Below, piece by piece: positions 1 through 64,000 of a stretch of 64,000 bases of DNA. The stretch spans positions 1-64,000 of the forward strand of contig JAJPJR010000047.1 in the NCBI GenBank assembly GCA_021324165.1, read 5' to 3'. A program made the position numbers and the translations under genes. The number at the start of each line of letters is the position of its first letter. Positions within the stretch are counted from its first letter, which is position 1. Origin of the DNA: Armatimonadota bacterium. GTDB lineage: Bacteria; Armatimonadota; Fimbriimonadia; Fimbriimonadales; ATM1. The notes under the pieces are model-generated. The model saw only the letters and a list, made by a program, of their open reading frames with translations. It had not been told where the DNA came from and made no database searches.

Positions 1-1
1 C

Positions 2-898
2 ATCGCGGCGGCGGCGGTTGCGGCCACAACCCATGCCGCGTCCGATCTTTTGGTATGCAGCCTGTTGTCGGATCAAGTCCTAAGGTTCGACGGCACGACG
101 GGCGCATTCATCGGCGTTTTCGCCAACACGCACATTGACGGTCCCGAAGGCATCACGATTGGACCCGATGGAAACGTGTATGTTGCGAGTGAGTATTCGG
201 CGAATGTGACCAAATGGAGTCCGACGGGAACATACCTGGGCGAATTCGTTCCGCCGAGCGGCGGTTGGGAAGATTTGCAATTCGGCCCGGATGGAAACTT
301 GTACACCATTGCGCATTTCGGAACTCCCGAAGGGCCGCTTTCGAAATGGGATGGAACTACAGGCGCATATTTGGGACAATGGGGCGCGGGTGCGGCGGTT
401 TCGCATCAACATGGGTTAACCTTCGGACCGGACGGAAATCCGTACTTTGGACACGAGATTTTTGGGCCCGTTGGATCAGTTGGAAAGATTGATCAATCTA
501 CCGGCGGTTATGCCGGCAACGTTGCGACCGACCCGCGCATCGACGGGATTTTTGATTTGGTGATCAAAGACGGAATCATTTACACCGATGACTTTTTTAC
601 GGGCGCGGTTCACAAGTTCAATTCGACTTCCGGTGCGTTTCTCGGCGATTTTATCTCTGGAACGAGCGACGCGGTTTCATGGGGAATGGTTTTTCATTCG
701 GACGGATTCTTCTATGTTTCCGGCGGAGGCCACGTTTGGAGATACGACTCCGCGACCGGCGCATTTCACGATACGTTTGCAACGGGCATCAGCGGCGCTG
801 CGGGGATCGCATTTGTGGAAGTTGTTCCGGAACCGTTCACGATCACCGCGTTCGCATTTGCGCTGCCGCTCTTTTGGCGCCGGCGCAGGCAGCGATAG
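2..898 (+). CDS. PEP-CTERM beta-propeller protein, 5' truncated
   Basis: The frame is open from the left edge, so the true start lies outside the window. The first residues (IAAAAVAATTHAA) look like the end of a signal peptide. The body contains NHL/SMP-30-like blades with repeated GPDGN motifs, for example ITIGPDGNVYVAS and LQFGPDGNLYTIA, which suggests a secreted beta-propeller. The C-terminus is a PEP-CTERM signal: VPEP, a hydrophobic segment (FTITAFAFALPLFW), then RRRRQR. Family knowledge says such proteins are processed by an exosortase, which is not in this window. The ligand or enzymatic role is unknown. A decayed copy of its 3' end lies at 9017-9121. Confidence 0.85.
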   Translation: MAAAAVAATTHAASDLLVCSLLSDQVLRFDGTTGAFIGVFANTHIDGPEGITIGPDGNVYVASEYSANVTKWSPTGTYLGEFVPPSGGWEDLQFGPDGNLYTIAHFGTPEGPLSKWDGTTGAYLGQWGAGAAVSHQHGLTFGPDGNPYFGHEIFGPVGSVGKIDQSTGGYAGNVATDPRIDGIFDLVIKDGIIYTDDFFTGAVHKFNSTSGAFLGDFISGTSDAVSWGMVFHSDGFFYVSGGGHVWRYDSATGAFHDTFATGISGAAGIAFVEVVPEPFTITAFAFALPLFWRRRRQR

Positions 899-905
899 GC
901 GACTG

Positions 906-1066
906 CCTAATGCAAAGGGAAGGATGGGATACCAGTTCAACGCTCTCCCCTGCGTTTAGGCGGAGCCCCGTGAGCGAAGCGAACGGTGAAGGGCGTTTGC
1001 GCGAAACACCGACCCCCATCCGGCGCTTCGCGCCACCTTCTCCCTAATGCAGGGGGAAGGATGGGA
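906..1066. repeat. Intergenic direct-repeat pair
   Basis: Two near-identical stretches of about 24 bp, both containing CTAATGCA followed by GGGAAGGATGGGA, lie at 906-929 and 1042-1066. The second follows a segment (about 1010-1041) rich in GCGCTTCGCGCC, of a kind seen in dispersed intergenic elements of many bacteria. No gene is supported between 899 and 1192. Confidence 0.5.
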
Positions 1067-1150
1067 ATTGAGGTTCTTGCCGCGGCTCGTTCCACGGGCA
1101 GCAGGGCGCACACACGGCTCTCTCAACAGAAAGGTATCGGTTCTACAGAC

Positions 1151-1170
1151 ACGGGCAACAAGTTGCCCGT
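1151..1170. repeat. Intergenic hairpin followed by GGCACGAT
   Basis: Nine-base arms, ACGGGCAAC and GTTGCCCGT, flank two bases, and GGCACGATCG follows. A comparable hairpin with the GGCACGAT flank on the other strand lies at 5065-5090, and another with a GGCACGA flank at 9134-9158. It ends 22 bp from the stop of the ankyrin gene, but there is no T-run, so terminator function is unproven. Confidence 0.5.
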
Positions 1171-1192
1171 GGCACGATCGTTTTCGTCCCGT

Positions 1193-2134
1193 TCAGCCTC
1201 TCAAAATCGTCTCGATCTCTTCGAACCTCTTCCGCATAGCGATTTCGAGCGGGGTTTCGCCATTGTTGTCACGCACGGAGCGGTTCGCACCGAGCTGAAG
1301 AAGGAGCTTCACCATCTGCACATTCTCGCGCCTGAGAACGGCAACGTGCAGCGGCGTTTGTCCCGCTTCTGTTATCAGGTCGTGGTATGGCTTCATCTTT
1401 GACATCAACTCTACAAGATCACAACGCCCCAGATACGCTGCAATGTGAAGGGCAGTGACGCCCGAATTGTATTGGGAGTACTTGGACGGTTTGATGCCCG
1501 GAAACTGAGGGTCGCATCCACACTCGATCAGCGTTCTGATCATCAGGTCATTCGAAACCTGTCCCGTCCAGCCATAACCCAGAGTGGGTCTTAGGGGCTC
1601 GAACGCCTTGATCAATGCGGTTTGACCGTTGGCATCAAGAACGTCCTTTTTGATTCCGCGAGCGATGAGATATTTTGCAAGTTCAGGATCGCCGAACCAT
1701 GCAAGCGCGTGAAGAGCGTTCCCAGTAAACGGCGTTCTTGTAGGTGAATACTTGTTGAGCAGTTCGTTGATCTCAGCGCCGGCTCCCAGCAACAGATCAG
1801 CCACCGCAACGCGGTCGCCCGAGTTTTTTGAACTGTTGTACGCCAAAAAGAACAGCATCGGCATTTCCACCCAAGTCAGTTCGTTTGGCCTTATCCCTTT
1901 TTCCAAAAGGAACTTCACGATGTCCGGCTTGGCTTCGCCCACTGCGCGGCAAAACCAGAAATACCCCGGCGACTTGCTGCCGAGCAGATCGGCGCCGGCA
2001 TCGGCATACTGTCGCACTTTCTCGAGCGTGAACGGCTCCACAAGGTAAAGAGGCGGCTTCAGATCGGAAACCTGGCCGAAACAGTACGCGGCTGCTGCGA
2101 CGGCGCCTCCCGCTGACGCAATGATTCGCAGCAT
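1193..2134 (-). CDS. Ankyrin-repeat protein, probably exported
   Basis: A 313-residue protein starting MLRIIASAGGAV, with a short hydrophobic N-terminus that could be a signal peptide. At least four ankyrin repeats are readable in the C-terminal half: NALHALAWFG, GVTALHIAAYLG, GQTPLHVAVLRR with LLLQLGA, and NGETPLEIAM near the end. Ankyrin repeats bind proteins; the partner is unknown. This start was chosen over upstream in-frame codons because a -10-like TACAAT ends 6 nt before the ATG, matching the leaderless pattern seen across the window. Only 33 bp separate it from the divergent beta-propeller gene. Confidence 0.8.
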   Translation of the reverse strand: MLRIIASAGGAVAAAAYCFGQVSDLKPPLYLVEPFTLEKVRQYADAGADLLGSKSPGYFWFCRAVGEAKPDIVKFLLEKGIRPNELTWVEMPMLFFLAYNSSKNSGDRVAVADLLLGAGAEINELLNKYSPTRTPFTGNALHALAWFGDPELAKYLIARGIKKDVLDANGQTALIKAFEPLRPTLGYGWTGQVSNDLMIRTLIECGCDPQFPGIKPSKYSQYNSGVTALHIAAYLGRCDLVELMSKMKPYHDLITEAGQTPLHVAVLRRENVQMVKLLLQLGANRSVRDNNGETPLEIAMRKRFEEIETILRG

Positions 2135-2167
2135 GGACCAATTGTACCGCGCGGGTACGCTTTGTTC
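2135..2167. promoter_or_regulatory. 33-bp divergent leaderless promoter region
   Basis: On the minus strand TACAAT (2141-2146) is followed by 6 nt and the ATG at 2134. On the plus strand TACGCT (2156-2161) is followed by 6 nt and the ATG at 2168. There is no room for two conventional leaders or Shine-Dalgarno sites. Any -35 contacts must lie inside the opposite gene. Confidence 0.5.
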
Positions 2168-3196
2168 ATGAAGACTATCCAGTTCGTTTCGCTGGTTGTG
2201 TGCATGTTTGCATGCGGCGCGGCCTCCACACAAAGCAACAAAACTACGCCAAGTTTTGTGGTTGCAAGACGGTTCGCTATTGGAGGTGAAGGAGGGTGGG
2301 ACTGTCTCACTTTCGATTCAACCACTCACCGTCTTTATGTCACACGCAGCAGCCACGTGATGGTTGTGGACGCCGAAAACGGCGCGGTTGTCGGCGATAT
2401 TGCCAACACACCAGGAGTGCACGGTGTGGCGATTGCGCCAAAACTGCACAAAGGGTTCATTTCGTGCGGACGCGAAGATTCCGTGCTGGTATTCGATACC
2501 CAATCGTTGAAAGAGATTGAACGAATCAGAGTCGGCGCAAATCCAGATGTGATCGTGTTCGACCCATCAACAAACTTGATTGTTGCCGCGAATGGGCGAA
2601 GCAACGATGCAACCGCAATTGACGCATCAACCGACAAAGTTAAAGGAACGATCGCCTTGGGAGGCAAACCAGAATTTGCGGTGCCCGACGGCCGCGGCGA
2701 TCTGTTTGTGAACCTCGAGGATTCAAATCAAGTCGCCGAGGTCAGTCTGAAAGCGTTGAAAGTCGTTCGATCCTGGCCGCTCGCGCCGGCAGAAGGACCC
2801 ACAGGAGTTGCGTTCGACAAAAAACATTCGGTCATTTTTTCGACGTGTGGAAACGGATTGGCTGCGGTATCGGATGCCAAGGCGGGCAGACTGATCGGCA
2901 CAGCAAAAATCGGAAATGGGCCGGACGGCGCCGCGTTCGATCCAGAACTTGGGTTGTTCTTCAGCCCGAACGGCCAAGATGGAACTTTGAGCATTTTGAA
3001 AAGGAGCGCGGCAGGCGGTTTCGAATTGGTGCAGGAACTTGCGACACAAAAAAGCGCTCGAACCATAGCGTTCGATTCACAAACGCACACGATCTATCTG
3101 ATGGCGGCTGAATTCGAACCGCCGGCTTCGGGTCAGGGGCGCGGACGCATGATTCCGGGAAGCGCAGTGATTCTTGTCATCAGACCGAAATCCTAA
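2168..3196 (+). CDS. YVTN/YncE-like beta-propeller protein, exported
   Basis: A 342-residue protein with an N-terminal signal (MKTIQFVSLVVCMFACGAAS). The rest consists of seven-bladed propeller repeats of the YVTN/YncE type: RLYVTRSSHVMVVDAENG, GFISCGREDSVLVFDTQS, LIVAANGRSNDATAIDAST and SVIFSTCGNGLAAVSDAKAG, with NPDVIVFDP-like turns between blades. The start is the ATG at 2168 because TACGCT ends 6 nt before it; a TTG two codons upstream is the alternative. Such proteins are usually periplasmic or surface scaffolds; no catalytic residues can be assigned. It converges on the DUF1579 gene with 3 bp between the stops. Confidence 0.85.
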   Translation: MKTIQFVSLVVCMFACGAASTQSNKTTPSFVVARRFAIGGEGGWDCLTFDSTTHRLYVTRSSHVMVVDAENGAVVGDIANTPGVHGVAIAPKLHKGFISCGREDSVLVFDTQSLKEIERIRVGANPDVIVFDPSTNLIVAANGRSNDATAIDASTDKVKGTIALGGKPEFAVPDGRGDLFVNLEDSNQVAEVSLKALKVVRSWPLAPAEGPTGVAFDKKHSVIFSTCGNGLAAVSDAKAGRLIGTAKIGNGPDGAAFDPELGLFFSPNGQDGTLSILKRSAAGGFELVQELATQKSARTIAFDSQTHTIYLMAAEFEPPASGQGRGRMIPGSAVILVIRPKS

Positions 3197-3199
3197 ACG

Positions 3200-3691
3200 C
3201 TATCGGGCTGCGCGTTTTAGTTTAAACGTTTCGGTGCCCGCGGGCTTTCCGTTTGCGTATCCGATCCAATCGCTTTCGAGTGTGTCGGCTGAAAGAATGC
3301 GGATGCGCGCTGAATGAATGTGCATATCGGTCGGCTTCATGTTCGACCCTTTCAGAAACTCGAAGTTCAACGACTTGGCATCACCGGGCTTGTATTTCAT
3401 CGTGGGTTGATTTCCCGCGGCGCAATAATGCGTCATGATCAGATCGGGGCCGTCCATGTGATACACGCTCACCATCTCCATCGCCGTATCGGGCATTTGA
3501 GTTTCGATGAGCGCCGAGCCCGCGCCCGTGAGTTTATAAACCACCTTCATCCCCGCGTCTTCGCCTGTTCCCTCCCACGTGCCGACCAGCGTCTTCAGTT
3601 TTTCGAACGCCTGCTTGGGCGTAAGAACGTCCGAACCGGCGAGCGCGGCAGCCGCACACAGAGACAAGAAAACCATAACAGCTCGTTTCAT
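3200..3691 (-). CDS. Secreted DUF1579-like protein
   Basis: A 163-residue protein beginning MKRAVMVFLSLCAAAALAG, a clear signal peptide. The body matches the pattern of DUF1579 (KTLVGTWEGTGEDAG, AGSALIETQMP), a small beta-barrel family whose function is not established. A second in-frame ATG lies three codons upstream, but it sits directly on the CATAAT box (3699-3704). From ATG 3691 that box is 7 nt away, so the shorter start fits a leaderless message. A related 175-residue protein is encoded at 10529-11056. Confidence 0.8.
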   Translation of the reverse strand: MKRAVMVFLSLCAAAALAGSDVLTPKQAFEKLKTLVGTWEGTGEDAGMKVVYKLTGAGSALIETQMPDTAMEMVSVYHMDGPDLIMTHYCAAGNQPTMKYKPGDAKSLNFEFLKGSNMKPTDMHIHSARIRILSADTLESDWIGYANGKPAGTETFKLKRAAR

Positions 3692-3720
3692 AGCGTGCAT
3701 TATGACTCGAAACGCTAAGT

Positions 3721-4113
3721 TCAGCCTGCCTTGAAACTCAACTCGAACTGCGATGAATGGGTGACACCGGTGATTTCGAACGCCATCACCGATCGGCCGT
3801 TATGCTGAATCGTTCCATCGCCCGATGCGCCGTTGCTGCCAAAACGCAGCAGCCGCATGGCGCATGTTCCGTTGGGATTGCTCGACCATGTTCCAACCAG
3901 CACTGTGGGCGGATCGGTGAAGATGTAAACTTCGGCGCGCCCGTTTTGGTTCAGGACTACGCGCGCTTTCTTGAAATACTGATCGGCTTTGCCGCGCATT
4001 ACGAGTTTTCCGCTGCCCATGACGGTCGAGTCAATCGCCCCGCCTTGGGGACTTGCGAAGTTCCATGCCAACACTGCGGCGGCAATTCCAAGATTGCAAC
4101 TCAGGCTTTTCAT
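3721..4113 (-). CDS. Small secreted protein, unknown
   Basis: A 130-residue protein with an N-terminal signal-like stretch (MKSLSCNLGIAAAVLAWNFA). The mature part contains VLVGTWSSNPNGTCAMRLLR and ends in beta-strand-like sequence, reminiscent of small lipocalin-like stress proteins, but I do not recognise the family. A strong Shine-Dalgarno GGAGGT lies 6 nt before the ATG, so this gene is leadered, unlike several neighbours. The next gene in the same direction ends 97 bp upstream, with a hairpin between them. Confidence 0.7.
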   Translation of the reverse strand: MKSLSCNLGIAAAVLAWNFASPQGGAIDSTVMGSGKLVMRGKADQYFKKARVVLNQNGRAEVYIFTDPPTVLVGTWSSNPNGTCAMRLLRFGSNGASGDGTIQHNGRSVMAFEITGVTHSSQFELSFKAG

Positions 4114-4139
4114 TTCATGACCTCCTTACGCTGTGCAAC

Positions 4140-4173
4140 TGCGGGGCCAAAGCCGTAGGGCATCTGCCCCGCA
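4140..4173. repeat. Hairpin, 8-bp arms
   Basis: TGCGGGGC (4140-4147) and GCCCCGCA (4166-4173) form perfect arms around an 18-nt loop containing AAAGCCGTAGGG. It lies downstream of the PEP-CTERM gene that ends at 4211 (minus strand). There is no T-run, so it may be one of the dispersed hairpins rather than a terminator. Confidence 0.45.
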
Positions 4174-4210
4174 ACGCATCATACCTAACGGTTCGCAAGG
4201 TGCCGAAAGT

Positions 4211-4987
4211 TCATCGCGGCTGCCGCCGTCTGCTCGCAAACAACGGGATTGCGACTGCAAGCGCCAGAACGCTCGCAGGTTCCGGCACCAGATCGCTTTC
4301 GACCCACGTAACACTCGACTGGCCCTCGAAAGTTGTTCCCACACAGTTGAACACGACGGCTTGTCCCGCGCCGAATCTCACACCGGCCGGCGACCACGTT
4401 TGGCTCTGACCCAGCGTGATGGTGCCAAGCGGAGTGAAGGTTGGCATCGGATCGTCGAACAGGTTGAAACGGTCGTCAACAACCGCAGCGCCGAGCGTTA
4501 CCGTAACATCCCACGACTGGAGGTTGCCGAGTTCGCAAACCGCTTCATAACTTCCGCCGCCCAAATCAGCGCGCTTCGATTTGATGTCGCTTTGAGCAAA
4601 CGTTTCCTGCTTTTTGCCATCCCTCGTCCACCATCCGTTCCACGAAACCAGTTTGTAGCCGAACCGATCGCTTCCATCGGGTTCGAACTGTGCGTTGAAC
4701 TTCATGCTGGTGTTTTCGCTCGGGGTGGATTCAAATCCATCCATATAGATTTCGCGGCCGCCGTTTCGAAGCTCAGGACGCCCGACAGGCAGCGTGCTGT
4801 CAAACTTCAGTGCCTTGCCATCGGTGATGAAGAAATGAATGTCGTTGTAATAGTTGTCGAAGTTTTTGATTTCGATTTTTTCATCAATCTTCGGCGCGTC
4901 GGCCATCGCGGCGGCCGCAGAGATCAAAGCGGCAAACATCGCGGCGCAGGCGCCTGGGGTTGAATGAAGATTGCAGATTCGGATCAT
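4211..4987 (-). CDS. PEP-CTERM sorted exoprotein
   Basis: A 258-residue protein with a signal peptide (ACAAMFAALISAAAAMADA near residues 13-31) and a C-terminal PEP-CTERM signal: VPEP, then ASVLALAVAIPLFA, then SRRRQPR. The central region is beta-rich with no recognised enzymatic motif. The start is the ATG at 4987, preceded by a purine-rich Shine-Dalgarno (AGGGAGGGACC) about 8 nt away. The frame stays open for 55 codons upstream without a better start. It is the second PEP-CTERM protein of the window, after the one at the left edge, which implies an exosortase elsewhere in the genome. Confidence 0.85.
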   Translation of the reverse strand: MIRICNLHSTPGACAAMFAALISAAAAMADAPKIDEKIEIKNFDNYYNDIHFFITDGKALKFDSTLPVGRPELRNGGREIYMDGFESTPSENTSMKFNAQFEPDGSDRFGYKLVSWNGWWTRDGKKQETFAQSDIKSKRADLGGGSYEAVCELGNLQSWDVTVTLGAAVVDDRFNLFDDPMPTFTPLGTITLGQSQTWSPAGVRFGAGQAVVFNCVGTTFEGQSSVTWVESDLVPEPASVLALAVAIPLFASRRRQPR

Positions 4988-5064
4988 GATTTCGGTCCCT
5001 CCCTTTTTGCCGCATTCAGCGGCTGAACACGAGGGAGCCCGCACAGGAGGCATTCGTTGCACGC

Positions 5065-5090
5065 ATCGTGCCGCGGGCAGCTTGCTGCCT
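5065..5090. repeat. Hairpin with GGCACGAT flank (minus orientation)
   Basis: GGCAGC and GCTGCC pair around TT, extended by imperfect pairs, at about 5074-5090. Read on the minus strand the hairpin is followed by GCGGCACGAT, nearly the same flank as the hairpin at 1151. It lies between the stop at 5113 and the next gene's start at 4987. Confidence 0.5.
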
Positions 5091-5112
5091 GTGTTTTGGT
5101 GCGTAATGCGGC

Positions 5113-5847
5113 TTACCGCTTGACCGGAACGCAGCCGGCGCAATCGCCCCATCCATCCGCCGATTCGAATGCGAACTCGATGGGAACCGTCCGCCCGCTC
5201 GTGAGTTGAGATACCTCAACCACGACGTTCGCCTTAGAACCGACCTCGGAAGGAGCGCGCACCTGCAGACGGCCCAGCCGATCGGACTGTAAATATGTTG
5301 CGCACGACCACTGATCGTTGTCCACCGTTGCTTTAAGCGAATAACTGTCAACCGTTGCCGAGATCAGCATGAACATCCCCATGGCGGTCGTACCGGCTGG
5401 CACTCGAAGATCAAACGCGCGGTGACGTTCAAACGCTTTTGAAGGATCGCTTTCAAAATACACATTGAAGTTTCCGATCCAGTGCCGCATGCACGCGTAA
5501 TGGAGCACGGCATCAACACCGGCTCTCGTAGATTCGGTGGATGGAGGCGGCACGGCACGCGCGATCAGATCCAACAATCTGTTTGAAAGTGTCACGCGGA
5601 CGGATCGTCGTTCACCCGGATCGAGCGAACCGACAGCGACGCGGTCAACCGGAATGTGCGGGATAAAAGCGCCGAAAGGTGCGGCTTCAATCACAAGCGT
5701 ATCGGGAGCGGTGCTGCACGAAGCGAGGTTGACGATCTGAACTCTCAACTCTACTGAACCGTCCCCGATGCTCTTCCAAGACAAACTCCCGCGCGCAATC
5801 TGCGGCGAAACATGAACCAACGAACGACTCCCAAACACGGTTACCAT
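5113..5847 (-). CDS. Hypothetical protein
   Basis: A 244-residue protein starting MVTVFGSRSLVHVSPQIARG. I do not recognise the family, and no signal peptide or membrane segment is visible. It is beta-rich and ends CAGCVPVKR. The sequence includes ELRVQIVNLASCSTAPDTLV and DPGERRSVRVTLSNR, patterns typical of Ig-like or extracellular adhesive folds, although export is not evident. The start is set by a Shine-Dalgarno AAAGGAG about 8 nt upstream, with TATAAA just beyond as a possible -10. The long upstream open frame is Gly/Arg-rich shadow sequence from the next gene and was excluded. Confidence 0.65.
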   Translation of the reverse strand: MVTVFGSRSLVHVSPQIARGSLSWKSIGDGSVELRVQIVNLASCSTAPDTLVIEAAPFGAFIPHIPVDRVAVGSLDPGERRSVRVTLSNRLLDLIARAVPPPSTESTRAGVDAVLHYACMRHWIGNFNVYFESDPSKAFERHRAFDLRVPAGTTAMGMFMLISATVDSYSLKATVDNDQWSCATYLQSDRLGRLQVRAPSEVGSKANVVVEVSQLTSGRTVPIEFAFESADGWGDCAGCVPVKR

Positions 5848-5909
5848 GGCGCACACTCCTTTTATAGGCTTATGCGATAGTACGCCGCGTGCGCACGAAA
5901 AGTTCGAGC

Positions 5910-6608
5910 TCAGCCGCCGCCTTTCCCGTGGCCTTTGCCTTTGTCGTGGCCTTTGCCTTTGCCGTTGCCACCCGAGTGCCCTTCTCCCGCCTTCCTCGCC
6001 TTTCCAGGAGGCTCCGATTTCGGCCCTTTGCCGCGGCCCATTTTGGTGCCGACGACGCCCCAGTCGCGATCGGTTCGATAGACTGTGAGCACTTCCTTCG
6101 GCGTCCGGTTCCATTCACGCGCGAAACCTGTTCCGGCGGCGAGTTCCTGCCAACTTAGTCCGCGATTGCGCAGCGCATTTATCTGGACACTGGATAGCCG
6201 ATTTGAAATGAGGATCGGGCGCCACGCCGATTCATAAATCACTGCATCGGGCATCCGCTCGAGTTTGTAGTGTGGGTTGTGAAACGATTGCGGCGGCACT
6301 CCAAGCCGATGCGCAATCACTCCCCAGCCAAGCCCCTGCTTGCGAAGAACCAGAACTTTGGTGAGTGGACAATGGCAGTCGCGTGCGATGATCAGCGCCG
6401 GCGGCATCGAATAGACCGGCACTCCGTAGGTTCTGCCTGTCGAGATGATGAAAGTCGCATCGAGGTGAAACGCCTTCGCGAGCAGATACGCGCCGGCCGC
6501 TTCTGCCAAACTAAGATTGTTCTTGCTTGCGATAACGGATATCTGTGCCGAACTTGGCGAAGGGGCGAATCCCAACGCAACGAAAAACAGGGCCAAAAAC
6601 GGTCTCAT
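5910..6608 (-). CDS. Secreted protein with Gly/Lys/His-rich tail
   Basis: A 232-residue protein with a signal peptide (MRPFLALFFVALGFAPSPSS, cut near SAQ). Two similar segments containing LRKQGLGWGVIAHRLGVPP and LRNRGLSWQELAAGTGF look like an internal repeat of a helical motif. A low-complexity tail follows, rich in Gly, Lys and His (GGNGKGKGHDKGKGHGKGGG), which could bind metal or polyanions. A strong Shine-Dalgarno GGGAGGT sits 8 nt before the ATG. Family not recognised; the tail is encoded by a simple repeat of about 50 bp (5912-5965). Confidence 0.7.
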   Translation of the reverse strand: MRPFLALFFVALGFAPSPSSAQISVIASKNNLSLAEAAGAYLLAKAFHLDATFIISTGRTYGVPVYSMPPALIIARDCHCPLTKVLVLRKQGLGWGVIAHRLGVPPQSFHNPHYKLERMPDAVIYESAWRPILISNRLSSVQINALRNRGLSWQELAAGTGFAREWNRTPKEVLTVYRTDRDWGVVGTKMGRGKGPKSEPPGKARKAGEGHSGGNGKGKGHDKGKGHGKGGG

Positions 6609-6697
6609 CGGTGGGCACCTCCCGCAGCATTCGGCTGCGCTGTGAATTGAGACGTTCGGCAGATCGGAATAGTTCCCCTTAGGCCTCTGCGGCGAAA

Positions 6698-7165
6698 CTA
6701 TCTCACGGCCTTTTTGACAAGTGCGGCGATTTTTTTCTCTTCCGTGGGTGTGAGATTCAGCAGCGCATAAGCGACCGGCCACATCGCGCCGTCGTCGAGT
6801 TTGGCGGTTTCATTAAATCCAAGCGTCAAATAACGCTCCTTAAACTTTTCTGCGGGCCGAAAGAACAGAACCACTTTTCCATCGGCATCTGCATACGCGG
6901 GCATGCCATACCAAGTTTTCGGATTGAGTATTGGCGCGCTGCTTTTGATGATTTCGTGCAGGCGCTTCGCCATTTTTCGAGAGGGTGCAGGCAGCGCGTT
7001 CACCGCGTCTAAAAGATCGGTCTCTCCGTCGCGCTTTCCTTTTGCGGTGCGCTCGGATTTCAGCTCGCGCGCACGCGCTTTCATTGCGGCACGCTCCGCT
7101 TCGGAAAACGTTTCGGAACCGGCTTTCGGCTTTTTCATTGGTCGTTGGAATGTACCTTGATTCAT
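6698..7165 (-). CDS. DUF1801-like protein
   Basis: A 155-residue cytoplasmic protein. The N-terminal half is a charged helix (SEAERAAMKARARELKSERT). The C-terminal half carries the DUF1801 pattern: HEIIKSSAPILNPKTWYGMP, then GKVVLFFRPAEKFKERYLTL and LDDGAMWPVAYAL, ending IAALVKKAVR. DUF1801 proteins resemble the Fra/frataxin-like Bacillus protein YdhG; a precise role is not established. The start at 7165 is tentative: no Shine-Dalgarno is visible, and a downstream ATG at 7138 has TACATT 10 nt before it. Confidence 0.75.
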   Translation of the reverse strand: MNQGTFQRPMKKPKAGSETFSEAERAAMKARARELKSERTAKGKRDGETDLLDAVNALPAPSRKMAKRLHEIIKSSAPILNPKTWYGMPAYADADGKVVLFFRPAEKFKERYLTLGFNETAKLDDGAMWPVAYALLNLTPTEEKKIAALVKKAVR

Positions 7166-7194
7166 CCGCGAGAGCCGCCCCGTGCCTTTAGGGG

Positions 7195-7229
7195 TTGACA
7201 TATATCAAGAAATGATATATAATCGGGTC
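7195..7229 (+). promoter_or_regulatory. Consensus sigma-70 promoter with internal PadR operator
   Basis: TTGACA (7195-7200), a 17-bp spacer and TATAAT (7218-7223) are followed by 6 nt and the ATG of the padR-like gene at 7230, so transcription should begin at or next to the start codon. A perfect inverted repeat, ATATATCA (7200-7207) and TGATATAT (7213-7220), with a 5-bp centre fills the spacer and overlaps the -10. It is placed exactly where a repressor would block polymerase, so autoregulation by the PadR-like product is the natural inference. Confidence 0.8.
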
Positions 7230-7571
7230 ATGAGCGGCTTGTTCAAACCCGACCTTTCCGCCTTGGTGCTGGGGACGCTTGCGGCCGGCCCCAAGCACGG
7301 GTATGCGATCACACGGGCGATCCGCGAGGCAGGGCGGGGAAATCTGACGTTGGGAGAGGGTCAACTGTATCCCGTTTTGCACCGGCTTCAGGAGCTCGGC
7401 TTTGTGTCGGCGGAGTGGCACGCGCAAACCGGCAAGCCTTCCCGCAAGGTGTACACAATCACCGAAAAGGGAAAAAGGCGATTGGCGAAGCAGCGGCGGG
7501 AGTGGAGCGAGGTGTCGGCCGGGATCAGTTCGATTCTGATGCAGGCATCAAAGGCGGACAACCATGGATAA
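7230..7571 (+). CDS. PadR-family transcriptional regulator
   Basis: A 113-residue winged-helix protein. Family hallmarks are present: LVLGTLAAGPKHGYAI near the start, GEGQLYPVLHRLQELGFV as recognition helix and wing, and KVYTITEKGKRRL. PadR proteins are dimeric repressors, often controlling membrane or transporter genes next to them. The ATG at 7230 was chosen over an in-frame codon 48 bp upstream because it lies 6 nt after a consensus -10. The stop overlaps the next start (7564-7571), so the two genes are translationally coupled. An inverted repeat in the promoter is the likely operator. Confidence 0.92.
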   Translation: MSGLFKPDLSALVLGTLAAGPKHGYAITRAIREAGRGNLTLGEGQLYPVLHRLQELGFVSAEWHAQTGKPSRKVYTITEKGKRRLAKQRREWSEVSAGISSILMQASKADNHG

Positions 7572-8595
7572 ACGTATCGGCTGGTATCTGGTGGAGTTGG
7601 AGCGTCGGCTTGAACGCGAACTGCCAAAAGAACAGATTGTTCAAATCAGTAAAGAGATTGAATCGCACCTCGATGAATCGGTGCAGGCCGAACTGGCGAA
7701 CGGCGCATCCGAAGAAGACGTTGTCGCGGTTTCAATCAAAAAACTTGGCAAGCCTGCAAAAGTCGCCGACGGTTTTTTGTCGCAGCAGTCTTCGGGGCGG
7801 CTTGCACGTTCTGGCGAACGGATGACATTGATTACTGCGGCCGTTTTGGGCTTGACGATCGCATTGGGACCGTTGATCGGCATGCGCGCTGCCGGCGTAG
7901 AAGGCTGGCTGGTGTTTGCTGCGGCGGTGACGCTGGTTTTGCTGGCTGTCGCATCTGCGGTGAGCAAACGGCTCCGCTTCGTTGGGTTGTTATCGTTGTG
8001 CGTGCCGGTGGGAGTTTTGTGGATGCTCGGATGGTCGTGGGCTTACTTTACGCTGCAATCGGAGTACGGCTACCCTCTCATCTATTCACGCGGCCAGGCG
8101 CAGGCGGAGTTGGCGCTGCTGACGCGGCAGCAAGCCGAATTCAGTTCGGCGCTGGAGCGTGCCCGGCGTGCGTTCGGGTTCTCGAGCCAAGGCGAACCGT
8201 TTCCTCAAGGCAGCGATCTTGTTTCGCAGGCGGGGTTCATCGCGCCGGATAGACTTCCCGACAGGACCGATTACATTTATGATCCGAACGCATACGTATC
8301 TTGGATGAAAGATTGGAGAGATGCCGAAGCCGTGTGGCGGCACAACGGTCCAAGGTTCATCGCCGAGCTGCATAGCGCGGTTGCGACGAAGAGGGCACGC
8401 GTCGACGCCCTCCAGCAAGCGCTGACGCAGCCCGCACTTTCTGATTGGCGCTTCAACGTCGAACCCGCGGCGTTCATTGCGGCTGTGTATGCCGTCATTG
8501 TAGTGTCAGTTCACCTGACGTTTTATGGCATTGGCAGACTGTTTCGAGCGATCGGTCGTGCGCGGCGTTTGGCTACTTCTTTCGCTTCAGAGTGA
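7564..8595 (+). CDS. HAAS-domain membrane protein, PadR partner
   Basis: A 343-residue protein. Residues 1-75 form a helical N-terminal domain (LVELERRLERELPKEQIVQI, IESHLDESVQAELANG) of the HAAS/permease-prefix type typically paired with PadR regulators. Three membrane segments follow at about 80-155. A large soluble region comes next (residues about 160-300), and a final membrane segment (FIAAVYAVIVVSVHLTFY) lies near the C-terminus. Its start overlaps the padR stop by 8 bp. The function is unknown; the family is usually an anti-sigma-like or sensory partner. The 3' end overlaps the convergent lipoprotein gene by 23 bp. Confidence 0.8.
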   Translation: MDKRIGWYLVELERRLERELPKEQIVQISKEIESHLDESVQAELANGASEEDVVAVSIKKLGKPAKVADGFLSQQSSGRLARSGERMTLITAAVLGLTIALGPLIGMRAAGVEGWLVFAAAVTLVLLAVASAVSKRLRFVGLLSLCVPVGVLWMLGWSWAYFTLQSEYGYPLIYSRGQAQAELALLTRQQAEFSSALERARRAFGFSSQGEPFPQGSDLVSQAGFIAPDRLPDRTDYIYDPNAYVSWMKDWRDAEAVWRHNGPRFIAELHSAVATKRARVDALQQALTQPALSDWRFNVEPAAFIAAVYAVIVVSVHLTFYGIGRLFRAIGRARRLATSFASE

Positions 8596-8998
8596 TGGGC
8601 TCATTCATCGGCGCGGGCGCGTCGCGCTGAGTAATCGCAATCGTGTCGTTATCTTTCCACGTGCAATCGAAAGTCATTTTTCGCGGAGTTTTCTGAAGCA
8701 TCGAATTGACCTGATCGAGCACCGCCTTCGGCATTGTCGCGGATTCCACCGAGGTCGCAGTGATGGTGAACTGTTTTTCGTCGGAAGTGTAGGTTCCTTT
8801 TTGCGTTGAGGATTGGCCCATGGCCGTCTGCACGATCTGAACGGTGCCATCGCCGCCGAACTTGAATTCTGCGTTGATCGGGACCCCTTGCATTGACATC
8901 GAGCCCGTCCATTCCCCGACGAGCGATGGTTTTGACTTGCAGCCGGCGAGAGCGAAGGCTCCGATGAGAGCGAAGACGAGCGTTTTTCGAAGTTGCAT
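8573..8998 (-). CDS. Lipoprotein, unknown
   Basis: A 141-residue protein beginning MQLRKTLVFALIGAFALAGC, a type II signal peptide with lipobox LAGC. The mature part (SLVGEWTGSMSMQGVPINAE and later beta strands) suggests a small beta-barrel of the type that measures 'excess over threshold' in many DUF families; I cannot name it. CATAAT ends 6 nt before the ATG, so the message is probably leaderless. A decayed duplicate of this signal-peptide region together with its -10 lies at 12389-12463. Confidence 0.8.
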   Translation of the reverse strand: MQLRKTLVFALIGAFALAGCKSKPSLVGEWTGSMSMQGVPINAEFKFGGDGTVQIVQTAMGQSSTQKGTYTSDEKQFTITATSVESATMPKAVLDQVNSMLQKTPRKMTFDCTWKDNDTIAITQRDAPAPMNEPITLKRKK

Positions 8999-9016
8999 TC
9001 GGACATTATGGCGCCG

Positions 9017-9121
9017 GGTGCCACGGGGATCGCATTCGTGGAAGTGGTTCCGGAACCGTTCACGATGACCGCATTCGCATTCGCGCTGCCGCTTGTTTGG
9101 CGATGGCGAAGGCCGCGATAG
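9017..9121 (+). pseudogene. Remnant of PEP-CTERM gene 3' end
   Basis: Translation gives GATGIAFVEVVPEP, then FTMTAFAFALPLVW, then RWRRPR and a stop. This matches the end of the PEP-CTERM protein at the left edge (GAAGIAFVEVVPEP, then FTITAFAFALPLFW and RRRRQR), with roughly 85% nucleotide identity by eye over 105 bp. No start codon or upstream coding region remains; the sequence begins next to the promoter of the lipoprotein gene on the other strand. Confidence 0.8.
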
Positions 9122-9133
9122 GAAGTTGCTGGG

Positions 9134-9285
9134 AACTGTCCTTGCGGACAGGGCACGAATCGCCGTGGTCCGGCCCATTTGGAATCATCGTATCTATTCC
9201 CTACAGCCTTCGGGATCCAGGGGATATAAGCCGCAACGATACCGCGGAACGAAGGCATGGACGACTGAGTGAAAATCGTCCATGC
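9134..9285. repeat. Two intergenic hairpins
   Basis: CTGTCC and GGACAG pair around TTGC at 9134-9149 and are followed by GGCACGA. A second, stronger hairpin has 10-bp perfect arms, GCATGGACGA (9255-9264) and TCGTCCATGC (9276-9285), with an 11-nt loop. It lies 27 bp beyond the stop of the gene ending at 9313 (minus) and may act as a terminator or mRNA 3' stabiliser, although no T-run follows. Confidence 0.5.
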
Positions 9286-9312
9286 CGATAACTGAATCCG
9301 CGGTCGCTCTTG

Positions 9313-10350
9313 TTACCCTCGCGGGCCGACCGAAAACACGATGTCGCCGGAAGCAGTTTCCCGATCCTTCGGATGGAACATTCCACCCGGCCGCTGAGAA
9401 TCAGCGATCCAATTCACTTCGCCCTTCACGCCGAATCCAGCTGAAAACGCGCCTTGGAAAGTGAATGAAAGCATATCATTTTGAAGTGTACCGTTGCCAG
9501 AACTTGACCCAAATCCATATTGCGCAAAGCGAGGATTCGGCGCATTCAAAAACGTCCATGCGTACTTTTCGGAACCGACATGCCAATCTGTGAGCCCGCT
9601 AAAATTGCCATTTGAAACCGTGTACCTTGCGCGATAGTCGGTCATGGAGACGATTTCGGTATTCTCGGATGCGCGAAAGTTCCGCCATTTGTTGCGAACG
9701 TCACCAACTGCGAAAGCCCGCAAATTGAACGATGATCCGGTGAGCGGAATGTGCTGGCCGGTTCCGGTTACCTTTACGTTGTTGACATAGAACTCAACGT
9801 GGCTTTTGCGTTGATCCCCGAGTTTTATGACGAACAGTTCGAAGTCTCCACGAGAACTGCCGCTGCCGACCGATTGACTCGGGCGCGCTGGCGCGGGCCT
9901 GTTGGAGCGCTCTAACGCGGTCTGCGCTTCCTTCATCCAAATCGAATGCTTCTTTGCCGGTCCATTCAAGTACCGTTTGATTTCCATGTAATAGCCGCCG
10001 ACTGAGCTGTCCGCGCTCGGCAGTCCTTTCTGAATCATCCTCAGGTGCGTCTTATGGAAGTCGGCTTGTTTTGCCGCGGCATAGTCTCCACGTTTTTCGG
10101 ACTCCTTTTGAAGTGTGCTCAAGTCTCGGTACATCTGCAAAACGGTCGCGCGGCGGATTTCGATGGCCTTGATGGCGTTGACGTCTTCCGAGGTCAGGCG
10201 GATGCCCGCGTCGCGCATTTTCTGTTCCAGATGCTGCGCGGTTTGCGCAGCGGCTTGAATCGTTGCTCCGGCGATGGTTTGCGCAGCCACTGCAGCGATA
10301 CATGCCCCTGCGGCGGCGATGGCGCTCAATCGTAGAATGTTGGTGAACAT
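9313..10350 (-). CDS. Secreted protein, unknown
   Basis: A 345-residue protein with a signal peptide (MFTNILRLSAIAAAGACIAA, cut after AVAAQ). Residues 30-150 are helical and charged (EDVNAIKAIEIRRATVLQMY, KESEKRGDYAAAKQADFH). A Ser/Pro-rich linker (about 155-175) leads to a beta-rich C-terminal domain with FELFVIKLGDQRKSHVEFYV. I do not recognise the family. A Shine-Dalgarno GGGGAGGT lies 6-8 nt before the ATG. It is divergent from the DUF1579-like gene at 10529, with a 178-bp gap. Confidence 0.7.
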   Translation of the reverse strand: MFTNILRLSAIAAAGACIAAVAAQTIAGATIQAAAQTAQHLEQKMRDAGIRLTSEDVNAIKAIEIRRATVLQMYRDLSTLQKESEKRGDYAAAKQADFHKTHLRMIQKGLPSADSSVGGYYMEIKRYLNGPAKKHSIWMKEAQTALERSNRPAPARPSQSVGSGSSRGDFELFVIKLGDQRKSHVEFYVNNVKVTGTGQHIPLTGSSFNLRAFAVGDVRNKWRNFRASENTEIVSMTDYRARYTVSNGNFSGLTDWHVGSEKYAWTFLNAPNPRFAQYGFGSSSGNGTLQNDMLSFTFQGAFSAGFGVKGEVNWIADSQRPGGMFHPKDRETASGDIVFSVGPRG

Positions 10351-10528
10351 GGCGTTACCTCCCCGTAGCGGCCGAAACCGCCCATCGGTTCGTTCCATAG
10401 GTTCCGACCCCGATTCAAGTGCCAAATAACAGGTTTTTGGCACCGGAAGGCCGAATCTGTAAGCCCCTTTAGCAGTATCCACCCGCAATTTGGCGCAACC
10501 ACCGCCGCTCTTCGGCCGTAGGGCCAAC

Positions 10529-11056
10529 ATGAGAAGCGTACTTGCGTTTGCCGTTCTCGTCTCTTCGCTGCTGGCTCATGCTCAGCAACATCCACCAGCT
10601 AAACCCGCCGACGAACTAAAGAACTTTAAGCCGCTCATGGGGGAGTGGACAGTATCGGGCGCGTTCAACCATGAAAACCAGAAAGTGAATTTCACCGGGT
10701 CGGGCAAAGGCTCGATGACTCTTGGAGGAAAGTTTGTGCGTCTCGAATTCGACCTGAAAGGTACTCCAATGGGCGATGTTTCATTCGAAGCGATGTTGAA
10801 TTACGATGCCGAAAAGAAAACCTATCGAGGGGTGTTCTTTATTTCGGAAGAGCCGATGCCGCTGGCTGCCGTAGGGTCGTTCGATGGGAAGAAGTTCGTA
10901 TTCAAAGGCACTCCGCCTGATTCAGAATCCACCATTCAGATCGTGTTCGATGTCAGCAAGCTTGACCAGTTTTCCTTAACTGTGACGGAGGACCATGGCG
11001 CAGGTTTCGAGAACAATGACTTGATGAGCGCGACATTCACCAAGAAGAAGTCGTGA
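10529..11056 (+). CDS. Secreted DUF1579-like protein
   Basis: A 175-residue protein with a signal peptide (MRSVLAFAVLVSSLLAHAQQ). The mature protein carries the DUF1579 pattern LKNFKPLMGEWTVSGAFN, then GSMTLGGKFVRLEFD and AMLNYDAEKKTYRGVFF. It is distantly similar to the protein at 3200-3691. The start is the ATG at 10529, with a weak TAGGG Shine-Dalgarno 6 nt upstream. Downstream lies a 47-bp tandem repeat with hairpins. The family's function is unknown. Confidence 0.8.
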   Translation: MRSVLAFAVLVSSLLAHAQQHPPAKPADELKNFKPLMGEWTVSGAFNHENQKVNFTGSGKGSMTLGGKFVRLEFDLKGTPMGDVSFEAMLNYDAEKKTYRGVFFISEEPMPLAAVGSFDGKKFVFKGTPPDSESTIQIVFDVSKLDQFSLTVTEDHGAGFENNDLMSATFTKKKS

Positions 11057-11472
11057 TCGGCAGGTGTCCCGCCATTGTTGATTGGGTGCCGCGGACAGGC
11101 CCGTTAGGGTTTGTCCGCGTTTTGTTGACTGTGTGCCGCCGACGGGCCCGTAAGGGTTTGTCCGCGTTTTGTTTACTGCGTGCCGCGGAAAGCGAATGGC
11201 ATGATTGAAGCGCGTCGCATGGTTGGAGAATGGGCGAAGAAACGCGCACGAGATGAAATTATTGCCTGAGCTCCTCTGCCGCCGATGGCAAACGGAAGAG
11301 AAGCTTGGGACCCTATGAGTGGGTCGGGACAAGCGGGAACGAAAAATTTGTGCTTGTTCGACGAATCACGGATAGCACATGGTGGATAGTCACATTCCCT
11401 GCATAGGAGACCGCGAACAAGCACGCGTGACGCGGCAGGGCGATCTTCAGACGCGGAGCGGTTTGCAAAAAA
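11057..11472. other. Gene-free stretch, 416 bp
   Basis: Apart from the 47-bp tandem repeat in its first third, I see no supported gene, RNA or promoter. Short open frames on the minus strand here are low-complexity readings of the repeat. Confidence 0.6.
11086..11194. repeat. 47-bp tandem repeat, 2.3 copies, hairpin-forming
   Basis: Unit 1 is 11086-11132, unit 2 is 11133-11179, and a partial third begins at 11180 (GTGCCGCGG). Each unit begins GTGCCGC, contains GGGCCCGT or GGCCCGTTAGGG, then TTTGTCCGCGTTTTGTT. In unit 1, GCGGACA (11091-11097) pairs with TGTCCGC (11112-11118). The trailing GTTTTGTT could let the hairpin work as a terminator for the gene ending at 11056. Confidence 0.75.
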
Positions 11473-12318
11473 CTACCGATACTCGTCAAAAAACTTTTCG
11501 TCGACGTCAAAGATTGTGCGCGGGATAAGGCCAAGTTTCAGGCGTTCCATTAATTCAACAAGCCTGTCGCCGTCCACAAGTTCGATCGGTGGCGGACCGT
11601 CCCGATTAGCCTCCGCCTCGGCTTGCGCGGTGAAATAGCCAGTCGTAATAAAGATCCCTTTCTCGCTCCTTCCCTGCATTGCGCCGCGAAAGTCGCGTAT
11701 CAAGTCCGGCGAGACGCTTTTAGCATATCGTTTGCATTGGAACATCACACGAAAGCTAACAAGCTCGTTGACTTGCAGAGTCCCGTGACCATCGATGCCG
11801 CCGTCTCCTGACTTACCGGTCACATGAACTTCAGTAAATCCGGACTCGCGAAGAAGTAACTGACAGAACCTCTCGAACCCATCTGATGAAAGAGTCCGCA
11901 ACGTCCGCAAAGCGGTCGCCCTTTCGATGCCTTCAACGCCGTCAGAGTTTTCAATGTCCTCGCCCTGTTCAGCGGCGAATTTTTTGCGCTGCGCCCACTC
12001 CCGATTTGTTTTCCTTCGGAGCTCGCGCGCTTGTTCAAGCGTCAGTTTGGTTCTCCAACCTTCTTGCGTCAGCTTCCAGATGCCACGTTCGCTCGGATCG
12101 AGCAACCCCGCTTCTTTCAGCGTATTCCTTGCCCAGTCAATATTGTTTTCTATGATGGGTTCACCGCTCGGATGTACCTTTGCAAGTTCGTCCGCAGAAA
12201 ACCCGCCTCGTTCGATCACGAGAGATCGGACTTCCTTCGCCGTACCGGAACCTCCCAAATCCCTGAGCGCGTCGAGGATCGGACCGTAGTGCATCGCGTA
12301 CCTGTCCCCCGGTTTCAT
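11473..12318 (-). CDS. Mrr-type restriction endonuclease
   Basis: A 281-residue protein. The N-terminal part (residues 1-100) is a winged helix of the Mrr_N type (ILDALRDLGGSGTAKEVRSL, then WARNTLKEAGLLDPSERGIW). The C-terminal part is a PD-(D/E)XK nuclease fold: FERFCQLLLRESGFTEVHVT, GKSGDGGIDG with the catalytic Asp, and FQCKRY with the QxK motif, then GIFITTGYFTAQAEAEA. Mrr enzymes are type IV systems that cut methylated foreign DNA and need no methylase; none is present nearby. The start has a GGAGAG Shine-Dalgarno. It sits in a repeat-rich accessory stretch. Confidence 0.88.
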   Translation of the reverse strand: MKPGDRYAMHYGPILDALRDLGGSGTAKEVRSLVIERGGFSADELAKVHPSGEPIIENNIDWARNTLKEAGLLDPSERGIWKLTQEGWRTKLTLEQARELRRKTNREWAQRKKFAAEQGEDIENSDGVEGIERATALRTLRTLSSDGFERFCQLLLRESGFTEVHVTGKSGDGGIDGHGTLQVNELVSFRVMFQCKRYAKSVSPDLIRDFRGAMQGRSEKGIFITTGYFTAQAEAEANRDGPPPIELVDGDRLVELMERLKLGLIPRTIFDVDEKFFDEYR

Positions 12319-12370
12319 CTAGCTCTCCACGTCGTCAATGATACCCATCAGCCAGAGTTTTCAGCGAAAC

Positions 12371-12396
12371 CAGGGTGAATTTGCAAATTCACCCTG
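12371..12396. repeat. 26-bp perfect palindrome; second copy at 13001
   Basis: Half-site CAGGGTGAATTTG is followed at once by its exact reverse complement. A second copy at 13001-13018 keeps the inner 18 bp (half-site GTGAATTTG) in similar flanks: GAAACC before, and CCACC a few bases after, in both copies. The two copies are about 630 bp apart. The symmetry would suit a dimeric DNA-binding protein or a cruciform; no binder is identified. Confidence 0.75.
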
Positions 12397-12451
12397 GCCA
12401 CCGAGCGAACGCCGCAGTTAGGGTGAAGATAAACGTTTTGCGAGGTTGCAT
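12389..12451 (-). pseudogene. Truncated duplicate of lipoprotein signal region
   Basis: From ATG 12451 the frame reads MQPRKTFIFTLTAAFARWPG and stops. This aligns with the N-terminus of the lipoprotein at 8573-8998 (MQLRKTLVFALIGAFALAGC), but the lipobox is lost and the palindrome interrupts it. The -10 (CATAAT, 12458-12463) and the 6-nt spacing to ATG are preserved. Beyond it, 12464-12481 matches the neighbourhood of the other locus with an internal deletion. Confidence 0.75.
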
Positions 12452-12777
12452 TTGGACATTATGGCGCGTGCCACGCGATAGGCACATTGCACATAATGAT
12501 GGTTCGCCTGGGGCATCTCTTCGGCGGAAACTTCACCTCGACAGTCCCACCCGATTTGCAGGCTCGGTTCCTTGCACTCTAAGTTGTCCATTCGTCATGC
12601 AACCATTCGGCGTATACTTCGACATCTGCGTTCATGAATGAGCCGCGACTCTGGGCGAAAAGTAGTTGTCGACAATTACGTATGAGATTTCTGCATGCAT
12701 CTCAGCTTCGCGTAGTTGCATGGCACCCTACGCACGTGAAAACGTCACGCAGCGCATTCAGCCCACTGCCACCCGAC

Positions 12778-12805
12778 CGCTGACGGGCCGAAGGGTCTGT
12801 CAGTG
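12778..12805. repeat. Variable-stem hairpin, copy A
   Basis: CGCTGAC (12778-12784) pairs with GTCAGTG (12799-12805), including one G-T pair, around the loop GGGCCGAAGGGTCT. On the minus strand the loop reads AGACCCTTCGGCCC, related to loops in the other hairpins at 11086-11165 and 12930. GCCACCC occurs just upstream. Confidence 0.6.
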
Positions 12806-12929
12806 AATAGCGCATCTCCGAATTGCACGGTTGCCAATGTCGGTATCTGTCTTATTAATCCGTTCGTTAGACGTTGCAACTTGATCGCCGGCTCTAAAAT
12901 TCATTCCTGTCAAAATAGAGATTATTGCT

Positions 12930-12968
12930 CACTGACAAACCGTTCGTTTCACTCAGGGCCTGTCAGTG
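12930..12968. repeat. Variable-stem hairpin, copy B
   Basis: CACTGACA (12930-12937) and TGTCAGTG (12961-12968) form a perfect 8-bp stem. The loop begins AACCGTTCG and ends GGGCC, and CCACCC follows the right arm. The stem differs from that of the tandem copies at 11091 (GCGGACA/TGTCCGC), yet pairing is kept. Confidence 0.6.
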
Positions 12969-13035
12969 CCACCCGTCCCGTTAGTTTCGAAGAAACCGGC
13001 GTGAATTTGCAAATTCACCCCTGCCACCCGTCGGA

Positions 13036-13965
13036 TCAACAATCTATAGTGGCGGGCATCGCCTCTTTGATTCCAGCTTCCCAAAAGAGTCGTGCCAACA
13101 GCGATATCTCTCTCAACTTGCGCCACAGCTTATCTAGTGAGGCCATGAGATCAATGTTTTGCGTCGAATGAAAAATCTCTGCTGCACTACACGCGATTGC
13201 GAGCCAGGAGAGCACTATGGCGACGCCGTACGTGTTTTGCAGGTAGCCAACGGCGTCTCCCGGTGACAACCTCCAAAGAGAATTTTCCACTTCTAAATTC
13301 ATCAGCTTGGGTACATGAACATGGACTAGGCCGCAGTAGCGGTGCCACTCAGGCAGCCAAGCTTCGCCGAGACGTCTTGTCCTAGGACAGCTTATTTGCT
13401 GCACAATCCTGCCAGGCGTCGGAAAGTCCGTGATCAATCGATCTCTCTTAGAAGCGGACCCGCCGAATATTTTATCTTCCCGCTCTTGCTCCTCCTCAGT
13501 TACACCTGCTTGGTAGGCAATTTTTTTGAGAAAGTCGGGTGCCTTCGTGCGGAGGTAATCCTTCCAGCTCTCCAAACCACCCATCTCCGTTTTTTCCAAG
13601 AGATAAAACTCGTAATACCGACGCCAGTTGTACTTCATGAAATGAGAGGCACGATCATCCGGATTATCTAGGACGAAAAGTAGAAGAAAGAACGCCTCAA
13701 GCTGCTCGCGAACTAGCGAGAGGGCTGCTGTCTTTGGAGCGAACGAATCAGATTCGAACCTCAATAGTCCTCGAATGGTCTTATGAGTTTGGACCTGGAC
13801 ATCGCAGAGTGAGTTCAATAATCGCTTTGGACGCGCGTTAAGCTGAGAACTGTTAATAGCTCCACATAAGTGGTTAGATACGGTAAAAACAAGTGTGTCA
13901 ATCTGATCACAATCGTACTCGGCATTGCGATCGATGTCTTCTTCGAAGAGGATTCGGGGGCGCAC
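13036..13965 (-). CDS. Hypothetical protein, accessory
   Basis: A 309-residue mostly helical protein of unknown family. Visible features: LVREQLEAFFLLLFVLDNPD, a long charged helical centre (KKIAYQAGVTEEEQEREDKI), WLPEWHRYCGLVHVHVPKLM, and one hydrophobic helix near the end (GVAIVLSWLAIACSAAE). There is no catalytic motif I can name. By eye it is less GC-rich than its neighbours. Its GTG start shares its first base with the stop of the aromatic hydroxylase gene (TAGTG), so it is probably translated by coupling. The position next to Mrr and repeats suggests an acquired gene. Confidence 0.65.
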   Translation of the reverse strand: MRPRILFEEDIDRNAEYDCDQIDTLVFTVSNHLCGAINSSQLNARPKRLLNSLCDVQVQTHKTIRGLLRFESDSFAPKTAALSLVREQLEAFFLLLFVLDNPDDRASHFMKYNWRRYYEFYLLEKTEMGGLESWKDYLRTKAPDFLKKIAYQAGVTEEEQEREDKIFGGSASKRDRLITDFPTPGRIVQQISCPRTRRLGEAWLPEWHRYCGLVHVHVPKLMNLEVENSLWRLSPGDAVGYLQNTYGVAIVLSWLAIACSAAEIFHSTQNIDLMASLDKLWRKLREISLLARLFWEAGIKEAMPATIDC

Positions 13966-14867
13966 TACACCCTCACACTCGCATCCAAGAACGACGCCAA
14001 GTCGGCTTCGCTGATCTCCGGTTCGCCCGGGGATAGATTATTAAGGCGACCTTCCAAAATCCACTTCTCCAACAGCTCAACCTGATCGAACAGATGATCG
14101 AACGAATCCACAATATATAGCAGCGGCTGGTAATGGTGAATTTCGAAATACTGATTCACAACCCACTCCATTTGAAACGGATACCGCTGCACATCCGGCG
14201 ATTCCAAACAGTGCGATATCTCGCCGAACGATGAAAGCAGACCGCTGCCATACACTTTCAACTCCGAACCCGAACGCATCAGCCCGAACTCGATGGTGAA
14301 CCAGAAAAAGCGCGCCATCCCTTTGATGATGCTCTCGACATTCTTCACGCGCTGCTCTTGATCGCGAATCTCCTGCGCGTGCTCGGCAACCGAACGCGCC
14401 ACCTCGCCGAAACGCACCAAAACGTCCGCAAAACGGCGATCGGTGTGCATCGGCACATGGCCCGCAACGTCGTGAAAAATGTCGGGCTCGGGAAGATAGT
14501 CCAAAGAGTTGATGTCGCGAATGGTAACAGTGGTTGGAAATGCGCGCGTTCGCAAACAGTCGAAAAAAATGTATGCGGGCACGTAGCCGCTTACGGCTTT
14601 CGCAGCAAACCCGCTCAGCGGCTGCAGAAACTGGTTGATCTCTTCCAGGCGCGGGATGCGGTCGGGATTCAGCGCGAGGTTCGCAACGCCTTGCATGAAC
14701 TTCGGGTGAGCGAACTTTTCCCACTTCGGCCGGATGCGGGCATAAAGCCTGCGCCAGGTTTCCTGGTTCTCCTCGCTATACAGCTCATAGGGCTGGCGGA
14801 TGTACAGCTCGCCGTTTTTCTGTGCCTCTTCGATGAAGGGGGCTTTGGTGGTGGTCAGTCCAGCCAT
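13965..14867 (-). CDS. phhA: Aromatic amino acid (phenylalanine) hydroxylase
   Basis: A 300-residue protein of the pterin-dependent hydroxylase family, close to the usual length of bacterial PhhA. The 2-His-1-carboxylate iron site is visible: PDIFHDVAGHVP (two His about residues 130 and 135) and FTIEFGL (Glu about 190). It would convert phenylalanine to tyrosine using tetrahydropterin and oxygen, usually for catabolism. The start MAGLTTTKAP has a Shine-Dalgarno AGAGAGG 6 nt upstream and CATAAT or TATCAT beyond it. Its 3' end is fused by a one-base overlap to an unknown gene. A 7-bp repeat tract lies 62-110 bp upstream. Confidence 0.93.
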   Translation of the reverse strand: MAGLTTTKAPFIEEAQKNGELYIRQPYELYSEENQETWRRLYARIRPKWEKFAHPKFMQGVANLALNPDRIPRLEEINQFLQPLSGFAAKAVSGYVPAYIFFDCLRTRAFPTTVTIRDINSLDYLPEPDIFHDVAGHVPMHTDRRFADVLVRFGEVARSVAEHAQEIRDQEQRVKNVESIIKGMARFFWFTIEFGLMRSGSELKVYGSGLLSSFGEISHCLESPDVQRYPFQMEWVVNQYFEIHHYQPLLYIVDSFDHLFDQVELLEKWILEGRLNNLSPGEPEISEADLASFLDASVRV

Positions 14868-14911
14868 CGGTACCTCTCTATTATGATAGATACTGACGGG
14901 CGATCTGCTCG

Positions 14912-14928
14912 TATAATAGGTGATGATG
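14912..14928 (+). promoter_or_regulatory. TATAAT box with adjacent ATG pair
   Basis: A perfect TATAAT (14912-14917) is followed by 5 nt and ATG at 14923, with a second ATG at 14926. The -35 region is poor. By the pattern of this window this looks like a leaderless start, but the frame it opens ends at 15001 after 26 codons, one frame away from the large gene at 15014. Confidence 0.5.
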
Positions 14929-14977
14929 GAAGCCAAAAGCCAAAAGCCGAAAGCCGAAAGCCGAAAGCCGAAAGCCA
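14929..14977 (+). repeat. 7-bp tandem repeat, seven units
   Basis: Units of AAAGCCG or AAAGCCA repeat at a strict 7-bp period: six clean units (14936-14977) and one diverged unit before them (14929-14935). Because 7 is not a multiple of 3, gain or loss of a unit shifts any frame read through it. It separates the putative leaderless start at 14923 from the secreted protein gene at 15014. Confidence 0.85.
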
Positions 14978-15013
14978 AGGCTGAGACGAATCAGCCGGCT
15001 TAGAGTCCTCGAG

Positions 15014-16264
15014 ATGTGCGCCTTGAGCCTGTTTTACGCCGCGGCGGCGGCCCAGCAACAGTCGGTGGTTTCCAGCCCCCACGTTGCGGGGCTGACGTGC
15101 GATCCGGCTACCAAGCAGCATTCGGTTGTGGTTGGGTTTTCGGTGCAGCCTTCCATCCCCGGTTCCACCTACCTATGGACGTTCTCAGGCTGCGGCGCGA
15201 CGCCGTCATCCAGCACGCAGGAGAGGCCGCTCGTCACCTTCAGCACTCCGGGCGAGGCGACGGCAAACGTAACCGTAACGATCGGCAACGACGTGCATCA
15301 GTATTCGGGGAAGGTGTATCTGATCGGCGGACCTCTTTTGATAACGCAGTCCGGCAGAAGCCAAGATCGCGAAGGGCGGGTATATCCGAACAGCCTGAAT
15401 GAGTGGCAGCCGTTCATTCTCGACTACTTCAACTACAGTCTGCGCAATGGCCGACCCGAAGGAGCGCAGTTGGCGAACACGATCCATGCCGAAGAGATCT
15501 GGGCGCAGCCGGAGGGTACGACGTTTCAATGGATCAAGACGGGGCCGATAGATTTCATGGTAGATCCGAGTGAGTCTTCGACGTTCGTTGATCTGTGCGC
15601 GAACGGCCGGAGCGCGCGCGGCGGAGCGACGATCTCGTTGGTGTATTCGCTGACCAAAGACGGCCATACGGGAAGTGTGATTGATTCATCAGACGAATAT
15701 CGCGCCAAAACTTCGATCCCCGATCCTGGCTACCGGAAGATTACATGCCACAAGCCGGATCACGTGACGGATGTGGGTCAGGCAGTAGACGTGAACCAAC
15801 AGGGCTCGGCTCCGAATTGGCTTTGGTCGAATTCGGACAAGCACGTGATGGAGTTGTTCCGTCAACTCGATCCGTTCAAAGAGGTTGAAGTACAGGAGCG
15901 ATTCCCTCCAAGCGGATTTCCGCCGACGACGTTTGATGACGGGCAGCCTTTGTCCAATTTCCGTTGGAACGGCAACCCATCTTACGCGGGCTTCTGGACT
16001 TCTGGCAGCACAGAGTACAACCTGCCGCCGCCGAACGATCACCAGCCGGGATACAATTACCACGCGCGATTCACCGACTACATCGGCTTCAAGAACTGGC
16101 ACAGCACTATTGCCCGGCCTATCGGAGGAGGTATAGCTGTTCTGACATTCACGCACGAGTACTACGCTGCGACCGAAAGTGTGAGCCTATCCGCTTTTGG
16201 CATCTATGTAGGCCGCTACACGGCAAAGTGCTATACCGATGGCACGACACATACTGGAGACTAA
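15014..16264 (+). CDS. Secreted protein, unknown
   Basis: A 416-residue protein. From ATG 15014 the N-terminus is MCALSLFYAAAAAQQQ, a short export signal lacking a basic n-region. The frame is open upstream to 14927, encoding an Arg-rich stretch (RLRRISRLRVLE), which would complete a normal signal peptide but offers only non-ATG starts such as CTG 14981. An Ig/PKD-like N-terminal part (SVVVGFSVQPSIPGSTYLWT, LVTFSTPGEATANVTVTIG) is followed by a region I cannot assign. The next gene begins 2 bp after the stop, so the pair is an operon. Expression may depend on the repeat tract upstream. Confidence 0.75.
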   Translation: MCALSLFYAAAAAQQQSVVSSPHVAGLTCDPATKQHSVVVGFSVQPSIPGSTYLWTFSGCGATPSSSTQERPLVTFSTPGEATANVTVTIGNDVHQYSGKVYLIGGPLLITQSGRSQDREGRVYPNSLNEWQPFILDYFNYSLRNGRPEGAQLANTIHAEEIWAQPEGTTFQWIKTGPIDFMVDPSESSTFVDLCANGRSARGGATISLVYSLTKDGHTGSVIDSSDEYRAKTSIPDPGYRKITCHKPDHVTDVGQAVDVNQQGSAPNWLWSNSDKHVMELFRQLDPFKEVEVQERFPPSGFPPTTFDDGQPLSNFRWNGNPSYAGFWTSGSTEYNLPPPNDHQPGYNYHARFTDYIGFKNWHSTIARPIGGGIAVLTFTHEYYAATESVSLSAFGIYVGRYTAKCYTDGTTHTGD

Positions 16265-16266
16265 CT

Positions 16267-17400
16267 ATGAAAACCCTCGCGCACATCGCACTCATTCTCA
16301 CAGCGGCTATCGCAAAGGCACAGTACACCTACCGTCAGTTCGATGTGTCAGACCTCGTGTTAATCGGTACGGTTACTCACGTCGAGGAACTATCGCATGT
16401 CGGATGGATAGGTAGACGCGATGGATCGGAACACAACGAGCAAGCTCACTTCTTCCGTTTCACAATCCGGGTGTCCCGCATTCTCAAGGGAGCTTGTCCT
16501 TCGGAATTCGACTGTGTGTGCCCGTCTGGCTTGGCGTACATCAGTCAGAGAATTCCTGCGTCAACAATTCCAGTCGCTGAGGGAACGACCGCCGTGTGGT
16601 TTGTAATGACTTCCTCGGACGGGACCATTCCCTTAACGCTTCCCAGGCTGGACCTTGGGGAAAAGTATCGCGGTCAACAACAAGTCTTCCACGTCGAAGG
16701 GGCAGCTTACGGGCTCTCATACGTCTATGAACCAAGCCTCTGTGGTCATTCTCAAATCATTCTAAAGGACGATCAGATTCCGAACCGCGGGAACGTGTTT
16801 CTCGACATGGCAGAACTGTTCGTTCACAACGCGGCGATTGACCCGGACCATCGGTACTACTATTTCGAACAGTTCACCGATCTGTCTCCTGTCGGCTTCG
16901 GCAGAGAAGACCGCAGCAAGCAGGAACAGGACATGTTCAAGGCCTGGATGGACGCGCACCTGACCGAGGCGTTGAATCCGAAAAGCGACGCCGAAAAGAT
17001 GGACGAATATGCGCTGCGCATCCGCTTTGGTCAACTGGAATACTGCGATAGGTTCACCGACCTGTTCGTGAAACTGAAGGGCAAAGGGTTGACTGCGCCC
17101 TTCCCACTTTCACTTGGATCGAACGACAACGGGCTGAGAATCTATCGGATCTGCGACCCTCGGCTCGCGCGGGAATTGGCATTGGGATTCATGTACGCCA
17201 CCGATTCCGGCAGAAAACGCGAAGTGTGCAAGGCACTGATCACACGTTTCGGCGAAGACCACTTCCTGGACGTAGGCATATTGGAAGCGGTGACAAAACT
17301 GATGGATTGGCCGGATACTTCTCCTTATGACGAAACCATCCACGCTTATGCGGACTTAACTAAACAGATCGAAATCGCAAGGTTCCGACTTAACAACTAA
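16267..17400 (+). CDS. Secreted protein, unknown
   Basis: A 377-residue protein with a signal peptide (MKTLAHIALILTAAIAKAQ). The first domain, residues 20-140, contains VLIGTVTHVEELSHVGWIG, RFTIRVSRILKG and GTTAVWFVM, a pattern seen in small OB-like domains of exported proteins. The rest is helical with charged segments (DAEKMDEYALRIRFGQLEYC). I do not recognise the family. A Shine-Dalgarno-like GGAG lies 8-10 nt before the ATG, 2 bp after the stop of the preceding secreted protein. The 3' end overlaps the convergent GH109-like gene by 4 bp (CTAA). Confidence 0.75.
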   Translation: MKTLAHIALILTAAIAKAQYTYRQFDVSDLVLIGTVTHVEELSHVGWIGRRDGSEHNEQAHFFRFTIRVSRILKGACPSEFDCVCPSGLAYISQRIPASTIPVAEGTTAVWFVMTSSDGTIPLTLPRLDLGEKYRGQQQVFHVEGAAYGLSYVYEPSLCGHSQIILKDDQIPNRGNVFLDMAELFVHNAAIDPDHRYYYFEQFTDLSPVGFGREDRSKQEQDMFKAWMDAHLTEALNPKSDAEKMDEYALRIRFGQLEYCDRFTDLFVKLKGKGLTAPFPLSLGSNDNGLRIYRICDPRLARELALGFMYATDSGRKREVCKALITRFGEDHFLDVGILEAVTKLMDWPDTSPYDETIHAYADLTKQIEIARFRLNN

Positions 17401-18734
17401 GAGACGATTCCCAGCGGCTTTGTGGTCTGCCATTTTCCCCGCGTGAAATCGGGCACGTCGAGCGATCGGCCGCGATTCGCAACCGATTTTTCCGACAGAG
17501 GAGAGATCACCGACCACGACGCCGCATCGTAGACATCCTGATCGAGCGGCAGGCCGTTTCGCAAACAGTAAACGATGCGCCACAGCATCACAAAATCCAT
17601 GCCGCCGTGACCGCCTTGGTTTGCCGGATCGCTCGCAACTTTTTTCCAAAGCGGGTGATCGTAAGCGTCGTACCAAGTTTGCAAATCTCTTCCCTGCTGC
17701 CAGCCTTCGGTTGATGTTTTTCCTTCGACGACGATGCGGTCGGGGAACCCGCCCCACACGCCTTTCGTGCCTTGAATCAGGTTGAGTCGCGAATAAGGCC
17801 TGGGAAGCTGTTCATCCCATTGGATCATGATCGTGCGTCCCATGACCGTTCGCACGATGGTGGTGTTGATGTCGCCGCAGATGAACTTGGCTTTGCGCCA
17901 TTGATGATCTTCGGGAAAATGCTCTTTGGCGTAAATCTCGCGCACGCGTGAATTGGACGATACGCTGCTTAGAAAATCCATTCGATCGCCGCGGTTGATT
18001 CCCATATATTGACAGATCGGCCCCAAACCGTGTGTAGGGTATAGATTTCCATTGCGTTTGATGTAATGCCATGTGCGCCAACTTCCTGTGCCGCGTGGAA
18101 GGTCGTGCATCTGTCCGCGCAGATCGTGAATGTATGCGGCTTCGCCGTGCAAAAGTTCGCCAAAAACCCCCTGCCGACACATGTTCAGCACCATCAACTC
18201 TTCGCGTCCATAACACACGTTTTCGAGCATCATGCAGTGCTTTTGAGTTTTCTCGCAGGTTTCGACGAGATGCCAGCATTGGTCAACGGTGATGGCTGCG
18301 GGAACTTCGGTGAAAGCGTGTTTGCCGTTGTTCATGGCATCAACCGCCATGCGCGTGTGCTCTTCCCACGGCGTGGCGATGATCACAATGTCGAGATCAT
18401 CGCGCTGAAGCATTTTTTTGTATTCGTCTTTTCCGTTGACATAGGTTGCTGGCCGTTTGCGTCCTTTCTGCTCGCAGGCGTTTGCGCTGCGGTCGGCGAG
18501 GTCTTGATACAGATCGCAGATCGCATTGACTTCCACTCCGTCGAGCAGAAGCATCTGTTCCACGTGGCCGCTTCCGCGCGCTCCGACCCCGATGAATCCG
18601 ACGCGCACCTTGTCGAGTTTGGGGGCAGCCAGTCCAACGGCTGATTTTTGCCGTTCGCCGGCACTTAGAACTTCAGGCATTCCGGCTGCCAAAGCCGCGG
18701 CGCCGGCGGATTTTAGAAACTCTCTCCGATTCAT
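17397..18734 (-). CDS. Tat-exported Gfo/Idh/MocA protein, GH109-like
   Basis: A 445-residue protein. It starts MNRREFLKSAGAAALAAGM, a twin-arginine signal. An NAD-binding Rossmann domain (RVGFIGVGARGSGHVEQMLL) and the oxidoreductase motif (HAFTEVPAAITVDQCW) follow. The C-terminal features GGHGGMDFVMLWRIVYCLRN and LPLDQDVYDAASWS resemble family 109 glycosidases, which use NAD to cleave N-acetylgalactosamine and related glycosides through a 3-keto intermediate. The start is placed at 18734 by TAAACT ending 7 nt upstream, the leaderless pattern. Exact substrate unknown. Confidence 0.87.
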   Translation of the reverse strand: MNRREFLKSAGAAALAAGMPEVLSAGERQKSAVGLAAPKLDKVRVGFIGVGARGSGHVEQMLLLDGVEVNAICDLYQDLADRSANACEQKGRKRPATYVNGKDEYKKMLQRDDLDIVIIATPWEEHTRMAVDAMNNGKHAFTEVPAAITVDQCWHLVETCEKTQKHCMMLENVCYGREELMVLNMCRQGVFGELLHGEAAYIHDLRGQMHDLPRGTGSWRTWHYIKRNGNLYPTHGLGPICQYMGINRGDRMDFLSSVSSNSRVREIYAKEHFPEDHQWRKAKFICGDINTTIVRTVMGRTIMIQWDEQLPRPYSRLNLIQGTKGVWGGFPDRIVVEGKTSTEGWQQGRDLQTWYDAYDHPLWKKVASDPANQGGHGGMDFVMLWRIVYCLRNGLPLDQDVYDAASWSVISPLSEKSVANRGRSLDVPDFTRGKWQTTKPLGIVS

Positions 18735-18787
18735 GGTGAGTAGTTTAGCGCAAGGCGTTTTGACGACCGAAGGCCGCCGCTGCCACA

Positions 18788-18820
18788 CTTCTTCCCCTTT
18801 TCAAAAAAAAGGGGAAGAAG
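18788..18820. repeat. Long perfect hairpin, 14-bp arms
   Basis: CTTCTTCCCCTTTT (18788-18801) and AAAAGGGGAAGAAG (18807-18820) flank a 5-nt loop. It overlaps the 3' end of the DUF559 remnant, whose last codons read through one arm. It may terminate transcription towards the GH109-like gene's promoter region; on the minus strand a T-run lies inside the stem rather than after it. Confidence 0.65.
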
Positions 18821-19115
18821 GTTCGGCGTGCGCTCTTGCCATGCACTCGTTAAATATCGCTTCCAGAATCCCAAACAGATTGGTTCTGATTTCGTATGTT
18901 GAAATCCGCATGGTATGGATGCCTTTTGCCTTCAGCCGAGCATCCCCTTCGGCGCGATCGCCGTCAACTTCCACACAAACTTTTGCAACTGGGCAGTAAA
19001 AGTCCAGAACGTACCTACCAACCCGGTGCCGGCGCCGAAACTTGAAGCCCAGCGACTTTCGCCGCAGTTCTGACCACAGAACCAACTCAGGGTCGGAAAG
19101 GTGCTTTCTAAGAAA
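18801..19115 (-). pseudogene. DUF559 endonuclease-like fragment
   Basis: The frame reads FLRKHLSDPELVLWSELRRK, then GFKFRRRHRVGRYVLDFYCP, VEVDGD and a shortened C-terminus. This is the DUF559/VSR-like endonuclease pattern. No ATG or GTG start exists for the full domain: the first possible start (TTG 19085) begins inside the first helix. The usual segment between VDG and the last helix is shortened. It is therefore most likely a decayed gene, or one that uses a rare start. Confidence 0.5.
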
Positions 19116-19169
19116 CCACTCCGCACCGGAAGTTCACACGAGGAACTTATAAGGTAATATACGGAAGCT

Positions 19170-20225
19170 GTGGACAGTAACGGAAATCGCAGAGAACCTA
19201 CCAAATCTTCACAGATACGAGACTTATACCGCCGGGGAGTTTCGGTGGCCGACATCGCCCGCCAGCTGAACATACGGTATCAGCATGCCTACAACGTCCT
19301 CTCGCAAAGCGGCCTGCTGTCGCCGAAAGAGTCGGCTGAGACGGCTCAAACCGGCACGTGGCGGCTGAAGGTCGGCCTGGCAGAAATGCTGAAAGGCGGC
19401 GTGATCATGGACGTGGTCACCCCCGAGCACGCAAAGATTGCCGAAAAAGCCGGCGCGGTGGCAGTGATGGCGTTGGAGCGCGTTCCTGCCGACATCCGGC
19501 GGCACGGCGGCGTGGCGCGAATGAGCGACCCGGAAATGATTTTGGGAATCAAAGATACGGTGACGATTCCCGTGATGGCCAAATGCCGCATCGGACATTT
19601 TGTCGAAGCCGAAGTTTTGCAGGCGCTCGAAGTGGATTACATTGACGAAAGCGAAGTGCTGACGCCTGCCGACACGGAGCATCACGTTTGGAAGCACGAT
19701 TTCACCGTTCCTTTCGTTTGCGGCGCGCGAAATTTGGGCGAGGCGCTTCGAAGATGCGGTGAAGGCGCCGCGATGATCCGCACAAAAGGCGAAGCAGGAA
19801 CGGGCGATGTTGTGGAAGCCGTGCGACATATGCGAACGATCATTTCAGAAATCAAACGCGTTGCGTCATCGCGCGAAGACGAACTGATGGCGCTTTCCAA
19901 AGAACTCAACGCGCCGTTTGAACTCGTTCAGGAAGTGCACAAAACTGGAAGGCTGCCGGTTCCAAACTTTTCGGCAGGCGGAATCGCTACACCCGCCGAC
20001 GCCGCATTGATGATGAAACTCGGCGCCGAAGCGGTGTTCGTTGGATCGGGCATTTTCAAAAGCGGCGATCCTCAAAAGCGCGCCGAAGCGATTGTGGAAG
20101 CTACTGCACATTACAACGACGCGGCGCTTATCGCGCGGGTTTCCAAAAACCTGGGTGAGCCGATGGTTGGAATCAATGTGTCTTCATTGGGTGAAGGCGA
20201 ACAGCTCGCGGTTCGTGGCTGGTAA
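19170..20225 (+). CDS. pdxS: PdxS (pyridoxal 5'-phosphate synthase) with N-terminal HTH
   Basis: A 351-residue protein. From about residue 64 it is a complete Pdx[77 protein letters not shown] and [14 protein letters not shown]. PdxS makes PLP from ribose 5-phosphate, glyceraldehyde 3-phosphate and ammonia supplied by PdxT, which is not in the window. Residues 1-63 are an extra helix-turn-helix ([20 protein letters not shown], then YQHAYNVL) in the same open frame without stops. A GTG start at 19170 is preceded by TTCACA, 16 bp, TAATAT, then 9 nt. The extension is not part of ordinary PdxS. Confidence 0.92.
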
Positions 20226-20342
20226 TTCTTATCATAACCGGCGGGTTTTGAAACATCTTCCACGCCTAAGGCGTTGCACCTTTTGCGGTCTTGCATTTTC
20301 ACGTCTGCGGGCCGCGAGCGAAAATGGAGGTGAAAACCAGCC

Positions 20343-20798
20343 ATGAAAGCGTTGAAGAATTTCCGACTGATCGTATTTGCGATCACCCTGATCGCCACGT
20401 CGGCGTTTGCGGCGCAGCGGTCCGAAATCGAGGCCACGTATGCAAAATGGTCGCGCCTGATGATGGCGCAGGACTGGCGCGGAGCGCGCTCGATGATGGC
20501 TCCGATCTATTACCTGGTTGATCTAAACGGCCGCCAGGTTCCCCTCGGCGAAGTGGACGCCTCGGTGCGGACATTCCTGACATCTTCGCGCGATCTGAAC
20601 GTTCGCGTGGCCGTGCGTGAACTGCACCCAAGCGATGTGGATGAATGCGTTGCGTGGGTTACCATCACAATGACGTATCAATCACGGCACAACGGAACGT
20701 GGGTGCCGATGCGGCAGACCATCAACCGCGTTGACACGCTGAGAAAAACCGCGGCGGGCTGGGAGTTTACTTATTCTCAAACCGTCCGCCAGTTCTAA
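20343..20798 (+). CDS. Secreted NTF2/SnoaL-like protein
   Basis: A 151-residue protein with a signal peptide (MKALKNFRLIVFAITLIATS, cut near FAAQ). The rest looks like a single NTF2-like domain: an N-terminal helix SEIEATYAKWSRLMMAQDW and a C-terminal strand pair TLRKTAAGWEFTYSQTVRQF. It is clearly related to the protein at 21907-22350, which shares IEAVYAKF, LRKTAEGW and the ending. The Shine-Dalgarno is GGAGGTG about 12 nt before the ATG. The ligand is unknown. Confidence 0.8.
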   Translation: MKALKNFRLIVFAITLIATSAFAAQRSEIEATYAKWSRLMMAQDWRGARSMMAPIYYLVDLNGRQVPLGEVDASVRTFLTSSRDLNVRVAVRELHPSDVDECVAWVTITMTYQSRHNGTWVPMRQTINRVDTLRKTAAGWEFTYSQTVRQF

Positions 20799-20833
20799 AA
20801 GAAACGCATCGCGGATCGGGTAGTTTTCTGCGC

Positions 20834-21298
20834 GTGAAAGACTCCACGTTTCGCGATGCGTTCAATGTTTTGTTCACCGAGGCTTTCGAAGGGATTCGTC
20901 CGGGAGCGTCGGGCACATGGTTCGTCGAAAAACAGGAGTGTTTGCTGCTGACCGCTGCATCTTTGTCGGCGGAGCAGGCGTCGCACCGGCCGAATTCCAA
21001 AACGAGCAGCATCGCCGCGCACTTGGATCACACGCGGTACTACATGAGTTTGGCAAACGCGTATGCGCGAAAGGAGTCGCCGCAAGCCGATTGGGAAGGA
21101 TCGTGGCGCAGACAGAAAGTCAGCGATGCGGAATGGAAACAGATCTGCGAAGATTTGAAAAACGAGTATGAACAGTTGAAGCGCCATGCCGCCGAAGCCG
21201 ACCTTGAAAATGAAGAGGTCGTTACGGCGGTCATGGCCAATCTTGCCCACGCCGCATATCATTTGGGGGCCGTGCAGCAGTTGGTGCGGCTTATTTGA
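20834..21298 (+). CDS. DinB-family protein
   Basis: A 154-residue four-helix protein of the DinB/YfiT type. Metal-binding positions fit HLDHTRYYMSLANAY near the middle and NLAHAAYHLGAVQQL at the end. DinB-like proteins include thiol-dependent transferases and stress proteins; the substrate here is unknown. The GTG start at 20834 lies 7 nt after TAGTTT, the leaderless pattern. The last 8 bp overlap the convergent thioredoxin gene. Confidence 0.85.
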   Translation: MKDSTFRDAFNVLFTEAFEGIRPGASGTWFVEKQECLLLTAASLSAEQASHRPNSKTSSIAAHLDHTRYYMSLANAYARKESPQADWEGSWRRQKVSDAEWKQICEDLKNEYEQLKRHAAEADLENEEVVTAVMANLAHAAYHLGAVQQLVRLI

Positions 21299-21824
21299 GT
21301 GCGTTGTTCGCGGCGATCATCTGCGCCAGTTTTTCGGTGGTCAACCGATCTTTTTCATCTTGCGGCCAACCTTGATACCGCACGATTCCATCTTTTGAAA
21401 TCACGATGACGTGCGGAATGCCTTGAACTCCAAGAGCGTTCATCACCCGTTTTTTGGTGTCAATGGCCACGTTATAGCGCATCGGTGTGCTGGTCATAAA
21501 TTCCGCCACCGTTTGCTCCGATTCGTCGGAAATTCCGATGACCACCAGGTCCTTCTTGAACTTCTCCTTCCATTCGTTGAGTTCGGGAATCAGTTCGCGG
21601 CACGGGCCGCACCACGTGGCCCAAATGTCAACAAGAACGAGTTTGTTTTTGATGTCGGGCGGATTGCCGGTAAGCCATTTTTCAACGGCGAGCTCCGGCG
21701 CCTTCTTGCCCCGGTAGTCGTTCTTGGCATACAGGTTTTTGTTCGTGATATAGGGCGGCCAGTCGGTCAGCACTGCCGGCTGCGCGCCGAAAACCGAGAG
21801 GGTGAGTGTGAGCGTCGTGATCAT
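21291..21824 (-). CDS. TlpA-like thioredoxin
   Basis: A 177-residue protein with a hydrophobic N-terminus (MITTLTLTLSVFGAQPA) that is probably a signal peptide or anchor. The thioredoxin fold is clear: LVLVDIWATWCGPCRELIPE with the WCGPC active site and GIPHVIVI with the cis-proline. It would reduce periplasmic disulfides and may act with the DsbD encoded at the right end. The start at 21824 lies 6 nt after TATGAT, and those 6 nt (GGAGGA) also resemble a Shine-Dalgarno, so the start is supported either way. An upstream ATG in the same frame is possible. Confidence 0.88.
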   Translation of the reverse strand: MITTLTLTLSVFGAQPAVLTDWPPYITNKNLYAKNDYRGKKAPELAVEKWLTGNPPDIKNKLVLVDIWATWCGPCRELIPELNEWKEKFKKDLVVIGISDESEQTVAEFMTSTPMRYNVAIDTKKRVMNALGVQGIPHVIVISKDGIVRYQGWPQDEKDRLTTEKLAQMIAANNALK

Positions 21825-21906
21825 TCCTCCATCATACTCCACCATCGAGGGTATCTTTGCCGAAGGCCTTGAAATACCCCAAACTTTGGGAAGGGAGAAG
21901 ACAGCA

Positions 21907-22350
21907 ATGCGAAAGTTCATGTTAACGGTTTTGGCCGTTTGTTTGGCCGCGTGTGCATCGGCATCTACGCTAAGGCAGCAGATCGAAGCGGTGTATGCCA
22001 AGTTCTGCAAATATGCAGTGAGCGGAAACGTTGACGGCGTGATGTCGCTGATGGACCCATCGTTTCATCAGGTGGGCATGAATGGCGACGTGATGAATTG
22101 CGATCAGATGCGCAAAACGTGGGAAACCATGAAAGCCACCGTGAAAGATGCCAAAGCGCGGGTGGTTGTGAACGAACTGCACGCCTATGGCGATGAAGTT
22201 TCGGCGTGGGTAACCGTGTTCGTTGATTTCAAAATGAAACAAGGAACCAAATGGGTGCAGACTTCCTATAAGGGCAAGTATGTGGAATGTCTGCGAAAAA
22301 CCGCCGAGGGCTGGAAGTTTATTCACAGCAACGAAGTGCGGGAATTCTGA
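21907..22350 (+). CDS. NTF2/SnoaL-like protein, lipoprotein candidate
   Basis: A 147-residue protein beginning MRKFMLTVLAVCLAACASAS, where LAAC is a plausible lipobox. The body resembles the NTF2-like protein at 20343-20798 (IEAVYAKFCKYAVSGNVDGV, ending CLRKTAEGWKFIHSNEVREF), so the two are paralogues separated by a DinB gene and a thioredoxin gene. The start has GGGAAGGGAG 8 nt upstream; an alternative upstream start would add 35 unlikely residues. The ligand is unknown. Confidence 0.8.
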   Translation: MRKFMLTVLAVCLAACASASTLRQQIEAVYAKFCKYAVSGNVDGVMSLMDPSFHQVGMNGDVMNCDQMRKTWETMKATVKDAKARVVVNELHAYGDEVSAWVTVFVDFKMKQGTKWVQTSYKGKYVECLRKTAEGWKFIHSNEVREF

Positions 22351-22352
22351 GA

Positions 22353-22979
22353 TCAGCGGTCTTTTGGAACGATCCAGATGTTTCTGAATCGCACGGCGCA
22401 GCCGTGATTCTGAAGCAGGATCGGCCCGCGGGCAACCGGTTTTTCCTGAAGGCCGGCGGCCGTCGGGCAGTGTTGAATCTCATAATTGTTGTGAATGCGG
22501 ATACCGTTCTGCCAAACGGTGATTCGCGCTTTTGCGATCACATTGCCGGCGGAATCGAATTTCGGCGCGGTGAAATCAATGTCATACCGGTTCCAGGTTT
22601 CCGGAGGCTGAAGCGCGAACGCGTCCGGATCCTTTTCGCCATAAACCGCCCCGCAGCCGCCGTATTGGTACGTGGGGTTTTTCCAACTGTCCAGAATTTG
22701 AATTTCGTATTGGCCCTGATTATAAACCCCGCTGTTTGCGCGGCCTTGGCTCGACTGGTTCGGCATGTATGGCAGCCAGAACTCAAGATGCAGATGATAA
22801 TCGCCAAACTTCTGTTTGGTAACGATGTCGGGCGCGCCGGGTGTTACTTCGAGAGCACCGTCCACAATTTTCCATCGGCAAGGTTCGCCCGTGCCTCGGT
22901 GCACCCATGCGCTTGTGTCCTTTCCGTTGAACAGCACGATGGGATGAGCGACGACTAAGGCAGAAATCGCGGCGAGCAT
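22353..22979 (-). CDS. DUF1080 protein (3-keto-disaccharide hydrolase family)
   Basis: A 208-residue protein with a hydrophobic N-terminus (MLAAISALVVAHP). It carries the DUF1080 pattern: LFNGKDTSAWVHR, WKIVDGALEVTPG, GDYHLHLEFWLPY, NSGVYNQGQYEIQILDS, and PVARGPILLQNHG with FRNIWI at the end. These concanavalin-like domains hydrolyse 3-keto-glycosides, consistent with the GH109-like and Gfo/Idh enzymes in this window. The start lies 6 nt after TAAAAT, the leaderless pattern, and 47 bp separate it from the divergent methyltransferase. Confidence 0.88.
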   Translation of the reverse strand: MLAAISALVVAHPIVLFNGKDTSAWVHRGTGEPCRWKIVDGALEVTPGAPDIVTKQKFGDYHLHLEFWLPYMPNQSSQGRANSGVYNQGQYEIQILDSWKNPTYQYGGCGAVYGEKDPDAFALQPPETWNRYDIDFTAPKFDSAGNVIAKARITVWQNGIRIHNNYEIQHCPTAAGLQEKPVARGPILLQNHGCAVRFRNIWIVPKDR

Positions 22980-23026
22980 TCTGTCATTTTACTCCGCATC
23001 GTCCGCGAAGTTGTAAACTTCTGCTT

Positions 23027-23758
23027 GTGAGCAGTTTCCGCCGCGTCGCCCCGCATTATGAAACCTTGATGGCCGAAGTTCCCTACGCCATGTGGGTTGA
23101 ATATCTGAAAATGTTGTGGGCGAAAGTCGGAATTCAGCCGCGGAGCGTGCTGGAGGTCTGCTGTGGAACGGGGAGAATCTGCCGCATGCTTGCCGCCGAA
23201 GGATACGAAGTCGCGGGAGTTGACTTGAGCCCCGAAATGATCGCCGAAGCTAAGCACATCGCTTCGGAATCGCATCTGCCAATAGAATTTTCCGTTCAGG
23301 ATGCGAGCGAAATGAGGCTGAACCGCCGATTCGACGCGGCGCTGAGTTTTTTCGACAGTTTGAACAACATTATTGATTATGATCGCTTCGCGGCAGCAAT
23401 ACAAAGGACGTATGAGCATTTGAAGCCCGGGGGCGCGTTCATTTTCGATTTGAACACTGCCTACGCCTTCGAACACAATATGTTCGATCTGTTTTGCAAA
23501 GACAAGCGGGCAAAAGTAAGATATGAATGGAAAGGCGAATGGGACGCCGCGCGAAGTTTGTGCACAATCAAAATGGAGTTCGCGACCGACCGAGAAAGAT
23601 TCTCCGAACTGCACGTCCAACGCGCGTACTCTTTGGCCGAAGTCAAACAGGCGATGGCTTCGGCGGGGTTTGAAAACGTGGAGATTTTTCACGCTTACAC
23701 GATGAATCCTCCGCGGGCGAGCAGCGATCGGATTCACGTTTTGGGTTTGCGCGGGTAA
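23027..23758 (+). CDS. Class I SAM-dependent methyltransferase
   Basis: A 243-residue protein. Motif I (SVLEVCCGTGRICRMLAAEG), motif II (VAGVDLSPEMI), an acidic motif (FSVQDASEMRL) and motif III (YEHLKPGGAFIFDLN) are all present. The substrate is unknown. The GTG start at 23027 lies 7 nt after TAAACT. Divergent from the DUF1080 gene with a 47-bp gap in which both starts look leaderless. The rmuC gene begins 10 bp after its stop. Confidence 0.9.
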   Translation: MSSFRRVAPHYETLMAEVPYAMWVEYLKMLWAKVGIQPRSVLEVCCGTGRICRMLAAEGYEVAGVDLSPEMIAEAKHIASESHLPIEFSVQDASEMRLNRRFDAALSFFDSLNNIIDYDRFAAAIQRTYEHLKPGGAFIFDLNTAYAFEHNMFDLFCKDKRAKVRYEWKGEWDAARSLCTIKMEFATDRERFSELHVQRAYSLAEVKQAMASAGFENVEIFHAYTMNPPRASSDRIHVLGLRG

Positions 23759-23768
23759 GGTACTGGTC

Positions 23769-25130
23769 ATGGGAGCAACCGAATATGTGTTGATTGCCGC
23801 TGCGCTGATTCTGGGCGCGGCGCTCGGCTATTTCATCAGCGCCTCGAGGCTGGCCGCGAAAATCGCCGTGCTCAACGCGCAGTCGGAGCAGGCGAGCCGA
23901 GAATCCCAGCAGTTACGCCAGGATTTGGCGGGCGTTACCCAACAGGCCGCCGATCTTCGCGTGGAGATTGCAAAGGCCGAAACCACGGTGCAGCAGCGCG
24001 AAGCGGCGCTTCGCGAGCAGATCGAAACGGTGACTCATGCCCGCAAAGAACTCGAAGATGCGTTCGCAAAACTTTCGCAAGAAGCGTTGAATCAGAACAA
24101 TCAACAGTTCATTGACCTGGCAAGGCAAAGCTTCGAAAAACATCAGGCGCAGGCAACGGGCGAATTGGAAAAACGCCAGACCGCGATTGACGAACTTGTG
24201 AAGCCGCTGAAAGAATCGCTTCAAAAAGTTGACGAGAAAATCGGCGATTTGTCAAACGTTTTCGGTCAACAGAAAGAGGTAACCGAGCAGCTGGTAAACA
24301 CGTTGAAAGTTCCCGCTCAGCGCGGCAGGTTCGGCGAGATGACTCTCGAACGTTTGTTCGAGACCACGGGCCTCACACGAGGTGTCAATTATGAACTTCA
24401 GCATCGCGACGTTGGAACCGAAAGCACCGGAATCTACGATGCGATCGTGTATCTGCCCAATCATCACTGCATCGTGATTGATGCAAAAGCCCCGATGGAC
24501 GCGTTTGATCGAGCCTGCCAAGCGGCAACCGAAGCGGAACGCCAGGATCAGCTTCGAGAGCACGCTCGAACCGTGCGGAATCACGTCAATGCGCTTTCAA
24601 AGCGGAACTACCACGAGTTGGAAAGCAAGCCGATGTATGTGTTGATGTATCTTCCCATGGAAGGGCTTTTTACGGCTGCCATTCAGTTCGATTCTGACAT
24701 TTTGAAATATGCCGATGAAAAGAAGATTTATCTTGCGACGCCAACCACGTTGTTGGGGTTTCTGCAGTTGTGCTCGCTGTATTGGTCGGAGCAGAAACTT
24801 GCTGAAAGCGCCGCGGAAATCCGCGACCTCGGCGCCGAGCTTTACAAGCGCGTGGGCAAGGTTGCCGAACACATGAAGAAACTTGGCGATCAGCTGAACA
24901 AATCGGTGGATTCGTTCAATGCGGCTGTCGGCTCGCTCGATAGAAATTTAATCTCGCAGGCCAGAAAGTTTAAAGAACTCCGCGCGACCAATGCCGATAT
25001 CCCCGAACTGGAAAGCTTAGATGTCAAAACTCGCGAACTGCAAAGCGATGAATTTCGGCTTGGCAGCGGCGCGGTCGCTGCCTCGCTGCCTTTAGAATCG
25101 GAAGCCGCGCTCAACGATCCCGGGGGCTGA
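23769..25130 (+). CDS. rmuC: RmuC family protein
   Basis: A 453-residue protein. One N-terminal membrane helix (EYVLIAAALILGAALGYFIS) is followed by a coiled coil (residues about 30-190), then the RmuC nuclease-like domain with LKVPAQRGRFGEMTLERLFE, HHCIVIDAKAPMDAFDRACQ and LATPTTLLGFLQLCSLYWSE. RmuC limits inversions at short inverted repeats and has been linked to phage defence. The start at 23769 lies 7 nt after TAAGGT, which overlaps the stop codon of the methyltransferase gene. It converges on the acyl-CoA ligase with a 5-bp gap. Confidence 0.92.
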   Translation: MGATEYVLIAAALILGAALGYFISASRLAAKIAVLNAQSEQASRESQQLRQDLAGVTQQAADLRVEIAKAETTVQQREAALREQIETVTHARKELEDAFAKLSQEALNQNNQQFIDLARQSFEKHQAQATGELEKRQTAIDELVKPLKESLQKVDEKIGDLSNVFGQQKEVTEQLVNTLKVPAQRGRFGEMTLERLFETTGLTRGVNYELQHRDVGTESTGIYDAIVYLPNHHCIVIDAKAPMDAFDRACQAATEAERQDQLREHARTVRNHVNALSKRNYHELESKPMYVLMYLPMEGLFTAAIQFDSDILKYADEKKIYLATPTTLLGFLQLCSLYWSEQKLAESAAEIRDLGAELYKRVGKVAEHMKKLGDQLNKSVDSFNAAVGSLDRNLISQARKFKELRATNADIPELESLDVKTRELQSDEFRLGSGAVAASLPLESEAALNDPGG

Positions 25131-25135
25131 GCGGG

Positions 25136-26893
25136 CTATTTCAGGTTTTGAATCACCGCAGCGTATTTCTCTTTGATAAAAGCGCGTTTGAGTTTGAGCG
25201 TGGGCGTTATCTCGCCCGATTCGATTGTCCACGATTCTGAAAGCAGCGTCCACCGCTTGATTTTTTCGTAATCCGGCAGTTGAGCGTTCGCCTTGTTAAT
25301 CTCCTCCTTCAGTTTCTCGACAATCACTGGGTATTCCACCATTTCTGACTGATGCGACACGCTGAGATGATTCGATTGACACACGCTCCTCACCAGTTCA
25401 AAATTCGGAACGATCAGCGCAGAGATCAGATCTTGATCATCGCCCAACACCATCACTTCGTCAATCCACGGCGAGCGTTTCAGCCGAGATTCAAGTTCCG
25501 TGGGCGAAACGTTTTTGCCGTTGGCCATAACAATGATCTCTTTTTTCCTTCCCGTAATCCAAAGCCGGTTTCCATCGAGCCGTCCCAAGTCGCCCGTGTG
25601 AAACCACCCGTCTTTGTCAATGACCAAGGCCGTTTCGTCGGGACGGTTGTAATAACCTTGCATTCGGCTGGGGCCGCGCATCAAGATTTCACCATCCGAA
25701 GCGATCTGCACTTCCACTCCTGGAATCACTTCGCCCACGCTTTGATAAACCGAACGATCGGGGTGGTTCACCGAAATCACCGGCGCAGTTTCGGTTAGTC
25801 CGTATCCTTGCAGGATCAGAATTCCGAACGCGCCATAGAATTCGGCGATGTCGGGTGGCAGCGCCGCGCCGCCGCTCACGAAAAACCGCAGTTTTCCTCC
25901 AAACCGCTCGCGCACTTTTGCGCCCACGAGCTTGTCCAGCGTTCCGCCGAATGCCCCCACTGGTCGAAGCCGGTGTTTCAACCGTTCGGCGCCGCGTGAA
26001 AGCTGCATGTTCATCAACGTGCGTTTCAGCCACGAACCTTCGATGGCGGCAGATTCGATGCGCGTCTTCACGCTTTCTAAAAAACGCGGCACCGCCAAAA
26101 TGACCGTGGGCTGGGCTTGCACTATGTCGGCGGCCATGCTGCGAAGCGATTCGCAATAGGCGATTTCTGCCCCGCATGAAATGGGCAGAAAATGTCCCGC
26201 CATCCGCTCATACACGTGCGAGAGCGGCAGAAAGCTGAAAAACCGGTCGTTTTGGCTGATCGGGAGATTGTTCAAAATCGCTTCGCACAAAAACGTGAAC
26301 GCTTTGTGATCGAGCACCGCGCCTTTCGGTTCGCCTGTCGTTCCGCTTGTATAAATAATGGTCGCAACGTCGTTCGCATCAACCAATGCGCATCCTTCTT
26401 TCCAGGTCTCGAAAGTTAACGGTGTGTCTTTTCCTTCATCAACGATTCGGTGCAAAGGCAGCGCACCCGCTGCATCGCCGTGAAGAACGATTTCGACAAC
26501 GTTCAGATTCCGTTCCTTGCATGCAGTTCTGATCTTTTCGGCGCATCTTGCGTCACCCGCGACCGCCACCACCGCGCCCGAATCCTGCAAAATGTGTCCA
26601 ACCTGTTCGGGCATCAGCGTGGGATAAATCGGCACGGTCTGCGCACCCAAAGAAAGAATCGCCCAGTCGCAATACGCCCATTCGGGGCAGTTTTCCGACA
26701 TGATGGCCACGCGATCGCCGGGTTTCACGCCGCACGTAACGAGCCCGGCCGCGGCTTCATGAACACGCCGAGCAAGCTGACCATAAGAAACTGCGGAGTA
26801 TTTGCCGCGGAGTTTGTGCCAAAGCGCAGGCTTCGAGGACCATCGCTCGCAACTGTCCAGAAGCATCTGCGGCAGAGTTCGATACGTCGGCAT
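25136..26893 (-). CDS. Long-chain acyl-CoA synthetase (AMP-forming)
   Basis: A 585-residue adenylate-forming enzyme of the FadD15 type. Motifs: phosphate-binding YTSGTTGEPKG at about residue 186, SFLPLSHVYER, GYGLTETAPVISVN at about 363, GDLGRLDGNRLWITGRKKE with the conserved Asp and Arg at about 433, and the C-terminal Lys region TPTLKLKR. It activates fatty acids with ATP and CoA. The start MPTYRTLPQ was chosen as the first methionine aligning with the family; no -10 box or strong Shine-Dalgarno is evident. It is divergent from mfd with a 48-bp gap. Confidence 0.9.
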   Translation of the reverse strand: MPTYRTLPQMLLDSCERWSSKPALWHKLRGKYSAVSYGQLARRVHEAAAGLVTCGVKPGDRVAIMSENCPEWAYCDWAILSLGAQTVPIYPTLMPEQVGHILQDSGAVVAVAGDARCAEKIRTACKERNLNVVEIVLHGDAAGALPLHRIVDEGKDTPLTFETWKEGCALVDANDVATIIYTSGTTGEPKGAVLDHKAFTFLCEAILNNLPISQNDRFFSFLPLSHVYERMAGHFLPISCGAEIAYCESLRSMAADIVQAQPTVILAVPRFLESVKTRIESAAIEGSWLKRTLMNMQLSRGAERLKHRLRPVGAFGGTLDKLVGAKVRERFGGKLRFFVSGGAALPPDIAEFYGAFGILILQGYGLTETAPVISVNHPDRSVYQSVGEVIPGVEVQIASDGEILMRGPSRMQGYYNRPDETALVIDKDGWFHTGDLGRLDGNRLWITGRKKEIIVMANGKNVSPTELESRLKRSPWIDEVMVLGDDQDLISALIVPNFELVRSVCQSNHLSVSHQSEMVEYPVIVEKLKEEINKANAQLPDYEKIKRWTLLSESWTIESGEITPTLKLKRAFIKEKYAAVIQNLK

Positions 26894-26941
26894 TTTCTCA
26901 ACCTGCAGGGAGATGACGCGGTCGCAGGTAGAATTTCTGCG

Positions 26942-29900
26942 ATGCACGTCCGCGACTGGGTGCGCTCCCTTTCGCCCCCAGGTTTTCCTTCCAAAAAAAC
27001 GTTATGGCGTTCTGCGTGCCTCGAATCGCTGGCCCCGTATTTGGCATCACGGTACCTCAGTTTAGAGGATAAAAGGCGGCTGATGGTGGTGGTGCCCGAC
27101 CACGACCGAGCCCAAGAGTGGCAGGCCAGGCTCACGATGTGCGGCGTTCCCGCCGGAGAGATTCGAGTTCTGCCGAGCGGCATCGCCTCGGTGTTCGACG
27201 ATGCCGGGCCCGAGCGGTTCGCGCTCTCTGACCGTGCCGGGGCGCTTCTGAAGCTCGCTTCGGACGAGTCGTGCCTGATCATCACCACTCCGCAGGCGGC
27301 GCTCGAACGCTGCTTGAACGCGGATAGGTTCTTGGCCGACACGTTGTCCCTGCGCGCCGGCGATCAGATGTCAGCCGACAGAATTGTGCAGCATCTGAAT
27401 CACGCCGCCTATGAACGGGAAGACCCAGTGCGCCGCCCCGGCGGATATGTGGTCCGCGGCGGAATTATTGACGTGTTCCCCGCCGGCGACGAGCTTCCCA
27501 CACGCATCGAGCTGTTCGGCGACGAGGTGGACAGTCTGCGCAAATTCGACCCCGAATCGCAGCGAAGTCTGGTTGAAACCAACGTGGTGCGGATGCCTCC
27601 GCTTAGATCGGTAGAGCCGGAACCGCTGAGCAGTTTGAAGACAGACCGATTGCGCGAACGGCTGCAAACACGGCTTGCCGAACTGGACGGCGAAGCCGCC
27701 GAAAATCTGCGCGAAAACATCGAAAGAGATATCCGCCAATTGGAAAAAGGCGGGCTTTTCAACCGATTGGAACTTTATTCCGATCAGTTTGAAGGCAGAG
27801 ACGCCTGCGCTGTGGACTATCTGCGCGATGCGTGTTTGGTGCTGATCGAACCGTTCGAGTTGGAAGTCGCTGCAAGCCGCAGCCGCGAAGATCTGCGTGA
27901 ATCTCTGATCCACCGCGCCGACGCAGGCGAGATACTGCCAACCGATGTTGATGTGTTCGCCGCGGAGTTCTCGAAGTTTCACGAAGCGGAGTTTTCAATC
28001 TGTACCACGACGTTCGACGATCCGCCGCAAGGCTTTGATTATGAGGCCGAGATCGCCCTGGAAACGAAGTCAACTGCATCTTATAAAGGAAACGCCGCTG
28101 CGCTGGCAAAGGCGATTCAAACTTGGAAGAATAACGACGTTGCGATCTGGATCGCCACCGATCAGCCCACGCGCGCATCCCAAGTTTTGAAGCAGGTCGG
28201 AATCTCCGCGGCGCTGCCTCAAGATGATCATCCTCCGGCCGATGCCAAAGCGGTTTTGATCAAAGGAAACCTGGCAGGCGGCTTCTTGTGTGAATCCAGC
28301 CGATACGTTCTGCTCACCGATGCCGAACTGTTCGGCGGCGGGCGGCTGCGACTTCCGCAGCGAAGGTTTAACGAAGGCGCATCCATCGCAAGCGTGCTGG
28401 ATTTGCGACCGGGCGATTACGTCGTGCACATTCAGTTCGGCATCGGAAAATATTGCGGACTTGTGAAACGCGACGTAGATGGTCAGCCGAAAGAGTTTTT
28501 GCAGATTGAATATGCGCCGCCCGACAAGCTGCTCGTTCCGACCGATCAACTCGATCGCATTCAAAAGTATCTTTCGCCATCGGATGCCCAGCCTCAGCTG
28601 CACAGAATCACCGGTTCGGATTGGGCACGCGCTCTGCGCAACGCCAAAAAAGGCGCCGAAGATCTGGCGCGCGATCTGATCCGCATTTATGCGCACCGTG
28701 CAGCGGCATCGCGCCCCCCGTTCGACGAAGATTCCCCTTGGCAGACCGAAATGGAAGCGGCGTTTCAATGGATCGAAACTCCAAGCCAGCTGGCGGCGGT
28801 GGAAGACATCAAACGCGATCTCGCCGAGCCGCATCCGATGGATCGGCTGGTGTGCGGCGACGTTGGGTTTGGAAAAACCGAAGTCGCCGTGCGGACTGCG
28901 TTCAAAGTGGCGCAGGCAGGAATGCAAGTGGCCGTGCTGTGCCCAACCACAATTCTTGCCGAACAGCATTATCAAACGTTCAAAGAGCGGCTCGCGCCAT
29001 ACCCAATCGAATTGAGGCAGCTCAGCCGCCTGCGGTCATCAAAAGAACGGCTTGAGACGCTCGAAGGATTGCGCGATGGAAAAGTCAACATCGTGATCGG
29101 CACGCACGCGCTTTTGCAAAAGTCGGTTGCATTCGCGCGGCTGGGACTGTTGATCGTGGACGAAGAACAGCGGTTTGGAGTCAAGCACAAAGAAAAACTC
29201 AAAGAGATGCGCGCAAGCGCCGACTGTTTGACCATCACGGCTACGCCTATTCCAAGAACGCTGAGCATGGCGCTGATGAACATTCGGCCGATGTCGCTGA
29301 TCAACGATCCGCCTCCGGGAAGGCTGCCGATCCGCACAATCGTTAGAACCTTCAGCGATCACATCGTGCGCGAGGCTTTGCTCAAAGAACTTTCCCGCGC
29401 GGGGCAGGCGTTGTACGTTTTCAACCGCGTGCAAGGAATTCATCACACGGCCGAACGGGTTCGCAAACTTGTGCCCAACGCCCGCATCGGGGTAGCCCAC
29501 GGTCAGATGTCGCCGCACGAACTTGAACCGGTGATGGAAGCGTTCTATCATCGAGAAATTGACGTGCTTGTGTGCACCACGATCGTAGAAAACGGAATTG
29601 ACAACCCGAATGTGAACACGATGATTGTGGACGGCGCCGACAAAATGGGGTTGGCGCAGCTGTATCAACTTCGTGGCCGCGTGGGCCGCAGCGACCGCCA
29701 GGCTTATGCGTACTTCTTGTATCAACAAGGAAAAGAGTTGACCGAAGGTGCAATCGAACGGCTGAAGGCTTTGCAAGAGTTCAGCGAGCTGGGATCTGGA
29801 TATTCGTTGGCGTTTCGCGACCTGCAGATTCGCGGCGCGGGTGAACTTTTGGGTGCAAAGCAGCACGGATTGATGCACACTGTGGGCTATGAACTTTATG

Positions 29901-30469
29901 TTCAGTTGATCAATCAAGCCGTGCAGCAGTTGAAGGCAGCAACCGATTATGGCGGCGAAGCGGCCGCACGACTGACCAAAGTGGACTTGAGCGCAGCAAC
30001 CGATCTGCACGAACTGCCGCCGTTCGAACTTCCCGTCGGCGCATACATTCCGATGGATTATGTCCGCGACGAAAATCAGCGGCTGTTCTATTACAAAAAA
30101 CTGATGGAGGCCCGGGCGTATTCTGAAGTGGATGCGATCGTGGACGAATTGCGCGACCGTTATGGGCCGCTGCCCAAGGCCGCCGAACTTGCAGGCCAGC
30201 TGGTGAGAGTACGCATCCGCGCCAAAGAACTCGGTGTGAAACGCGTTGATGCGAAACGCGATGTCATCGCCATCCAGTTCGAAAAACATCACGAACTTCC
30301 GCTGAAGATCGTCCACGCGTTGCAGCGCGAAAACCGTTCGCTCAGATTCCGCCCCGACCGAATTGAATGCAAATTCGCAGGAGATGCGCTCACCGCCGTT
30401 TCGGAAGCGCTCGACAGAATCCAAAACGAAACCAAAACCTCGCCCAAACAACCCGCCGCCCGAACTTGA
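26942..30469 (+). CDS. mfd: Transcription-repair coupling factor Mfd
   Basis: A 1175-residue protein, a normal Mfd length. In order: UvrB-like N-terminal modules, a CarD-like RNA polymerase-binding domain (DLRPGDYVVHIQFGIGKYCG, about 487), the RecG-like motor with Walker A GDVGFGKTE (about 640), the DEEQ box (VDEEQRFGVKHKEKLK, about 740), TATPIPRTLSMAL, and the C-terminal TRCF domain. It removes stalled RNA polymerase and recruits UvrA, also encoded here. The start is the ATG at 26942, which lies 7 nt after TAGAAT, the leaderless pattern. An open frame extending 164 codons upstream is antisense to the acyl-CoA ligase and was rejected. Confidence 0.97.
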   Translation: MHVRDWVRSLSPPGFPSKKTLWRSACLESLAPYLASRYLSLEDKRRLMVVVPDHDRAQEWQARLTMCGVPAGEIRVLPSGIASVFDDAGPERFALSDRAGALLKLASDESCLIITTPQAALERCLNADRFLADTLSLRAGDQMSADRIVQHLNHAAYEREDPVRRPGGYVVRGGIIDVFPAGDELPTRIELFGDEVDSLRKFDPESQRSLVETNVVRMPPLRSVEPEPLSSLKTDRLRERLQTRLAELDGEAAENLRENIERDIRQLEKGGLFNRLELYSDQFEGRDACAVDYLRDACLVLIEPFELEVAASRSREDLRESLIHRADAGEILPTDVDVFAAEFSKFHEAEFSICTTTFDDPPQGFDYEAEIALETKSTASYKGNAAALAKAIQTWKNNDVAIWIATDQPTRASQVLKQVGISAALPQDDHPPADAKAVLIKGNLAGGFLCESSRYVLLTDAELFGGGRLRLPQRRFNEGASIASVLDLRPGDYVVHIQFGIGKYCGLVKRDVDGQPKEFLQIEYAPPDKLLVPTDQLDRIQKYLSPSDAQPQLHRITGSDWARALRNAKKGAEDLARDLIRIYAHRAAASRPPFDEDSPWQTEMEAAFQWIETPSQLAAVEDIKRDLAEPHPMDRLVCGDVGFGKTEVAVRTAFKVAQAGMQVAVLCPTTILAEQHYQTFKERLAPYPIELRQLSRLRSSKERLETLEGLRDGKVNIVIGTHALLQKSVAFARLGLLIVDEEQRFGVKHKEKLKEMRASADCLTITATPIPRTLSMALMNIRPMSLINDPPPGRLPIRTIVRTFSDHIVREALLKELSRAGQALYVFNRVQGIHHTAERVRKLVPNARIGVAHGQMSPHELEPVMEAFYHREIDVLVCTTIVENGIDNPNVNTMIVDGADKMGLAQLYQLRGRVGRSDRQAYAYFLYQQGKELTEGAIERLKALQEFSELGSGYSLAFRDLQIRGAGELLGAKQHGLMHTVGYELYVQLINQAVQQLKAATDYGGEAAARLTKVDLSAATDLHELPPFELPVGAYIPMDYVRDENQRLFYYKKLMEARAYSEVDAIVDELRDRYGPLPKAAELAGQLVRVRIRAKELGVKRVDAKRDVIAIQFEKHHELPLKIVHALQRENRSLRFRPDRIECKFAGDALTAVSEALDRIQNETKTSPKQPAART

Positions 30470-30520
30470 CACTCGACCTTCCGCTGCGGCATAATCCGCA
30501 CTCGAACAAAGGACAAAATA
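30466..30520 (+). promoter_or_regulatory. Promoter and Shine-Dalgarno for the PLP enzyme gene
   Basis: TTGACA (30466-30471), an 18-bp spacer and CATAAT (30490-30495), then a 25-nt leader with AAAGGA about 8 nt before the ATG at 30521. The -35 box overlaps the stop codon of mfd. It is a conventional leadered gene, in contrast to mfd. Confidence 0.7.
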
Positions 30521-31678
30521 ATGCGCTTCAACACACGCGCCATTCACGGCGGGCAGCCTCACGATCCGCAAACCGGCGCAGTTACATTCCCAATTTATCA
30601 AACCTCGACATTCGACCAGGATTATCCCGGCAAGCCGAACGAGTTCTTGGGCCGCGAACTTTCCTATGCCCGAACGGAAAACCCGTCGCGCACCGCGCTT
30701 GAAATGGCTCTGGCTGAACTTGAAGATGCGAAGTTCGGACTGGCGTTTGCCAGCGGACTTTCCGCAGTCGCAGCCATCATGAACACGCTCTCGGAAGGCG
30801 ACGGAGTTGTGGCGTGCGCCGATCTGTACGGCGGCTGCTACCGAATGTTCACAAAAGTTTATTCGAAACTCGGAATTCGATTTCGGTTTGCAGACACCAC
30901 ATGTTTGCCCAACATCGAAGAAGCGCTCGATGGTTCAACCAAAATTCTTTGGCTGGAATCGCCATCCAATCCGCTGCTCAACATCACCGATTTAACCTCG
31001 GCAAGCGCCCTCGCGAAATCCAAAGGCGTCATCACCGTGGTGGACAACACGTTTGCCACGCCCTATTTGCAAAACCCGCTCAAGCTGGGCGCCGACGTTG
31101 TGCTGCATTCAACCACCAAATATATTAATGGACACGCCGACGTGATCGGCGGCGCCGTCATCACCGACAACGAACAACTGTATTCCAAAATCAAATTTGT
31201 GCAAAACGCGTGCGGACTGGTGCCCGGCCCCAACGACTGTTTTCTCATCCAACGCGGCCTCAGAACCTTAGGGCTTCGAATGGAACGGCATTGCGAAAAC
31301 GCCATGCTGCTCGCCGCGTGGCTGGCATCGCATCCAAAAGTTGAAAAAGTTTATTACCCAGGGCTCGAAACCCATCCGGGACATCAGATCGCAAAGCGCC
31401 AAATGAAAAGGTTCGGCGCCATGCTGTCGTTCGACCTCAAAGCCAGCGAAGCGGATTCGAAAGCGTTTACCACGCGATTGAAATACTTCACTTTGGCGGA
31501 ATCGCTCGGCGCACACCAGTCGCTCATCTGTCACCCGCCTTCGATGACCCACGCCTCGGTCGAGCCCGAAGTGCGAAAAGCCGTCGGAATTTCCGACGGA
31601 TTAATTCGGATTTCTGTGGGATTGGAAGACGCCGACGATCTGATCGAAGATCTCTCCGAGGCGCTTTCCGCCCTTTAG
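30521..31678 (+). CDS. Gamma-family PLP enzyme of methionine metabolism
   Basis: A 385-residue fold-type I PLP enzyme of the cystathionine gamma-synthase / O-acylhomoserine sulfhydrylase / gamma-lyase family. Visible: LSYARTENPSRTALEMALAE, LEDAKFGLAFASGLSAVAA, the PLP lysine in HSTTKYINGHADVIGG, and the C-terminal LAESLGAHQSLICHPPSMTH. The residue that is Glu in many synthases and lyases (SLGGVES) is here HQS, so the exact activity is uncertain. A homoserine dehydrogenase gene starts 10 bp later, which supports a role in methionine synthesis. Promoter TTGACA-18-CATAAT. Confidence 0.9.
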   Translation: MRFNTRAIHGGQPHDPQTGAVTFPIYQTSTFDQDYPGKPNEFLGRELSYARTENPSRTALEMALAELEDAKFGLAFASGLSAVAAIMNTLSEGDGVVACADLYGGCYRMFTKVYSKLGIRFRFADTTCLPNIEEALDGSTKILWLESPSNPLLNITDLTSASALAKSKGVITVVDNTFATPYLQNPLKLGADVVLHSTTKYINGHADVIGGAVITDNEQLYSKIKFVQNACGLVPGPNDCFLIQRGLRTLGLRMERHCENAMLLAAWLASHPKVEKVYYPGLETHPGHQIAKRQMKRFGAMLSFDLKASEADSKAFTTRLKYFTLAESLGAHQSLICHPPSMTHASVEPEVRKAVGISDGLIRISVGLEDADDLIEDLSEALSAL

Positions 31679-31688
31679 ACACATTCGC

Positions 31689-32963
31689 ATGCCCCGCAAA
31701 GTTCGACTCGGAATCATGGGCCTTGGCACCGTCGGCTCCGGCCTCGTCGAGCTGATCAAGAAAAACGCGCGGCTGATCGAAAACAAATCCGACGTGAAGT
31801 TGGAAATCGTGCGCGCTTTGGTTTTGCACAAAAACAAGCCGAGGCCGCTGCCACCAGAACAGGTAACCACCAACCCAAACGATCTTTTCGAAGATAAAAC
31901 GATTGATCTGCTGGTCGAAGTCATCGGTGGCATCCATCCAGCCAAAGAGTACATCGTCCAAGCGTTCGATTCGGGCAAAGATGTGGTGACGGCGAACAAA
32001 GCCGTGCTCGCGACGCACGGCGATGAAATCTTCAACGCCGCCTCGCGAAATCAAAAACAGATCGGGTTCGAAGCAAGCGTGTGCGGCGGTATCCCCATTC
32101 TTCGTGCAATCTCCAGCGGCCTCATCGGCAATCGGGTTGACGAACTGTATGGCATTTTGAACGGCACTTCGAATTTCGTTCTTACCACCATGCAAGAAGA
32201 GCGCGTGCCGTTTTCCGATGCGCTCGCGATGGCGCAGTCCAAAGGGCTGGCAGAAGCCGATCCAACTTTGGATGTGAACGGAATGGATGCCGCGCACAAA
32301 CTGATGATTCTCGCCGAACTCACCTTTCAAACCAAAATGCGTTTCGACGACGTGATCGTCGAAGGAATCGAGAATCTCCAGCCGATTGATTTTGAAACGG
32401 CCGAATCGTTGGGATATGTGATTCGTCCAACGGCCGTTGCCCGCAGGATGGAAGACCGGCTCGATCTTCGCGTTCATCCCTGCTTCGTTCCGAAAAATCA
32501 TCCGCTTGCCACCGTGCGGAACGAATTCAACGCGGTGATCATCCGCGGCGATGCGATCGGCGAAATGGTGTTTCATGGAAAGGGCGCGGGCTCGCTGCCC
32601 ACCGCCAGCGCTGTGCTCAGCGATATTGTTGAAATCGCCCGCAACCCCAATTCCACTCCGTTGTGGAACCCAACACGTACCATTCAGTCGGCGCCTGTCG
32701 AGCTCGCTTCACGGTTTTATCTTCGCTTTCCCATCTATGACAGGCCGGGCATGATCGGAATGATCTCCACCTGCCTCGGCGCGCACGGAATCTCGATAAC
32801 CGACGCGATCGCGCGGCTTACGTGCACCGAAACCAACCAAGGCAATGTGATGATTGTGATTCATTCTGCTCCCGAAACCGAAGTGCGAAAAGCGTTGGCA
32901 GAAATTCAAGAATCAGGAGCGCTCAACGCTGATCCGTTGTCAATTCGGATTCTGGAAAACTAA
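31689..32963 (+). CDS. hom: Homoserine dehydrogenase with ACT domain
   Basis: A 424-residue protein, the usual length of the ACT-containing form. Motifs: nucleotide-binding GLGTVGSGLVELI, LVEVIGGIHPAKEYIVQAFD, GKDVVTANKAVLA, LYGILNGTSNFVLTTMQEER, EADPTLDVNGMDAAHKLMIL, and a C-terminal ACT domain (DRPGMIGMISTCLGAHGISI) that normally gives threonine feedback inhibition. It reduces aspartate semialdehyde to homoserine. It is co-directional with the PLP enzyme 10 bp upstream and overlaps the convergent ABC ATPase gene by 4 bp. Confidence 0.95.
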   Translation: MPRKVRLGIMGLGTVGSGLVELIKKNARLIENKSDVKLEIVRALVLHKNKPRPLPPEQVTTNPNDLFEDKTIDLLVEVIGGIHPAKEYIVQAFDSGKDVVTANKAVLATHGDEIFNAASRNQKQIGFEASVCGGIPILRAISSGLIGNRVDELYGILNGTSNFVLTTMQEERVPFSDALAMAQSKGLAEADPTLDVNGMDAAHKLMILAELTFQTKMRFDDVIVEGIENLQPIDFETAESLGYVIRPTAVARRMEDRLDLRVHPCFVPKNHPLATVRNEFNAVIIRGDAIGEMVFHGKGAGSLPTASAVLSDIVEIARNPNSTPLWNPTRTIQSAPVELASRFYLRFPIYDRPGMIGMISTCLGAHGISITDAIARLTCTETNQGNVMIVIHSAPETEVRKALAEIQESGALNADPLSIRILEN

Positions 32964-33700
32964 GCAAGCGTTTCCGCTTCGGCTTTTTCGATCATCTCAC
33001 GAATGCGGGCATCTTTTGTGTTCACAAACTCCTGCGGACGCCCGTCAGCAATAATCCTGCCTTCATAAAGAAAAATCACCCGCGCAGCAATGCGAAGCAC
33101 GCTCGCAAGTTCGTGCGTAACCACGATGCTTGTCGTATGAAGATCGGAAGCGACCTGTTTGATCAAGGCGTCAATCGAATAGGCGGTGATCGGATCAAGC
33201 CCGCTGGTGGGCTCATCATAAAAAAGAAGTTCGGGTTCCGACGCGAGCGCGCGCGCAACCCCCACACGCTTTTTCATTCCGCCGCTTAGTTCGTCGGGCA
33301 TCTGATCTTCGATTCCCGGAAGGCCGACGACCGCCAGTTTGTCGCGCGCAACTTTTTCGCGCTGCTCTCGGTTGAGTTTTCGCTGCCGCGCAACGCCAAA
33401 GCAGATGTTATCGCGAACATTCAGATAGTCGAACAACGCCGACGCCTGAAACACAACTCCGACTTTTTTCTGAATCTCCAGCCGTTCGCTTTGCGATGCG
33501 CGATAAAAATCAACTCCAAACAGTTCCACCGAACCCGAATCCGGCCGCAAAAGCCCCGACATGCACCGAAGCAGCGTTGTTTTCCCCCCGCCCGATGCGC
33601 CCATCACACACACAAGTTCGCCTTTTTCGATCTGCAAAGAGATGTCCGAAAGAACCTGATGATCGCCGAATCGGTGGGAGAGTTCGCGCACCCGGATCAT
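32960..33700 (-). CDS. ABC transporter ATPase, Mla/MKL type
   Basis: A 246-residue ATPase. Walker A GASGGGKTT (about residue 34-42), signature LSGGMKKRVGVARAL, Walker B ELLFYDEPTSGLDP and H-loop IVVTHEL are all intact. The form resembles MlaF/MKL ATPases of retrograde phospholipid or lipid import, but no MlaE permease or MlaD-like protein is adjacent. The start lies 7 nt after TATACT. That -10 sits in an 8-bp palindrome which also serves the divergent gene at 33755. Confidence 0.9.
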   Translation of the reverse strand: MIRVRELSHRFGDHQVLSDISLQIEKGELVCVMGASGGGKTTLLRCMSGLLRPDSGSVELFGVDFYRASQSERLEIQKKVGVVFQASALFDYLNVRDNICFGVARQRKLNREQREKVARDKLAVVGLPGIEDQMPDELSGGMKKRVGVARALASEPELLFYDEPTSGLDPITAYSIDALIKQVASDLHTTSIVVTHELASVLRIAARVIFLYEGRIIADGRPQEFVNTKDARIREMIEKAEAETLA

Positions 33701-33707
33701 CCAGCGA

Positions 33708-33715
33708 AGTATACT
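33708..33715. promoter_or_regulatory. Shared palindromic -10 of divergent genes
   Basis: The palindrome AGTATACT reads TATACT on both strands. On the minus strand it ends 7 nt before the ATPase ATG (33700), giving a leaderless message. On the plus strand the gene at 33755 has a roughly 38-nt leader with AAGGAG. Polymerase can use the site in only one direction at a time, so the two genes may be expressed in competition. Confidence 0.55.
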
Positions 33716-33754
33716 CCGGCGGCCCGCCCGCGAGCCAAGGAGAACTGTTCAGAA

Positions 33755-34552
33755 ATGTTTGCCGCTTTCGCACTGATTGGAACTTGCATCCCCGCTTCAA
33801 CAGCGCCTCTTCAACTCAAATTCACCGCCGGAGAACACCTTCGTTACGCCGCCACGATTTCGTTCGAAGATGTTCGAGGGCCAGGAAAACTCGCCATGAC
33901 CGGCCGACACATCATGGATATTCAAGTCACCTCCGTAAACGGCGGCCGATCCAAAATGAAAGTTTCCTATTCCGGAATCTCTACGAGCGCAAAAGTGTCG
34001 GGCGCCGCCATGCCCGCCGACCAAAAATCGAAACTTGAAAAAGATTCTGCCGAAGGTTTGAAACGCTCTTTGGGAGGTCCGGGAAGAACCCAAGACGTCG
34101 AACCGAACGGACGAACCACTTATCATCTCAAAAACGGAAACAAAACTGTGGACATCGAAGAAGGAGCGTTCTTGATGACCAGGCTGCCCGCCGGAGGCAT
34201 CAAGTTGAACCAAAAGTGGACGGTGAAGCTCGCGTTCCCCGAACCCAACGCCTCAAAACCGATCTCCACAACTTACAAATTCGTTGGAATCACCAAAGAA
34301 AAAGGCGAACAAGGCTGCAAATTCACGTTCAGCGCAAGCGACGGCAAAACGCAAACCGTTCAGCAAGGCACCGTAAAAGCCCGCCTGCAGCTCACAGGTT
34401 TTGTGGTGGTGGGCTCGACTTCCGGCAAAGTTCTCTATGGCGAATTCGTTCGCAAAATTGAAACCACGTTCACATCGAAGGCCACCGAAAAAACGCCCTC
34501 GCAAACCGTTTCTTCAACCACAACAGTCAAGCAGACCGTAAAAAAAATGTAG
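33755..34552 (+). CDS. Secreted protein, unknown
   Basis: A 265-residue protein with a signal peptide (MFAAFALIGTCIPASTAPLQ). The mature part is beta-rich: LKFTAGEHLRYAATISFED, then DIQVTSVNGGRSKMKVSYSG, KLNQKWTVKLAFPE, and the C-terminus GEFVRKIETTFTSKAT. It resembles DUF6263-like exported proteins, but I do not claim the family. The start at 33755 has AAGGAG about 12 nt upstream; a shorter spacing alternative does not exist. The leader runs from the shared -10 at 33710. Confidence 0.7.
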   Translation: MFAAFALIGTCIPASTAPLQLKFTAGEHLRYAATISFEDVRGPGKLAMTGRHIMDIQVTSVNGGRSKMKVSYSGISTSAKVSGAAMPADQKSKLEKDSAEGLKRSLGGPGRTQDVEPNGRTTYHLKNGNKTVDIEEGAFLMTRLPAGGIKLNQKWTVKLAFPEPNASKPISTTYKFVGITKEKGEQGCKFTFSASDGKTQTVQQGTVKARLQLTGFVVVGSTSGKVLYGEFVRKIETTFTSKATEKTPSQTVSSTTTVKQTVKKM

Positions 34553-34554
34553 CG

Positions 34555-35193
34555 TTATTTTGGTTCCACGCTTCCGCTGCCTGCGATCTGACGCTTGATC
34601 TGTTTCGGACTTCCAACATAGCGCACCGTTCCCGATCCCGCGATATCCGCCTCGATTCTTTCCGAAGCGTTCACAACTGCAGAACCCGATCCTGAGATTT
34701 TAATGCTTGCGTCCTTTACTGGAAAATCACCGAACGAAAACTCGCCGCTTCCTGCCAGGCGGATTTCCAAACGTGCGGCCGAGCCTTTGGCTTCGATGCG
34801 GCCCGATCCTGCAATCCTCGCCGAAAACGCATCCGCACTGATTCCTTCCGCTGTCACGTTCGCCGATCCGGCGATGGACACGCCGTCAACCTTGGGCGCC
34901 GTGATGTGAATCTTAATTCCCCATTTAGGCGAAAGGCTCCAACGCGAGCTGATCTTCAGCACGCCATCCGAAACTTCGGTTTCGATCAGATGCAGCAGGT
35001 TGTCATCGGCCTCGATTCTCACCGACTGGGCAGGGCCGGCTTGAATGTCCACATCGTATCTGCCTTCGAGCGCAACCTGGTGAAATGCATCCACTTGGCG
35101 CCCAACCTCCGCCTTTTTGCCTGAGCCTTCCACCTGCCGCAAACCGCATCCAACCGCCGCCATCGCCAAAGCCATCAAAACCACGCCTTTCAT
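34555..35193 (-). CDS. DUF2807 lipoprotein
   Basis: A 212-residue protein with an N-terminal lipobox region (MKGVVLMALAMAAVGC). The rest is a right-handed beta-helix of the putative auto-transporter adhesin DUF2807 type: FHQVALEGRYDVDIQAGPAQ, then repeated VDGVSIAGSANVTAE, FSARIAGSGRIEAKGSA, LEIRLAGSGEFSFGD and IKISGSGSAVVNAS, a clear coil repeat every 20 residues or so. Function in this family is not established; often adhesin- or scaffold-like. A Shine-Dalgarno GGAGG lies 7 nt before the ATG. Confidence 0.9.
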   Translation of the reverse strand: MKGVVLMALAMAAVGCGLRQVEGSGKKAEVGRQVDAFHQVALEGRYDVDIQAGPAQSVRIEADDNLLHLIETEVSDGVLKISSRWSLSPKWGIKIHITAPKVDGVSIAGSANVTAEGISADAFSARIAGSGRIEAKGSAARLEIRLAGSGEFSFGDFPVKDASIKISGSGSAVVNASERIEADIAGSGTVRYVGSPKQIKRQIAGSGSVEPK

Positions 35194-35323
35194 TCTCAGC
35201 CTCCTGGTATGGGAAGGTTTACCTTCTGACCGCCGAACAGGTTGCGGCGTACTCTTGTTCCTCCAAGAAAACTCCTGGTTCGAAACCTAAAGAATTCCAA
35301 GAGATTCGCCACAACTAATACCA

Positions 35324-35989
35324 GTGGGACTTAGGGGCAAAAGAATTCTGGTTACCGGGGCTTGCAGCCTCATCGGCGAGGCGATCGTCCGCCGGCTCGT
35401 GAGCGAAGGAGCCTCGGTGCTGGGACTTTCCGAATCGAAGCCTCACCTGAAACGGCTCGCCGCCGATCTCGGCAAAGGATTCGAACCGATCACGGCCGAT
35501 ATCCGAGGCCCGGACGTCATCCTGCGTCTTGCAAAACTTGGCAGGTTCGACGCCCTGGTCTGCCACGCCGATCTGGCTCCCGAAACTCCCAAGCAGGGCA
35601 CCCATCTTCCCGACCTGCTCCAGCAGCAGTTGTTCTGCGCCATTCACACCATCGAAGGCTGCGGCCCCTCGATGAGAAACGCCGGGCACGGACACGTTCT
35701 GATTATCGAGAACCTGTCTCACCTGCAAACCGCCGAGGCCATTCCGCCGGCATTTCACATCTGGAAAGGCGGCTACCACGCGCTGGTGAAACGGTGGACA
35801 TCGGAACTCGACGCCGACGGCGTGAAAGTTACGGTCATCGGTCTCGACGAAGTGGAGACCGTCTCGGGCAACGACCGCACCGCATCGCTGTCCCAATCGG
35901 TGGCGGAGGCAGTCTGCCAAACCTTGGATGCCCCCGCTCACGCGTGCGTGCACATGGAAAGCCAGCCGCGGGCGACAACACTCGCCTGA
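35324..35989 (+). CDS. SDR-like protein, probably non-catalytic
   Basis: A 221-residue short-chain dehydrogenase fold. The cofactor motif is degenerate: RILVTGACSLIGEAIVRRL has Leu where a Gly is usual (TGxxxGIG). The NNAG-type motif reads VCHADLAP. At the active site the YxxxK motif reads FHIWKGGYHALVK, with Phe in place of the catalytic Tyr. It may bind NAD(P) or another nucleotide without redox activity. The start is GTG 35324, with no clear Shine-Dalgarno. It ends next to the convergent ferritin gene. Confidence 0.75.
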   Translation: MGLRGKRILVTGACSLIGEAIVRRLVSEGASVLGLSESKPHLKRLAADLGKGFEPITADIRGPDVILRLAKLGRFDALVCHADLAPETPKQGTHLPDLLQQQLFCAIHTIEGCGPSMRNAGHGHVLIIENLSHLQTAEAIPPAFHIWKGGYHALVKRWTSELDADGVKVTVIGLDEVETVSGNDRTASLSQSVAEAVCQTLDAPAHACVHMESQPRATTLA

Positions 35990-36466
35990 TCAGCCTTCTT
36001 TCGGCAGAAGGGCTTGTGCATGGAACAGGTTGATTCCGCTTGAAACAAGCGCGATCAGATCCTGCAGTTTTCGCTCTTCTTCAACCTGTTCAGAAATAAA
36101 CCACTGGATAAACTGGAACGTGGTGAAATCGCCCTCGTTCATACACAGTTTGGCCATATCTTGAAACTGCTTGGTTACCAGTTTCTCCCACGATAGGCAG
36201 GTCTCCAAAACTTCGAGAGCCGAATCGTAGGTCACCGAGGCGGCTGAAATCTGGTCATAGCGCGCGGTGTGCCCGGCGTCGTGCAGAAAGTCAATGATTT
36301 TGCGGGCATGCCCCCGCTCTTCATCGGACTGCTCGAAGAACAGCTGTGCCCAGCCATCGAGCGACAGGTTTGCGAAATAGGTGGCGACGGCCATGTACTG
36401 ATGGCTCGCGCTCAGTTCATGGCCCACCTGTTCGCGGAGTTTTTCTACTAAAGTCGGATGCACCAT
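35990..36466 (-). CDS. Non-haem ferritin
   Basis: A 158-residue four-helix iron-storage protein. The ferroxidase ligands fit HELSASHQYMAVATYFANLS (first Glu), FEQSDEERGHARKIIDF (Glu and His), and FISEQVEEERKLQDL. Ferritin stores iron and limits oxidative damage. The ATG at 36466 is preferred; a TTG four codons upstream is in frame and overlaps a TAAATT box. Divergent from a small protein at 36544. Confidence 0.92.
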   Translation of the reverse strand: MVHPTLVEKLREQVGHELSASHQYMAVATYFANLSLDGWAQLFFEQSDEERGHARKIIDFLHDAGHTARYDQISAASVTYDSALEVLETCLSWEKLVTKQFQDMAKLCMNEGDFTTFQFIQWFISEQVEEERKLQDLIALVSSGINLFHAQALLPKEG

Positions 36467-36543
36467 TTTCACGGTCAATTTACCTGCCTCGCAGTAACTG
36501 TTGGTTGAAAAACTGCCTTCCAGGGAACTAATAGGGAAAGACC

Positions 36544-36768
36544 ATGCGCATTGACGGCTCGCTCAACGCGTATTCGCTGCTGTACGATTGGAACCGGTCG
36601 GACAGCCGGCTGAACGACGCCTTATATCGGTTGACCAACGGCTGCTTGGGCGACCTTCCCGAGGCGTGGGCCGACCTGATTCTGGCGCGAACGCAGCAGC
36701 AGGTGAGCATCTTCGCCTTCAAAACGCGCATGCAGATGCAGAAAGACCTGCTCGACATCCTGGTCTGA
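36544..36768 (+). CDS. Small helical protein, unknown
   Basis: A 74-residue protein starting MRIDGSLNAYSLLYDWNRSD. The C-terminal half, DLILARTQQQVSIFAFKTRM and QKDLLDILV, faintly resembles the YjfB-type putative motility family, but this is a weak guess. A promoter is visible: TTGAAA (36505-36510) and TAATAG or ACTAAT 16-18 bp downstream. A purine-rich AGGGAAAG lies 5 nt before the ATG. Compactness and signals argue for a real gene. Confidence 0.65.
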   Translation: MRIDGSLNAYSLLYDWNRSDSRLNDALYRLTNGCLGDLPEAWADLILARTQQQVSIFAFKTRMQMQKDLLDILV

Positions 36769-36847
36769 TCTGTTTCCATCCGGTGCTCCAATCGGGCATA
36801 ATTCCGCTGTCGGCGGCGGTTGCGGGCCGCCGAGAAGGAGATTGGGG

Positions 36848-37330
36848 TTGAAATTCAGGCTAATGATGTTGGCGGCGGTCGTGGTGAGCGGGGCGATTGT
36901 CGGGTGCGGCGGCGCGGTGAAGCCGGTTGTTCAGTCAACGAGCAAAGAGATCGGGCAGCCGATGGCCGATCCCACGCAAGACAAAATTGAAGCGAAGATG
37001 AAAAAGGCGGGCCAGTATGTGCTCGATTATGCCAAGGCGCACGGCAACACCCTGCCGAAAGTAGATTCGACCAAACAGCTTGTTGAGCTGCTGAAGACGC
37101 AGTTCCCTAACGACCCCGACCTTCAGCCATGCTTCGTGGCCAGGAACGGCAAAACTTGGGTGATTTATAACTTCGACATTCAAGGCAAATCGCTGGACAG
37201 TTTCTTGCAGAAGAGCCAAACGGTGTTGTTGTGGGATCCGCTGAACTTCCCGCCCCTGGGTTTGTGCCGCGTGTATCTGGATGGCAGCACGGGCTGGATC
37301 ATGCCTAAGCCGGTAGCCGCAGGCGGATAA
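36848..37330 (+). CDS. Lipoprotein, unknown
   Basis: A 160-residue protein. Starting from TTG 36848 it begins MKFRLMMLAAVVVSGAIVGC, a type II signal with lipobox (IVGC). This TTG lies 7 nt after AAGGAG (36835-36840), which places the start; an earlier TTG at 36842 is too close. The mature domain has TQDKIEAKMKKAGQYVLDYA and PCFVARNGKTWVIYNFDIQG and ends with a loop GSTGWIMPKP. The family is unknown. The Gfo/Idh gene follows after 17 bp, probably in one operon. Confidence 0.75.
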   Translation: MKFRLMMLAAVVVSGAIVGCGGAVKPVVQSTSKEIGQPMADPTQDKIEAKMKKAGQYVLDYAKAHGNTLPKVDSTKQLVELLKTQFPNDPDLQPCFVARNGKTWVIYNFDIQGKSLDSFLQKSQTVLLWDPLNFPPLGLCRVYLDGSTGWIMPKPVAAGG

Positions 37331-37347
37331 GGGTTGGATCGCACTCG

Positions 37348-38418
37348 TTGAAACGGCTCGGTATCGGAATCATCGGAAGCGGCGGCATCGCTCAGGCGTG
37401 CCACATGCCCGGATACGCCTCGATTCCGGACAAGTGCGAAATGCTGGCTGTTGCGGACATTGATCCTGGAACGGCCCAAAGAGCGGCAGAAAAGTTCGGC
37501 GTGAAGTCGGTGTTTTGCGACTATCGCGAGCTGCTTGCGATGCCGGAGATTGATGCGGTTTCGATCGCCACTCCAAACGCGTTTCACTTGCAGCCGGCTC
37601 TGGACGCATTCGCGGCGGGAAAGCATGTGCTGCTGGAAAAACCGATGGCGATGAACGCCGAAGAATGCAAGAAAATCGTGAGGGCGCAGAAGGCGTCGGG
37701 CAGACTTTTGCAGATCGGACTCAATTGGCGGTTTTCGGGAGCCGGCCGGTTCATGAAACAGTTCATCGAGAACGGCCGCATGGGAGAGATTTATTACGCC
37801 CGAGCGATGGCGCTGCGGCGACGCGGCGTCCCCGGATGGGGCGTGTTTATTGACAAGGAAAAACAGGGCGGCGGGCCGCTGATTGACATCGGTGTGCACA
37901 TCTTGGACTTTGTGCTGTTTTTGATGGGACATCCGAAGCCGGTCAGCGCTTCGGCGCAGGCGTATCAGAAAATGGGCGCGAACCCGAAGTATTGGAACGC
38001 ATGGGGAGATTACGATCGCAGCAAGTTCACGGTAGAGGATTTCGCCGTTGGACTGATCAAGTTCGAAAACGGCGCAACGGTTACATTGGAATCGAGTTTC
38101 ATGGCGAACCTGGAAAAAGAGATTTTCGGGTGCCATCTGTTTGGAACCGAATCGGGAGCGTCGCTCGATCTGTTTGCTCCCGATCCGATTACGATTTTCA
38201 CCGAAAACGACCGGCAGCTGTTCGACATGGTTCCCCGCAACATTCCGAAGGTTAAATCCATGCACGAAGACGAGGTGGTTGCGTTCGTCGAGACGATCTT
38301 GTCGGGCGGAGAGAGCCTTGTTCCCGGCGAACAAGGGCTGGTGCTGAATGCGGTATTCGATGCGATGTACAAAAGCGCGGAAACCGGCAGGGAACAGCCG
38401 ATTGACGTGACGTATTAG
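37348..38418 (+). CDS. Gfo/Idh/MocA oxidoreductase
   Basis: A 356-residue cytoplasmic enzyme with the NAD(P) motif GIGIIGSGGIAQACHM, GKHVLLEKPMAMNAEECKKI with the EKP signature, and a C-terminal beta-sheet domain (GGGPLIDIGVHILDFVLFLM). Members oxidise or reduce sugars, inositols or their 3-keto forms. The start TTG 37348 gives MKRLGIG; no Shine-Dalgarno is visible and the lipoprotein gene ends 17 bp earlier. The CNNM gene begins 8 bp after its stop. Substrate unknown. Confidence 0.9.
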   Translation: MKRLGIGIIGSGGIAQACHMPGYASIPDKCEMLAVADIDPGTAQRAAEKFGVKSVFCDYRELLAMPEIDAVSIATPNAFHLQPALDAFAAGKHVLLEKPMAMNAEECKKIVRAQKASGRLLQIGLNWRFSGAGRFMKQFIENGRMGEIYYARAMALRRRGVPGWGVFIDKEKQGGGPLIDIGVHILDFVLFLMGHPKPVSASAQAYQKMGANPKYWNAWGDYDRSKFTVEDFAVGLIKFENGATVTLESSFMANLEKEIFGCHLFGTESGASLDLFAPDPITIFTENDRQLFDMVPRNIPKVKSMHEDEVVAFVETILSGGESLVPGEQGLVLNAVFDAMYKSAETGREQPIDVTY

Positions 38419-38425
38419 CGAAACG

Positions 38426-39703
38426 ATGACGACTGCCGACATCTGGCGTTTGGTTGCCGTGGCCGCGCTCATTGCCATGACCGGGTTGTTCGTTGCAGCG
38501 GAATACGCCATGGTAGCGGCGCGGAAGAGCCGGATTGATGCGATGGCCAAAAAAGGCAGCCGGTTCGCATTGCGGGCTTCAAAAGCGATGGACCATCTGC
38601 CTCAATACATAGCGGGTCTGCAGGTTTGCATCACGATGACCGGGCTGGCGCTTGGTGCTGTCGGCGAATCGTTTTTGGCTGGGCTTGTGCAACGGTGGCT
38701 CGCGACGACGGTCAGCCACATTGTCGCGACGATCATCGCTCTGCTGTTCATCACGTTTTTTACCGTTACGATCGGCGAAGTGGTGCCGAAATATGTGGCT
38801 TTGCAAAACCCGAACCGATGGGCGGTTCGATTGGTGCTGCCGATTTATTACGTTTTGGCGATTGTGCGTCCGCTGACGGTTCTGCTTGAAGGAGCGGCAA
38901 GGCTGATTTTGAAGCCGCTGAAAATTGATTTCAGCAAACGCCACACCGTGATGCGCGAAGAGCTGCCGTTTTTGATTTCGGAGGGAGCCGACGCGGGCGA
39001 GCTGCAGGAAGAACATGCGCGCGTGATCACACGCGCCCTGCGATTGACCGATTTGCAGGCCGACGATGTGATGGTTCCCCGCGTGGACATCGGGTTCATC
39101 AATGTGGACTGCGATTCGGAACAACTGGCAAAGAAAGTTTCTGACCTTCGCCACACGCGGCTGGTTGTGGTCGAAGACGATGATTTAGATGAGATCGTGG
39201 GCATTTTGCATCTGCCCGACGCGATGAGGATGCTCTCGGACAACAACGTTACTGTGCGCGAACTGACCAGGCCGGCAGTGTTCGTGCCTCCGAACGTAAA
39301 ACTCGACCGCCTGATCGAGATTATGAGAACCAAGCGCACGCAGGTGCTGATCGTTCGCGATGAGCACGGCGGAACGGAAGGACTTTTGACTTTGGAAGAC
39401 ATCGTCGAGGAGATTTTTGGCGAACTGGATGATCAGATCGAATCGAGCGCGCCGCGGATTGAACGACGAAGCGATGGACGAATCGTGATGCGCGCCGATG
39501 TTCGCACCGACGAACTTTGCGAGTTTTTGGGGCTTGAAGAGAACCCGATGGAACGAGAGTCGGTAACAACCATCATCCACGAATCTCTGAATCGCACACC
39601 GCGGCTTGGCGACACGGTTCAAACACCTTTGGGCATGTTTCGCGTGGACAACATGACGCAGCGGCGCGTTACAAAGGTTTCGCTGATGCCCACGCAACAG
39701 TAG
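38426..39703 (+). CDS. CNNM/CorC-type protein with CBS pair
   Basis: A 425-residue membrane protein. A DUF21/CNNM transmembrane domain covers residues 1-180 (LIAMTGLFVAAEYAMVAARK, ALLFITFFTVTIGEVVPKYV). A CBS pair follows at about 200-330 (DVMVPRVDIGFINVDCD, LVVVEDDDLDEIVGI). A CorC_HlyC domain ends the protein (TEGLLTLEDIVEEIFGELDD). The family acts in magnesium or cobalt homeostasis or stress tolerance. Its start lies 8 bp after the Gfo/Idh stop, and lysA begins 24 bp after its own stop. Confidence 0.9.
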   Translation: MTTADIWRLVAVAALIAMTGLFVAAEYAMVAARKSRIDAMAKKGSRFALRASKAMDHLPQYIAGLQVCITMTGLALGAVGESFLAGLVQRWLATTVSHIVATIIALLFITFFTVTIGEVVPKYVALQNPNRWAVRLVLPIYYVLAIVRPLTVLLEGAARLILKPLKIDFSKRHTVMREELPFLISEGADAGELQEEHARVITRALRLTDLQADDVMVPRVDIGFINVDCDSEQLAKKVSDLRHTRLVVVEDDDLDEIVGILHLPDAMRMLSDNNVTVRELTRPAVFVPPNVKLDRLIEIMRTKRTQVLIVRDEHGGTEGLLTLEDIVEEIFGELDDQIESSAPRIERRSDGRIVMRADVRTDELCEFLGLEENPMERESVTTIIHESLNRTPRLGDTVQTPLGMFRVDNMTQRRVTKVSLMPTQQ

Positions 39704-39726
39704 ACAACGTGCAATACTTTACGGAG

Positions 39727-41058
39727 ATGAGACTTTTGGGTTCGCAAAGCGTAGAAAAGCGGCGGCTTTTGATCGGCGGTGTTTCGTGCGATGAACTTGC
39801 CGACCGGTTCGGAACTCCGCTTTATCTGTTCGACGCTTCGGATGCGCGGGAGAAGATCGAGCGGTTTGTGAGCGCGGCAGACGCCACGGGTGAGGCGGTT
39901 TCGATCGCCTTCGCTTCGAAAGCGAACGGCGCGCTGAGCGTTTTGAAACTGATGCTGGATGCAGGGCTGGATGTGGACGTTGCGAGCGAAGGCGAACTGG
40001 AAGGGGCAGTGCGAGCGGGTTTTCCGCCCGAACGCATTCAGATGCATGGCAGCAACAAAAGCGATGCCGAAATCGAAACCGCGGTGCGCATGGGGATCAA
40101 GACGATCGTTCTTGATAACGTGCGCGATATTCAGAAAACGTCGGAAGTTTGCGAATCGCTCGGCAGATCGCAAAACGTGATGATCCGGCTGGCGCCAGGG
40201 ATTCATCCGGAGACGCATGAAGCGATCAGCACCGGGCAGGACGACACGAAGTTCGGATTCAATATTTCGGATGGCGCGGCGCGGGATGCCGTCGAACGGA
40301 TTTCGCGGTGTGGGTTGTTGCACTTTGCGGGCATACACATGCACATCGGATCGCAGTTGATGGAAGGCAGCGGAATTGAAGCGGGCGCGCACAGAATGGC
40401 TCAGTTCGCAATCGAAATCCGGCCGATGGTCGGAACACTCGAAGAGATTAACTGCGGAGGGGGTTTGGGGATTCGGTACCTGCCGTCGGATGCGTTGGAG
40501 CCGATTCAAAGTTTTGTTTCTCGAATCGTTGGGGCGTGCACAAAACCGTTTCGCGATTTGGGGATGCCGCCTCCGCGCGTGGGGTTCGAGATGGGGCGTT
40601 ATTTCGTGGGCGAGGCGGGCAGCACCTTGTACCGAATCGGCCGGATCAAAACGGTGCCGATAGGAAACGGAAAAACGCGAACCTATGCGAGCGTGGACGG
40701 AGGTTTGGCCGATAATCCACGACCTCAGCTGTACGGCGCGGTTTATTACGCGCTGAACGCATCGCGTCCGGATGAGCCGCACGATGCGCCGTTTCGGATC
40801 GCCGGAAGGCATTGTGAAACCGACCGGTTGATTCCTGAAGTTCACCTTCCGGCGGCGACCCGAGAAGGCGACCTGCTGCTTGTGCAATGCACCGGCGCAT
40901 ACAACTTTTCGATGGCCAGCAACTACAACCGGTATCCGCGTCCGGCGATGGTGATCGTCGCTGACGGCGAGCCGTTTTTGGCGGTGGAGCGCGAAACTGT
41001 GGCCGATCTTTTTTCGCACGAACGAATCCGCTCGACGATCGGGACGATTCGGCAGTGA
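39727..41058 (+). CDS. lysA: Diaminopimelate decarboxylase
   Basis: A 443-residue fold-type III PLP enzyme. PLP lysine in AFASKANGALSVLKLM (about 65), HMHIGSQLMEGSGI, GGGLGIRYLPSD, FEMGRYFVGEAG and the C-terminal CTGAYNFSMASNYNRYP identify LysA, which makes lysine from meso-diaminopimelate. The ATG at 39727 lies 6 nt after TACTTT, so it was preferred to the GTG six codons upstream. The GTGA at 41055 starts the next gene, so an M50 protease is translationally coupled. Confidence 0.95.
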   Translation: MRLLGSQSVEKRRLLIGGVSCDELADRFGTPLYLFDASDAREKIERFVSAADATGEAVSIAFASKANGALSVLKLMLDAGLDVDVASEGELEGAVRAGFPPERIQMHGSNKSDAEIETAVRMGIKTIVLDNVRDIQKTSEVCESLGRSQNVMIRLAPGIHPETHEAISTGQDDTKFGFNISDGAARDAVERISRCGLLHFAGIHMHIGSQLMEGSGIEAGAHRMAQFAIEIRPMVGTLEEINCGGGLGIRYLPSDALEPIQSFVSRIVGACTKPFRDLGMPPPRVGFEMGRYFVGEAGSTLYRIGRIKTVPIGNGKTRTYASVDGGLADNPRPQLYGAVYYALNASRPDEPHDAPFRIAGRHCETDRLIPEVHLPAATREGDLLLVQCTGAYNFSMASNYNRYPRPAMVIVADGEPFLAVERETVADLFSHERIRSTIGTIRQ

Positions 41059-41726
41059 GGCTTTTAACGGTGGCGGATTCCCAGCCGCCCGAACTGATCG
41101 TGATGCAGCTGGTGATCATTTTCGGCTCGATTGCGCTGCATGAATTCGGGCATGCGAAATCGGCTGACGCTGCCGGCGATCCGACTCCGCGCGCACAAGG
41201 CCGGGTAACGCTGAACCCGTTCGCGCACCTCGATCCGATCGGCGCGATTATGGTCGTGGTAACCACGATGTCTGGTTTTGGAATCGGCTGGGGCAAGCCG
41301 GTGATGGTGAATCCGCGGCTGATGCGCAACCCGCGGTGGGATCAGTTCATGTCGGTGTTGTGGGGGCCGCTCACGAATCTTCTGCTTGCGATATTTTTTG
41401 CGATTCTGTTGCGGATGGCGGGCAGCGCGAACGACAGTTTTGCGGTCTTTTGTTATCTGGCAGTGTATATCAACGTTTCATTGGCAGTTTTCAACCTGAT
41501 ACCGATCGGGCCGCTTGATGGCCATTGGCTGTTAGCGGCGCTTCTTCCGCCGCCTTATGGCGCAAGGTTCGGTTTGTGGAGCCGACAGGCAGGAAGCCTG
41601 GTGCTGCTGGCGGTCATTTTGGTTGACGGATTGGTGTTCAGGCGGATGGGTCAGCCGGGAATCTTATCGCGCGTGATCGTTCCACCCGTTGAAGGTTTGG
41701 TGGGGATTTTGACGGGACTTCGTTAG
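41055..41726 (+). CDS. M50-family site-2-like metalloprotease
   Basis: A 223-residue membrane protein. It has the zinc motif HEFGH (IALHEFGHAKSADAAGDPTP) and the second ligand region NLIPIGPLDGHWLLAA. Membrane helices surround these motifs. Such proteases cut proteins within the membrane; this short form lacks a PDZ domain and resembles YwhC-like members. The GTG start overlaps the lysA stop by 4 bp (GTGA), so it is cotranslated. The next gene converges after 1 bp. Confidence 0.92.
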   Translation: MRLLTVADSQPPELIVMQLVIIFGSIALHEFGHAKSADAAGDPTPRAQGRVTLNPFAHLDPIGAIMVVVTTMSGFGIGWGKPVMVNPRLMRNPRWDQFMSVLWGPLTNLLLAIFFAILLRMAGSANDSFAVFCYLAVYINVSLAVFNLIPIGPLDGHWLLAALLPPPYGARFGLWSRQAGSLVLLAVILVDGLVFRRMGQPGILSRVIVPPVEGLVGILTGLR

Positions 41727-41727
41727 A

Positions 41728-42816
41728 CTATCTTCTGAGAAGGAAGAACAACAGAATGCCGATGCCGACGTACCTGATGGTGTCGGTGGATTTCGACGCT
41801 TTGGCTGGATAGGGCACTTCAATCGTGTCGCCGGATTTGAGATCGAAATCGGGCGACGATCCGGCTTTGACTCGTTTGAGATTGACCGTGAACGTTTTCG
41901 GTTTTTGATCAATCTCTTTTCGATTGACGCGCACTTTGTCAATGCGGGCGCCTTCGAGGGGCGAGGCGTCGTCAACGGCTTTGCTGAGCGTGAGGCCGGG
42001 CTCGAACGGAATGAGGCCGGGGCGCGCGACCGCGCCGGTAACGTACACTTTTTCGGTAATCGGCCTAAGGGAAACGACGATCGAGTCGCCTGCGGCGACG
42101 TCGAAATCGTCGGCATCGGAGGCGAGATCAACGGTTTTGGTGCCGCCGGAAGATCGGATTTCGATCCGATGCGGATCGGCATCTGAGCGCAGGCCTCCAG
42201 CCGCTTGCAGCGCGGCGCGGAGACGCATGCCTTGCTGAAACGGAACGATTCCAGGTTTGGCAACCGCGCCAAGAACGGTGACTTCTCCGCCGGCGACCAG
42301 AATCGGCACGAACACCTTGTCGCCGATTTTCATTGCGAAAGCCGCGCCATCGGGCTTGGTGGAATCAACCGTAAAGTTGTCGCCGGACGCACGGGTGATT
42401 TTGATCTGGTTTAGATTGGCAGACTCGGTTGGGTGCGCGAATTTCAACACGTCATCTAACTTCATGCCATCGCGGAATTCGATATCGCCCGAGAGTGCGA
42501 CGGCGCCGCTGACGCTGACCGTTTGGGGCTCCCGCTCTTTGAGCTTGACCGAGATGGTGGCCGACTTGAGAATCTGCTGCGTGGTGAGAGTTTTGGAGAT
42601 TTTTTCGGCAGCCTGGGCGGTGGTCAAACCGCCGACCTCCACCGCTCCGATGAACTGCATGCGGATGAGGCCCTGATCGGTGACGTTGTATTCGCCGCCC
42701 AAACTGGGTTCTTCGACGCAGCTGATGTCGAGCACGTCGCCGGGCTTGATGGCGGCTTGAGCGAACAGGTGCGCGGCGCTGAATAACAATGCGATGATCG
42801 AAACGGCTTTTTTCAT
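41728..42816 (-). CDS. SLBB-domain polysaccharide export-like protein
   Basis: A 362-residue protein with a signal peptide (MKKAVSIIALLFSAAHLFAQ). A poly-export domain (AIKPGDVLDISCVEE) is followed by three SLBB-like units beginning SVSGAVALSGDIEFRDGM, VLGAVAKPGIVPFQQGM and VTGAVARPGLIPFEPG. The C-terminus is a single membrane helix (YVGIGILLFFLL) rather than the Wza-type outer-membrane helix. It may guide exported polysaccharide. The start has CGGAG 7 nt upstream. No glycosyltransferase genes are adjacent. Confidence 0.85.
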   Translation of the reverse strand: MKKAVSIIALLFSAAHLFAQAAIKPGDVLDISCVEEPSLGGEYNVTDQGLIRMQFIGAVEVGGLTTAQAAEKISKTLTTQQILKSATISVKLKEREPQTVSVSGAVALSGDIEFRDGMKLDDVLKFAHPTESANLNQIKITRASGDNFTVDSTKPDGAAFAMKIGDKVFVPILVAGGEVTVLGAVAKPGIVPFQQGMRLRAALQAAGGLRSDADPHRIEIRSSGGTKTVDLASDADDFDVAAGDSIVVSLRPITEKVYVTGAVARPGLIPFEPGLTLSKAVDDASPLEGARIDKVRVNRKEIDQKPKTFTVNLKRVKAGSSPDFDLKSGDTIEVPYPAKASKSTDTIRYVGIGILLFFLLRR

Positions 42817-42915
42817 CGGTTCTCCGAACAAGGCGGCTTTGCCTTTCTAAATTCAAGACGTTCGATGCAGGTTTTTTGAACGCGCCAAAAATCATGCCGC
42901 TGGTAAACTATAGTA

Positions 42916-43476
42916 ATGCCGAAACTTCTGCCGCATCGTGTTGCCGTTGAAACCGATCGGCCGAAGTTTCCAAACGTGTGTTGTTGTTCCTGCAGAGCGG
43001 TTTCGGTGATGTATCGTCCGACTCCGCCTCCGCGGGCGCAGGGACTGCCGGTTGCCGAGCCGCTGGAGCTGCCTTATTCGGAGGAGTGTTATGAACAGAT
43101 GCGGCTGGGTCACAGAATCGCCACTTGGAAGTTAGGTCTTTTGAATGCGGCGATTTGGGGATTTGGAATCCCGTTCATTGCGGGTTTCGGGGTGCTGGGT
43201 TATGTGCCGGGAGCGATTCTGACCGGTTTGATCGGGCTGCGGGTCTTGGCAATGATTCGATCCAATCCGTGCTCGGTGTGCGGCCGAGCGAAACGGGGCG
43301 ATGCGATGCGCGTTGTTTGGTGGCGCGGCCCTGTGTATCTGTTTACGTTCGCATCGAGCCGATATGCCGAAATGTTTCGCGAGGCGAACGAGAACAGCCT
43401 GGCTGATGGAGGGACGGAACGAGGGGGGCCGGTGGGCAAGTCCGGCCCCGAGGGGTGGCAGGGCACGCATCACTAA
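42916..43476 (+). CDS. Hypothetical membrane protein with Cys cluster
   Basis: A 186-residue protein of unknown family. An N-terminal Cys cluster (NVCCCSCRAVS), two hydrophobic segments (about 80-115: LLNAAIWGFGIPFIAGFGVL and PGAILTGLIGLRVLAMI), then a CSVCGRAKRGDAMR motif and RGPVYLFTFASSRYAEMF. The Cys motifs may bind metal. The ATG at 42916 lies 6 nt after TAAACT, supporting this start. A later ATG (43009) is possible. Confidence 0.65.
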   Translation: MPKLLPHRVAVETDRPKFPNVCCCSCRAVSVMYRPTPPPRAQGLPVAEPLELPYSEECYEQMRLGHRIATWKLGLLNAAIWGFGIPFIAGFGVLGYVPGAILTGLIGLRVLAMIRSNPCSVCGRAKRGDAMRVVWWRGPVYLFTFASSRYAEMFREANENSLADGGTERGGPVGKSGPEGWQGTHH

Positions 43477-43712
43477 GATGCGACCCTTCTGGTCGTGCGG
43501 CGTTGGCGGGTGAGACCAACACACGCTAACCAACCGTTTTTTCCGTTGAGAGGCGCTTTTGGAGGCTTGCAAAGTTGCCGGCAGGCGGTTCGCGCGGCGG
43601 AAATCACGGGAAAATGCGCGCGAACAAATGCGTGGATGAAATGTTATGGTTTTGTTTTCTATTTGGGGAAGAAGCCGGGGGCGGCACTATCGAATGCTAA
43701 AATGAGCGCACA

Positions 43713-44834
43713 TTGGGAACGGCATACACTCCAGGACTGACTGTCAGCAGCGATTCGATTGTGCGCAAACTTCGGCGGCTTCCGCTGAAGGGCGAAGTGT
43801 TGGTGAAGGTGGGCGACCGGGTCGGGCCGGAGACCACTGTCGCCAGGACCCAACTTCCCGGTCTTTTGCAGACCGTGCGGGTTGCGGAGAGGCTTGGGAT
43901 TGACCCGAAAGAGACCGCGAAATATCTGCGGTTTAAGGTTGGGGACGCGATCGCGATCGGCGACCTCTTGGCTGAATCGAAAGGGCTGTTCGGGATGTTT
44001 AAGAACAGCGTTACCTCGGAATATGAGGGCACGTTTGAGAGCCTTTCCGAACTGACGGGGAATATGCTGATCCGCGAGGCTCCGATTCCGGTGGAGATCA
44101 AGGCGTATCTGCGCGGGATCGTGGTGGACGTGTTTGGGGACGAAGGAGCGGTGATCGAAGCGCGCGGCGCGCTGATTCAGGGAATTTTCGGCGTGGGGGG
44201 CGAGAGGCAGGGGAAGATTCGAGTGGCCGTGGGATCGCCGGATGAAACGCTGGATGCCGGCCAGGTGCGATCGGATGACCAGGGCGCGATTTTGATCGGC
44301 GGCAGCGGGATTACTCTGGATGCGATTCGAGCGGCGGAGCGCGCAGGAGTGACCGGGCTTGTCGCCGGTGCGGTTCGAGACGATGTGATTACAGGGTTTT
44401 TGGGTTATGACATCGGGGTGGCGATTACGGGCCAGGAGCAGGTGCCGCTTTCGATTATCGCCACGGAAGGGTTTGGAAGGCTTTCGATGGCGCGGCGGAC
44501 GTTCGACCTGCTGAAATCGTTGGAAGGCAGGATGGCGAGCATGAACGGAGCGACTCAAATCCGCGCGGGAGTGATTCGTCCGGAGCTGATCGTTCCGAGC
44601 GACAGCGCGCAGGCGGCGCAGCCCACATCGTCGTTTTCGGGGACGCTGGAAATCGGCACTCCGATACGGGTGATCCGGGAGCCTTATTTTGGGAGGCTTG
44701 GCGTGGTTACCGGGCTTCCGCCGGAGCTGCGGACCGTCGAGTCGGGCGCCGAGGTTCGCGTTTTGGAAGCGAAACTGGAAGATGGTTCGGCGGTAACCGT
44801 TCCACGCGCCAACGTCGAGATCATCGCGGGATAA
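43713..44834 (+). CDS. Hypothetical protein with lipoyl-like and KOW-like parts
   Basis: A 373-residue protein, family not recognised. The N-terminal part (PLKGEVLVKVGDRVGPETTV, then FKVGDAIAIGDLLAE) looks like a barrel-sandwich or lipoyl-type fold. The centre (LIGGSGITLDAIRAAERAGV, GLVAGAVRDDVITGFLGYDI) is a nucleotide-binding-like region. The C-terminus (IGTPIRVIREPYFGRLGVVT) resembles a KOW motif. The start TTG 43713 lies 9 nt after an extended -10 (TGCTAAAAT, 43695-43703). The response regulator gene starts 5 bp after its stop. Confidence 0.75.
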   Translation: MGTAYTPGLTVSSDSIVRKLRRLPLKGEVLVKVGDRVGPETTVARTQLPGLLQTVRVAERLGIDPKETAKYLRFKVGDAIAIGDLLAESKGLFGMFKNSVTSEYEGTFESLSELTGNMLIREAPIPVEIKAYLRGIVVDVFGDEGAVIEARGALIQGIFGVGGERQGKIRVAVGSPDETLDAGQVRSDDQGAILIGGSGITLDAIRAAERAGVTGLVAGAVRDDVITGFLGYDIGVAITGQEQVPLSIIATEGFGRLSMARRTFDLLKSLEGRMASMNGATQIRAGVIRPELIVPSDSAQAAQPTSSFSGTLEIGTPIRVIREPYFGRLGVVTGLPPELRTVESGAEVRVLEAKLEDGSAVTVPRANVEIIAG

Positions 44835-44839
44835 GATTG

Positions 44840-45508
44840 ATGACGGTGCTGGTTGTTGACGACGAGCCTGACCTGCTTGAAACGGTTTGCGGAAGGCTGA
44901 CGCGCGACGGCTATTCCGTTTTTGCGAGCAAGACCGCCGAGGAAGCGATCAAGCAGTTCCGCATTCATCGTCCCGATTTGGTGGTGCTGGATGTGATGCT
45001 GCCTGGAAGGAGCGGGTTTGAACTTTCGCAACTGATTCGTTCGGAGAGCAAGGCGCCGATTCTGTTTCTTTCGGCGCGGGCGAGCGAGCACGACAGGATT
45101 CGAGGATTTGAAGTCGGCGGCGACGACTATTTGACGAAGCCTTTCAATTTGCAGGAACTTTCGGCGCGCGTTCGGGCGATTTTGCGAAGGACGAAGGGCG
45201 AATCGGAAAAGCCGAAAATCGAATCGGGCGATCTGGTGGTTGATCCTGTTGGGCACGAAGCGTTTGTGGGCGGGAGGAGGTTGGAGTTGAAACCGAAAGA
45301 GTTCGCGCTGCTGTATTTTTTCGCATCGAACCCTGGCAAAGTGTTTTCAAGGGATGCGCTTCTGGATCGCGTGTGGGGGCCTGAGGCTTTCGTAACTCCG
45401 CGCACGGTGGATGTTCATGTGAGCTGGCTGCGAAAGCAGTTGGGAACCGATGGGCAGGAGTCGGATCGGATCATCACGGTGCGGGGCATCGGATACAAAT
45501 TCAGTTAG
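44840..45508 (+). CDS. OmpR/PhoB-type response regulator, orphan
   Basis: A 222-residue two-domain regulator. The receiver has VDDEPDLLETV (acidic pocket), LVVLDVMLPGRSGFELSQL (phosphorylated Asp), ILFLSARASEHDRIRG and YLTKPFNLQELSARVRAIL. The C-terminal winged helix has LELKPKEFALLYFFASNP and RTVDVHVSWLRKQLG. There is no histidine kinase within the window, so it is orphan here. It follows the lipoyl/KOW-like gene within 5 bp and its 3' end overlaps the convergent gene by 4 bp (TTAG). Confidence 0.93.
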   Translation: MTVLVVDDEPDLLETVCGRLTRDGYSVFASKTAEEAIKQFRIHRPDLVVLDVMLPGRSGFELSQLIRSESKAPILFLSARASEHDRIRGFEVGGDDYLTKPFNLQELSARVRAILRRTKGESEKPKIESGDLVVDPVGHEAFVGGRRLELKPKEFALLYFFASNPGKVFSRDALLDRVWGPEAFVTPRTVDVHVSWLRKQLGTDGQESDRIITVRGIGYKFS

Positions 45509-46017
45509 CCCGCGGGGCCGAAGGTGAAATCGGAAACGCTTTTCGGATAGACGCGCACAACCCGCCATTTTTTTTCGGGCAAGATGAACAGACGTTTGGA
45601 GGTTTCTTTGCGGAACTCGATGGTGATCGGGCCGCGCATGCGATAACGCATTCCCAAGAACTCCAGATCGGCATCAACCTGGCAGGTGGATGAAGCGAAT
45701 CCGTTTTCGACGTTGGTTTGAATGTCGCTGATTTCGAGCCGTGAAGTTTTGACCTGTTGAATGAAGTTTTTAACGGCCGAGAGCGGGTTGGCGCTGGAAT
45801 CGGGCATAAACGGCGTCTGGAATTCGTTGGAGAGATATTCGAGGACTCCACCCGGACGGTTTTCGAGCGTTGCCTGGCGCATGTTTTCGATTGCCGATTT
45901 AATCTGCTGCTGATCGCTTGGAGCGGAAAGGATGGAGATGACGTTCACGGCGAGCACGATGAGGAGCGCGACGAGCACGAGGCCGAAAATCTTGGTTGAA
46001 GTTGAGAGTTTATTCAT
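45505..46017 (-). CDS. Membrane-anchored NTF2-like protein, unknown
   Basis: A 170-residue protein with one N-terminal membrane helix (TSTKIFGLVLVALLIVLAVN). The periplasmic part is NTF2-like: QQIKSAIENMRQATLENRPG, then VKNFIQQVKTSRLEISDIQT and ITIEFRKETSKRLFILPEKK. The ATG at 46017 overlaps the ribF stop by 8 bp, so it is cotranslated with ribF and lies in the uvrA-ribF operon. Its role there is unknown. Confidence 0.8.
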   Translation of the reverse strand: MNKLSTSTKIFGLVLVALLIVLAVNVISILSAPSDQQQIKSAIENMRQATLENRPGGVLEYLSNEFQTPFMPDSSANPLSAVKNFIQQVKTSRLEISDIQTNVENGFASSTCQVDADLEFLGMRYRMRGPITIEFRKETSKRLFILPEKKWRVVRVYPKSVSDFTFGPAG

Positions 46018-46933
46018 GCTGCGAATTGATGAGCGCGCGCGTGCGTTGAATGTCGCTTTTCATTTGCGCTTCGAGCGCGTTTAGGGTTTCGAATTTTGAT
46101 TGGCCGCGGATTCTTTCGTGGAAGTCCAACACGATTGTTCGGCCATAAAGTTCCCCGCCGGCATAATCGAGCAGGTGCGCTTCGATGGCAAACCCGCCGG
46201 ATTCGAGCGACGGGCGGTCACCGATGGAGATCGCGCAAGGATAGGTTTGCGGCCCGACGTGAGCGATGCCTGCGTAGATGCCGTGGGCCGGAATGAGTTG
46301 ATCTTCGATCAGGCGCAGATTTGCGGTCGGCACGCCGAGCGTTCGTCCGATTTTTTCGCCGGGAACGACCACTCCTGCGATTGCGTAGGGGGCAGCAAGA
46401 AGCTGATGGGCAGAGTGCACATCGCCCTGCGAAACCGCCGTGCGGACTTCGCTTGAAGAAACGCGAGCGCCTTGGAGTTCGAACGGAGGCATGGTTACGG
46501 TTGCGATCCGGTCTTCCAAAAACTTCGGATCGCCTGTGCGATCTTTTCCAAAACGAAAATCGTGGCCGACTACCACGAGTGCCGCGTTGAGCGAACGTAG
46601 AATGACGCACTCGAAAAACTGTTCTGCGGTGAGCGACGCGAGGTGGGAATCGAACTGCAGCACGAACGCGATATCAACGCCGAGGCTTTCGAATTTCGCA
46701 AGTTTTTGATGGAGCGGTGTGAGCGTGGGCGGCACGCTTTCGGGCCTTACGATGGATGCTGGGTGCCTATCGAACGTTACCACCACGCACGGTTGACCGG
46801 CCGAGCGTGCGTGCTGAATGGCGGTTTGAATCAGGCGCCGATGGCCAAGATGCACGCCATCGAAAACGCCGATTGTAACCACAGAATTCGGGAGCCGTTC
46901 AACAAGGTTTGCGGCGCCATAAACGATCTGCAC
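46010..46933 (-). CDS. ribF: Bifunctional riboflavin kinase/FAD synthetase
   Basis: A 307-residue protein. N-terminal nucleotidyltransferase: VTIGVFDGVHLGHRRLIQTA, VTFDRHPASIV, VVGHDFRFGKDRTGD and VSSSEVRTAVSQGDV. C-terminal riboflavin kinase: GVPTANLRL and YAGIAHVGPQTYPCAISIG. It makes FMN and FAD. The GTG start lies 6 nt after TAACCT, which itself overlaps the uvrA stop codon, so this gene can be transcribed on its own as well as with uvrA. It overlaps the next gene by 8 bp. Confidence 0.95.
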   Translation of the reverse strand: MQIVYGAANLVERLPNSVVTIGVFDGVHLGHRRLIQTAIQHARSAGQPCVVVTFDRHPASIVRPESVPPTLTPLHQKLAKFESLGVDIAFVLQFDSHLASLTAEQFFECVILRSLNAALVVVGHDFRFGKDRTGDPKFLEDRIATVTMPPFELQGARVSSSEVRTAVSQGDVHSAHQLLAAPYAIAGVVVPGEKIGRTLGVPTANLRLIEDQLIPAHGIYAGIAHVGPQTYPCAISIGDRPSLESGGFAIEAHLLDYAGGELYGRTIVLDFHERIRGQSKFETLNALEAQMKSDIQRTRALINSQHE

Positions 46934-46942
46934 GGAGAAAGG

Positions 46943-49810
46943 TTACCTTGCGGCAGCCACGGCGGCTTTCTTTTTTGAAGGAGACCCGAGGATGCGTTTG
47001 AGATAGGCTCCGGTGTGGCTTTTCGGGTTTGCCGCGACGGTTTCGGGAGTGCCGAATGCCACCAGGTGTCCGCCCGCGTCGCCGCCTTCGGGGCCGAGAT
47101 CAATGATCCAATCGGCGGTTTTGATGACGTCTAAATTGTGTTCGATCACAACAACGGTGTTGCCTTGATCCACGAGGCGGTGCAGCACTTCTAAAAGTTT
47201 GCGGATGTCTTCGAAATGCAATCCTGAAGTGGGTTCATCGAGAATGTAGAACGTGCTTCCGGTAGAGCGTTTGCTGAGTTCGGTGGACAGTTTGACGCGC
47301 TGGGCTTCTCCGCCGGAGAGGGTCGTTGCGGACTGTCCGAGTTTGATGTATCCCAAGCCCACATCTTCGAGCGTTGCGAGTTTGCGATGGATTTTGGGGA
47401 TGGGTTCGAAAAACTCGGCTGCTTCGCTTACGGTCATTTCCAACACGTCTGAGATGCTTTTGCCTTTGTACTTGACTTCGAGCGTTTCGCGGTTGTACCG
47501 TTTTCCTCGGCAGATTTCGCACGGCACATAAACATCGGGCAGAAACACCATTTCGATTTTGATGATTCCGTCGCCGTCGCACGCTTCGCAGCGTCCTCCT
47601 TTGGTGTTAAAGGAGAATCTTCCCGGTTTGTAGCCGCGCATTTTGGCATCGGGCGTCATTGAAAACAGTTCGCGGATCATGTCGAACACGCCCACATAGG
47701 TTGCGGGATTGCTGCGCGGTGTGCGCCCGATGGGCGACTGGTCAATGTCCACGACTTTATCTATGCGATGCACTCCGGAGATGCCTTCGTGCGGAGCCCA
47801 TCCTGCGCGTGTGCCTGCCACTTCGTACATCAGCCTGGGAAAGAGCGTTTCTTGGATCAATGTGGATTTGCCCGAGCCGGAAACACCGGTAACGCAGATA
47901 AAAGTTCCAAGAGGAAATTCGACCGTGATGCTTTTGAGATTGTTGCCTTTTGCTTTTCGGAGTTTGATTGCGCCGTTTTGTTCCTGCCTTCGCGTTTTTG
48001 GAATAGGGATTGTGCGTTCGCCGTTCAGATATTTTGCGGTGAGAGTTTCGGATTTGAGAATCTGATCGAGCGGGCCCTGGGCGACGATATATCCGCCGGC
48101 TTCGCCTGCTCCGGGACCAAGATCAACGATCCAATCGGCATTTCGCATCGTGTCTTCATCGTGTTCGACTACGATGACGGTGTTTCCCAAATCGCGCAGT
48201 TTTTTGAGGGTTGCGAGCAGGCGGTCGTTGTCGCGCTGGTGCAACCCGATGCTGGGCTCGTCGAGAATGTAAAGCACGCCCATGAGCCCCGAACCGATTT
48301 GTGTGGCGAGCCTGATGCGCTGCGCTTCGCCGCCCGCTAAAGTTCTGGCGGAGCGGCTGAGTGTGAGATAACCGAGGCCGACGTCGTACAAAAACCTCAG
48401 CCGTTCGGAAATCTCTTTGATGGCCCGTTCGCCGATGATGCGTTGGCGCTTGGAAAGTTGCGGCAGCAGATTATCGAAAAATCGCAGACAGTTTTCGACC
48501 GACATGTCGGTGAGCTGCGAGATGGTGTGGGATGCCAATGTAACCGAGAGCGACGCTTTTTTCAGGCGCGCTCCTTTGCATTTTGGACAGGCGCGCGTGG
48601 ACATATACTGTTCCAGGTCTTGCTTCACCCAATCGCTTTCTGTGGATTCGAATTTCTTCTTGAGGACGTTGATGACGCCGTCCCATCGCGTCGAGAATTT
48701 GCGGGTTTTGCCGCTGCCATAGCGCACTTCGACGGTAACGGGTTCATCTAAGCCGTAAAAAACGATATCGCGCTGCTTGGGCGTGAGGCTTTCGAACGGC
48801 GCATTTGGATCGAACTTGACAAGCTTGCCGAGCCCCGCAAGAACCTCGGGCCACCACTCTTTCAGTTCGCCGTTTTTGTGAACGAACGGCGCGATGGCGC
48901 CGCCTGCGACGGGCAATTGTTCGTCGGGGACCAAAAGATCGGGATCGAATTCGGTTTTTGTTCCCAAGCCGTTGCACTCTTCGCATGCGCCATAGGGAGA
49001 GTTGAACGAGAACATTCGGGGTTCGATGTCGCCGAGCGACACGCCGCAATCCGGGCAGGAGAACTGCTCGCTGAAAAGCCGTTCTTCTCCGTTGACTTGG
49101 CTGATGGTTACGAGTCCGTTTCCGAGTTTCAGGGCGGTTTCGATGGATTCGGATACGCGCTGCTGAATATCGCTTTTGATGACGATGCGATCCACGACCA
49201 GTTCGATGGTGTGCTGCTTGTAGCGATCCATCGGAATATCATCGGTAACTTCGTACATGGTGCCGTCTACGCGCACGCGCACGAATCCCATCTTTTGAAT
49301 ATCGGAGATCACGGATTTGTATTCGCCTTTCCGACCACGGATCATCGGCGCGAGGATGTTCAGTTTTGCCCCTTCACCGTAGGACATCGCGGCATCAACA
49401 ATCTGCTCGACGGTTTGGCGCTGAATCGGTTTGCCGCAATTGGGGCAGTGCGGAATTCCCGCGCGCGAAAAAAGAATGCGCATGTAATCGTAGATTTCGG
49501 TTACGGTTCCCACTGTGGATCGGGGATTGCGCGGCGCGGATTTTTGATCTATGCTGACGGCAGGAGACAGACCCTCGATGTGATCAACTTCGGGTTTGTC
49601 CATCTGCCCCAAAAACTGGCGGGCGTAGGCCGAAAGCGATTCGACGTAACGCCGCTGGCCCTCGGCGTAGATCGTGTCAAACGCAAGGGATGATTTGCCG
49701 GAGCCGCTTAGGCCCGTGATCACCACGAGTTTGTCTCGTGGTATTTCGAGCGTAAGGTTTTTTAGATTGTTTTCGCGGGCGCCGATTACCCGAATCTTGT
49801 CGTGAGACAT
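46943..49810 (-). CDS. uvrA: Excinuclease ABC subunit A
   Basis: A 955-residue protein, full length. Walker A motifs GLSGSGKSS (about 33) and GVSGSGKST (about 643), [16 protein letters not shown] signature and [16 protein letters not shown] signature, Walker [15 protein letters not shown] and [14 protein letters not shown]. Zinc motifs CPDCG (about 256) with CEECNGLG, and CEACDGDG (about 742) with [10 protein letters not shown]. It initiates nucleotide excision repair and pairs with Mfd encoded at 26942. TAAACT ends 9 nt before the ATG, so the leader is very short. ribF begins 9 bp after its stop. Confidence 0.98.
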
Positions 49811-49862
49811 CGAGCCGGGAGTTTACCGGATATGTAGACAAACTGCTACCTTTTTGGCAACA

Positions 49863-51431
49863 TCATCCGCCGGGGTGATCAATTTTCAGGCGATGATCGA
49901 GGTTGGCCACCGTGAACGCGGTGGCGTAAACGGTTTGCGCGACCTTGGACATTTTCACGAAGTCTATTTTTGAGACTTCGTCGCTTGGCCGGTGATAATC
50001 TTCATGCACCCCGTCGAAAAAGAACGCGATCGGGATTCCGTGCTTGGCGTAGTTGTAATGATCGCTGCGCATGTAGATGTTTTCGGGGTCGTTCGGTTCG
50101 TCGTAATGATAATCAAATCGAAGTTTGTTGAGTTTTGCGTTGACAGATTCGTTGATCTCACCGAGTTCGGTGCTGATGCGCTTCGATCCTACAACGTAGA
50201 TGGAGTTGGAGTCGGTGAGCATTTTGTTGGCGGGATTGGTGTCGCCGGATTTTCGTGAACGGCCGATCATATCAATGTTGAGTTGAGCGACGATGCGCTC
50301 GAGCGGCACGGTTGGATGATCGGTAAAATAGGAAGAGCCGACGAGCCCTTTTTCTTCGCCGCAATGCCAAACGAAGAGAAGCGAACGTTTTGGCTTGGGA
50401 CCAGAAGCGAAAGCGTGAGCGATTTCCAACACGCTGACAGTTCCTGAACCGTCGTCATCGGCGCCGTTGAAAATCGTGTCGGGGCCGTTTCCTCCCATTC
50501 CCAAATGATCTATGTGCGCTCCCATCGCAACGTATTCGGTTTTGAGCGAAGGATCGGATCCTTCCACGATGCCGACGACGTTGAACGCGTGAGATTCCTC
50601 GGTGTTCGCAACGACGGTGAAACTGACTTGCTTCGAACCCGAAAGCGCAAAACTGTTAGGTTCGGTGCGATCGTCGGCGGCCTTCAGCAGGTCGTCTCCT
50701 GAAGTCTGTTCGCCATCGAAAAGCTGCAGCACGACATCTTTAGAAAGGGTGATGGTCGGGACGATTTGTGAATCGCTTGGAGTAAGGAGCTGCGCTCGGC
50801 CTGGCTGCGTGAACCTTGCGGCGTAAGAGTCGAACGCTTCGAGCGTGCTGGAGTTTGGGATTTGCAAAATTCCGACGGCGCCGTATTCTGCGGCAGCATC
50901 TTGGGGCGAAATCGCTCCTTTGCCTTTTTCTCCTCGGCGGTCGCGGAAGTCGAAGCCCGCGGGAGTTCCAGACAGAACCACCATGAGTTTGCCTTTGACG
51001 TTGGCGCTTGCATACGGGTCAATGTTCATTGCGGGGATTTTCCATCCGTGACCTACGAACACGAGATTCGCGTTTACGGCCGAACCCGGATTGGCGAGCG
51101 GTGCGAAATCTTTCGCCCATGTTTTGGCGGCGCCGTTGATGCTGAAACTTGTTTTGCTGGAATCGAGCGATCGTTTCGCATAGCGCAGAACTTGAAAATA
51201 GCCGCCGTTATCGCCGGCGGGCTTTACGCCCCAAAGTTTGAGTTGGGTTGCGACATAGGTGCAAGCGATATCCAACCCTCTTGAAGGCGTGTCTCTTCCT
51301 TCGAGCAGGTCGTTTGCGACGAATTCCAGGTGGGCGCGCAAGCGGTCGGGAGTGATTGCGGAATCGTTGCCGATTTGGCAAAACGCGTTGGCGGCAAGGG
51401 CCAAAAGCAAAAGCGCAGGCAGGCGTTTCAT
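49863..51431 (-). CDS. M28 peptidase with PA domain
   Basis: A 522-residue exported protein with a signal peptide (MKRLPALLLLALAANAFCQ). A protease-associated domain lies at about 130-250. The M28 zinc peptidase follows: GAHIDHLGMGG, NGADDDGSGTVSVLEIA, VWHCGEEKGLVGSSYF, LNIDMIGRSR and EDYHRPSDEVSKID, with all zinc and catalytic residues present. It would remove N-terminal residues from extracellular peptides. Its ATG overlaps the mqnE stop by 4 bp (ATGA), so it is cotranslated. Confidence 0.93.
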   Translation of the reverse strand: MKRLPALLLLALAANAFCQIGNDSAITPDRLRAHLEFVANDLLEGRDTPSRGLDIACTYVATQLKLWGVKPAGDNGGYFQVLRYAKRSLDSSKTSFSINGAAKTWAKDFAPLANPGSAVNANLVFVGHGWKIPAMNIDPYASANVKGKLMVVLSGTPAGFDFRDRRGEKGKGAISPQDAAAEYGAVGILQIPNSSTLEAFDSYAARFTQPGRAQLLTPSDSQIVPTITLSKDVVLQLFDGEQTSGDDLLKAADDRTEPNSFALSGSKQVSFTVVANTEESHAFNVVGIVEGSDPSLKTEYVAMGAHIDHLGMGGNGPDTIFNGADDDGSGTVSVLEIAHAFASGPKPKRSLLFVWHCGEEKGLVGSSYFTDHPTVPLERIVAQLNIDMIGRSRKSGDTNPANKMLTDSNSIYVVGSKRISTELGEINESVNAKLNKLRFDYHYDEPNDPENIYMRSDHYNYAKHGIPIAFFFDGVHEDYHRPSDEVSKIDFVKMSKVAQTVYATAFTVANLDHRLKIDHPGG

Positions 51432-52591
51432 CGGCTTAGTGTACCGACCGAAATGGGAGTGAGTTTGCGCGGGGCGGGTTCATCTTGGGGTTCGCGCACG
51501 ATGGCGTTGTAGTGCGAATCTCTTTCGATCGGCTCGCGGCCGGCTTCTCGAATCATCCTGACCATGTCGGCGGGGGTGAGCGCCTGCTGTTTTTTGCCAT
51601 AAGCACCGTCTTCGTAGGTGATCTCATATTCGAACACGGTGCCGTCGGCATCGTCGGCGCCATACCATAGCGCGATCTGGGTGACGGCCGGAGTGTTCAT
51701 GATCCAGAAACTTTTGATGTGGTCGAAGTTATCGAGCATCAGGCGCGAGACGGCGATGTTTCTCAAATCGTCGTCTCCTGTGGGGTGCGGCAGATGTTCG
51801 AGTTCGGTTTTTTCTGGGTGAAAACTGAGCGGGGTCATGCACAAAAAATGCCCGGTTTCATCTTGAAGTTCGCGGAGTTGAATCAGGTGATCTACGCGCT
51901 CTTCGTCGGTTTCGATGTGACCATAGAGCATGGTTGCGTACTGCGTGAAACCGACTTTAGCGGCGGTTCTTGCGACCTGTTTCCACTCTTCGCCGTCGAG
52001 TTTTTTTCCAAACAGTTCGGTATGAACCCGGTCGGAAAGGATTTCGATTCCGCCGCCGGGGAGGGCGTCGAGTCCGGCGTCTTTGAGATCGCGAAGGGTG
52101 TGTTCGATCGTCGTGTTGCCTACGCGGGCGATTTCGACGATTTCTACTGCGGTGAACGCCTTGACGTGGATTCCAGGACGTTCGTCTTTGATGGTTCGGA
52201 TGAAATCGAGGTAGTACGTATAAGGGAGTCTTGGATTGATGCCTCCCACCGAATGGATTTCTGAGATCGGGAACGACTTGTATTTTCTTACCGCTGCGCG
52301 CACTTCATCGAGGGACATCTCATAAGGATCGGGCCCGCCCTTTTTGGCATAGAAAGAGCAGAACTTGCAGAACTTGTTGCAGATGTTGGTGTAGTTGATG
52401 TGCTGATTGCGCACCCAGTAGGTTCGAGCGCCGTGCTTCCGTTCGCGGACGATGTTCGCCAGGAACCCCACGCCGGTAAGGTTAGGAGTTCGATACAGAG
52501 TGAGGCCGTCATCGAACGACAACCGTTCGCCGGCGGACAGTTTTTCGAAGATCGGGATGAGTTCTGGGGTGAGGCAGCGTTCGGCGATCAT
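51428..52591 (-). CDS. mqnE: Aminofutalosine synthase MqnE
   Basis: A 387-residue radical SAM enzyme. The cluster motif is INYTNICNKFCKFCSFYAKK (CxxxCxxC at about residues 70-77). Further MqnE marks are SEIHSVGGINPRLPYTYYLD, IHVKAFTAVEIVEIARVG and LPGGGIEILSDRVHTELFG. It adds SAM to a chorismate-derived enolpyruvate to make aminofutalosine, so this organism uses the futalosine menaquinone pathway. TATACT lies 11 nt before the ATG with CAGGA between. The M28 peptidase overlaps its stop. Confidence 0.95.
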   Translation of the reverse strand: MIAERCLTPELIPIFEKLSAGERLSFDDGLTLYRTPNLTGVGFLANIVRERKHGARTYWVRNQHINYTNICNKFCKFCSFYAKKGGPDPYEMSLDEVRAAVRKYKSFPISEIHSVGGINPRLPYTYYLDFIRTIKDERPGIHVKAFTAVEIVEIARVGNTTIEHTLRDLKDAGLDALPGGGIEILSDRVHTELFGKKLDGEEWKQVARTAAKVGFTQYATMLYGHIETDEERVDHLIQLRELQDETGHFLCMTPLSFHPEKTELEHLPHPTGDDDLRNIAVSRLMLDNFDHIKSFWIMNTPAVTQIALWYGADDADGTVFEYEITYEDGAYGKKQQALTPADMVRMIREAGREPIERDSHYNAIVREPQDEPAPRKLTPISVGTLSR

Positions 52592-52602
52592 TCCTGGCTG
52601 TG

Positions 52603-52610
52603 AGTATACG
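52603..52610. promoter_or_regulatory. Shared -10 core between mqnE and subtilase genes
   Basis: AGTATACG gives TATACT on the minus strand (towards mqnE at 52591) and TATACG on the plus strand (towards the subtilase at 52684). The GTATAC core is palindromic. This is a third divergent pair with overlapping -10 boxes. Confidence 0.4.
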
Positions 52611-52683
52611 CTTTGCGGGGCGAACCAAACCGGGAATGCAGCCGTTCTGTTTACGGGGGAGCGAACCCCTCGGAGGTGTGGTG

Positions 52684-54645
52684 TTGATTCGAGTTACTGC
52701 CGCTGTCGTTTTCGTGTTGCTGGCTGCCGCGTCGTTTGGGCAGACCGTTTGTTTAAAAGTCCAGGAGTTCGACCCGGTTTCGTCGGGGATGCGGGCTCGG
52801 CCCGAGGTGACGCTATCGGAGCAGGGGGCGCGGCATATATTGGTGCAGTTGAGAAGCGTTCCCACGACAGCAGATCGGCGGTTTCTTTCTGCGGCAGGTG
52901 CGGCGCAGTTGGAATATGTTCCGCACAACGCCTATGTGTTTAAGGCTGATGATGCGCTGGCGGCGCGGCTTGCGGCTTGGCCGCGTATGAGGTATGTGGG
53001 TGAGTTTCTTCCCGCCTATAAGATTGATCCCGAGATCGGCAAGCGCAGGTTTGATTCGCTCGTAAGGACGCTGCTTTCGCGGATCGGGATTTATGATCTG
53101 GTGGTGACGCTGCACGATGGAGAAATGCCGACCGCCGTTAGAACGTCGGGCCAGGTTTTGAGCGTTGATCGCTGCGGGCCGAGATATCTGATATCGCTTA
53201 GGGCGAACGAAAACGAAATCGTTGCACTGGCTCGGCAGGATGCGGTTGCTTTCATCGAAGAGGCTTCGGAACCGACATTGCGAAACGACACAACGTGCTG
53301 GGTGATTCAAACCAATCAGCAGGGCAACACGGCAATTTGGAACCGCGGTTTGATGGGCCAGAACCTGATCGCGGGTTTGATTGATACAAAGATGTACATG
53401 GGCCACAACGACTTTCGCGACGATACGAACAACACCGCGGGGCCTAACCACCGAAAAGTGGTGATGTATAACAGCAACAGCGGACAAAGCGGCGGAGATT
53501 ATCATGGGACGCACACCGCGGGCACTTTGGTTGGAGATCATCAGCCGATTGACGGCTCCACCTATCGCAACGGAATGGCGTATAAGGCGCGGGTTGCGTT
53601 TACCAACCTTAGCGATGTGAGCAGCGGTAATCTTTATTCTAAATTCGTTACCGCATATCAGGCGGGAGCGCGGGACAACTCGAATTCTTGGGGCGATGAC
53701 AGCACCCGGCAATACACAAGCTGGTGCCAACAGATTGATCAGTTTTCTTGGGATTACGAAGACGCGATGGTAGCATTCGCCGTGTCGAACGGTTCGGTTT
53801 GCACCACGCCCGAAAACGCGAAGAGCTGCCTCGCGGTGGGAGCGTCGCAGCAGGCGCCCAATCAAGATTTCATCGGATCGGGAGGAACGGGCCCGACGGC
53901 TGACGGCAGGCGGAAGCCGGAAATCTTCGCGCCGGGGATCAACATCTGGTCGGCAAAGACCGGAACGACGGATCAGTGGTATGCGATGTCGGGGACTTCG
54001 ATGGCTTGCCCGGCGGTTACCGGCGGCGCGGTTTTGTGCCGGCAGTGGCTGCGGGATGGATATGCGCTGGATGGGACGCCGCGCGGGCCGTCGTACATCG
54101 CTCCGATTACGGGCGCGCTTGTGCGGGCGATGGTGTTGAACGGGACGGTTGATATGACCGGAATCAACGGATATCCAAGCAACCGCGAAGGGTGGGGACG
54201 GATGCTGCTGGACAACGTGTTATGGTTTGCAGATGAGAATCGGCGCACGATTCCGTGGGTGGTGCGCAACGCTAACGGAATGACCTTGGGGCAGGAGCGT
54301 GTTTTCTCGATCAACGTTCTGGATTCTTCGCAGCCGCTGAAAATTACGATGACGTTCACTGATTATCCGGGCGCGGCGTTTGCGAGCGATCCGGTGGTGA
54401 ACAATCTTGATTTGGAAGTTGTAGCACCCGATGGGACGACGTACCTTGGAAACGTTTTTGCGAACGGGCAGTCGGCCCCGGGCGGCCAGGCCGACTTGCG
54501 CAACTCGACCGAAATGGTTTTGCTCAATGCGCCTCAAACGGGCGTTTGGCGCATTCGGGTGAAAGAGACCGCGTTGAACAACGGCGCCGCACAAGGATTC
54601 GCGGTGGTTGCGAACGGAATCATTCAGCGTTCGCCCGGCGGTTAG
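52684..54645 (+). CDS. Subtilisin-like serine protease, exported
   Basis: A 653-residue protein of the S8 family. Signal peptide (MIRVTAAVVFVLLAAASFGQ); an I9-like propeptide region (about 30-180); the catalytic triad in GLIDTKMYMGH (Asp about 232), DYHGTHTAGTLVGDH (His about 276) and WYAMSGTSMACPAVTGG (Ser about 438); and a C-terminal beta-sandwich (KITMTFTDYPGAA, VNNLDLEVVAPDGTTYLGNV) typical of alkaline proteases of the KP-43 type. The TTG start at 52684 sits 6 nt after GGAGGT (52672-52677). It degrades extracellular protein, fitting the M28 peptidase. Confidence 0.93.
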   Translation: MIRVTAAVVFVLLAAASFGQTVCLKVQEFDPVSSGMRARPEVTLSEQGARHILVQLRSVPTTADRRFLSAAGAAQLEYVPHNAYVFKADDALAARLAAWPRMRYVGEFLPAYKIDPEIGKRRFDSLVRTLLSRIGIYDLVVTLHDGEMPTAVRTSGQVLSVDRCGPRYLISLRANENEIVALARQDAVAFIEEASEPTLRNDTTCWVIQTNQQGNTAIWNRGLMGQNLIAGLIDTKMYMGHNDFRDDTNNTAGPNHRKVVMYNSNSGQSGGDYHGTHTAGTLVGDHQPIDGSTYRNGMAYKARVAFTNLSDVSSGNLYSKFVTAYQAGARDNSNSWGDDSTRQYTSWCQQIDQFSWDYEDAMVAFAVSNGSVCTTPENAKSCLAVGASQQAPNQDFIGSGGTGPTADGRRKPEIFAPGINIWSAKTGTTDQWYAMSGTSMACPAVTGGAVLCRQWLRDGYALDGTPRGPSYIAPITGALVRAMVLNGTVDMTGINGYPSNREGWGRMLLDNVLWFADENRRTIPWVVRNANGMTLGQERVFSINVLDSSQPLKITMTFTDYPGAAFASDPVVNNLDLEVVAPDGTTYLGNVFANGQSAPGGQADLRNSTEMVLLNAPQTGVWRIRVKETALNNGAAQGFAVVANGIIQRSPGG

Positions 54646-54998
54646 CGGTTCGCGAACTCCACAAGTCCGATCGGGTTGCCATCGGGATCGGAAATCTGCG
54701 CGCTCCATCCGACGTGCGGGAGTTCGGTCTTTCCGCGCAGCAGCGTTCCACCCGCCGCGTTGGCCTTTTCGAGAACCGCCTCGATGGATTCGACTCTCAC
54801 CCATACGGACGGTGACTCGCCGGTTTGGAACGGTTTGGAGAGTTGGATTCCGCCCAGATGCTTTTCTCCATCCCCGAACGTGATCATCCCGTCGGAGAAT
54901 GTTGAAAACGTCCAATCAAAAACCGCGGTGAAAAACTGCAGCGACCTGTTGAGATCGGTAGACAAAAACTCGATGTGACAAAAACCGTTGACTGCCAT
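54642..54998 (-). CDS. VOC-family (glyoxalase-like) protein
   Basis: A 118-residue single VOC domain: NGFCHIEFLSTDLNRSLQFF, FDWTFSTFSDGMITFGDG, VWVRVESIEAVLEKANAAGG and QISDPDGNPIGLVEFAN. Members bind metal or small molecules and include isomerases, dioxygenases and drug-binding proteins; no function can be fixed. TAAACT lies 8 nt before the ATG at 54998. It overlaps the subtilase 3' end by 4 bp (TTAG). Confidence 0.87.
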   Translation of the reverse strand: MAVNGFCHIEFLSTDLNRSLQFFTAVFDWTFSTFSDGMITFGDGEKHLGGIQLSKPFQTGESPSVWVRVESIEAVLEKANAAGGTLLRGKTELPHVGWSAQISDPDGNPIGLVEFANR

Positions 54999-55012
54999 GA
55001 CGTTCAAGTTTA

Positions 55013-55423
55013 TCAGCGCCGACGGTAACTTGCTTTGCCGATGTTGCGAAATTGCGACGGCGAAAGACCGGTTTCGCGGCGGAACGCACGGCTGAATGCG
55101 CTGAGCGACTCGAACCCCACCTCGAGCGCTGCCTCAGAAAGCGAACAGGCAGACGAGCGCACCAGCGTCTTGGCGCGTTCGATCCTGGCTTGGTGCCGGC
55201 ATTGCGTCGGGGTGCACCCGAACGCCTGCCGAAAAAGCCGGTGAAAATGGAACCGAGAAAGCCCCGCGCGTGCCGCCAACGCCGAAAGAGACTGGCGCCG
55301 AGCGGGCTTGGCTTCGATCTGCTCTTTTGCCCAGATGAGCAGGCGGATCAGATCGGTTCGCGTTTTCCACTTTACGGCCGGAAGTTTGGACGCCGCCAGC
55401 GCCGCGGGACACGGACCGATCAT
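55013..55423 (-). CDS. AraC-family regulator, HTH only
   Basis: A 136-residue protein with a full AraC/XylS double helix-turn-helix: [60 protein letters not shown] and [12 protein letters not shown]. The N-terminal effector domain is nearly absent (about 25 residues). The adjacent VOC gene 14 bp downstream is probably its target or partner. TATAAT ends 6 nt before the ATG, the leaderless pattern, and it shares a palindromic -10 with glyA. Confidence 0.92.
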
Positions 55424-55429
55424 GTTCTG

Positions 55430-55437
55430 ATTATAAT
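55430..55437. promoter_or_regulatory. Shared palindromic -10 of AraC-type gene and glyA
   Basis: ATTATAAT is palindromic, so TATAAT reads on both strands. The minus-strand -10 ends 6 nt before the AraC-type ATG (55423). The plus-strand -10 (55432-55437) ends 9 nt before the glyA ATG (55447). Only 23 bp separate the two start codons. Confidence 0.6.
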
Positions 55438-55446
55438 CTTCAATCT

Positions 55447-56730
55447 ATGCCACTGAACATCGCCGATCCCGAGATTCGAGCCCAGCGGACGCACAATTTG
55501 GCGCAGGTTGACCCGGAGGTCGCCCACATCCTGCGCAAAGAACAGACCCGGCAGGAGCAGAACTTGGAACTGATTGCGAGCGAGAACATCACGAGCCGTG
55601 CGATACGCGAGGTTGTTGGCAGCGTGATGACCGACAAATATGCCGAGGGTTATCCAGGCAGGCGATATTACGGCGGCTGCGAGTTTTATGACGAAGTGGA
55701 GACGCTGGCGATTGGGCGCGTGAAACAACTTTACGGAGCGGCATGGGCAAACGTGCAGCCGCACAGCGGAGCGCAAGCCAACATGGGAGTTTATTTCACC
55801 ATTTTGAAGCCCGGCGACACGATGATGGCGATGAATCTTTCGCACGGTGGGCATTTGACGCACGGAAGCCCCGTGAACTTTACGGGAATGATGTACACCA
55901 TCGTTCCTTATGGCGTGAGAGAAGACAACGAACTGATTGATTATGACGCCGTGGCGGAACTCGCCGAACGGCACAAACCGAAGTTGATCGTGTGCGGCGC
56001 AACTTCGTATCCCAGGAGAATTGAGTTCGCGCGGTTTCGGCAGATTGCCGACGCGGTTGGAGCCGTTTTGATGTGCGATATGGCGCATCCCGCGGGTCTC
56101 ATCGCTGCGGACGAATATCCGAACCCCGTTCCGCACTGCCATGTGGTAACAAGCACCACGCACAAAACGTTGCGCGGCCCGCGAGGCGGAATGATTCTTT
56201 CAAACGACGAAGAGTTGGGAGCGAAAATTGACAAGACGGTGTTTCCGGGAATTCAGGGCGGCCCGCTGATGCATCAAGTGGCCGCGAAAGCGGTCTGTTT
56301 TCACGAGGCGTCGCAGCCCTCGTTCAAAAACTACGCCAAACAGGTTCGGAGCAACGCCGACGCAATGGCCGAAGCGCTGACGAGTGAAGGTTTTCGTTGC
56401 GTAAGCGGCGGCACCGATTCGCATCTGGTGTTGGTGGATCTTCGGCCGTTTTCGATGACGGGAAAGGCCGCAGAAAAACTGTTGGATCGTGTGGGAATCA
56501 CCACCAACAAGAACACTATTCCGTATGATCCCGAAAAACCGTTTGTAACCAGCGGCTTGCGAATCGGCACTCCTGCCGTTACGACGCGGGGGATGAAACA
56601 GGATGAGATGCGGCAGATCGCGGCGTTGATCGCCGAGACGCTGCGATGCAAAGACGATGAGCCGGCGTTGGAGAAGATTCATGCGAAGGTGCGCAGCCTG
56701 ACGGCCGCATTTCCCGTGCACGACATCTGA
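55447..56730 (+). CDS. glyA: Serine hydroxymethyltransferase
   Basis: A 427-residue fold-type I PLP enzyme. Marks: [54 protein letters not shown], the PLP lysine in [17 protein letters not shown] (about 239) and [13 protein letters not shown]. It interconverts serine and glycine with tetrahydrofolate. The ATG at 55447 lies 9 nt after TATAAT. It abuts the convergent DUF4139-like gene with no gap. Confidence 0.97.
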
Positions 56731-58122
56731 TTACCACCGCGTTTGGATGGTGTAAGTCAACGTTTTTTGCTCGCCCGGCTTCAAGGTTTGTGTAAACTCA
56801 AACGTGTTTGAATCGGTTTTTTTCCAAGGCTGAGAAGCGTTCAGCACTGTCCATTCCGACCAGCCGTGCTCGACGATGCGAACGGTTTCGGCTGTGTTCT
56901 TTCGATTCCGCAACGAAATTTCGAACGTTTCGGAAACCGTTCTCGACGAGATTTTGCGGAATGCGGTGCGCTTGCGCTGACCCACGATATCGAAAGCGTC
57001 TCCAACATAAAGTCTGATTTTTTCTTCGCGCGGGGTGTGGTCAATCTCGTCTTCACCGATCATTTGCACCTGCCCCGATCCGTCGCGTTTGTAAACGCGA
57101 ATTCGGCCTTTCGGAAGGGGCATTCCAAGTTTGTTCTTTTCGGAGTTTTGCAGTTCGACAACCACGTTGACCTTTGAGTTAGGATCGGTGGCGTATCCTT
57201 CGCCGGGGCGGAAGCCCGCTCCGTACGACCGCCACAATCCACCTTGTCCTTCGAAGATCAACTGTTTTTTTACGCTCACGCCGCTGGCCGAAAGGAGCGC
57301 AATCTGCTTGATCTCGTTGTTTCTGATTGTGGCAGGACGTTGAAGCGTGTAAAGGTGGTATTCGAAAAGCTGCTGTTCGGCAAAGCCGAGTTTCTTCTCG
57401 TCCATTTTGTCTTTCAGCGCTCCCGATTCCGCCGGGGGCGGGCCGGGGCTTTCAACGCGATGAACGTCGCCGGCCACAAGTTTCAACACTGCGTCGTTGA
57501 ACGCCGCGCCGCATCGGTTGTTGATCGTAACCCAGCCGTTGAGATCGGCGCTCGTGTCCGCCGCATTCAAAGTGAGCACATAATCTGCCGACCAAGTGAT
57601 CGCATTTGTCAAATATGCCAGCTCCAGGTCGCACGCGCCTTCGTTCTGCGTTTCAAGTTCCCACATCAGGGTCGGTTTGCTGATGAGTCCTTCGGGCATT
57701 TCCAACACCTCGATCGTTCCCGGTGGGTTTAGAACGATTTTTCCGTCGTCGGTTTTCACTACGATGTTCCCTGCCGCCAGGAGTTCACCTTCAATCACCG
57801 CCGCTTGGCCGTTATTCAATATCTGTGTGAATTTCACGCGCTTTCCGATGGACTTTTCCAAAATCTTTTCCGGCGAAATCAGGTCGTATTGGTAGTTCTG
57901 CTCCAACATTTGGATCGGCATCGAAACGGTGAGGCTTTTGATGCCCACGCTCGATGGGTCAATCGCCGATGGCACGTCTTCGATGCGAATCTGCTGCCTG
58001 CCTGAAGCAAGCCGAACGCTCCGCACTTCTTTCACCAGGCCGAAATCGTTGTTATAGATCGTAACTTCAACGGCTTTCGGCGCCGAAGCCAAGGCCAGCC
58101 CGATTCCGGAAAAACAGATCAT
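56731..58122 (-). CDS. DUF4139-like secreted protein, copy 1
   Basis: A 463-residue protein with an N-terminal signal (MICFSGIGLALASAPKAVEV). Its pattern VTIYNNDFGLVKEVRSV, WELETQNEGACDLELAYLTN and WSADYVLTLNAADTSADLNG matches DUF4139. It is the same length as the upstream tandem copy (58127-59518) and very similar to it. The start lies 4 bp after the stop of that copy, with no Shine-Dalgarno, so it is probably translated by coupling. DUF4139 occurs in secreted or membrane-associated proteins of unknown role. A Gly/Pro-rich loop (about 215-235) differs between copies. Confidence 0.87.
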   Translation of the reverse strand: MICFSGIGLALASAPKAVEVTIYNNDFGLVKEVRSVRLASGRQQIRIEDVPSAIDPSSVGIKSLTVSMPIQMLEQNYQYDLISPEKILEKSIGKRVKFTQILNNGQAAVIEGELLAAGNIVVKTDDGKIVLNPPGTIEVLEMPEGLISKPTLMWELETQNEGACDLELAYLTNAITWSADYVLTLNAADTSADLNGWVTINNRCGAAFNDAVLKLVAGDVHRVESPGPPPAESGALKDKMDEKKLGFAEQQLFEYHLYTLQRPATIRNNEIKQIALLSASGVSVKKQLIFEGQGGLWRSYGAGFRPGEGYATDPNSKVNVVVELQNSEKNKLGMPLPKGRIRVYKRDGSGQVQMIGEDEIDHTPREEKIRLYVGDAFDIVGQRKRTAFRKISSRTVSETFEISLRNRKNTAETVRIVEHGWSEWTVLNASQPWKKTDSNTFEFTQTLKPGEQKTLTYTIQTRW

Positions 58123-58126
58123 TGCG

Positions 58127-59518
58127 CTACCAGCGGGTTTCCACGGTGTAGGTTACGACCTGCTCTTTGTCGGGCTCCAGCCTCACAAGATATTCAAACG
58201 TGTTCGAGTCAATCTTTCTGCTTTTTTGGCTTTCGTTGAGAATCTGATATTCCGCCCAAGCATGTTCCACTACGCGCACGGTTTCGGGCGTTTTTTTGCG
58301 GTTTCGCAGTTTGATTTCGAACGTTTCGCGCACGACGTTGGTTGCGATGATTTTGAATTCGGTGCGCTTTCGTTCACCCACGATGTCGAACGCGTCGCCG
58401 ATGTACAGTTTGATCGTCTCTTCGCGCGGAGTGTGATCTATCTGATCTTCTCCAACCATTTGAACCTGGCCGGAAGCGTCGCGTTTGTACACACGCACCC
58501 GCCCTTTTGGAAGCGGCAAGCCCAGTTTGTTTTTATCGCTGTTGGTGACTTTCACAATGATGTTCACCTTCGAATTCGCATCGGTCGCATACCCTTCGCC
58601 GGGCCGGAAGTTTGCGCCATAGGCGTACCAGTAACTTTTCTGCCCTTCAAAAACCAGGTCTTTTTGAACATCAACATCCGAGGCGCTGAGCAGCGCGATC
58701 TGTTTGGTTTCGTTGTTGCGAACGGTTGCGGGCCTGCCCAACGTGTACAAGTGGTATTCGAAAAGCTGCTGCTCGGCGAAGCCAGCATCGGCAGCGCGAA
58801 TGCCTCCGCCTCCACGGCCCGCTGGGGCGTTGAACTGCATTTCGCGCAGACGGCGGACATCGCCCGCAATCAGTTTCAATGTGGCATCTTTCCAGGTTGC
58901 TCCGCACCGATTGTTGATCGTTACCCAACCGTTCAGATCGGCTTTTGTGTCGTCGGCATTCAGCGTGAGCACATAATCTGCCGACCAGCCGATGTTGTTC
59001 GTAAGATACGCGATTTCCAGGTCGCGCTGGCCAGCTTTTTCGGCGGCCAAATCCCACATCAGAGTGGGCTTGCTGATGAGGCCTTCAGGAATCTCCATCA
59101 CTTCGATGGTGCCCGAAGGATTCAAAACGATTCGTCCATCGTCGGTTTTAATCACGATGTTTCCGAGGCTCATCAGCACGCCTTCCGTTACGATCTGTTG
59201 GCCGTTTTGCAACTGCTGGCGGAACCGCACGCGCTTGCCCACGGATTTCGCCAAAATGCTTTCGGGCGAAAGAAGGTCATATTGGTAGTTCTGCTCGAGC
59301 ATATCAATCGGCAGATTTTTTGTCAGGCTCCTGATTCCAACGCTGGTTGGGTCTATCGAAGACGGCACGTCTTCCACGCGGAGTTCCTGCCGGCCCTGAG
59401 AAAGGTTGACTTCTCGAACCTCTTTTACCAGGCCGAAATTGGCGTTATAGATCGTGATTTCAACCGATTTGGGTGCGCCCGCGGTTAGAATCGCGGCAGC
59501 AAGGGTTGTGCCTACCAT
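58127..59518 (-). CDS. DUF4139-like secreted protein, copy 2
   Basis: A 463-residue protein with signal MVGTTLAAAILTAGAPKSVE. It has the same domain as copy 1: VTIYNANFGLVKEVREVNLS, LEIAYLTNNIGWSADYVLTL and NGWVTINNRCGATW. The ATG at 59518 has GGAGGT 5-6 nt upstream; a longer frame upstream gives an Arg-rich unlikely N-terminus. It is the promoter-proximal member of the tandem pair. Its loop at about 240 is Gly-rich (APAGRGGGGIRA), unlike copy 1. The function is unknown. Confidence 0.87.
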   Translation of the reverse strand: MVGTTLAAAILTAGAPKSVEITIYNANFGLVKEVREVNLSQGRQELRVEDVPSSIDPTSVGIRSLTKNLPIDMLEQNYQYDLLSPESILAKSVGKRVRFRQQLQNGQQIVTEGVLMSLGNIVIKTDDGRIVLNPSGTIEVMEIPEGLISKPTLMWDLAAEKAGQRDLEIAYLTNNIGWSADYVLTLNADDTKADLNGWVTINNRCGATWKDATLKLIAGDVRRLREMQFNAPAGRGGGGIRAADAGFAEQQLFEYHLYTLGRPATVRNNETKQIALLSASDVDVQKDLVFEGQKSYWYAYGANFRPGEGYATDANSKVNIIVKVTNSDKNKLGLPLPKGRVRVYKRDASGQVQMVGEDQIDHTPREETIKLYIGDAFDIVGERKRTEFKIIATNVVRETFEIKLRNRKKTPETVRVVEHAWAEYQILNESQKSRKIDSNTFEYLVRLEPDKEQVVTYTVETRW

Positions 59519-59586
59519 ACAAAACCTCCGATACGTTCGTTCGATACTTTGACGCACGCAGCCGCCGCAGGTTACTTTCCCTGCCT

Positions 59587-60732
59587 TCAGTACGTGCGAA
59601 GAGTCGGGTCAATCCGCTCGGCGAAAGCGTTGATTCCTCCCGCAACATTCGAGACGGATTTGAAACCGTTTTTGATGAGCAGCGCAGCGATTTCGTTGCT
59701 TCTGCGGCCCGTTCTGCAGATCACCGCAATTTCGGCTTCTTTGTCAAGGTCATTCATCCGTTTTGCCACTTGAGACATCGGGATGTGCACGCACGGATCG
59801 AGTCTGGAGATTTCCAGTTCGAACGGCTCGCGGACATCCAGCAGAACGAACCGTTCGCCAGAATGCAGTTTCTGGTTCAAGGTTGTGACATTCATCTGGG
59901 GGACTTCCATCTGCTGTTCGTTTGTGGTGCGCGCCGCCGCGCAAAACTGTTCATAGTCTATCAGTTTCGTGATGGAAGGCGCATCGCCGCACACAGGGCA
60001 GTTCGGATCGCGCGAAATTCTAAACTGCCGGAACTTCATTTCGAGACTGTCTATCTGCAGAAGTCTTCCGACGAGGGTTTCGCCGATTCCAAGCAGAAAC
60101 TTGATGGCTTCGACGGCCTGAATGCATCCCACAATCCCCGGCAGAACGCCGAGCACGCCGGCTTCGGCGCAGTTTGGCGCGGCCTCGGGCGGCGGCGGCT
60201 GCGGATAAAGGCATCGGTAGCAAGGCCCCGACGGAGGGAAAAACAGGCTGGCCTGGCCTTCGAAACGATAAACCGATCCGTGAACGTTCGGCTTTTTCAG
60301 CATTACGCACGCGTCGTTCACCAGATAGCGTGTTGGAAAGTTGTCACTGCCGTCAATCACAATGTCGTATTGCGAAAGGATTGAAATCGCGTTGCTGCTG
60401 TCAAGCCGGACGTCGTGGGGAATTAGTTCGACTGTCGGGTTGAGTGCAGACAAACTTTCGGCGGCGCTTTGCACTTTTTTGCGGCCGACGTCGGCATCGC
60501 GATGCAGAATCTGCCTTTGAAGGTTGGTTCGATCCACGACGTCGGCATCAACAATTCCGATCTTTCCCACGCCTGCGGCAGCAAGGTAAAAACCCGCAGG
60601 CGAACCCAAACCTCCCGCTCCGATCAGCAGCGCAGAAGAGCGGCAAAGTTTTCGCTGACCTTCGGCTCCGACTTCGGGGATAGCCAAATGCCGCGCATAC
60701 CGCTGATGGTCGAGCGTTTCGCTCATGATCAT
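59587..60732 (-). CDS. moeB: MoeB/ThiF-like adenylyltransferase with rhodanese domain
   Basis: A 381-residue protein. The E1-like domain has ALLIGAGGLGSPAGFYLAAA, VVDRTNLQRQILH, CYRCLYP and NCPVCG (two CxxC zinc sites), and GVLGVLPGIVGCIQAVEAIK. The C-terminal rhodanese (about 285-381) has VLLDVREPFELE and the active-site Cys in AVICRTGRRSNEIA. Such MoeZ/MOCS3-type enzymes adenylate and thiolate the C-terminus of ubiquitin-like sulfur carriers. It starts at ATG 60732 overlapping the JAMM stop (ATGA); a second ATG lies at 60726. No sulfur-carrier gene is adjacent. Confidence 0.92.
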   Translation of the reverse strand: MIMSETLDHQRYARHLAIPEVGAEGQRKLCRSSALLIGAGGLGSPAGFYLAAAGVGKIGIVDADVVDRTNLQRQILHRDADVGRKKVQSAAESLSALNPTVELIPHDVRLDSSNAISILSQYDIVIDGSDNFPTRYLVNDACVMLKKPNVHGSVYRFEGQASLFFPPSGPCYRCLYPQPPPPEAAPNCAEAGVLGVLPGIVGCIQAVEAIKFLLGIGETLVGRLLQIDSLEMKFRQFRISRDPNCPVCGDAPSITKLIDYEQFCAAARTTNEQQMEVPQMNVTTLNQKLHSGERFVLLDVREPFELEISRLDPCVHIPMSQVAKRMNDLDKEAEIAVICRTGRRSNEIAALLIKNGFKSVSNVAGGINAFAERIDPTLRTY

Positions 60733-61118
60733 AGTATCGCAGAAATCTGTTTGTAATTCCCGCCTTCGAATTTCCAGCAGCGAAATTCTGCTGCGATTCC
60801 CTGCTTCACAGAGACGATCATGCAGATCTGGCCTTCGAACGCACAATCGGCATCGAGTTTCGAAGGTATCGGCTCGCCGTCGGGATGGCTGTGATACCAG
60901 CCGACCATTTCAAAACCCGTTTGATCGGCCTGCTTCTGGATTCGGAGCACCTCGATGGGGTTGACCTCGAACCGGTTTGCTTTGTCGGAAATGTTGACGG
61001 CTTCGACCGCTTCTATGATCGTTCCGTTTTTGGCAAACAGGGCTCCCACGGCCTCGTTCGGATAACACCGCTCGGCATGGCGGAAGATTTTTGCAAGCAC
61101 CGGATGCGGAGACGTCAT
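60729..61118 (-). CDS. JAMM/MPN metalloprotease, Mec-like
   Basis: A 129-residue JAMM domain with all residues present: Glu in YPNEAVGALFA, and GWYHSHPDGEPIPSKLD (HxH, Ser, Asp of H-x-H-x7-S-x2-D). Mec-type enzymes cut products from the C-terminus of sulfur-carrier proteins, for example cysteine from CysO. It overlaps the MoeB-rhodanese gene by 4 bp, so the two should work together on a carrier encoded elsewhere. The start lacks a strong Shine-Dalgarno; CACAAT lies 9 nt upstream. Confidence 0.92.
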   Translation of the reverse strand: MTSPHPVLAKIFRHAERCYPNEAVGALFAKNGTIIEAVEAVNISDKANRFEVNPIEVLRIQKQADQTGFEMVGWYHSHPDGEPIPSKLDADCAFEGQICMIVSVKQGIAAEFRCWKFEGGNYKQISAIL

Positions 61119-61168
61119 ACACCGCCGATTGTGGCCCGAACTAAGGTTGCCGGTAAACTGCGCGTTTT

Positions 61169-62158
61169 ATGGCTATCGGAGTGGGCCTCGTGGGCTACGG
61201 CGGTCAGTTCGCAATGGGAAAGCATCACGCCGACAACGTGCGCAAAACCGACGGGCTGGTGTTGAAAGGCGTGTTTGACGTTGATCCGGCAAGGCGCGAT
61301 GCGGCGAAAACCGAACAGCCCGACGTTGTGGTTTACGACACGTTCGAAGCGCTGCTCGATTCCGCCGACATCGAGTTGGTGGTTCTGATTACGCCGCACG
61401 ATACGCACGCGCCGTTGAGCATTGCTGCGAGCAACGCTGGCAAACATGTTCTTACCGAAAAAGTGATGTGCCTGAACGTTGCCGAGTGCGATGCGATGAT
61501 CGCCGCCGCAAAAAAGACCGGAAAATGTTTGAGCGTGTATCAAAACCGGCGGCTGGACGGCGATTATCTGACGGTGAAAAAACAGATCGAATCCGGCACG
61601 CTCGGAAACCTGTTTTCCATCGAGTCTTCCGTCAACGGATATTGGTTTCCAGCCGGCTGGCGCGGGGTGAAGAAATCAGGCGGCGGAATGCTTTATGATT
61701 GGGGCGCGCATCTGACCGATCAACTGGTGCAGTTGATGCTGCCCGCCAGGCCGGTTTCGGTTTATGCGAATTTTCATTATGGCGGGCACGACGTTGACGT
61801 GGAGACGCAGACCACGGTTTCCATCCGGTTCGACAACGGCGTGATGGCGCAGATTGATGTGGGATGCGTGAGCTGGCTTACGCGCCCGAGATGGCTTGTG
61901 CGGGGGGAAAAAGCGGCGGTTTTGATGCCCGACTGGGAAACCTGTACGCTTCGCGGGATGTTGAACGGTTCGGAGCAGCAGATGAGCATTCCTGTGGAGG
62001 CTTCGGCCTGGGAGCGGTTCTATCCCGCACTCAGCGCGCATCTGAACGATGGCGCGCCGCTGCCCGTGGATCCCACCGAAGTGCGGATCGCTTTGAGCGT
62101 GATTGATGCGGCGTTCGAAAGCGGGCGGACTGGCAGAAGCGTGGAGATTGCGCCATAG
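61169..62158 (+). CDS. Gfo/Idh/MocA oxidoreductase
   Basis: A 329-residue cytoplasmic enzyme with GVGLVGYGGQFAMGKHHADN (NAD site), GKHVLTEKVMCLNVAECDAM (EKV in place of the usual EKP), and a C-terminal domain with GGGMLYDWGAHLTDQLVQLM. It acts on a sugar or polyol, unknown here. TAAACT lies 9 nt before the ATG at 61169. It is divergent from the JAMM gene with a 50-bp gap. Confidence 0.9.
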   Translation: MAIGVGLVGYGGQFAMGKHHADNVRKTDGLVLKGVFDVDPARRDAAKTEQPDVVVYDTFEALLDSADIELVVLITPHDTHAPLSIAASNAGKHVLTEKVMCLNVAECDAMIAAAKKTGKCLSVYQNRRLDGDYLTVKKQIESGTLGNLFSIESSVNGYWFPAGWRGVKKSGGGMLYDWGAHLTDQLVQLMLPARPVSVYANFHYGGHDVDVETQTTVSIRFDNGVMAQIDVGCVSWLTRPRWLVRGEKAAVLMPDWETCTLRGMLNGSEQQMSIPVEASAWERFYPALSAHLNDGAPLPVDPTEVRIALSVIDAAFESGRTGRSVEIAP

Positions 62159-62198
62159 GAATGTTTGAGCCGGATTCATCGTACAATATGGAGGAAAC

Positions 62199-62672
62199 AT
62201 GAACAGACTGTTGATTGCCGTTTTCGGCGCTGCGTTCGTTGCGGCCCGCGGGTTCTCGCCGACGCCCGATGTGGAAGCGCGAGTATCGTTGAGTGCGAAA
62301 TCCGCGAAGGCCGGTTCGACGATCACCGCGACGATCACCGCAAAAATCCCTGCCAACCATCACGCTTATGCGCCGCCGATGGGCAAAGATGGCAGCCCGG
62401 TGGTCAATGTAGCGTTGCCGAAAGGCTCGAAACTGAAAATCGTTAACGTGAGCTACCCGCCCGGCGAATACAAGAAATATCAATCGTTCGGCGACATGGT
62501 TCTGCACGTTTATGAAGGAACGATTAAGATTCCTGTAAAAATTGCGATTCCGAAAAACATCAAGGGCCAAACCAAAATCGGTCTCACGCTGTTTTATCAG
62601 ATCTGCGACAACGCCGGATCGTGCTACCCTCCCAAAACGGTCGCTCTGACCGCAGATATTAAGGTGGGCTGA
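62199..62672 (+). CDS. DsbD alpha-like periplasmic protein
   Basis: A 157-residue exported protein (MNRLLIAVFGAAFVAARGFS signal). The domain resembles the N-terminal DsbD domain: ANHHAYAPPMGKDGSPVVNV, and LFYQICDNAGSCYPPKTVAL with the CxxxxxC pair. It is expected to pass electrons between the DsbD membrane part and periplasmic partners. The start has GGAGG 6 nt upstream and TACAAT farther up, a leadered gene. The dsbD-like gene begins 2 nt after its stop codon begins to clear, so the two form an operon. Confidence 0.87.
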   Translation: MNRLLIAVFGAAFVAARGFSPTPDVEARVSLSAKSAKAGSTITATITAKIPANHHAYAPPMGKDGSPVVNVALPKGSKLKIVNVSYPPGEYKKYQSFGDMVLHVYEGTIKIPVKIAIPKNIKGQTKIGLTLFYQICDNAGSCYPPKTVALTADIKVG

Positions 62673-62673
62673 G

Positions 62674-64000
62674 ATTTTTCGAACTGCAACGTTCATTTTG
62701 GCAGCCATTTGCGCCGCAGCGGCATCGCTGGCGCAAACCACGGCCGACCTGGCCCAATGGAGCGCAAGAGTCGAGCCCTCCGACGTTCGCGCTGGGGAGC
62801 AGGCCCGGCTGCTTTTGACCGCAAGAATCAAACCCGGCTGGCACATTTATAAACTTTTCCAAACCGGCGGGCCGCTCGCCACCGAAATCGCGCTCGAACA
62901 GAACCCGTTCGTTTCGCCATCGGGCGATCCGCAGCAGCCGCCTTATTCCGAAAAGTTCGACAAAGGATTCGAAACCCAGATCGGATATTTCGAGGGCGAA
63001 GTGACTTTTGGACTTCCGGTTAAAGTCTCGAAAGATGCCAAAGGCACAATCTCAGGAACCGCGGCGGCACGGTGGCAAGCCTGCGACAAAAGCGGCTGCG
63101 CAAATCCCACCACCACAAAAATCCCGTTCGAATTTAAAGTTGCGCCCGGAAAACCCCGTGCCGACCGGTTGTCGCCCATGCTCACGGATGTACCACAAAC
63201 GCCTGGATACGTGCGGCCGACGAAGGCCGCTGCCGCAACAGCCGGCGATGAGTTTGCTCAGCGGCTGCAAACCGCTAAGAATCAAGGCTTGGCATCGTAT
63301 CTGTTGTTCGCTTTTTGGATGGGACTGCTGGCGTTGTTGACTCCGTGCGTGTTTCCGATGGTGCCGGTTACGGTGAGTTTCTTTTCGAAACGATCGGGTG
63401 ACGGCGTTTCCAAAAACCTCGCCGGGGCGTTGATGTATTGCGCCGGAATTATCGCAACGTTTACGATCGTCGGGCTCTTAGTCACGGCGGTGTTCGGGGC
63501 AACGGGACTCCAGGCGCTTTCTGCGAACCCGTGGGTGAACCTCGGTTTGGCTGGGCTGTTTATCGTTTTGGCGTTGAGCCTATTCGGCGCCATTCAGTTT
63601 CGGCTTCCCGGATCGGTGATTCAGAAGGCGCAAGGTAGCACGGGTTCGGCTGGCGTTGCGGGGCCGCTGTTTATGGGCCTCACGTTTTCGCTCACGTCGT
63701 TCACGTGCACGGTGCCGTTTGTCGGGACGATTTTGGCTGGCGCGGCTGCCGGAGAAGGGGTGCTTTATCCAACGTTCGGAATGATCGCGTTCAGCCTGGC
63801 GCTGGCGATCCCGTTTTTCGCATTGGCGCTGTTCCCTTCGCTTGTCGGCTCGCTGCCGAAGGCGGGCGCGTGGATGAACGTATTGAAAGCGTACATGGGT
63901 TTTTTGGAACTCGCGTTTGCGCTTAAGTTTCTTTCAAACGCTGATCTTGCGCTTTCGTGGGGTGTGCTCACCAAGCCTGTGTTTTTGGCGGTTTGGGGGC
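62674..64000 (+). CDS. dsbD: DsbD-like thiol:disulfide interchange protein, 3' truncated
   Basis: At least 442 residues; the frame continues off the right edge. An export signal (FRTATFILAAICAAAASLAQ) is followed by a DsbD-alpha-like domain (residues about 25-160, with ACDKSGCANP) and the membrane core: LALLTPCVFPMVPVTVSFFS and LTFSLTSFTCTVPFVGTIL. No ATG, GTG or TTG precedes the signal peptide in this frame. The only start with a Shine-Dalgarno (AAGGTGG at 62661-62667, 6 nt spacing) is ATT 62674. TTG 62698 would remove the Arg-containing n-region. DsbD moves electrons from cytoplasmic thioredoxin to the periplasm. Confidence 0.88.
   Translation, partial: MFRTATFILAAICAAAASLAQTTADLAQWSARVEPSDVRAGEQARLLLTARIKPGWHIYKLFQTGGPLATEIALEQNPFVSPSGDPQQPPYSEKFDKGFETQIGYFEGEVTFGLPVKVSKDAKGTISGTAAARWQACDKSGCANPTTTKIPFEFKVAPGKPRADRLSPMLTDVPQTPGYVRPTKAAAATAGDEFAQRLQTAKNQGLASYLLFAFWMGLLALLTPCVFPMVPVTVSFFSKRSGDGVSKNLAGALMYCAGIIATFTIVGLLVTAVFGATGLQALSANPWVNLGLAGLFIVLALSLFGAIQFRLPGSVIQKAQGSTGSAGVAGPLFMGLTFSLTSFTCTVPFVGTILAGAAAGEGVLYPTFGMIAFSLALAIPFFALALFPSLVGSLPKAGAWMNVLKAYMGFLELAFALKFLSNADLALSWGVLTKPVFLAVWG

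What the first reader, a model, noticed from the sequence alone, without database searches (positions are those of the whole stretch)
14912..15030. 7-bp repeat tract one frame shift away from switching on a secreted protein
Seen: TATAAT, 5 nt, then ATG ATG at 14923, seven 7-bp units (14929-14977), and the secreted protein from 15014. The ATG frame and the protein frame differ by one base (15014-14923 = 91). Losing one unit (or gaining two) puts them in the same frame with no stop, giving a long basic n-region before MCALSLFYAAAAA, which otherwise lacks one. Present state: the start makes only 26 codons. Inference: phase variation by slippage.
Basis: partly seen in the sequence, partly recalled or inferred. 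Interest (0 to 1): 0.6.

Follow-up and report, generated by a model that had tools for sequence, protein, structure and literature searches.

The report
Seven-base repeat beside a secreted-protein gene
A short run of seven-base repeats really does sit just before the gene of an exported protein and could in principle switch it by slipping, but the same repeat turns up between genes in many unrelated bacteria and nothing found here shows that this copy acts as a switch.

Summary
TATAAT lies at 14912, ATG ATG at 14923, a 97% pure 7-bp tract (6.7 units) at 14930-14976, and a 416-codon secreted-protein ORF (p15) at 15014. The frame arithmetic is right: 6 or 9 units fuse ATG14923 to p15 without a stop; 7 units stop after 26 codons.

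The inference of phase variation is possible but not shown. The unit (GCCRAAA) has no stop in any frame, so every such tract is at most two units from a fusion. A tract placed 37 nt before ordinary gene starts in this contig meets the same open-frame and upstream-ATG conditions in 13% of cases. The same heptamer forms arrays in at least 118 places in many phyla, with unrelated flanks and no preference for gene starts. None of 27 such arrays near an ORF start has the switch layout.

A non-AUG start at CTG14981 would give a normal signal peptide without the tract. No repeat-number data for this species could be found.

The parts
14930..14976 (+). tandem heptamer tract, 6.7 units of GCCRAAA (first two spacers A, the rest G)
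   Evidence: TRF; period scan; unique in own genome
14912..14917 (+). TATAAT, likely -10 element of a promoter towards p15; no good -35
   Evidence: sequence; the consensus scan found no full sigma-70 pair
14923..14928 (+). ATG ATG, candidate leaderless or near-leaderless start, out of frame with p15 at 7 units
   Evidence: gap 5/8 nt against the 6-7 nt cluster in this genome
14978..15013 (+). in-frame upstream codons of p15, RLRRISRLRVLE, with CTG at 14981 as a possible non-AUG start
15014..16264 (+). p15, secreted Ig/PKD-like protein; the ORF finder starts it at ATG15014
   Evidence: ORF; homologs; weak PKD hits in homologs; N-terminal Ig-like beta domain in the model
14971..15001 (+). hairpin AAGCC-AA-GGCTGA...TCAGCC-GGCTT that begins in the last repeat unit
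   Evidence: the fold of the whole leader is no better than shuffles (z 0.08)
13968..14867 (-). phhA, aromatic amino acid hydroxylase, divergently transcribed neighbour
   Evidence: Biopterin_H 6.6e-46; found in 38 of 41 genomes

Best explanation
The tract is a heptanucleotide microsatellite of a widespread, recurrently born type (GCCRAAA)n. It arose, presumably by replication slippage, in the non-coding stretch between the divergent genes phhA and p15. It is probably transcribed as part of the leader of p15 from the TATAAT at 14912 (inferred). p15 is most likely translated from a start downstream of the tract, either ATG15014 or a non-AUG codon in the same frame such as CTG14981, which would give the ordinary signal peptide MRRISRLRVLEMCALSLFYAAAAA|QQQ. 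On this reading a change of unit number would alter leader length but not the frame of p15, and the possibility of an in-frame fusion to ATG14923 is incidental. Shown: tract, uniqueness, absence in relatives, recurrence elsewhere, frame arithmetic. Inferred: promoter, start codon, lack of function.
For: The same heptamer forms arrays in at least 118 stretches of bacterial genomes from Bacteroidota to Streptomyces, with unrelated flanks. By a crude gene call these lie in codirectional (18), convergent (11) and divergent (6) gaps, or inside ORFs (20), so they are not tied to gene starts. 0 of 27 arrays near an ORF start show the switch layout, and 13% of ordinary gene starts would by chance. On the - strand the tract gives an equally open in-frame extension of phhA, to 337 aa from TTG14978, though phhA relatives start at the usual place with their own -10-like box and mostly a ribosome site. 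The tract is absent at phhA in 29 relatives. Homolog L004 has a signal peptide of like length from a TTG start, as p15 would have from CTG14981. Heptameric repeats are reported to be over-represented in many bacterial genomes and strongly so in intergenic regions of Xanthomonas and Nostoc (PMC4692102).
Against: ATG15014 has no ribosome-binding sequence and no basic n-region, and no ATG, GTG or TTG lies upstream in frame in the present allele. CTG starts are rare and this one lacks a spaced ribosome site. The tract is nearly pure and unique in its genome, and lies exactly between a promoter-like box plus ATG and a secreted protein, which is where contingency tracts lie.
Confidence: 0.5

Rival explanations
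1. NeuO-type translational phase variation: translation starts at ATG14923/14926 at or near the 5' end of the mRNA, runs through the tract, and reaches p15 only when the unit number is a multiple of three. The assembled 7-unit allele is OFF.
For: Open reading at 6 and 9 units with a strongly basic n-region before the hydrophobic core; TATAAT just upstream; -10-like boxes 6-7 nt before gene ATGs in 6 of 63 genes suggest that leaderless starts are used in this genome; neuO of E. coli K1 works this way with AAGACTC repeats and is ON when the number is divisible by 3 (PMC13001214).
Against: The layout meets a 13% chance expectation. The gap is 5 or 8 nt rather than 6-7. Only 6.7 units. No variation data. 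p15 homologs and the tract are not linked elsewhere.
Confidence: 0.23
2. Lost or misread start: p15 is a decaying gene whose start was damaged when the tract expanded, or the assembled unit number is wrong and the true genome carries a fixed in-frame 6 or 9 units.
For: The p15 family shows decay in relatives: L006 has stops and a frame break in its signal peptide, L003 has an internal TAG. The genome is a draft of 83 contigs.
Against: p15 itself is intact over 416 codons. A 47-bp tract fits within short reads, so a miscount is not especially likely.
Confidence: 0.17
3. hmwA-type tuning: the tract lies in the 5' leader just after the -10 box, and unit number alters transcript level or leader function stepwise, not the reading frame.
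For: In H. influenzae hmw1A the heptamer tract abuts the P2 -10 box, lies in the 5' UTR, and more units mean less transcript and protein (PMC8262952). The position here is alike.
Against: No expression data. Leader folding is no better than shuffles (z 0.08). Few units compared with 13-24 in hmw1A.
Confidence: 0.1

Closest known systems
neuO of phage CUS-3 in E. coli K1 (AAGACTC heptanucleotide repeats in the 5' coding region; PMC13001214)
   Same: 7-bp unit, stop-free tract near the 5' end, frame restored at multiples of three units
   Different: neuO repeats are inside a proven ORF and vary from 3 to 53 among strains with a known phenotype; here start codon, variation and phenotype are unproven and the tract is 6.7 units
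hmw1A/hmw2A promoter heptamers of H. influenzae (ATCTTTC; PMC8262952)
   Same: 7-bp tract between a -10 box and the gene of a secreted protein
   Different: hmwA tracts are longer and proven to change transcript level; none of this is tested here
Intergenic heptameric microsatellites of bacteria (GGGAATC in Xanthomonas, GGGGAYT in Nostoc; PMC4692102)
   Same: Heptamer arrays between genes, of variable length
   Different: Other unit (GCCRAAA); single copy in this genome, not dispersed

Membership tests
Phase-variable (contingency) locus with a translational switch, NeuO type | Tandem repeat with unit length not divisible by three | tested here: met
   Period 7, 6.7 units, 97%
Phase-variable (contingency) locus with a translational switch, NeuO type | Tract lies inside the ORF after its true start codon | tested here: inconclusive
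   Open only at 6 or 9 units; start codon of p15 not determined; layout expected by chance in 13% of genes
Phase-variable (contingency) locus with a translational switch, NeuO type | Unit number varies between cells or strains | not testable with these tools
   One genome per species; no reads; no same-genus genome among the relatives listed; own-species records may be left out of genome contigs
Phase-variable (contingency) locus with a translational switch, NeuO type | Expression of the protein changes with unit number | not testable with these tools
   Needs reporters or proteomics
Intergenic heptamer microsatellite of bacteria | Pure heptamer array outside known coding sequence | tested here: met
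   Between phhA (start 14867) and ATG15014; whether p15 really begins at 15014 is open
Intergenic heptamer microsatellite of bacteria | Same unit recurs elsewhere without shared flanks | tested here: met
   118+ stretches in many phyla, flanks unrelated
Intergenic heptamer microsatellite of bacteria | Many copies dispersed in the same genome (Xanthomonas/Nostoc type) | tested here: not met
   Only one array in the own genome; several in same-order genome G140

The most novel reading that the evidence does not exclude
A NeuO-like heptamer switch with a leaderless start that turns export of an Ig/PKD-like secreted protein on and off in an uncultured bacterium (probably of the order Fimbriimonadales), a group for which I know of no described phase variation.
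Probability: 0.2. Interest if true: 0.5.

Novelty: new member of a known kind. Interest (0 to 1): 0.25.

Why it matters
If the switch were real, it would be a simple contingency locus outside the usual host-adapted pathogens. If not, it is a useful caution: tracts of stop-free heptamers in front of genes look like frame switches by arithmetic alone, and the same GCCRAAA unit recurs in unrelated bacteria.

Tried and rejected
Dispersed family in the own genome: none. Tract conserved upstream of phhA: no. Shared flanks that would make the arrays a mobile element: none seen. Named close relatives of p15 in genome contigs: none. Structured leader RNA: no. Function of p15 by Pfam or PDB sequence: none; the predicted model is confident mainly for an N-terminal beta domain, and the Ig-fold matches (TM at most about 0.4) say no more than 'Ig-like'. 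A full sigma-70 promoter: not found. Frame break in homolog L006 as a sign of family-wide phase variation: rejected, because there is no repeat there and the break looks like decay.

Full report
What is there. Between phhA (- strand, start 14867; Biopterin_H 6.6e-46) and a 416-codon ORF, p15 (15014-16264 +), the window holds TATAAT (14912), ATG ATG (14923) and a 47-bp tract of 6.7 heptamers (14930-14976, 97% pure). With 7 units ATG14923 gives 26 codons; with 6 or 9 it reads MMEAKSQKPKAESRKP...RLRRISRLRVLEMCALSLFYAAAAAQQQ. The tract is the only one of its kind in the 2.33-Mb draft genome.

How much the frame relation means. The unit GCCRAAA contains no stop in any frame and shifts the frame by one per unit. 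Any ATG before the tract is therefore 0, 1 or 2 units from any gene behind it. I measured the remaining conditions on 113 ORF starts of this contig: an ATG within 30 nt before an imaginary tract that reads openly into it, and an open gene frame between a tract ending 37 nt upstream and the start. They hold in 13% of cases, or 29% if GTG and TTG count. On the other strand the present 7-unit tract already extends phhA in frame to a TTG at 14978 (337 instead of 300 aa). The relatives' phhA start at the conserved place behind their own -10-like box, mostly with a ribosome site. That extension is a built-in control: an open frame through the tract that most likely means nothing.

What the tract is. 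Flanks are unrelated and often degenerate into GCTAAAA or GTTAAAA units. By a crude gene call on 86 loci (the own locus among them) 18 arrays lie in codirectional, 11 in convergent and 6 in divergent gaps, 20 inside ORFs, 25 at contig or locus edges and 6 undecided. That is no preference for gene starts. Of 27 with an ORF start within 150 nt, none has an ATG-tract-gene layout like the one here. In the phylum 4 of 291 genomes have more than three units; G140 has several dispersed arrays. In 29 relatives with sequence at phhA none has the tract. This is the pattern of a recurrently born microsatellite. Heptamers are reported as over-represented simple repeats in bacteria, with GGGAATC and GGGGAYT as studied cases (PMC4692102).

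ATG15014 has no ribosome-binding sequence and MCALSLFYAAAAAQQQ has no n-region. In the p15 frame the preceding 12 codons are RLRRISRLRVLE, net +4. Random shuffles that stay open reach this in 7%, and open frames across the window in 9%, so it is suggestive only. Homologs in same-order genome G009 (27-34% identical) mostly have normal signal peptides, one from a TTG start (MRCYWVPASILALSPLLGWAQGA). So the true start of p15 is probably upstream of 15014. But CTG14981 would give MRRISRLRVLEMCALSLFYAAAAA, an ordinary length, without the tract; the tract is not needed to explain the basic residues. In this contig -10-like boxes cluster 6-7 nt before gene ATGs (6 of 63 genes; none at gap 5 or 8), which suggests that leaderless starts occur here. 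ATG14923 and 14926 have gaps of 5 and 8, near but not at that spacing.

Mechanisms. (a) Incidental microsatellite in the leader, p15 started after it: 0.5. (b) NeuO-type translational switch, present allele OFF: 0.23. (c) Damaged start or miscounted tract: 0.17. (d) hmwA-type tuning of the leader by unit number: 0.1; in hmw1A the tract also abuts a -10 box and lies in the 5' UTR (PMC8262952). No repeat-number data from the same species could be found, so (b) and (d) cannot be tested here.

The protein. p15 has no Pfam match; two homologs match PKD weakly. The model is good mainly for residues of about 20-110, an Ig-like beta sandwich, and the fold search returns many Ig domains with low TM-scores. 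'Secreted, Ig/PKD-like' is as far as this goes.

Organism. Not named by the tools. The phhA of a named uncultured Fimbriimonas MAG is 67% identical, in the range of family f4 of the same order (64-70%). A Fimbriimonadales (Armatimonadota) genome is therefore likely, by inference.

Verdict. Observation confirmed. Interpretation possible, not favoured. Ordinary class of sequence with an interesting but chance-compatible position.

Noticed in passing
L006 (reverse complement 240-330) and L003:1504-1548: Two of the five p15 relatives are broken: stops and a frame break in the signal peptide of L006, an internal TAG in L003. The family seems to decay in this order.
   Followed up: partly
window 14971-15027: An 11-pair hairpin (AAGCC aa GGCTGA / TCAGCC GGCTT) starts in the last repeat unit; ATG15014 itself sits in the loop of a second small hairpin (15008-15027).
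   Followed up: partly
window 1-64000 plus L173: -10-like hexamers cluster 6-7 nt before gene ATGs (6 of 63 genes), a sign of leaderless starts in this genome.
   Followed up: partly
window 14868-14978, - strand: The tract read on the other strand gives phhA an open in-frame extension (MAFGFRLSAFGF...), a likely source of misannotated N-termini.
   Followed up: yes
G140 (same order; L044, L052, L053, L172): Several dispersed GCCGAAA arrays, some at contig ends, in one genome of the order.
   Followed up: partly
window 11075-11189: A 47-bp unit repeated 2.4 times (88% alike), not examined.
   Followed up: no
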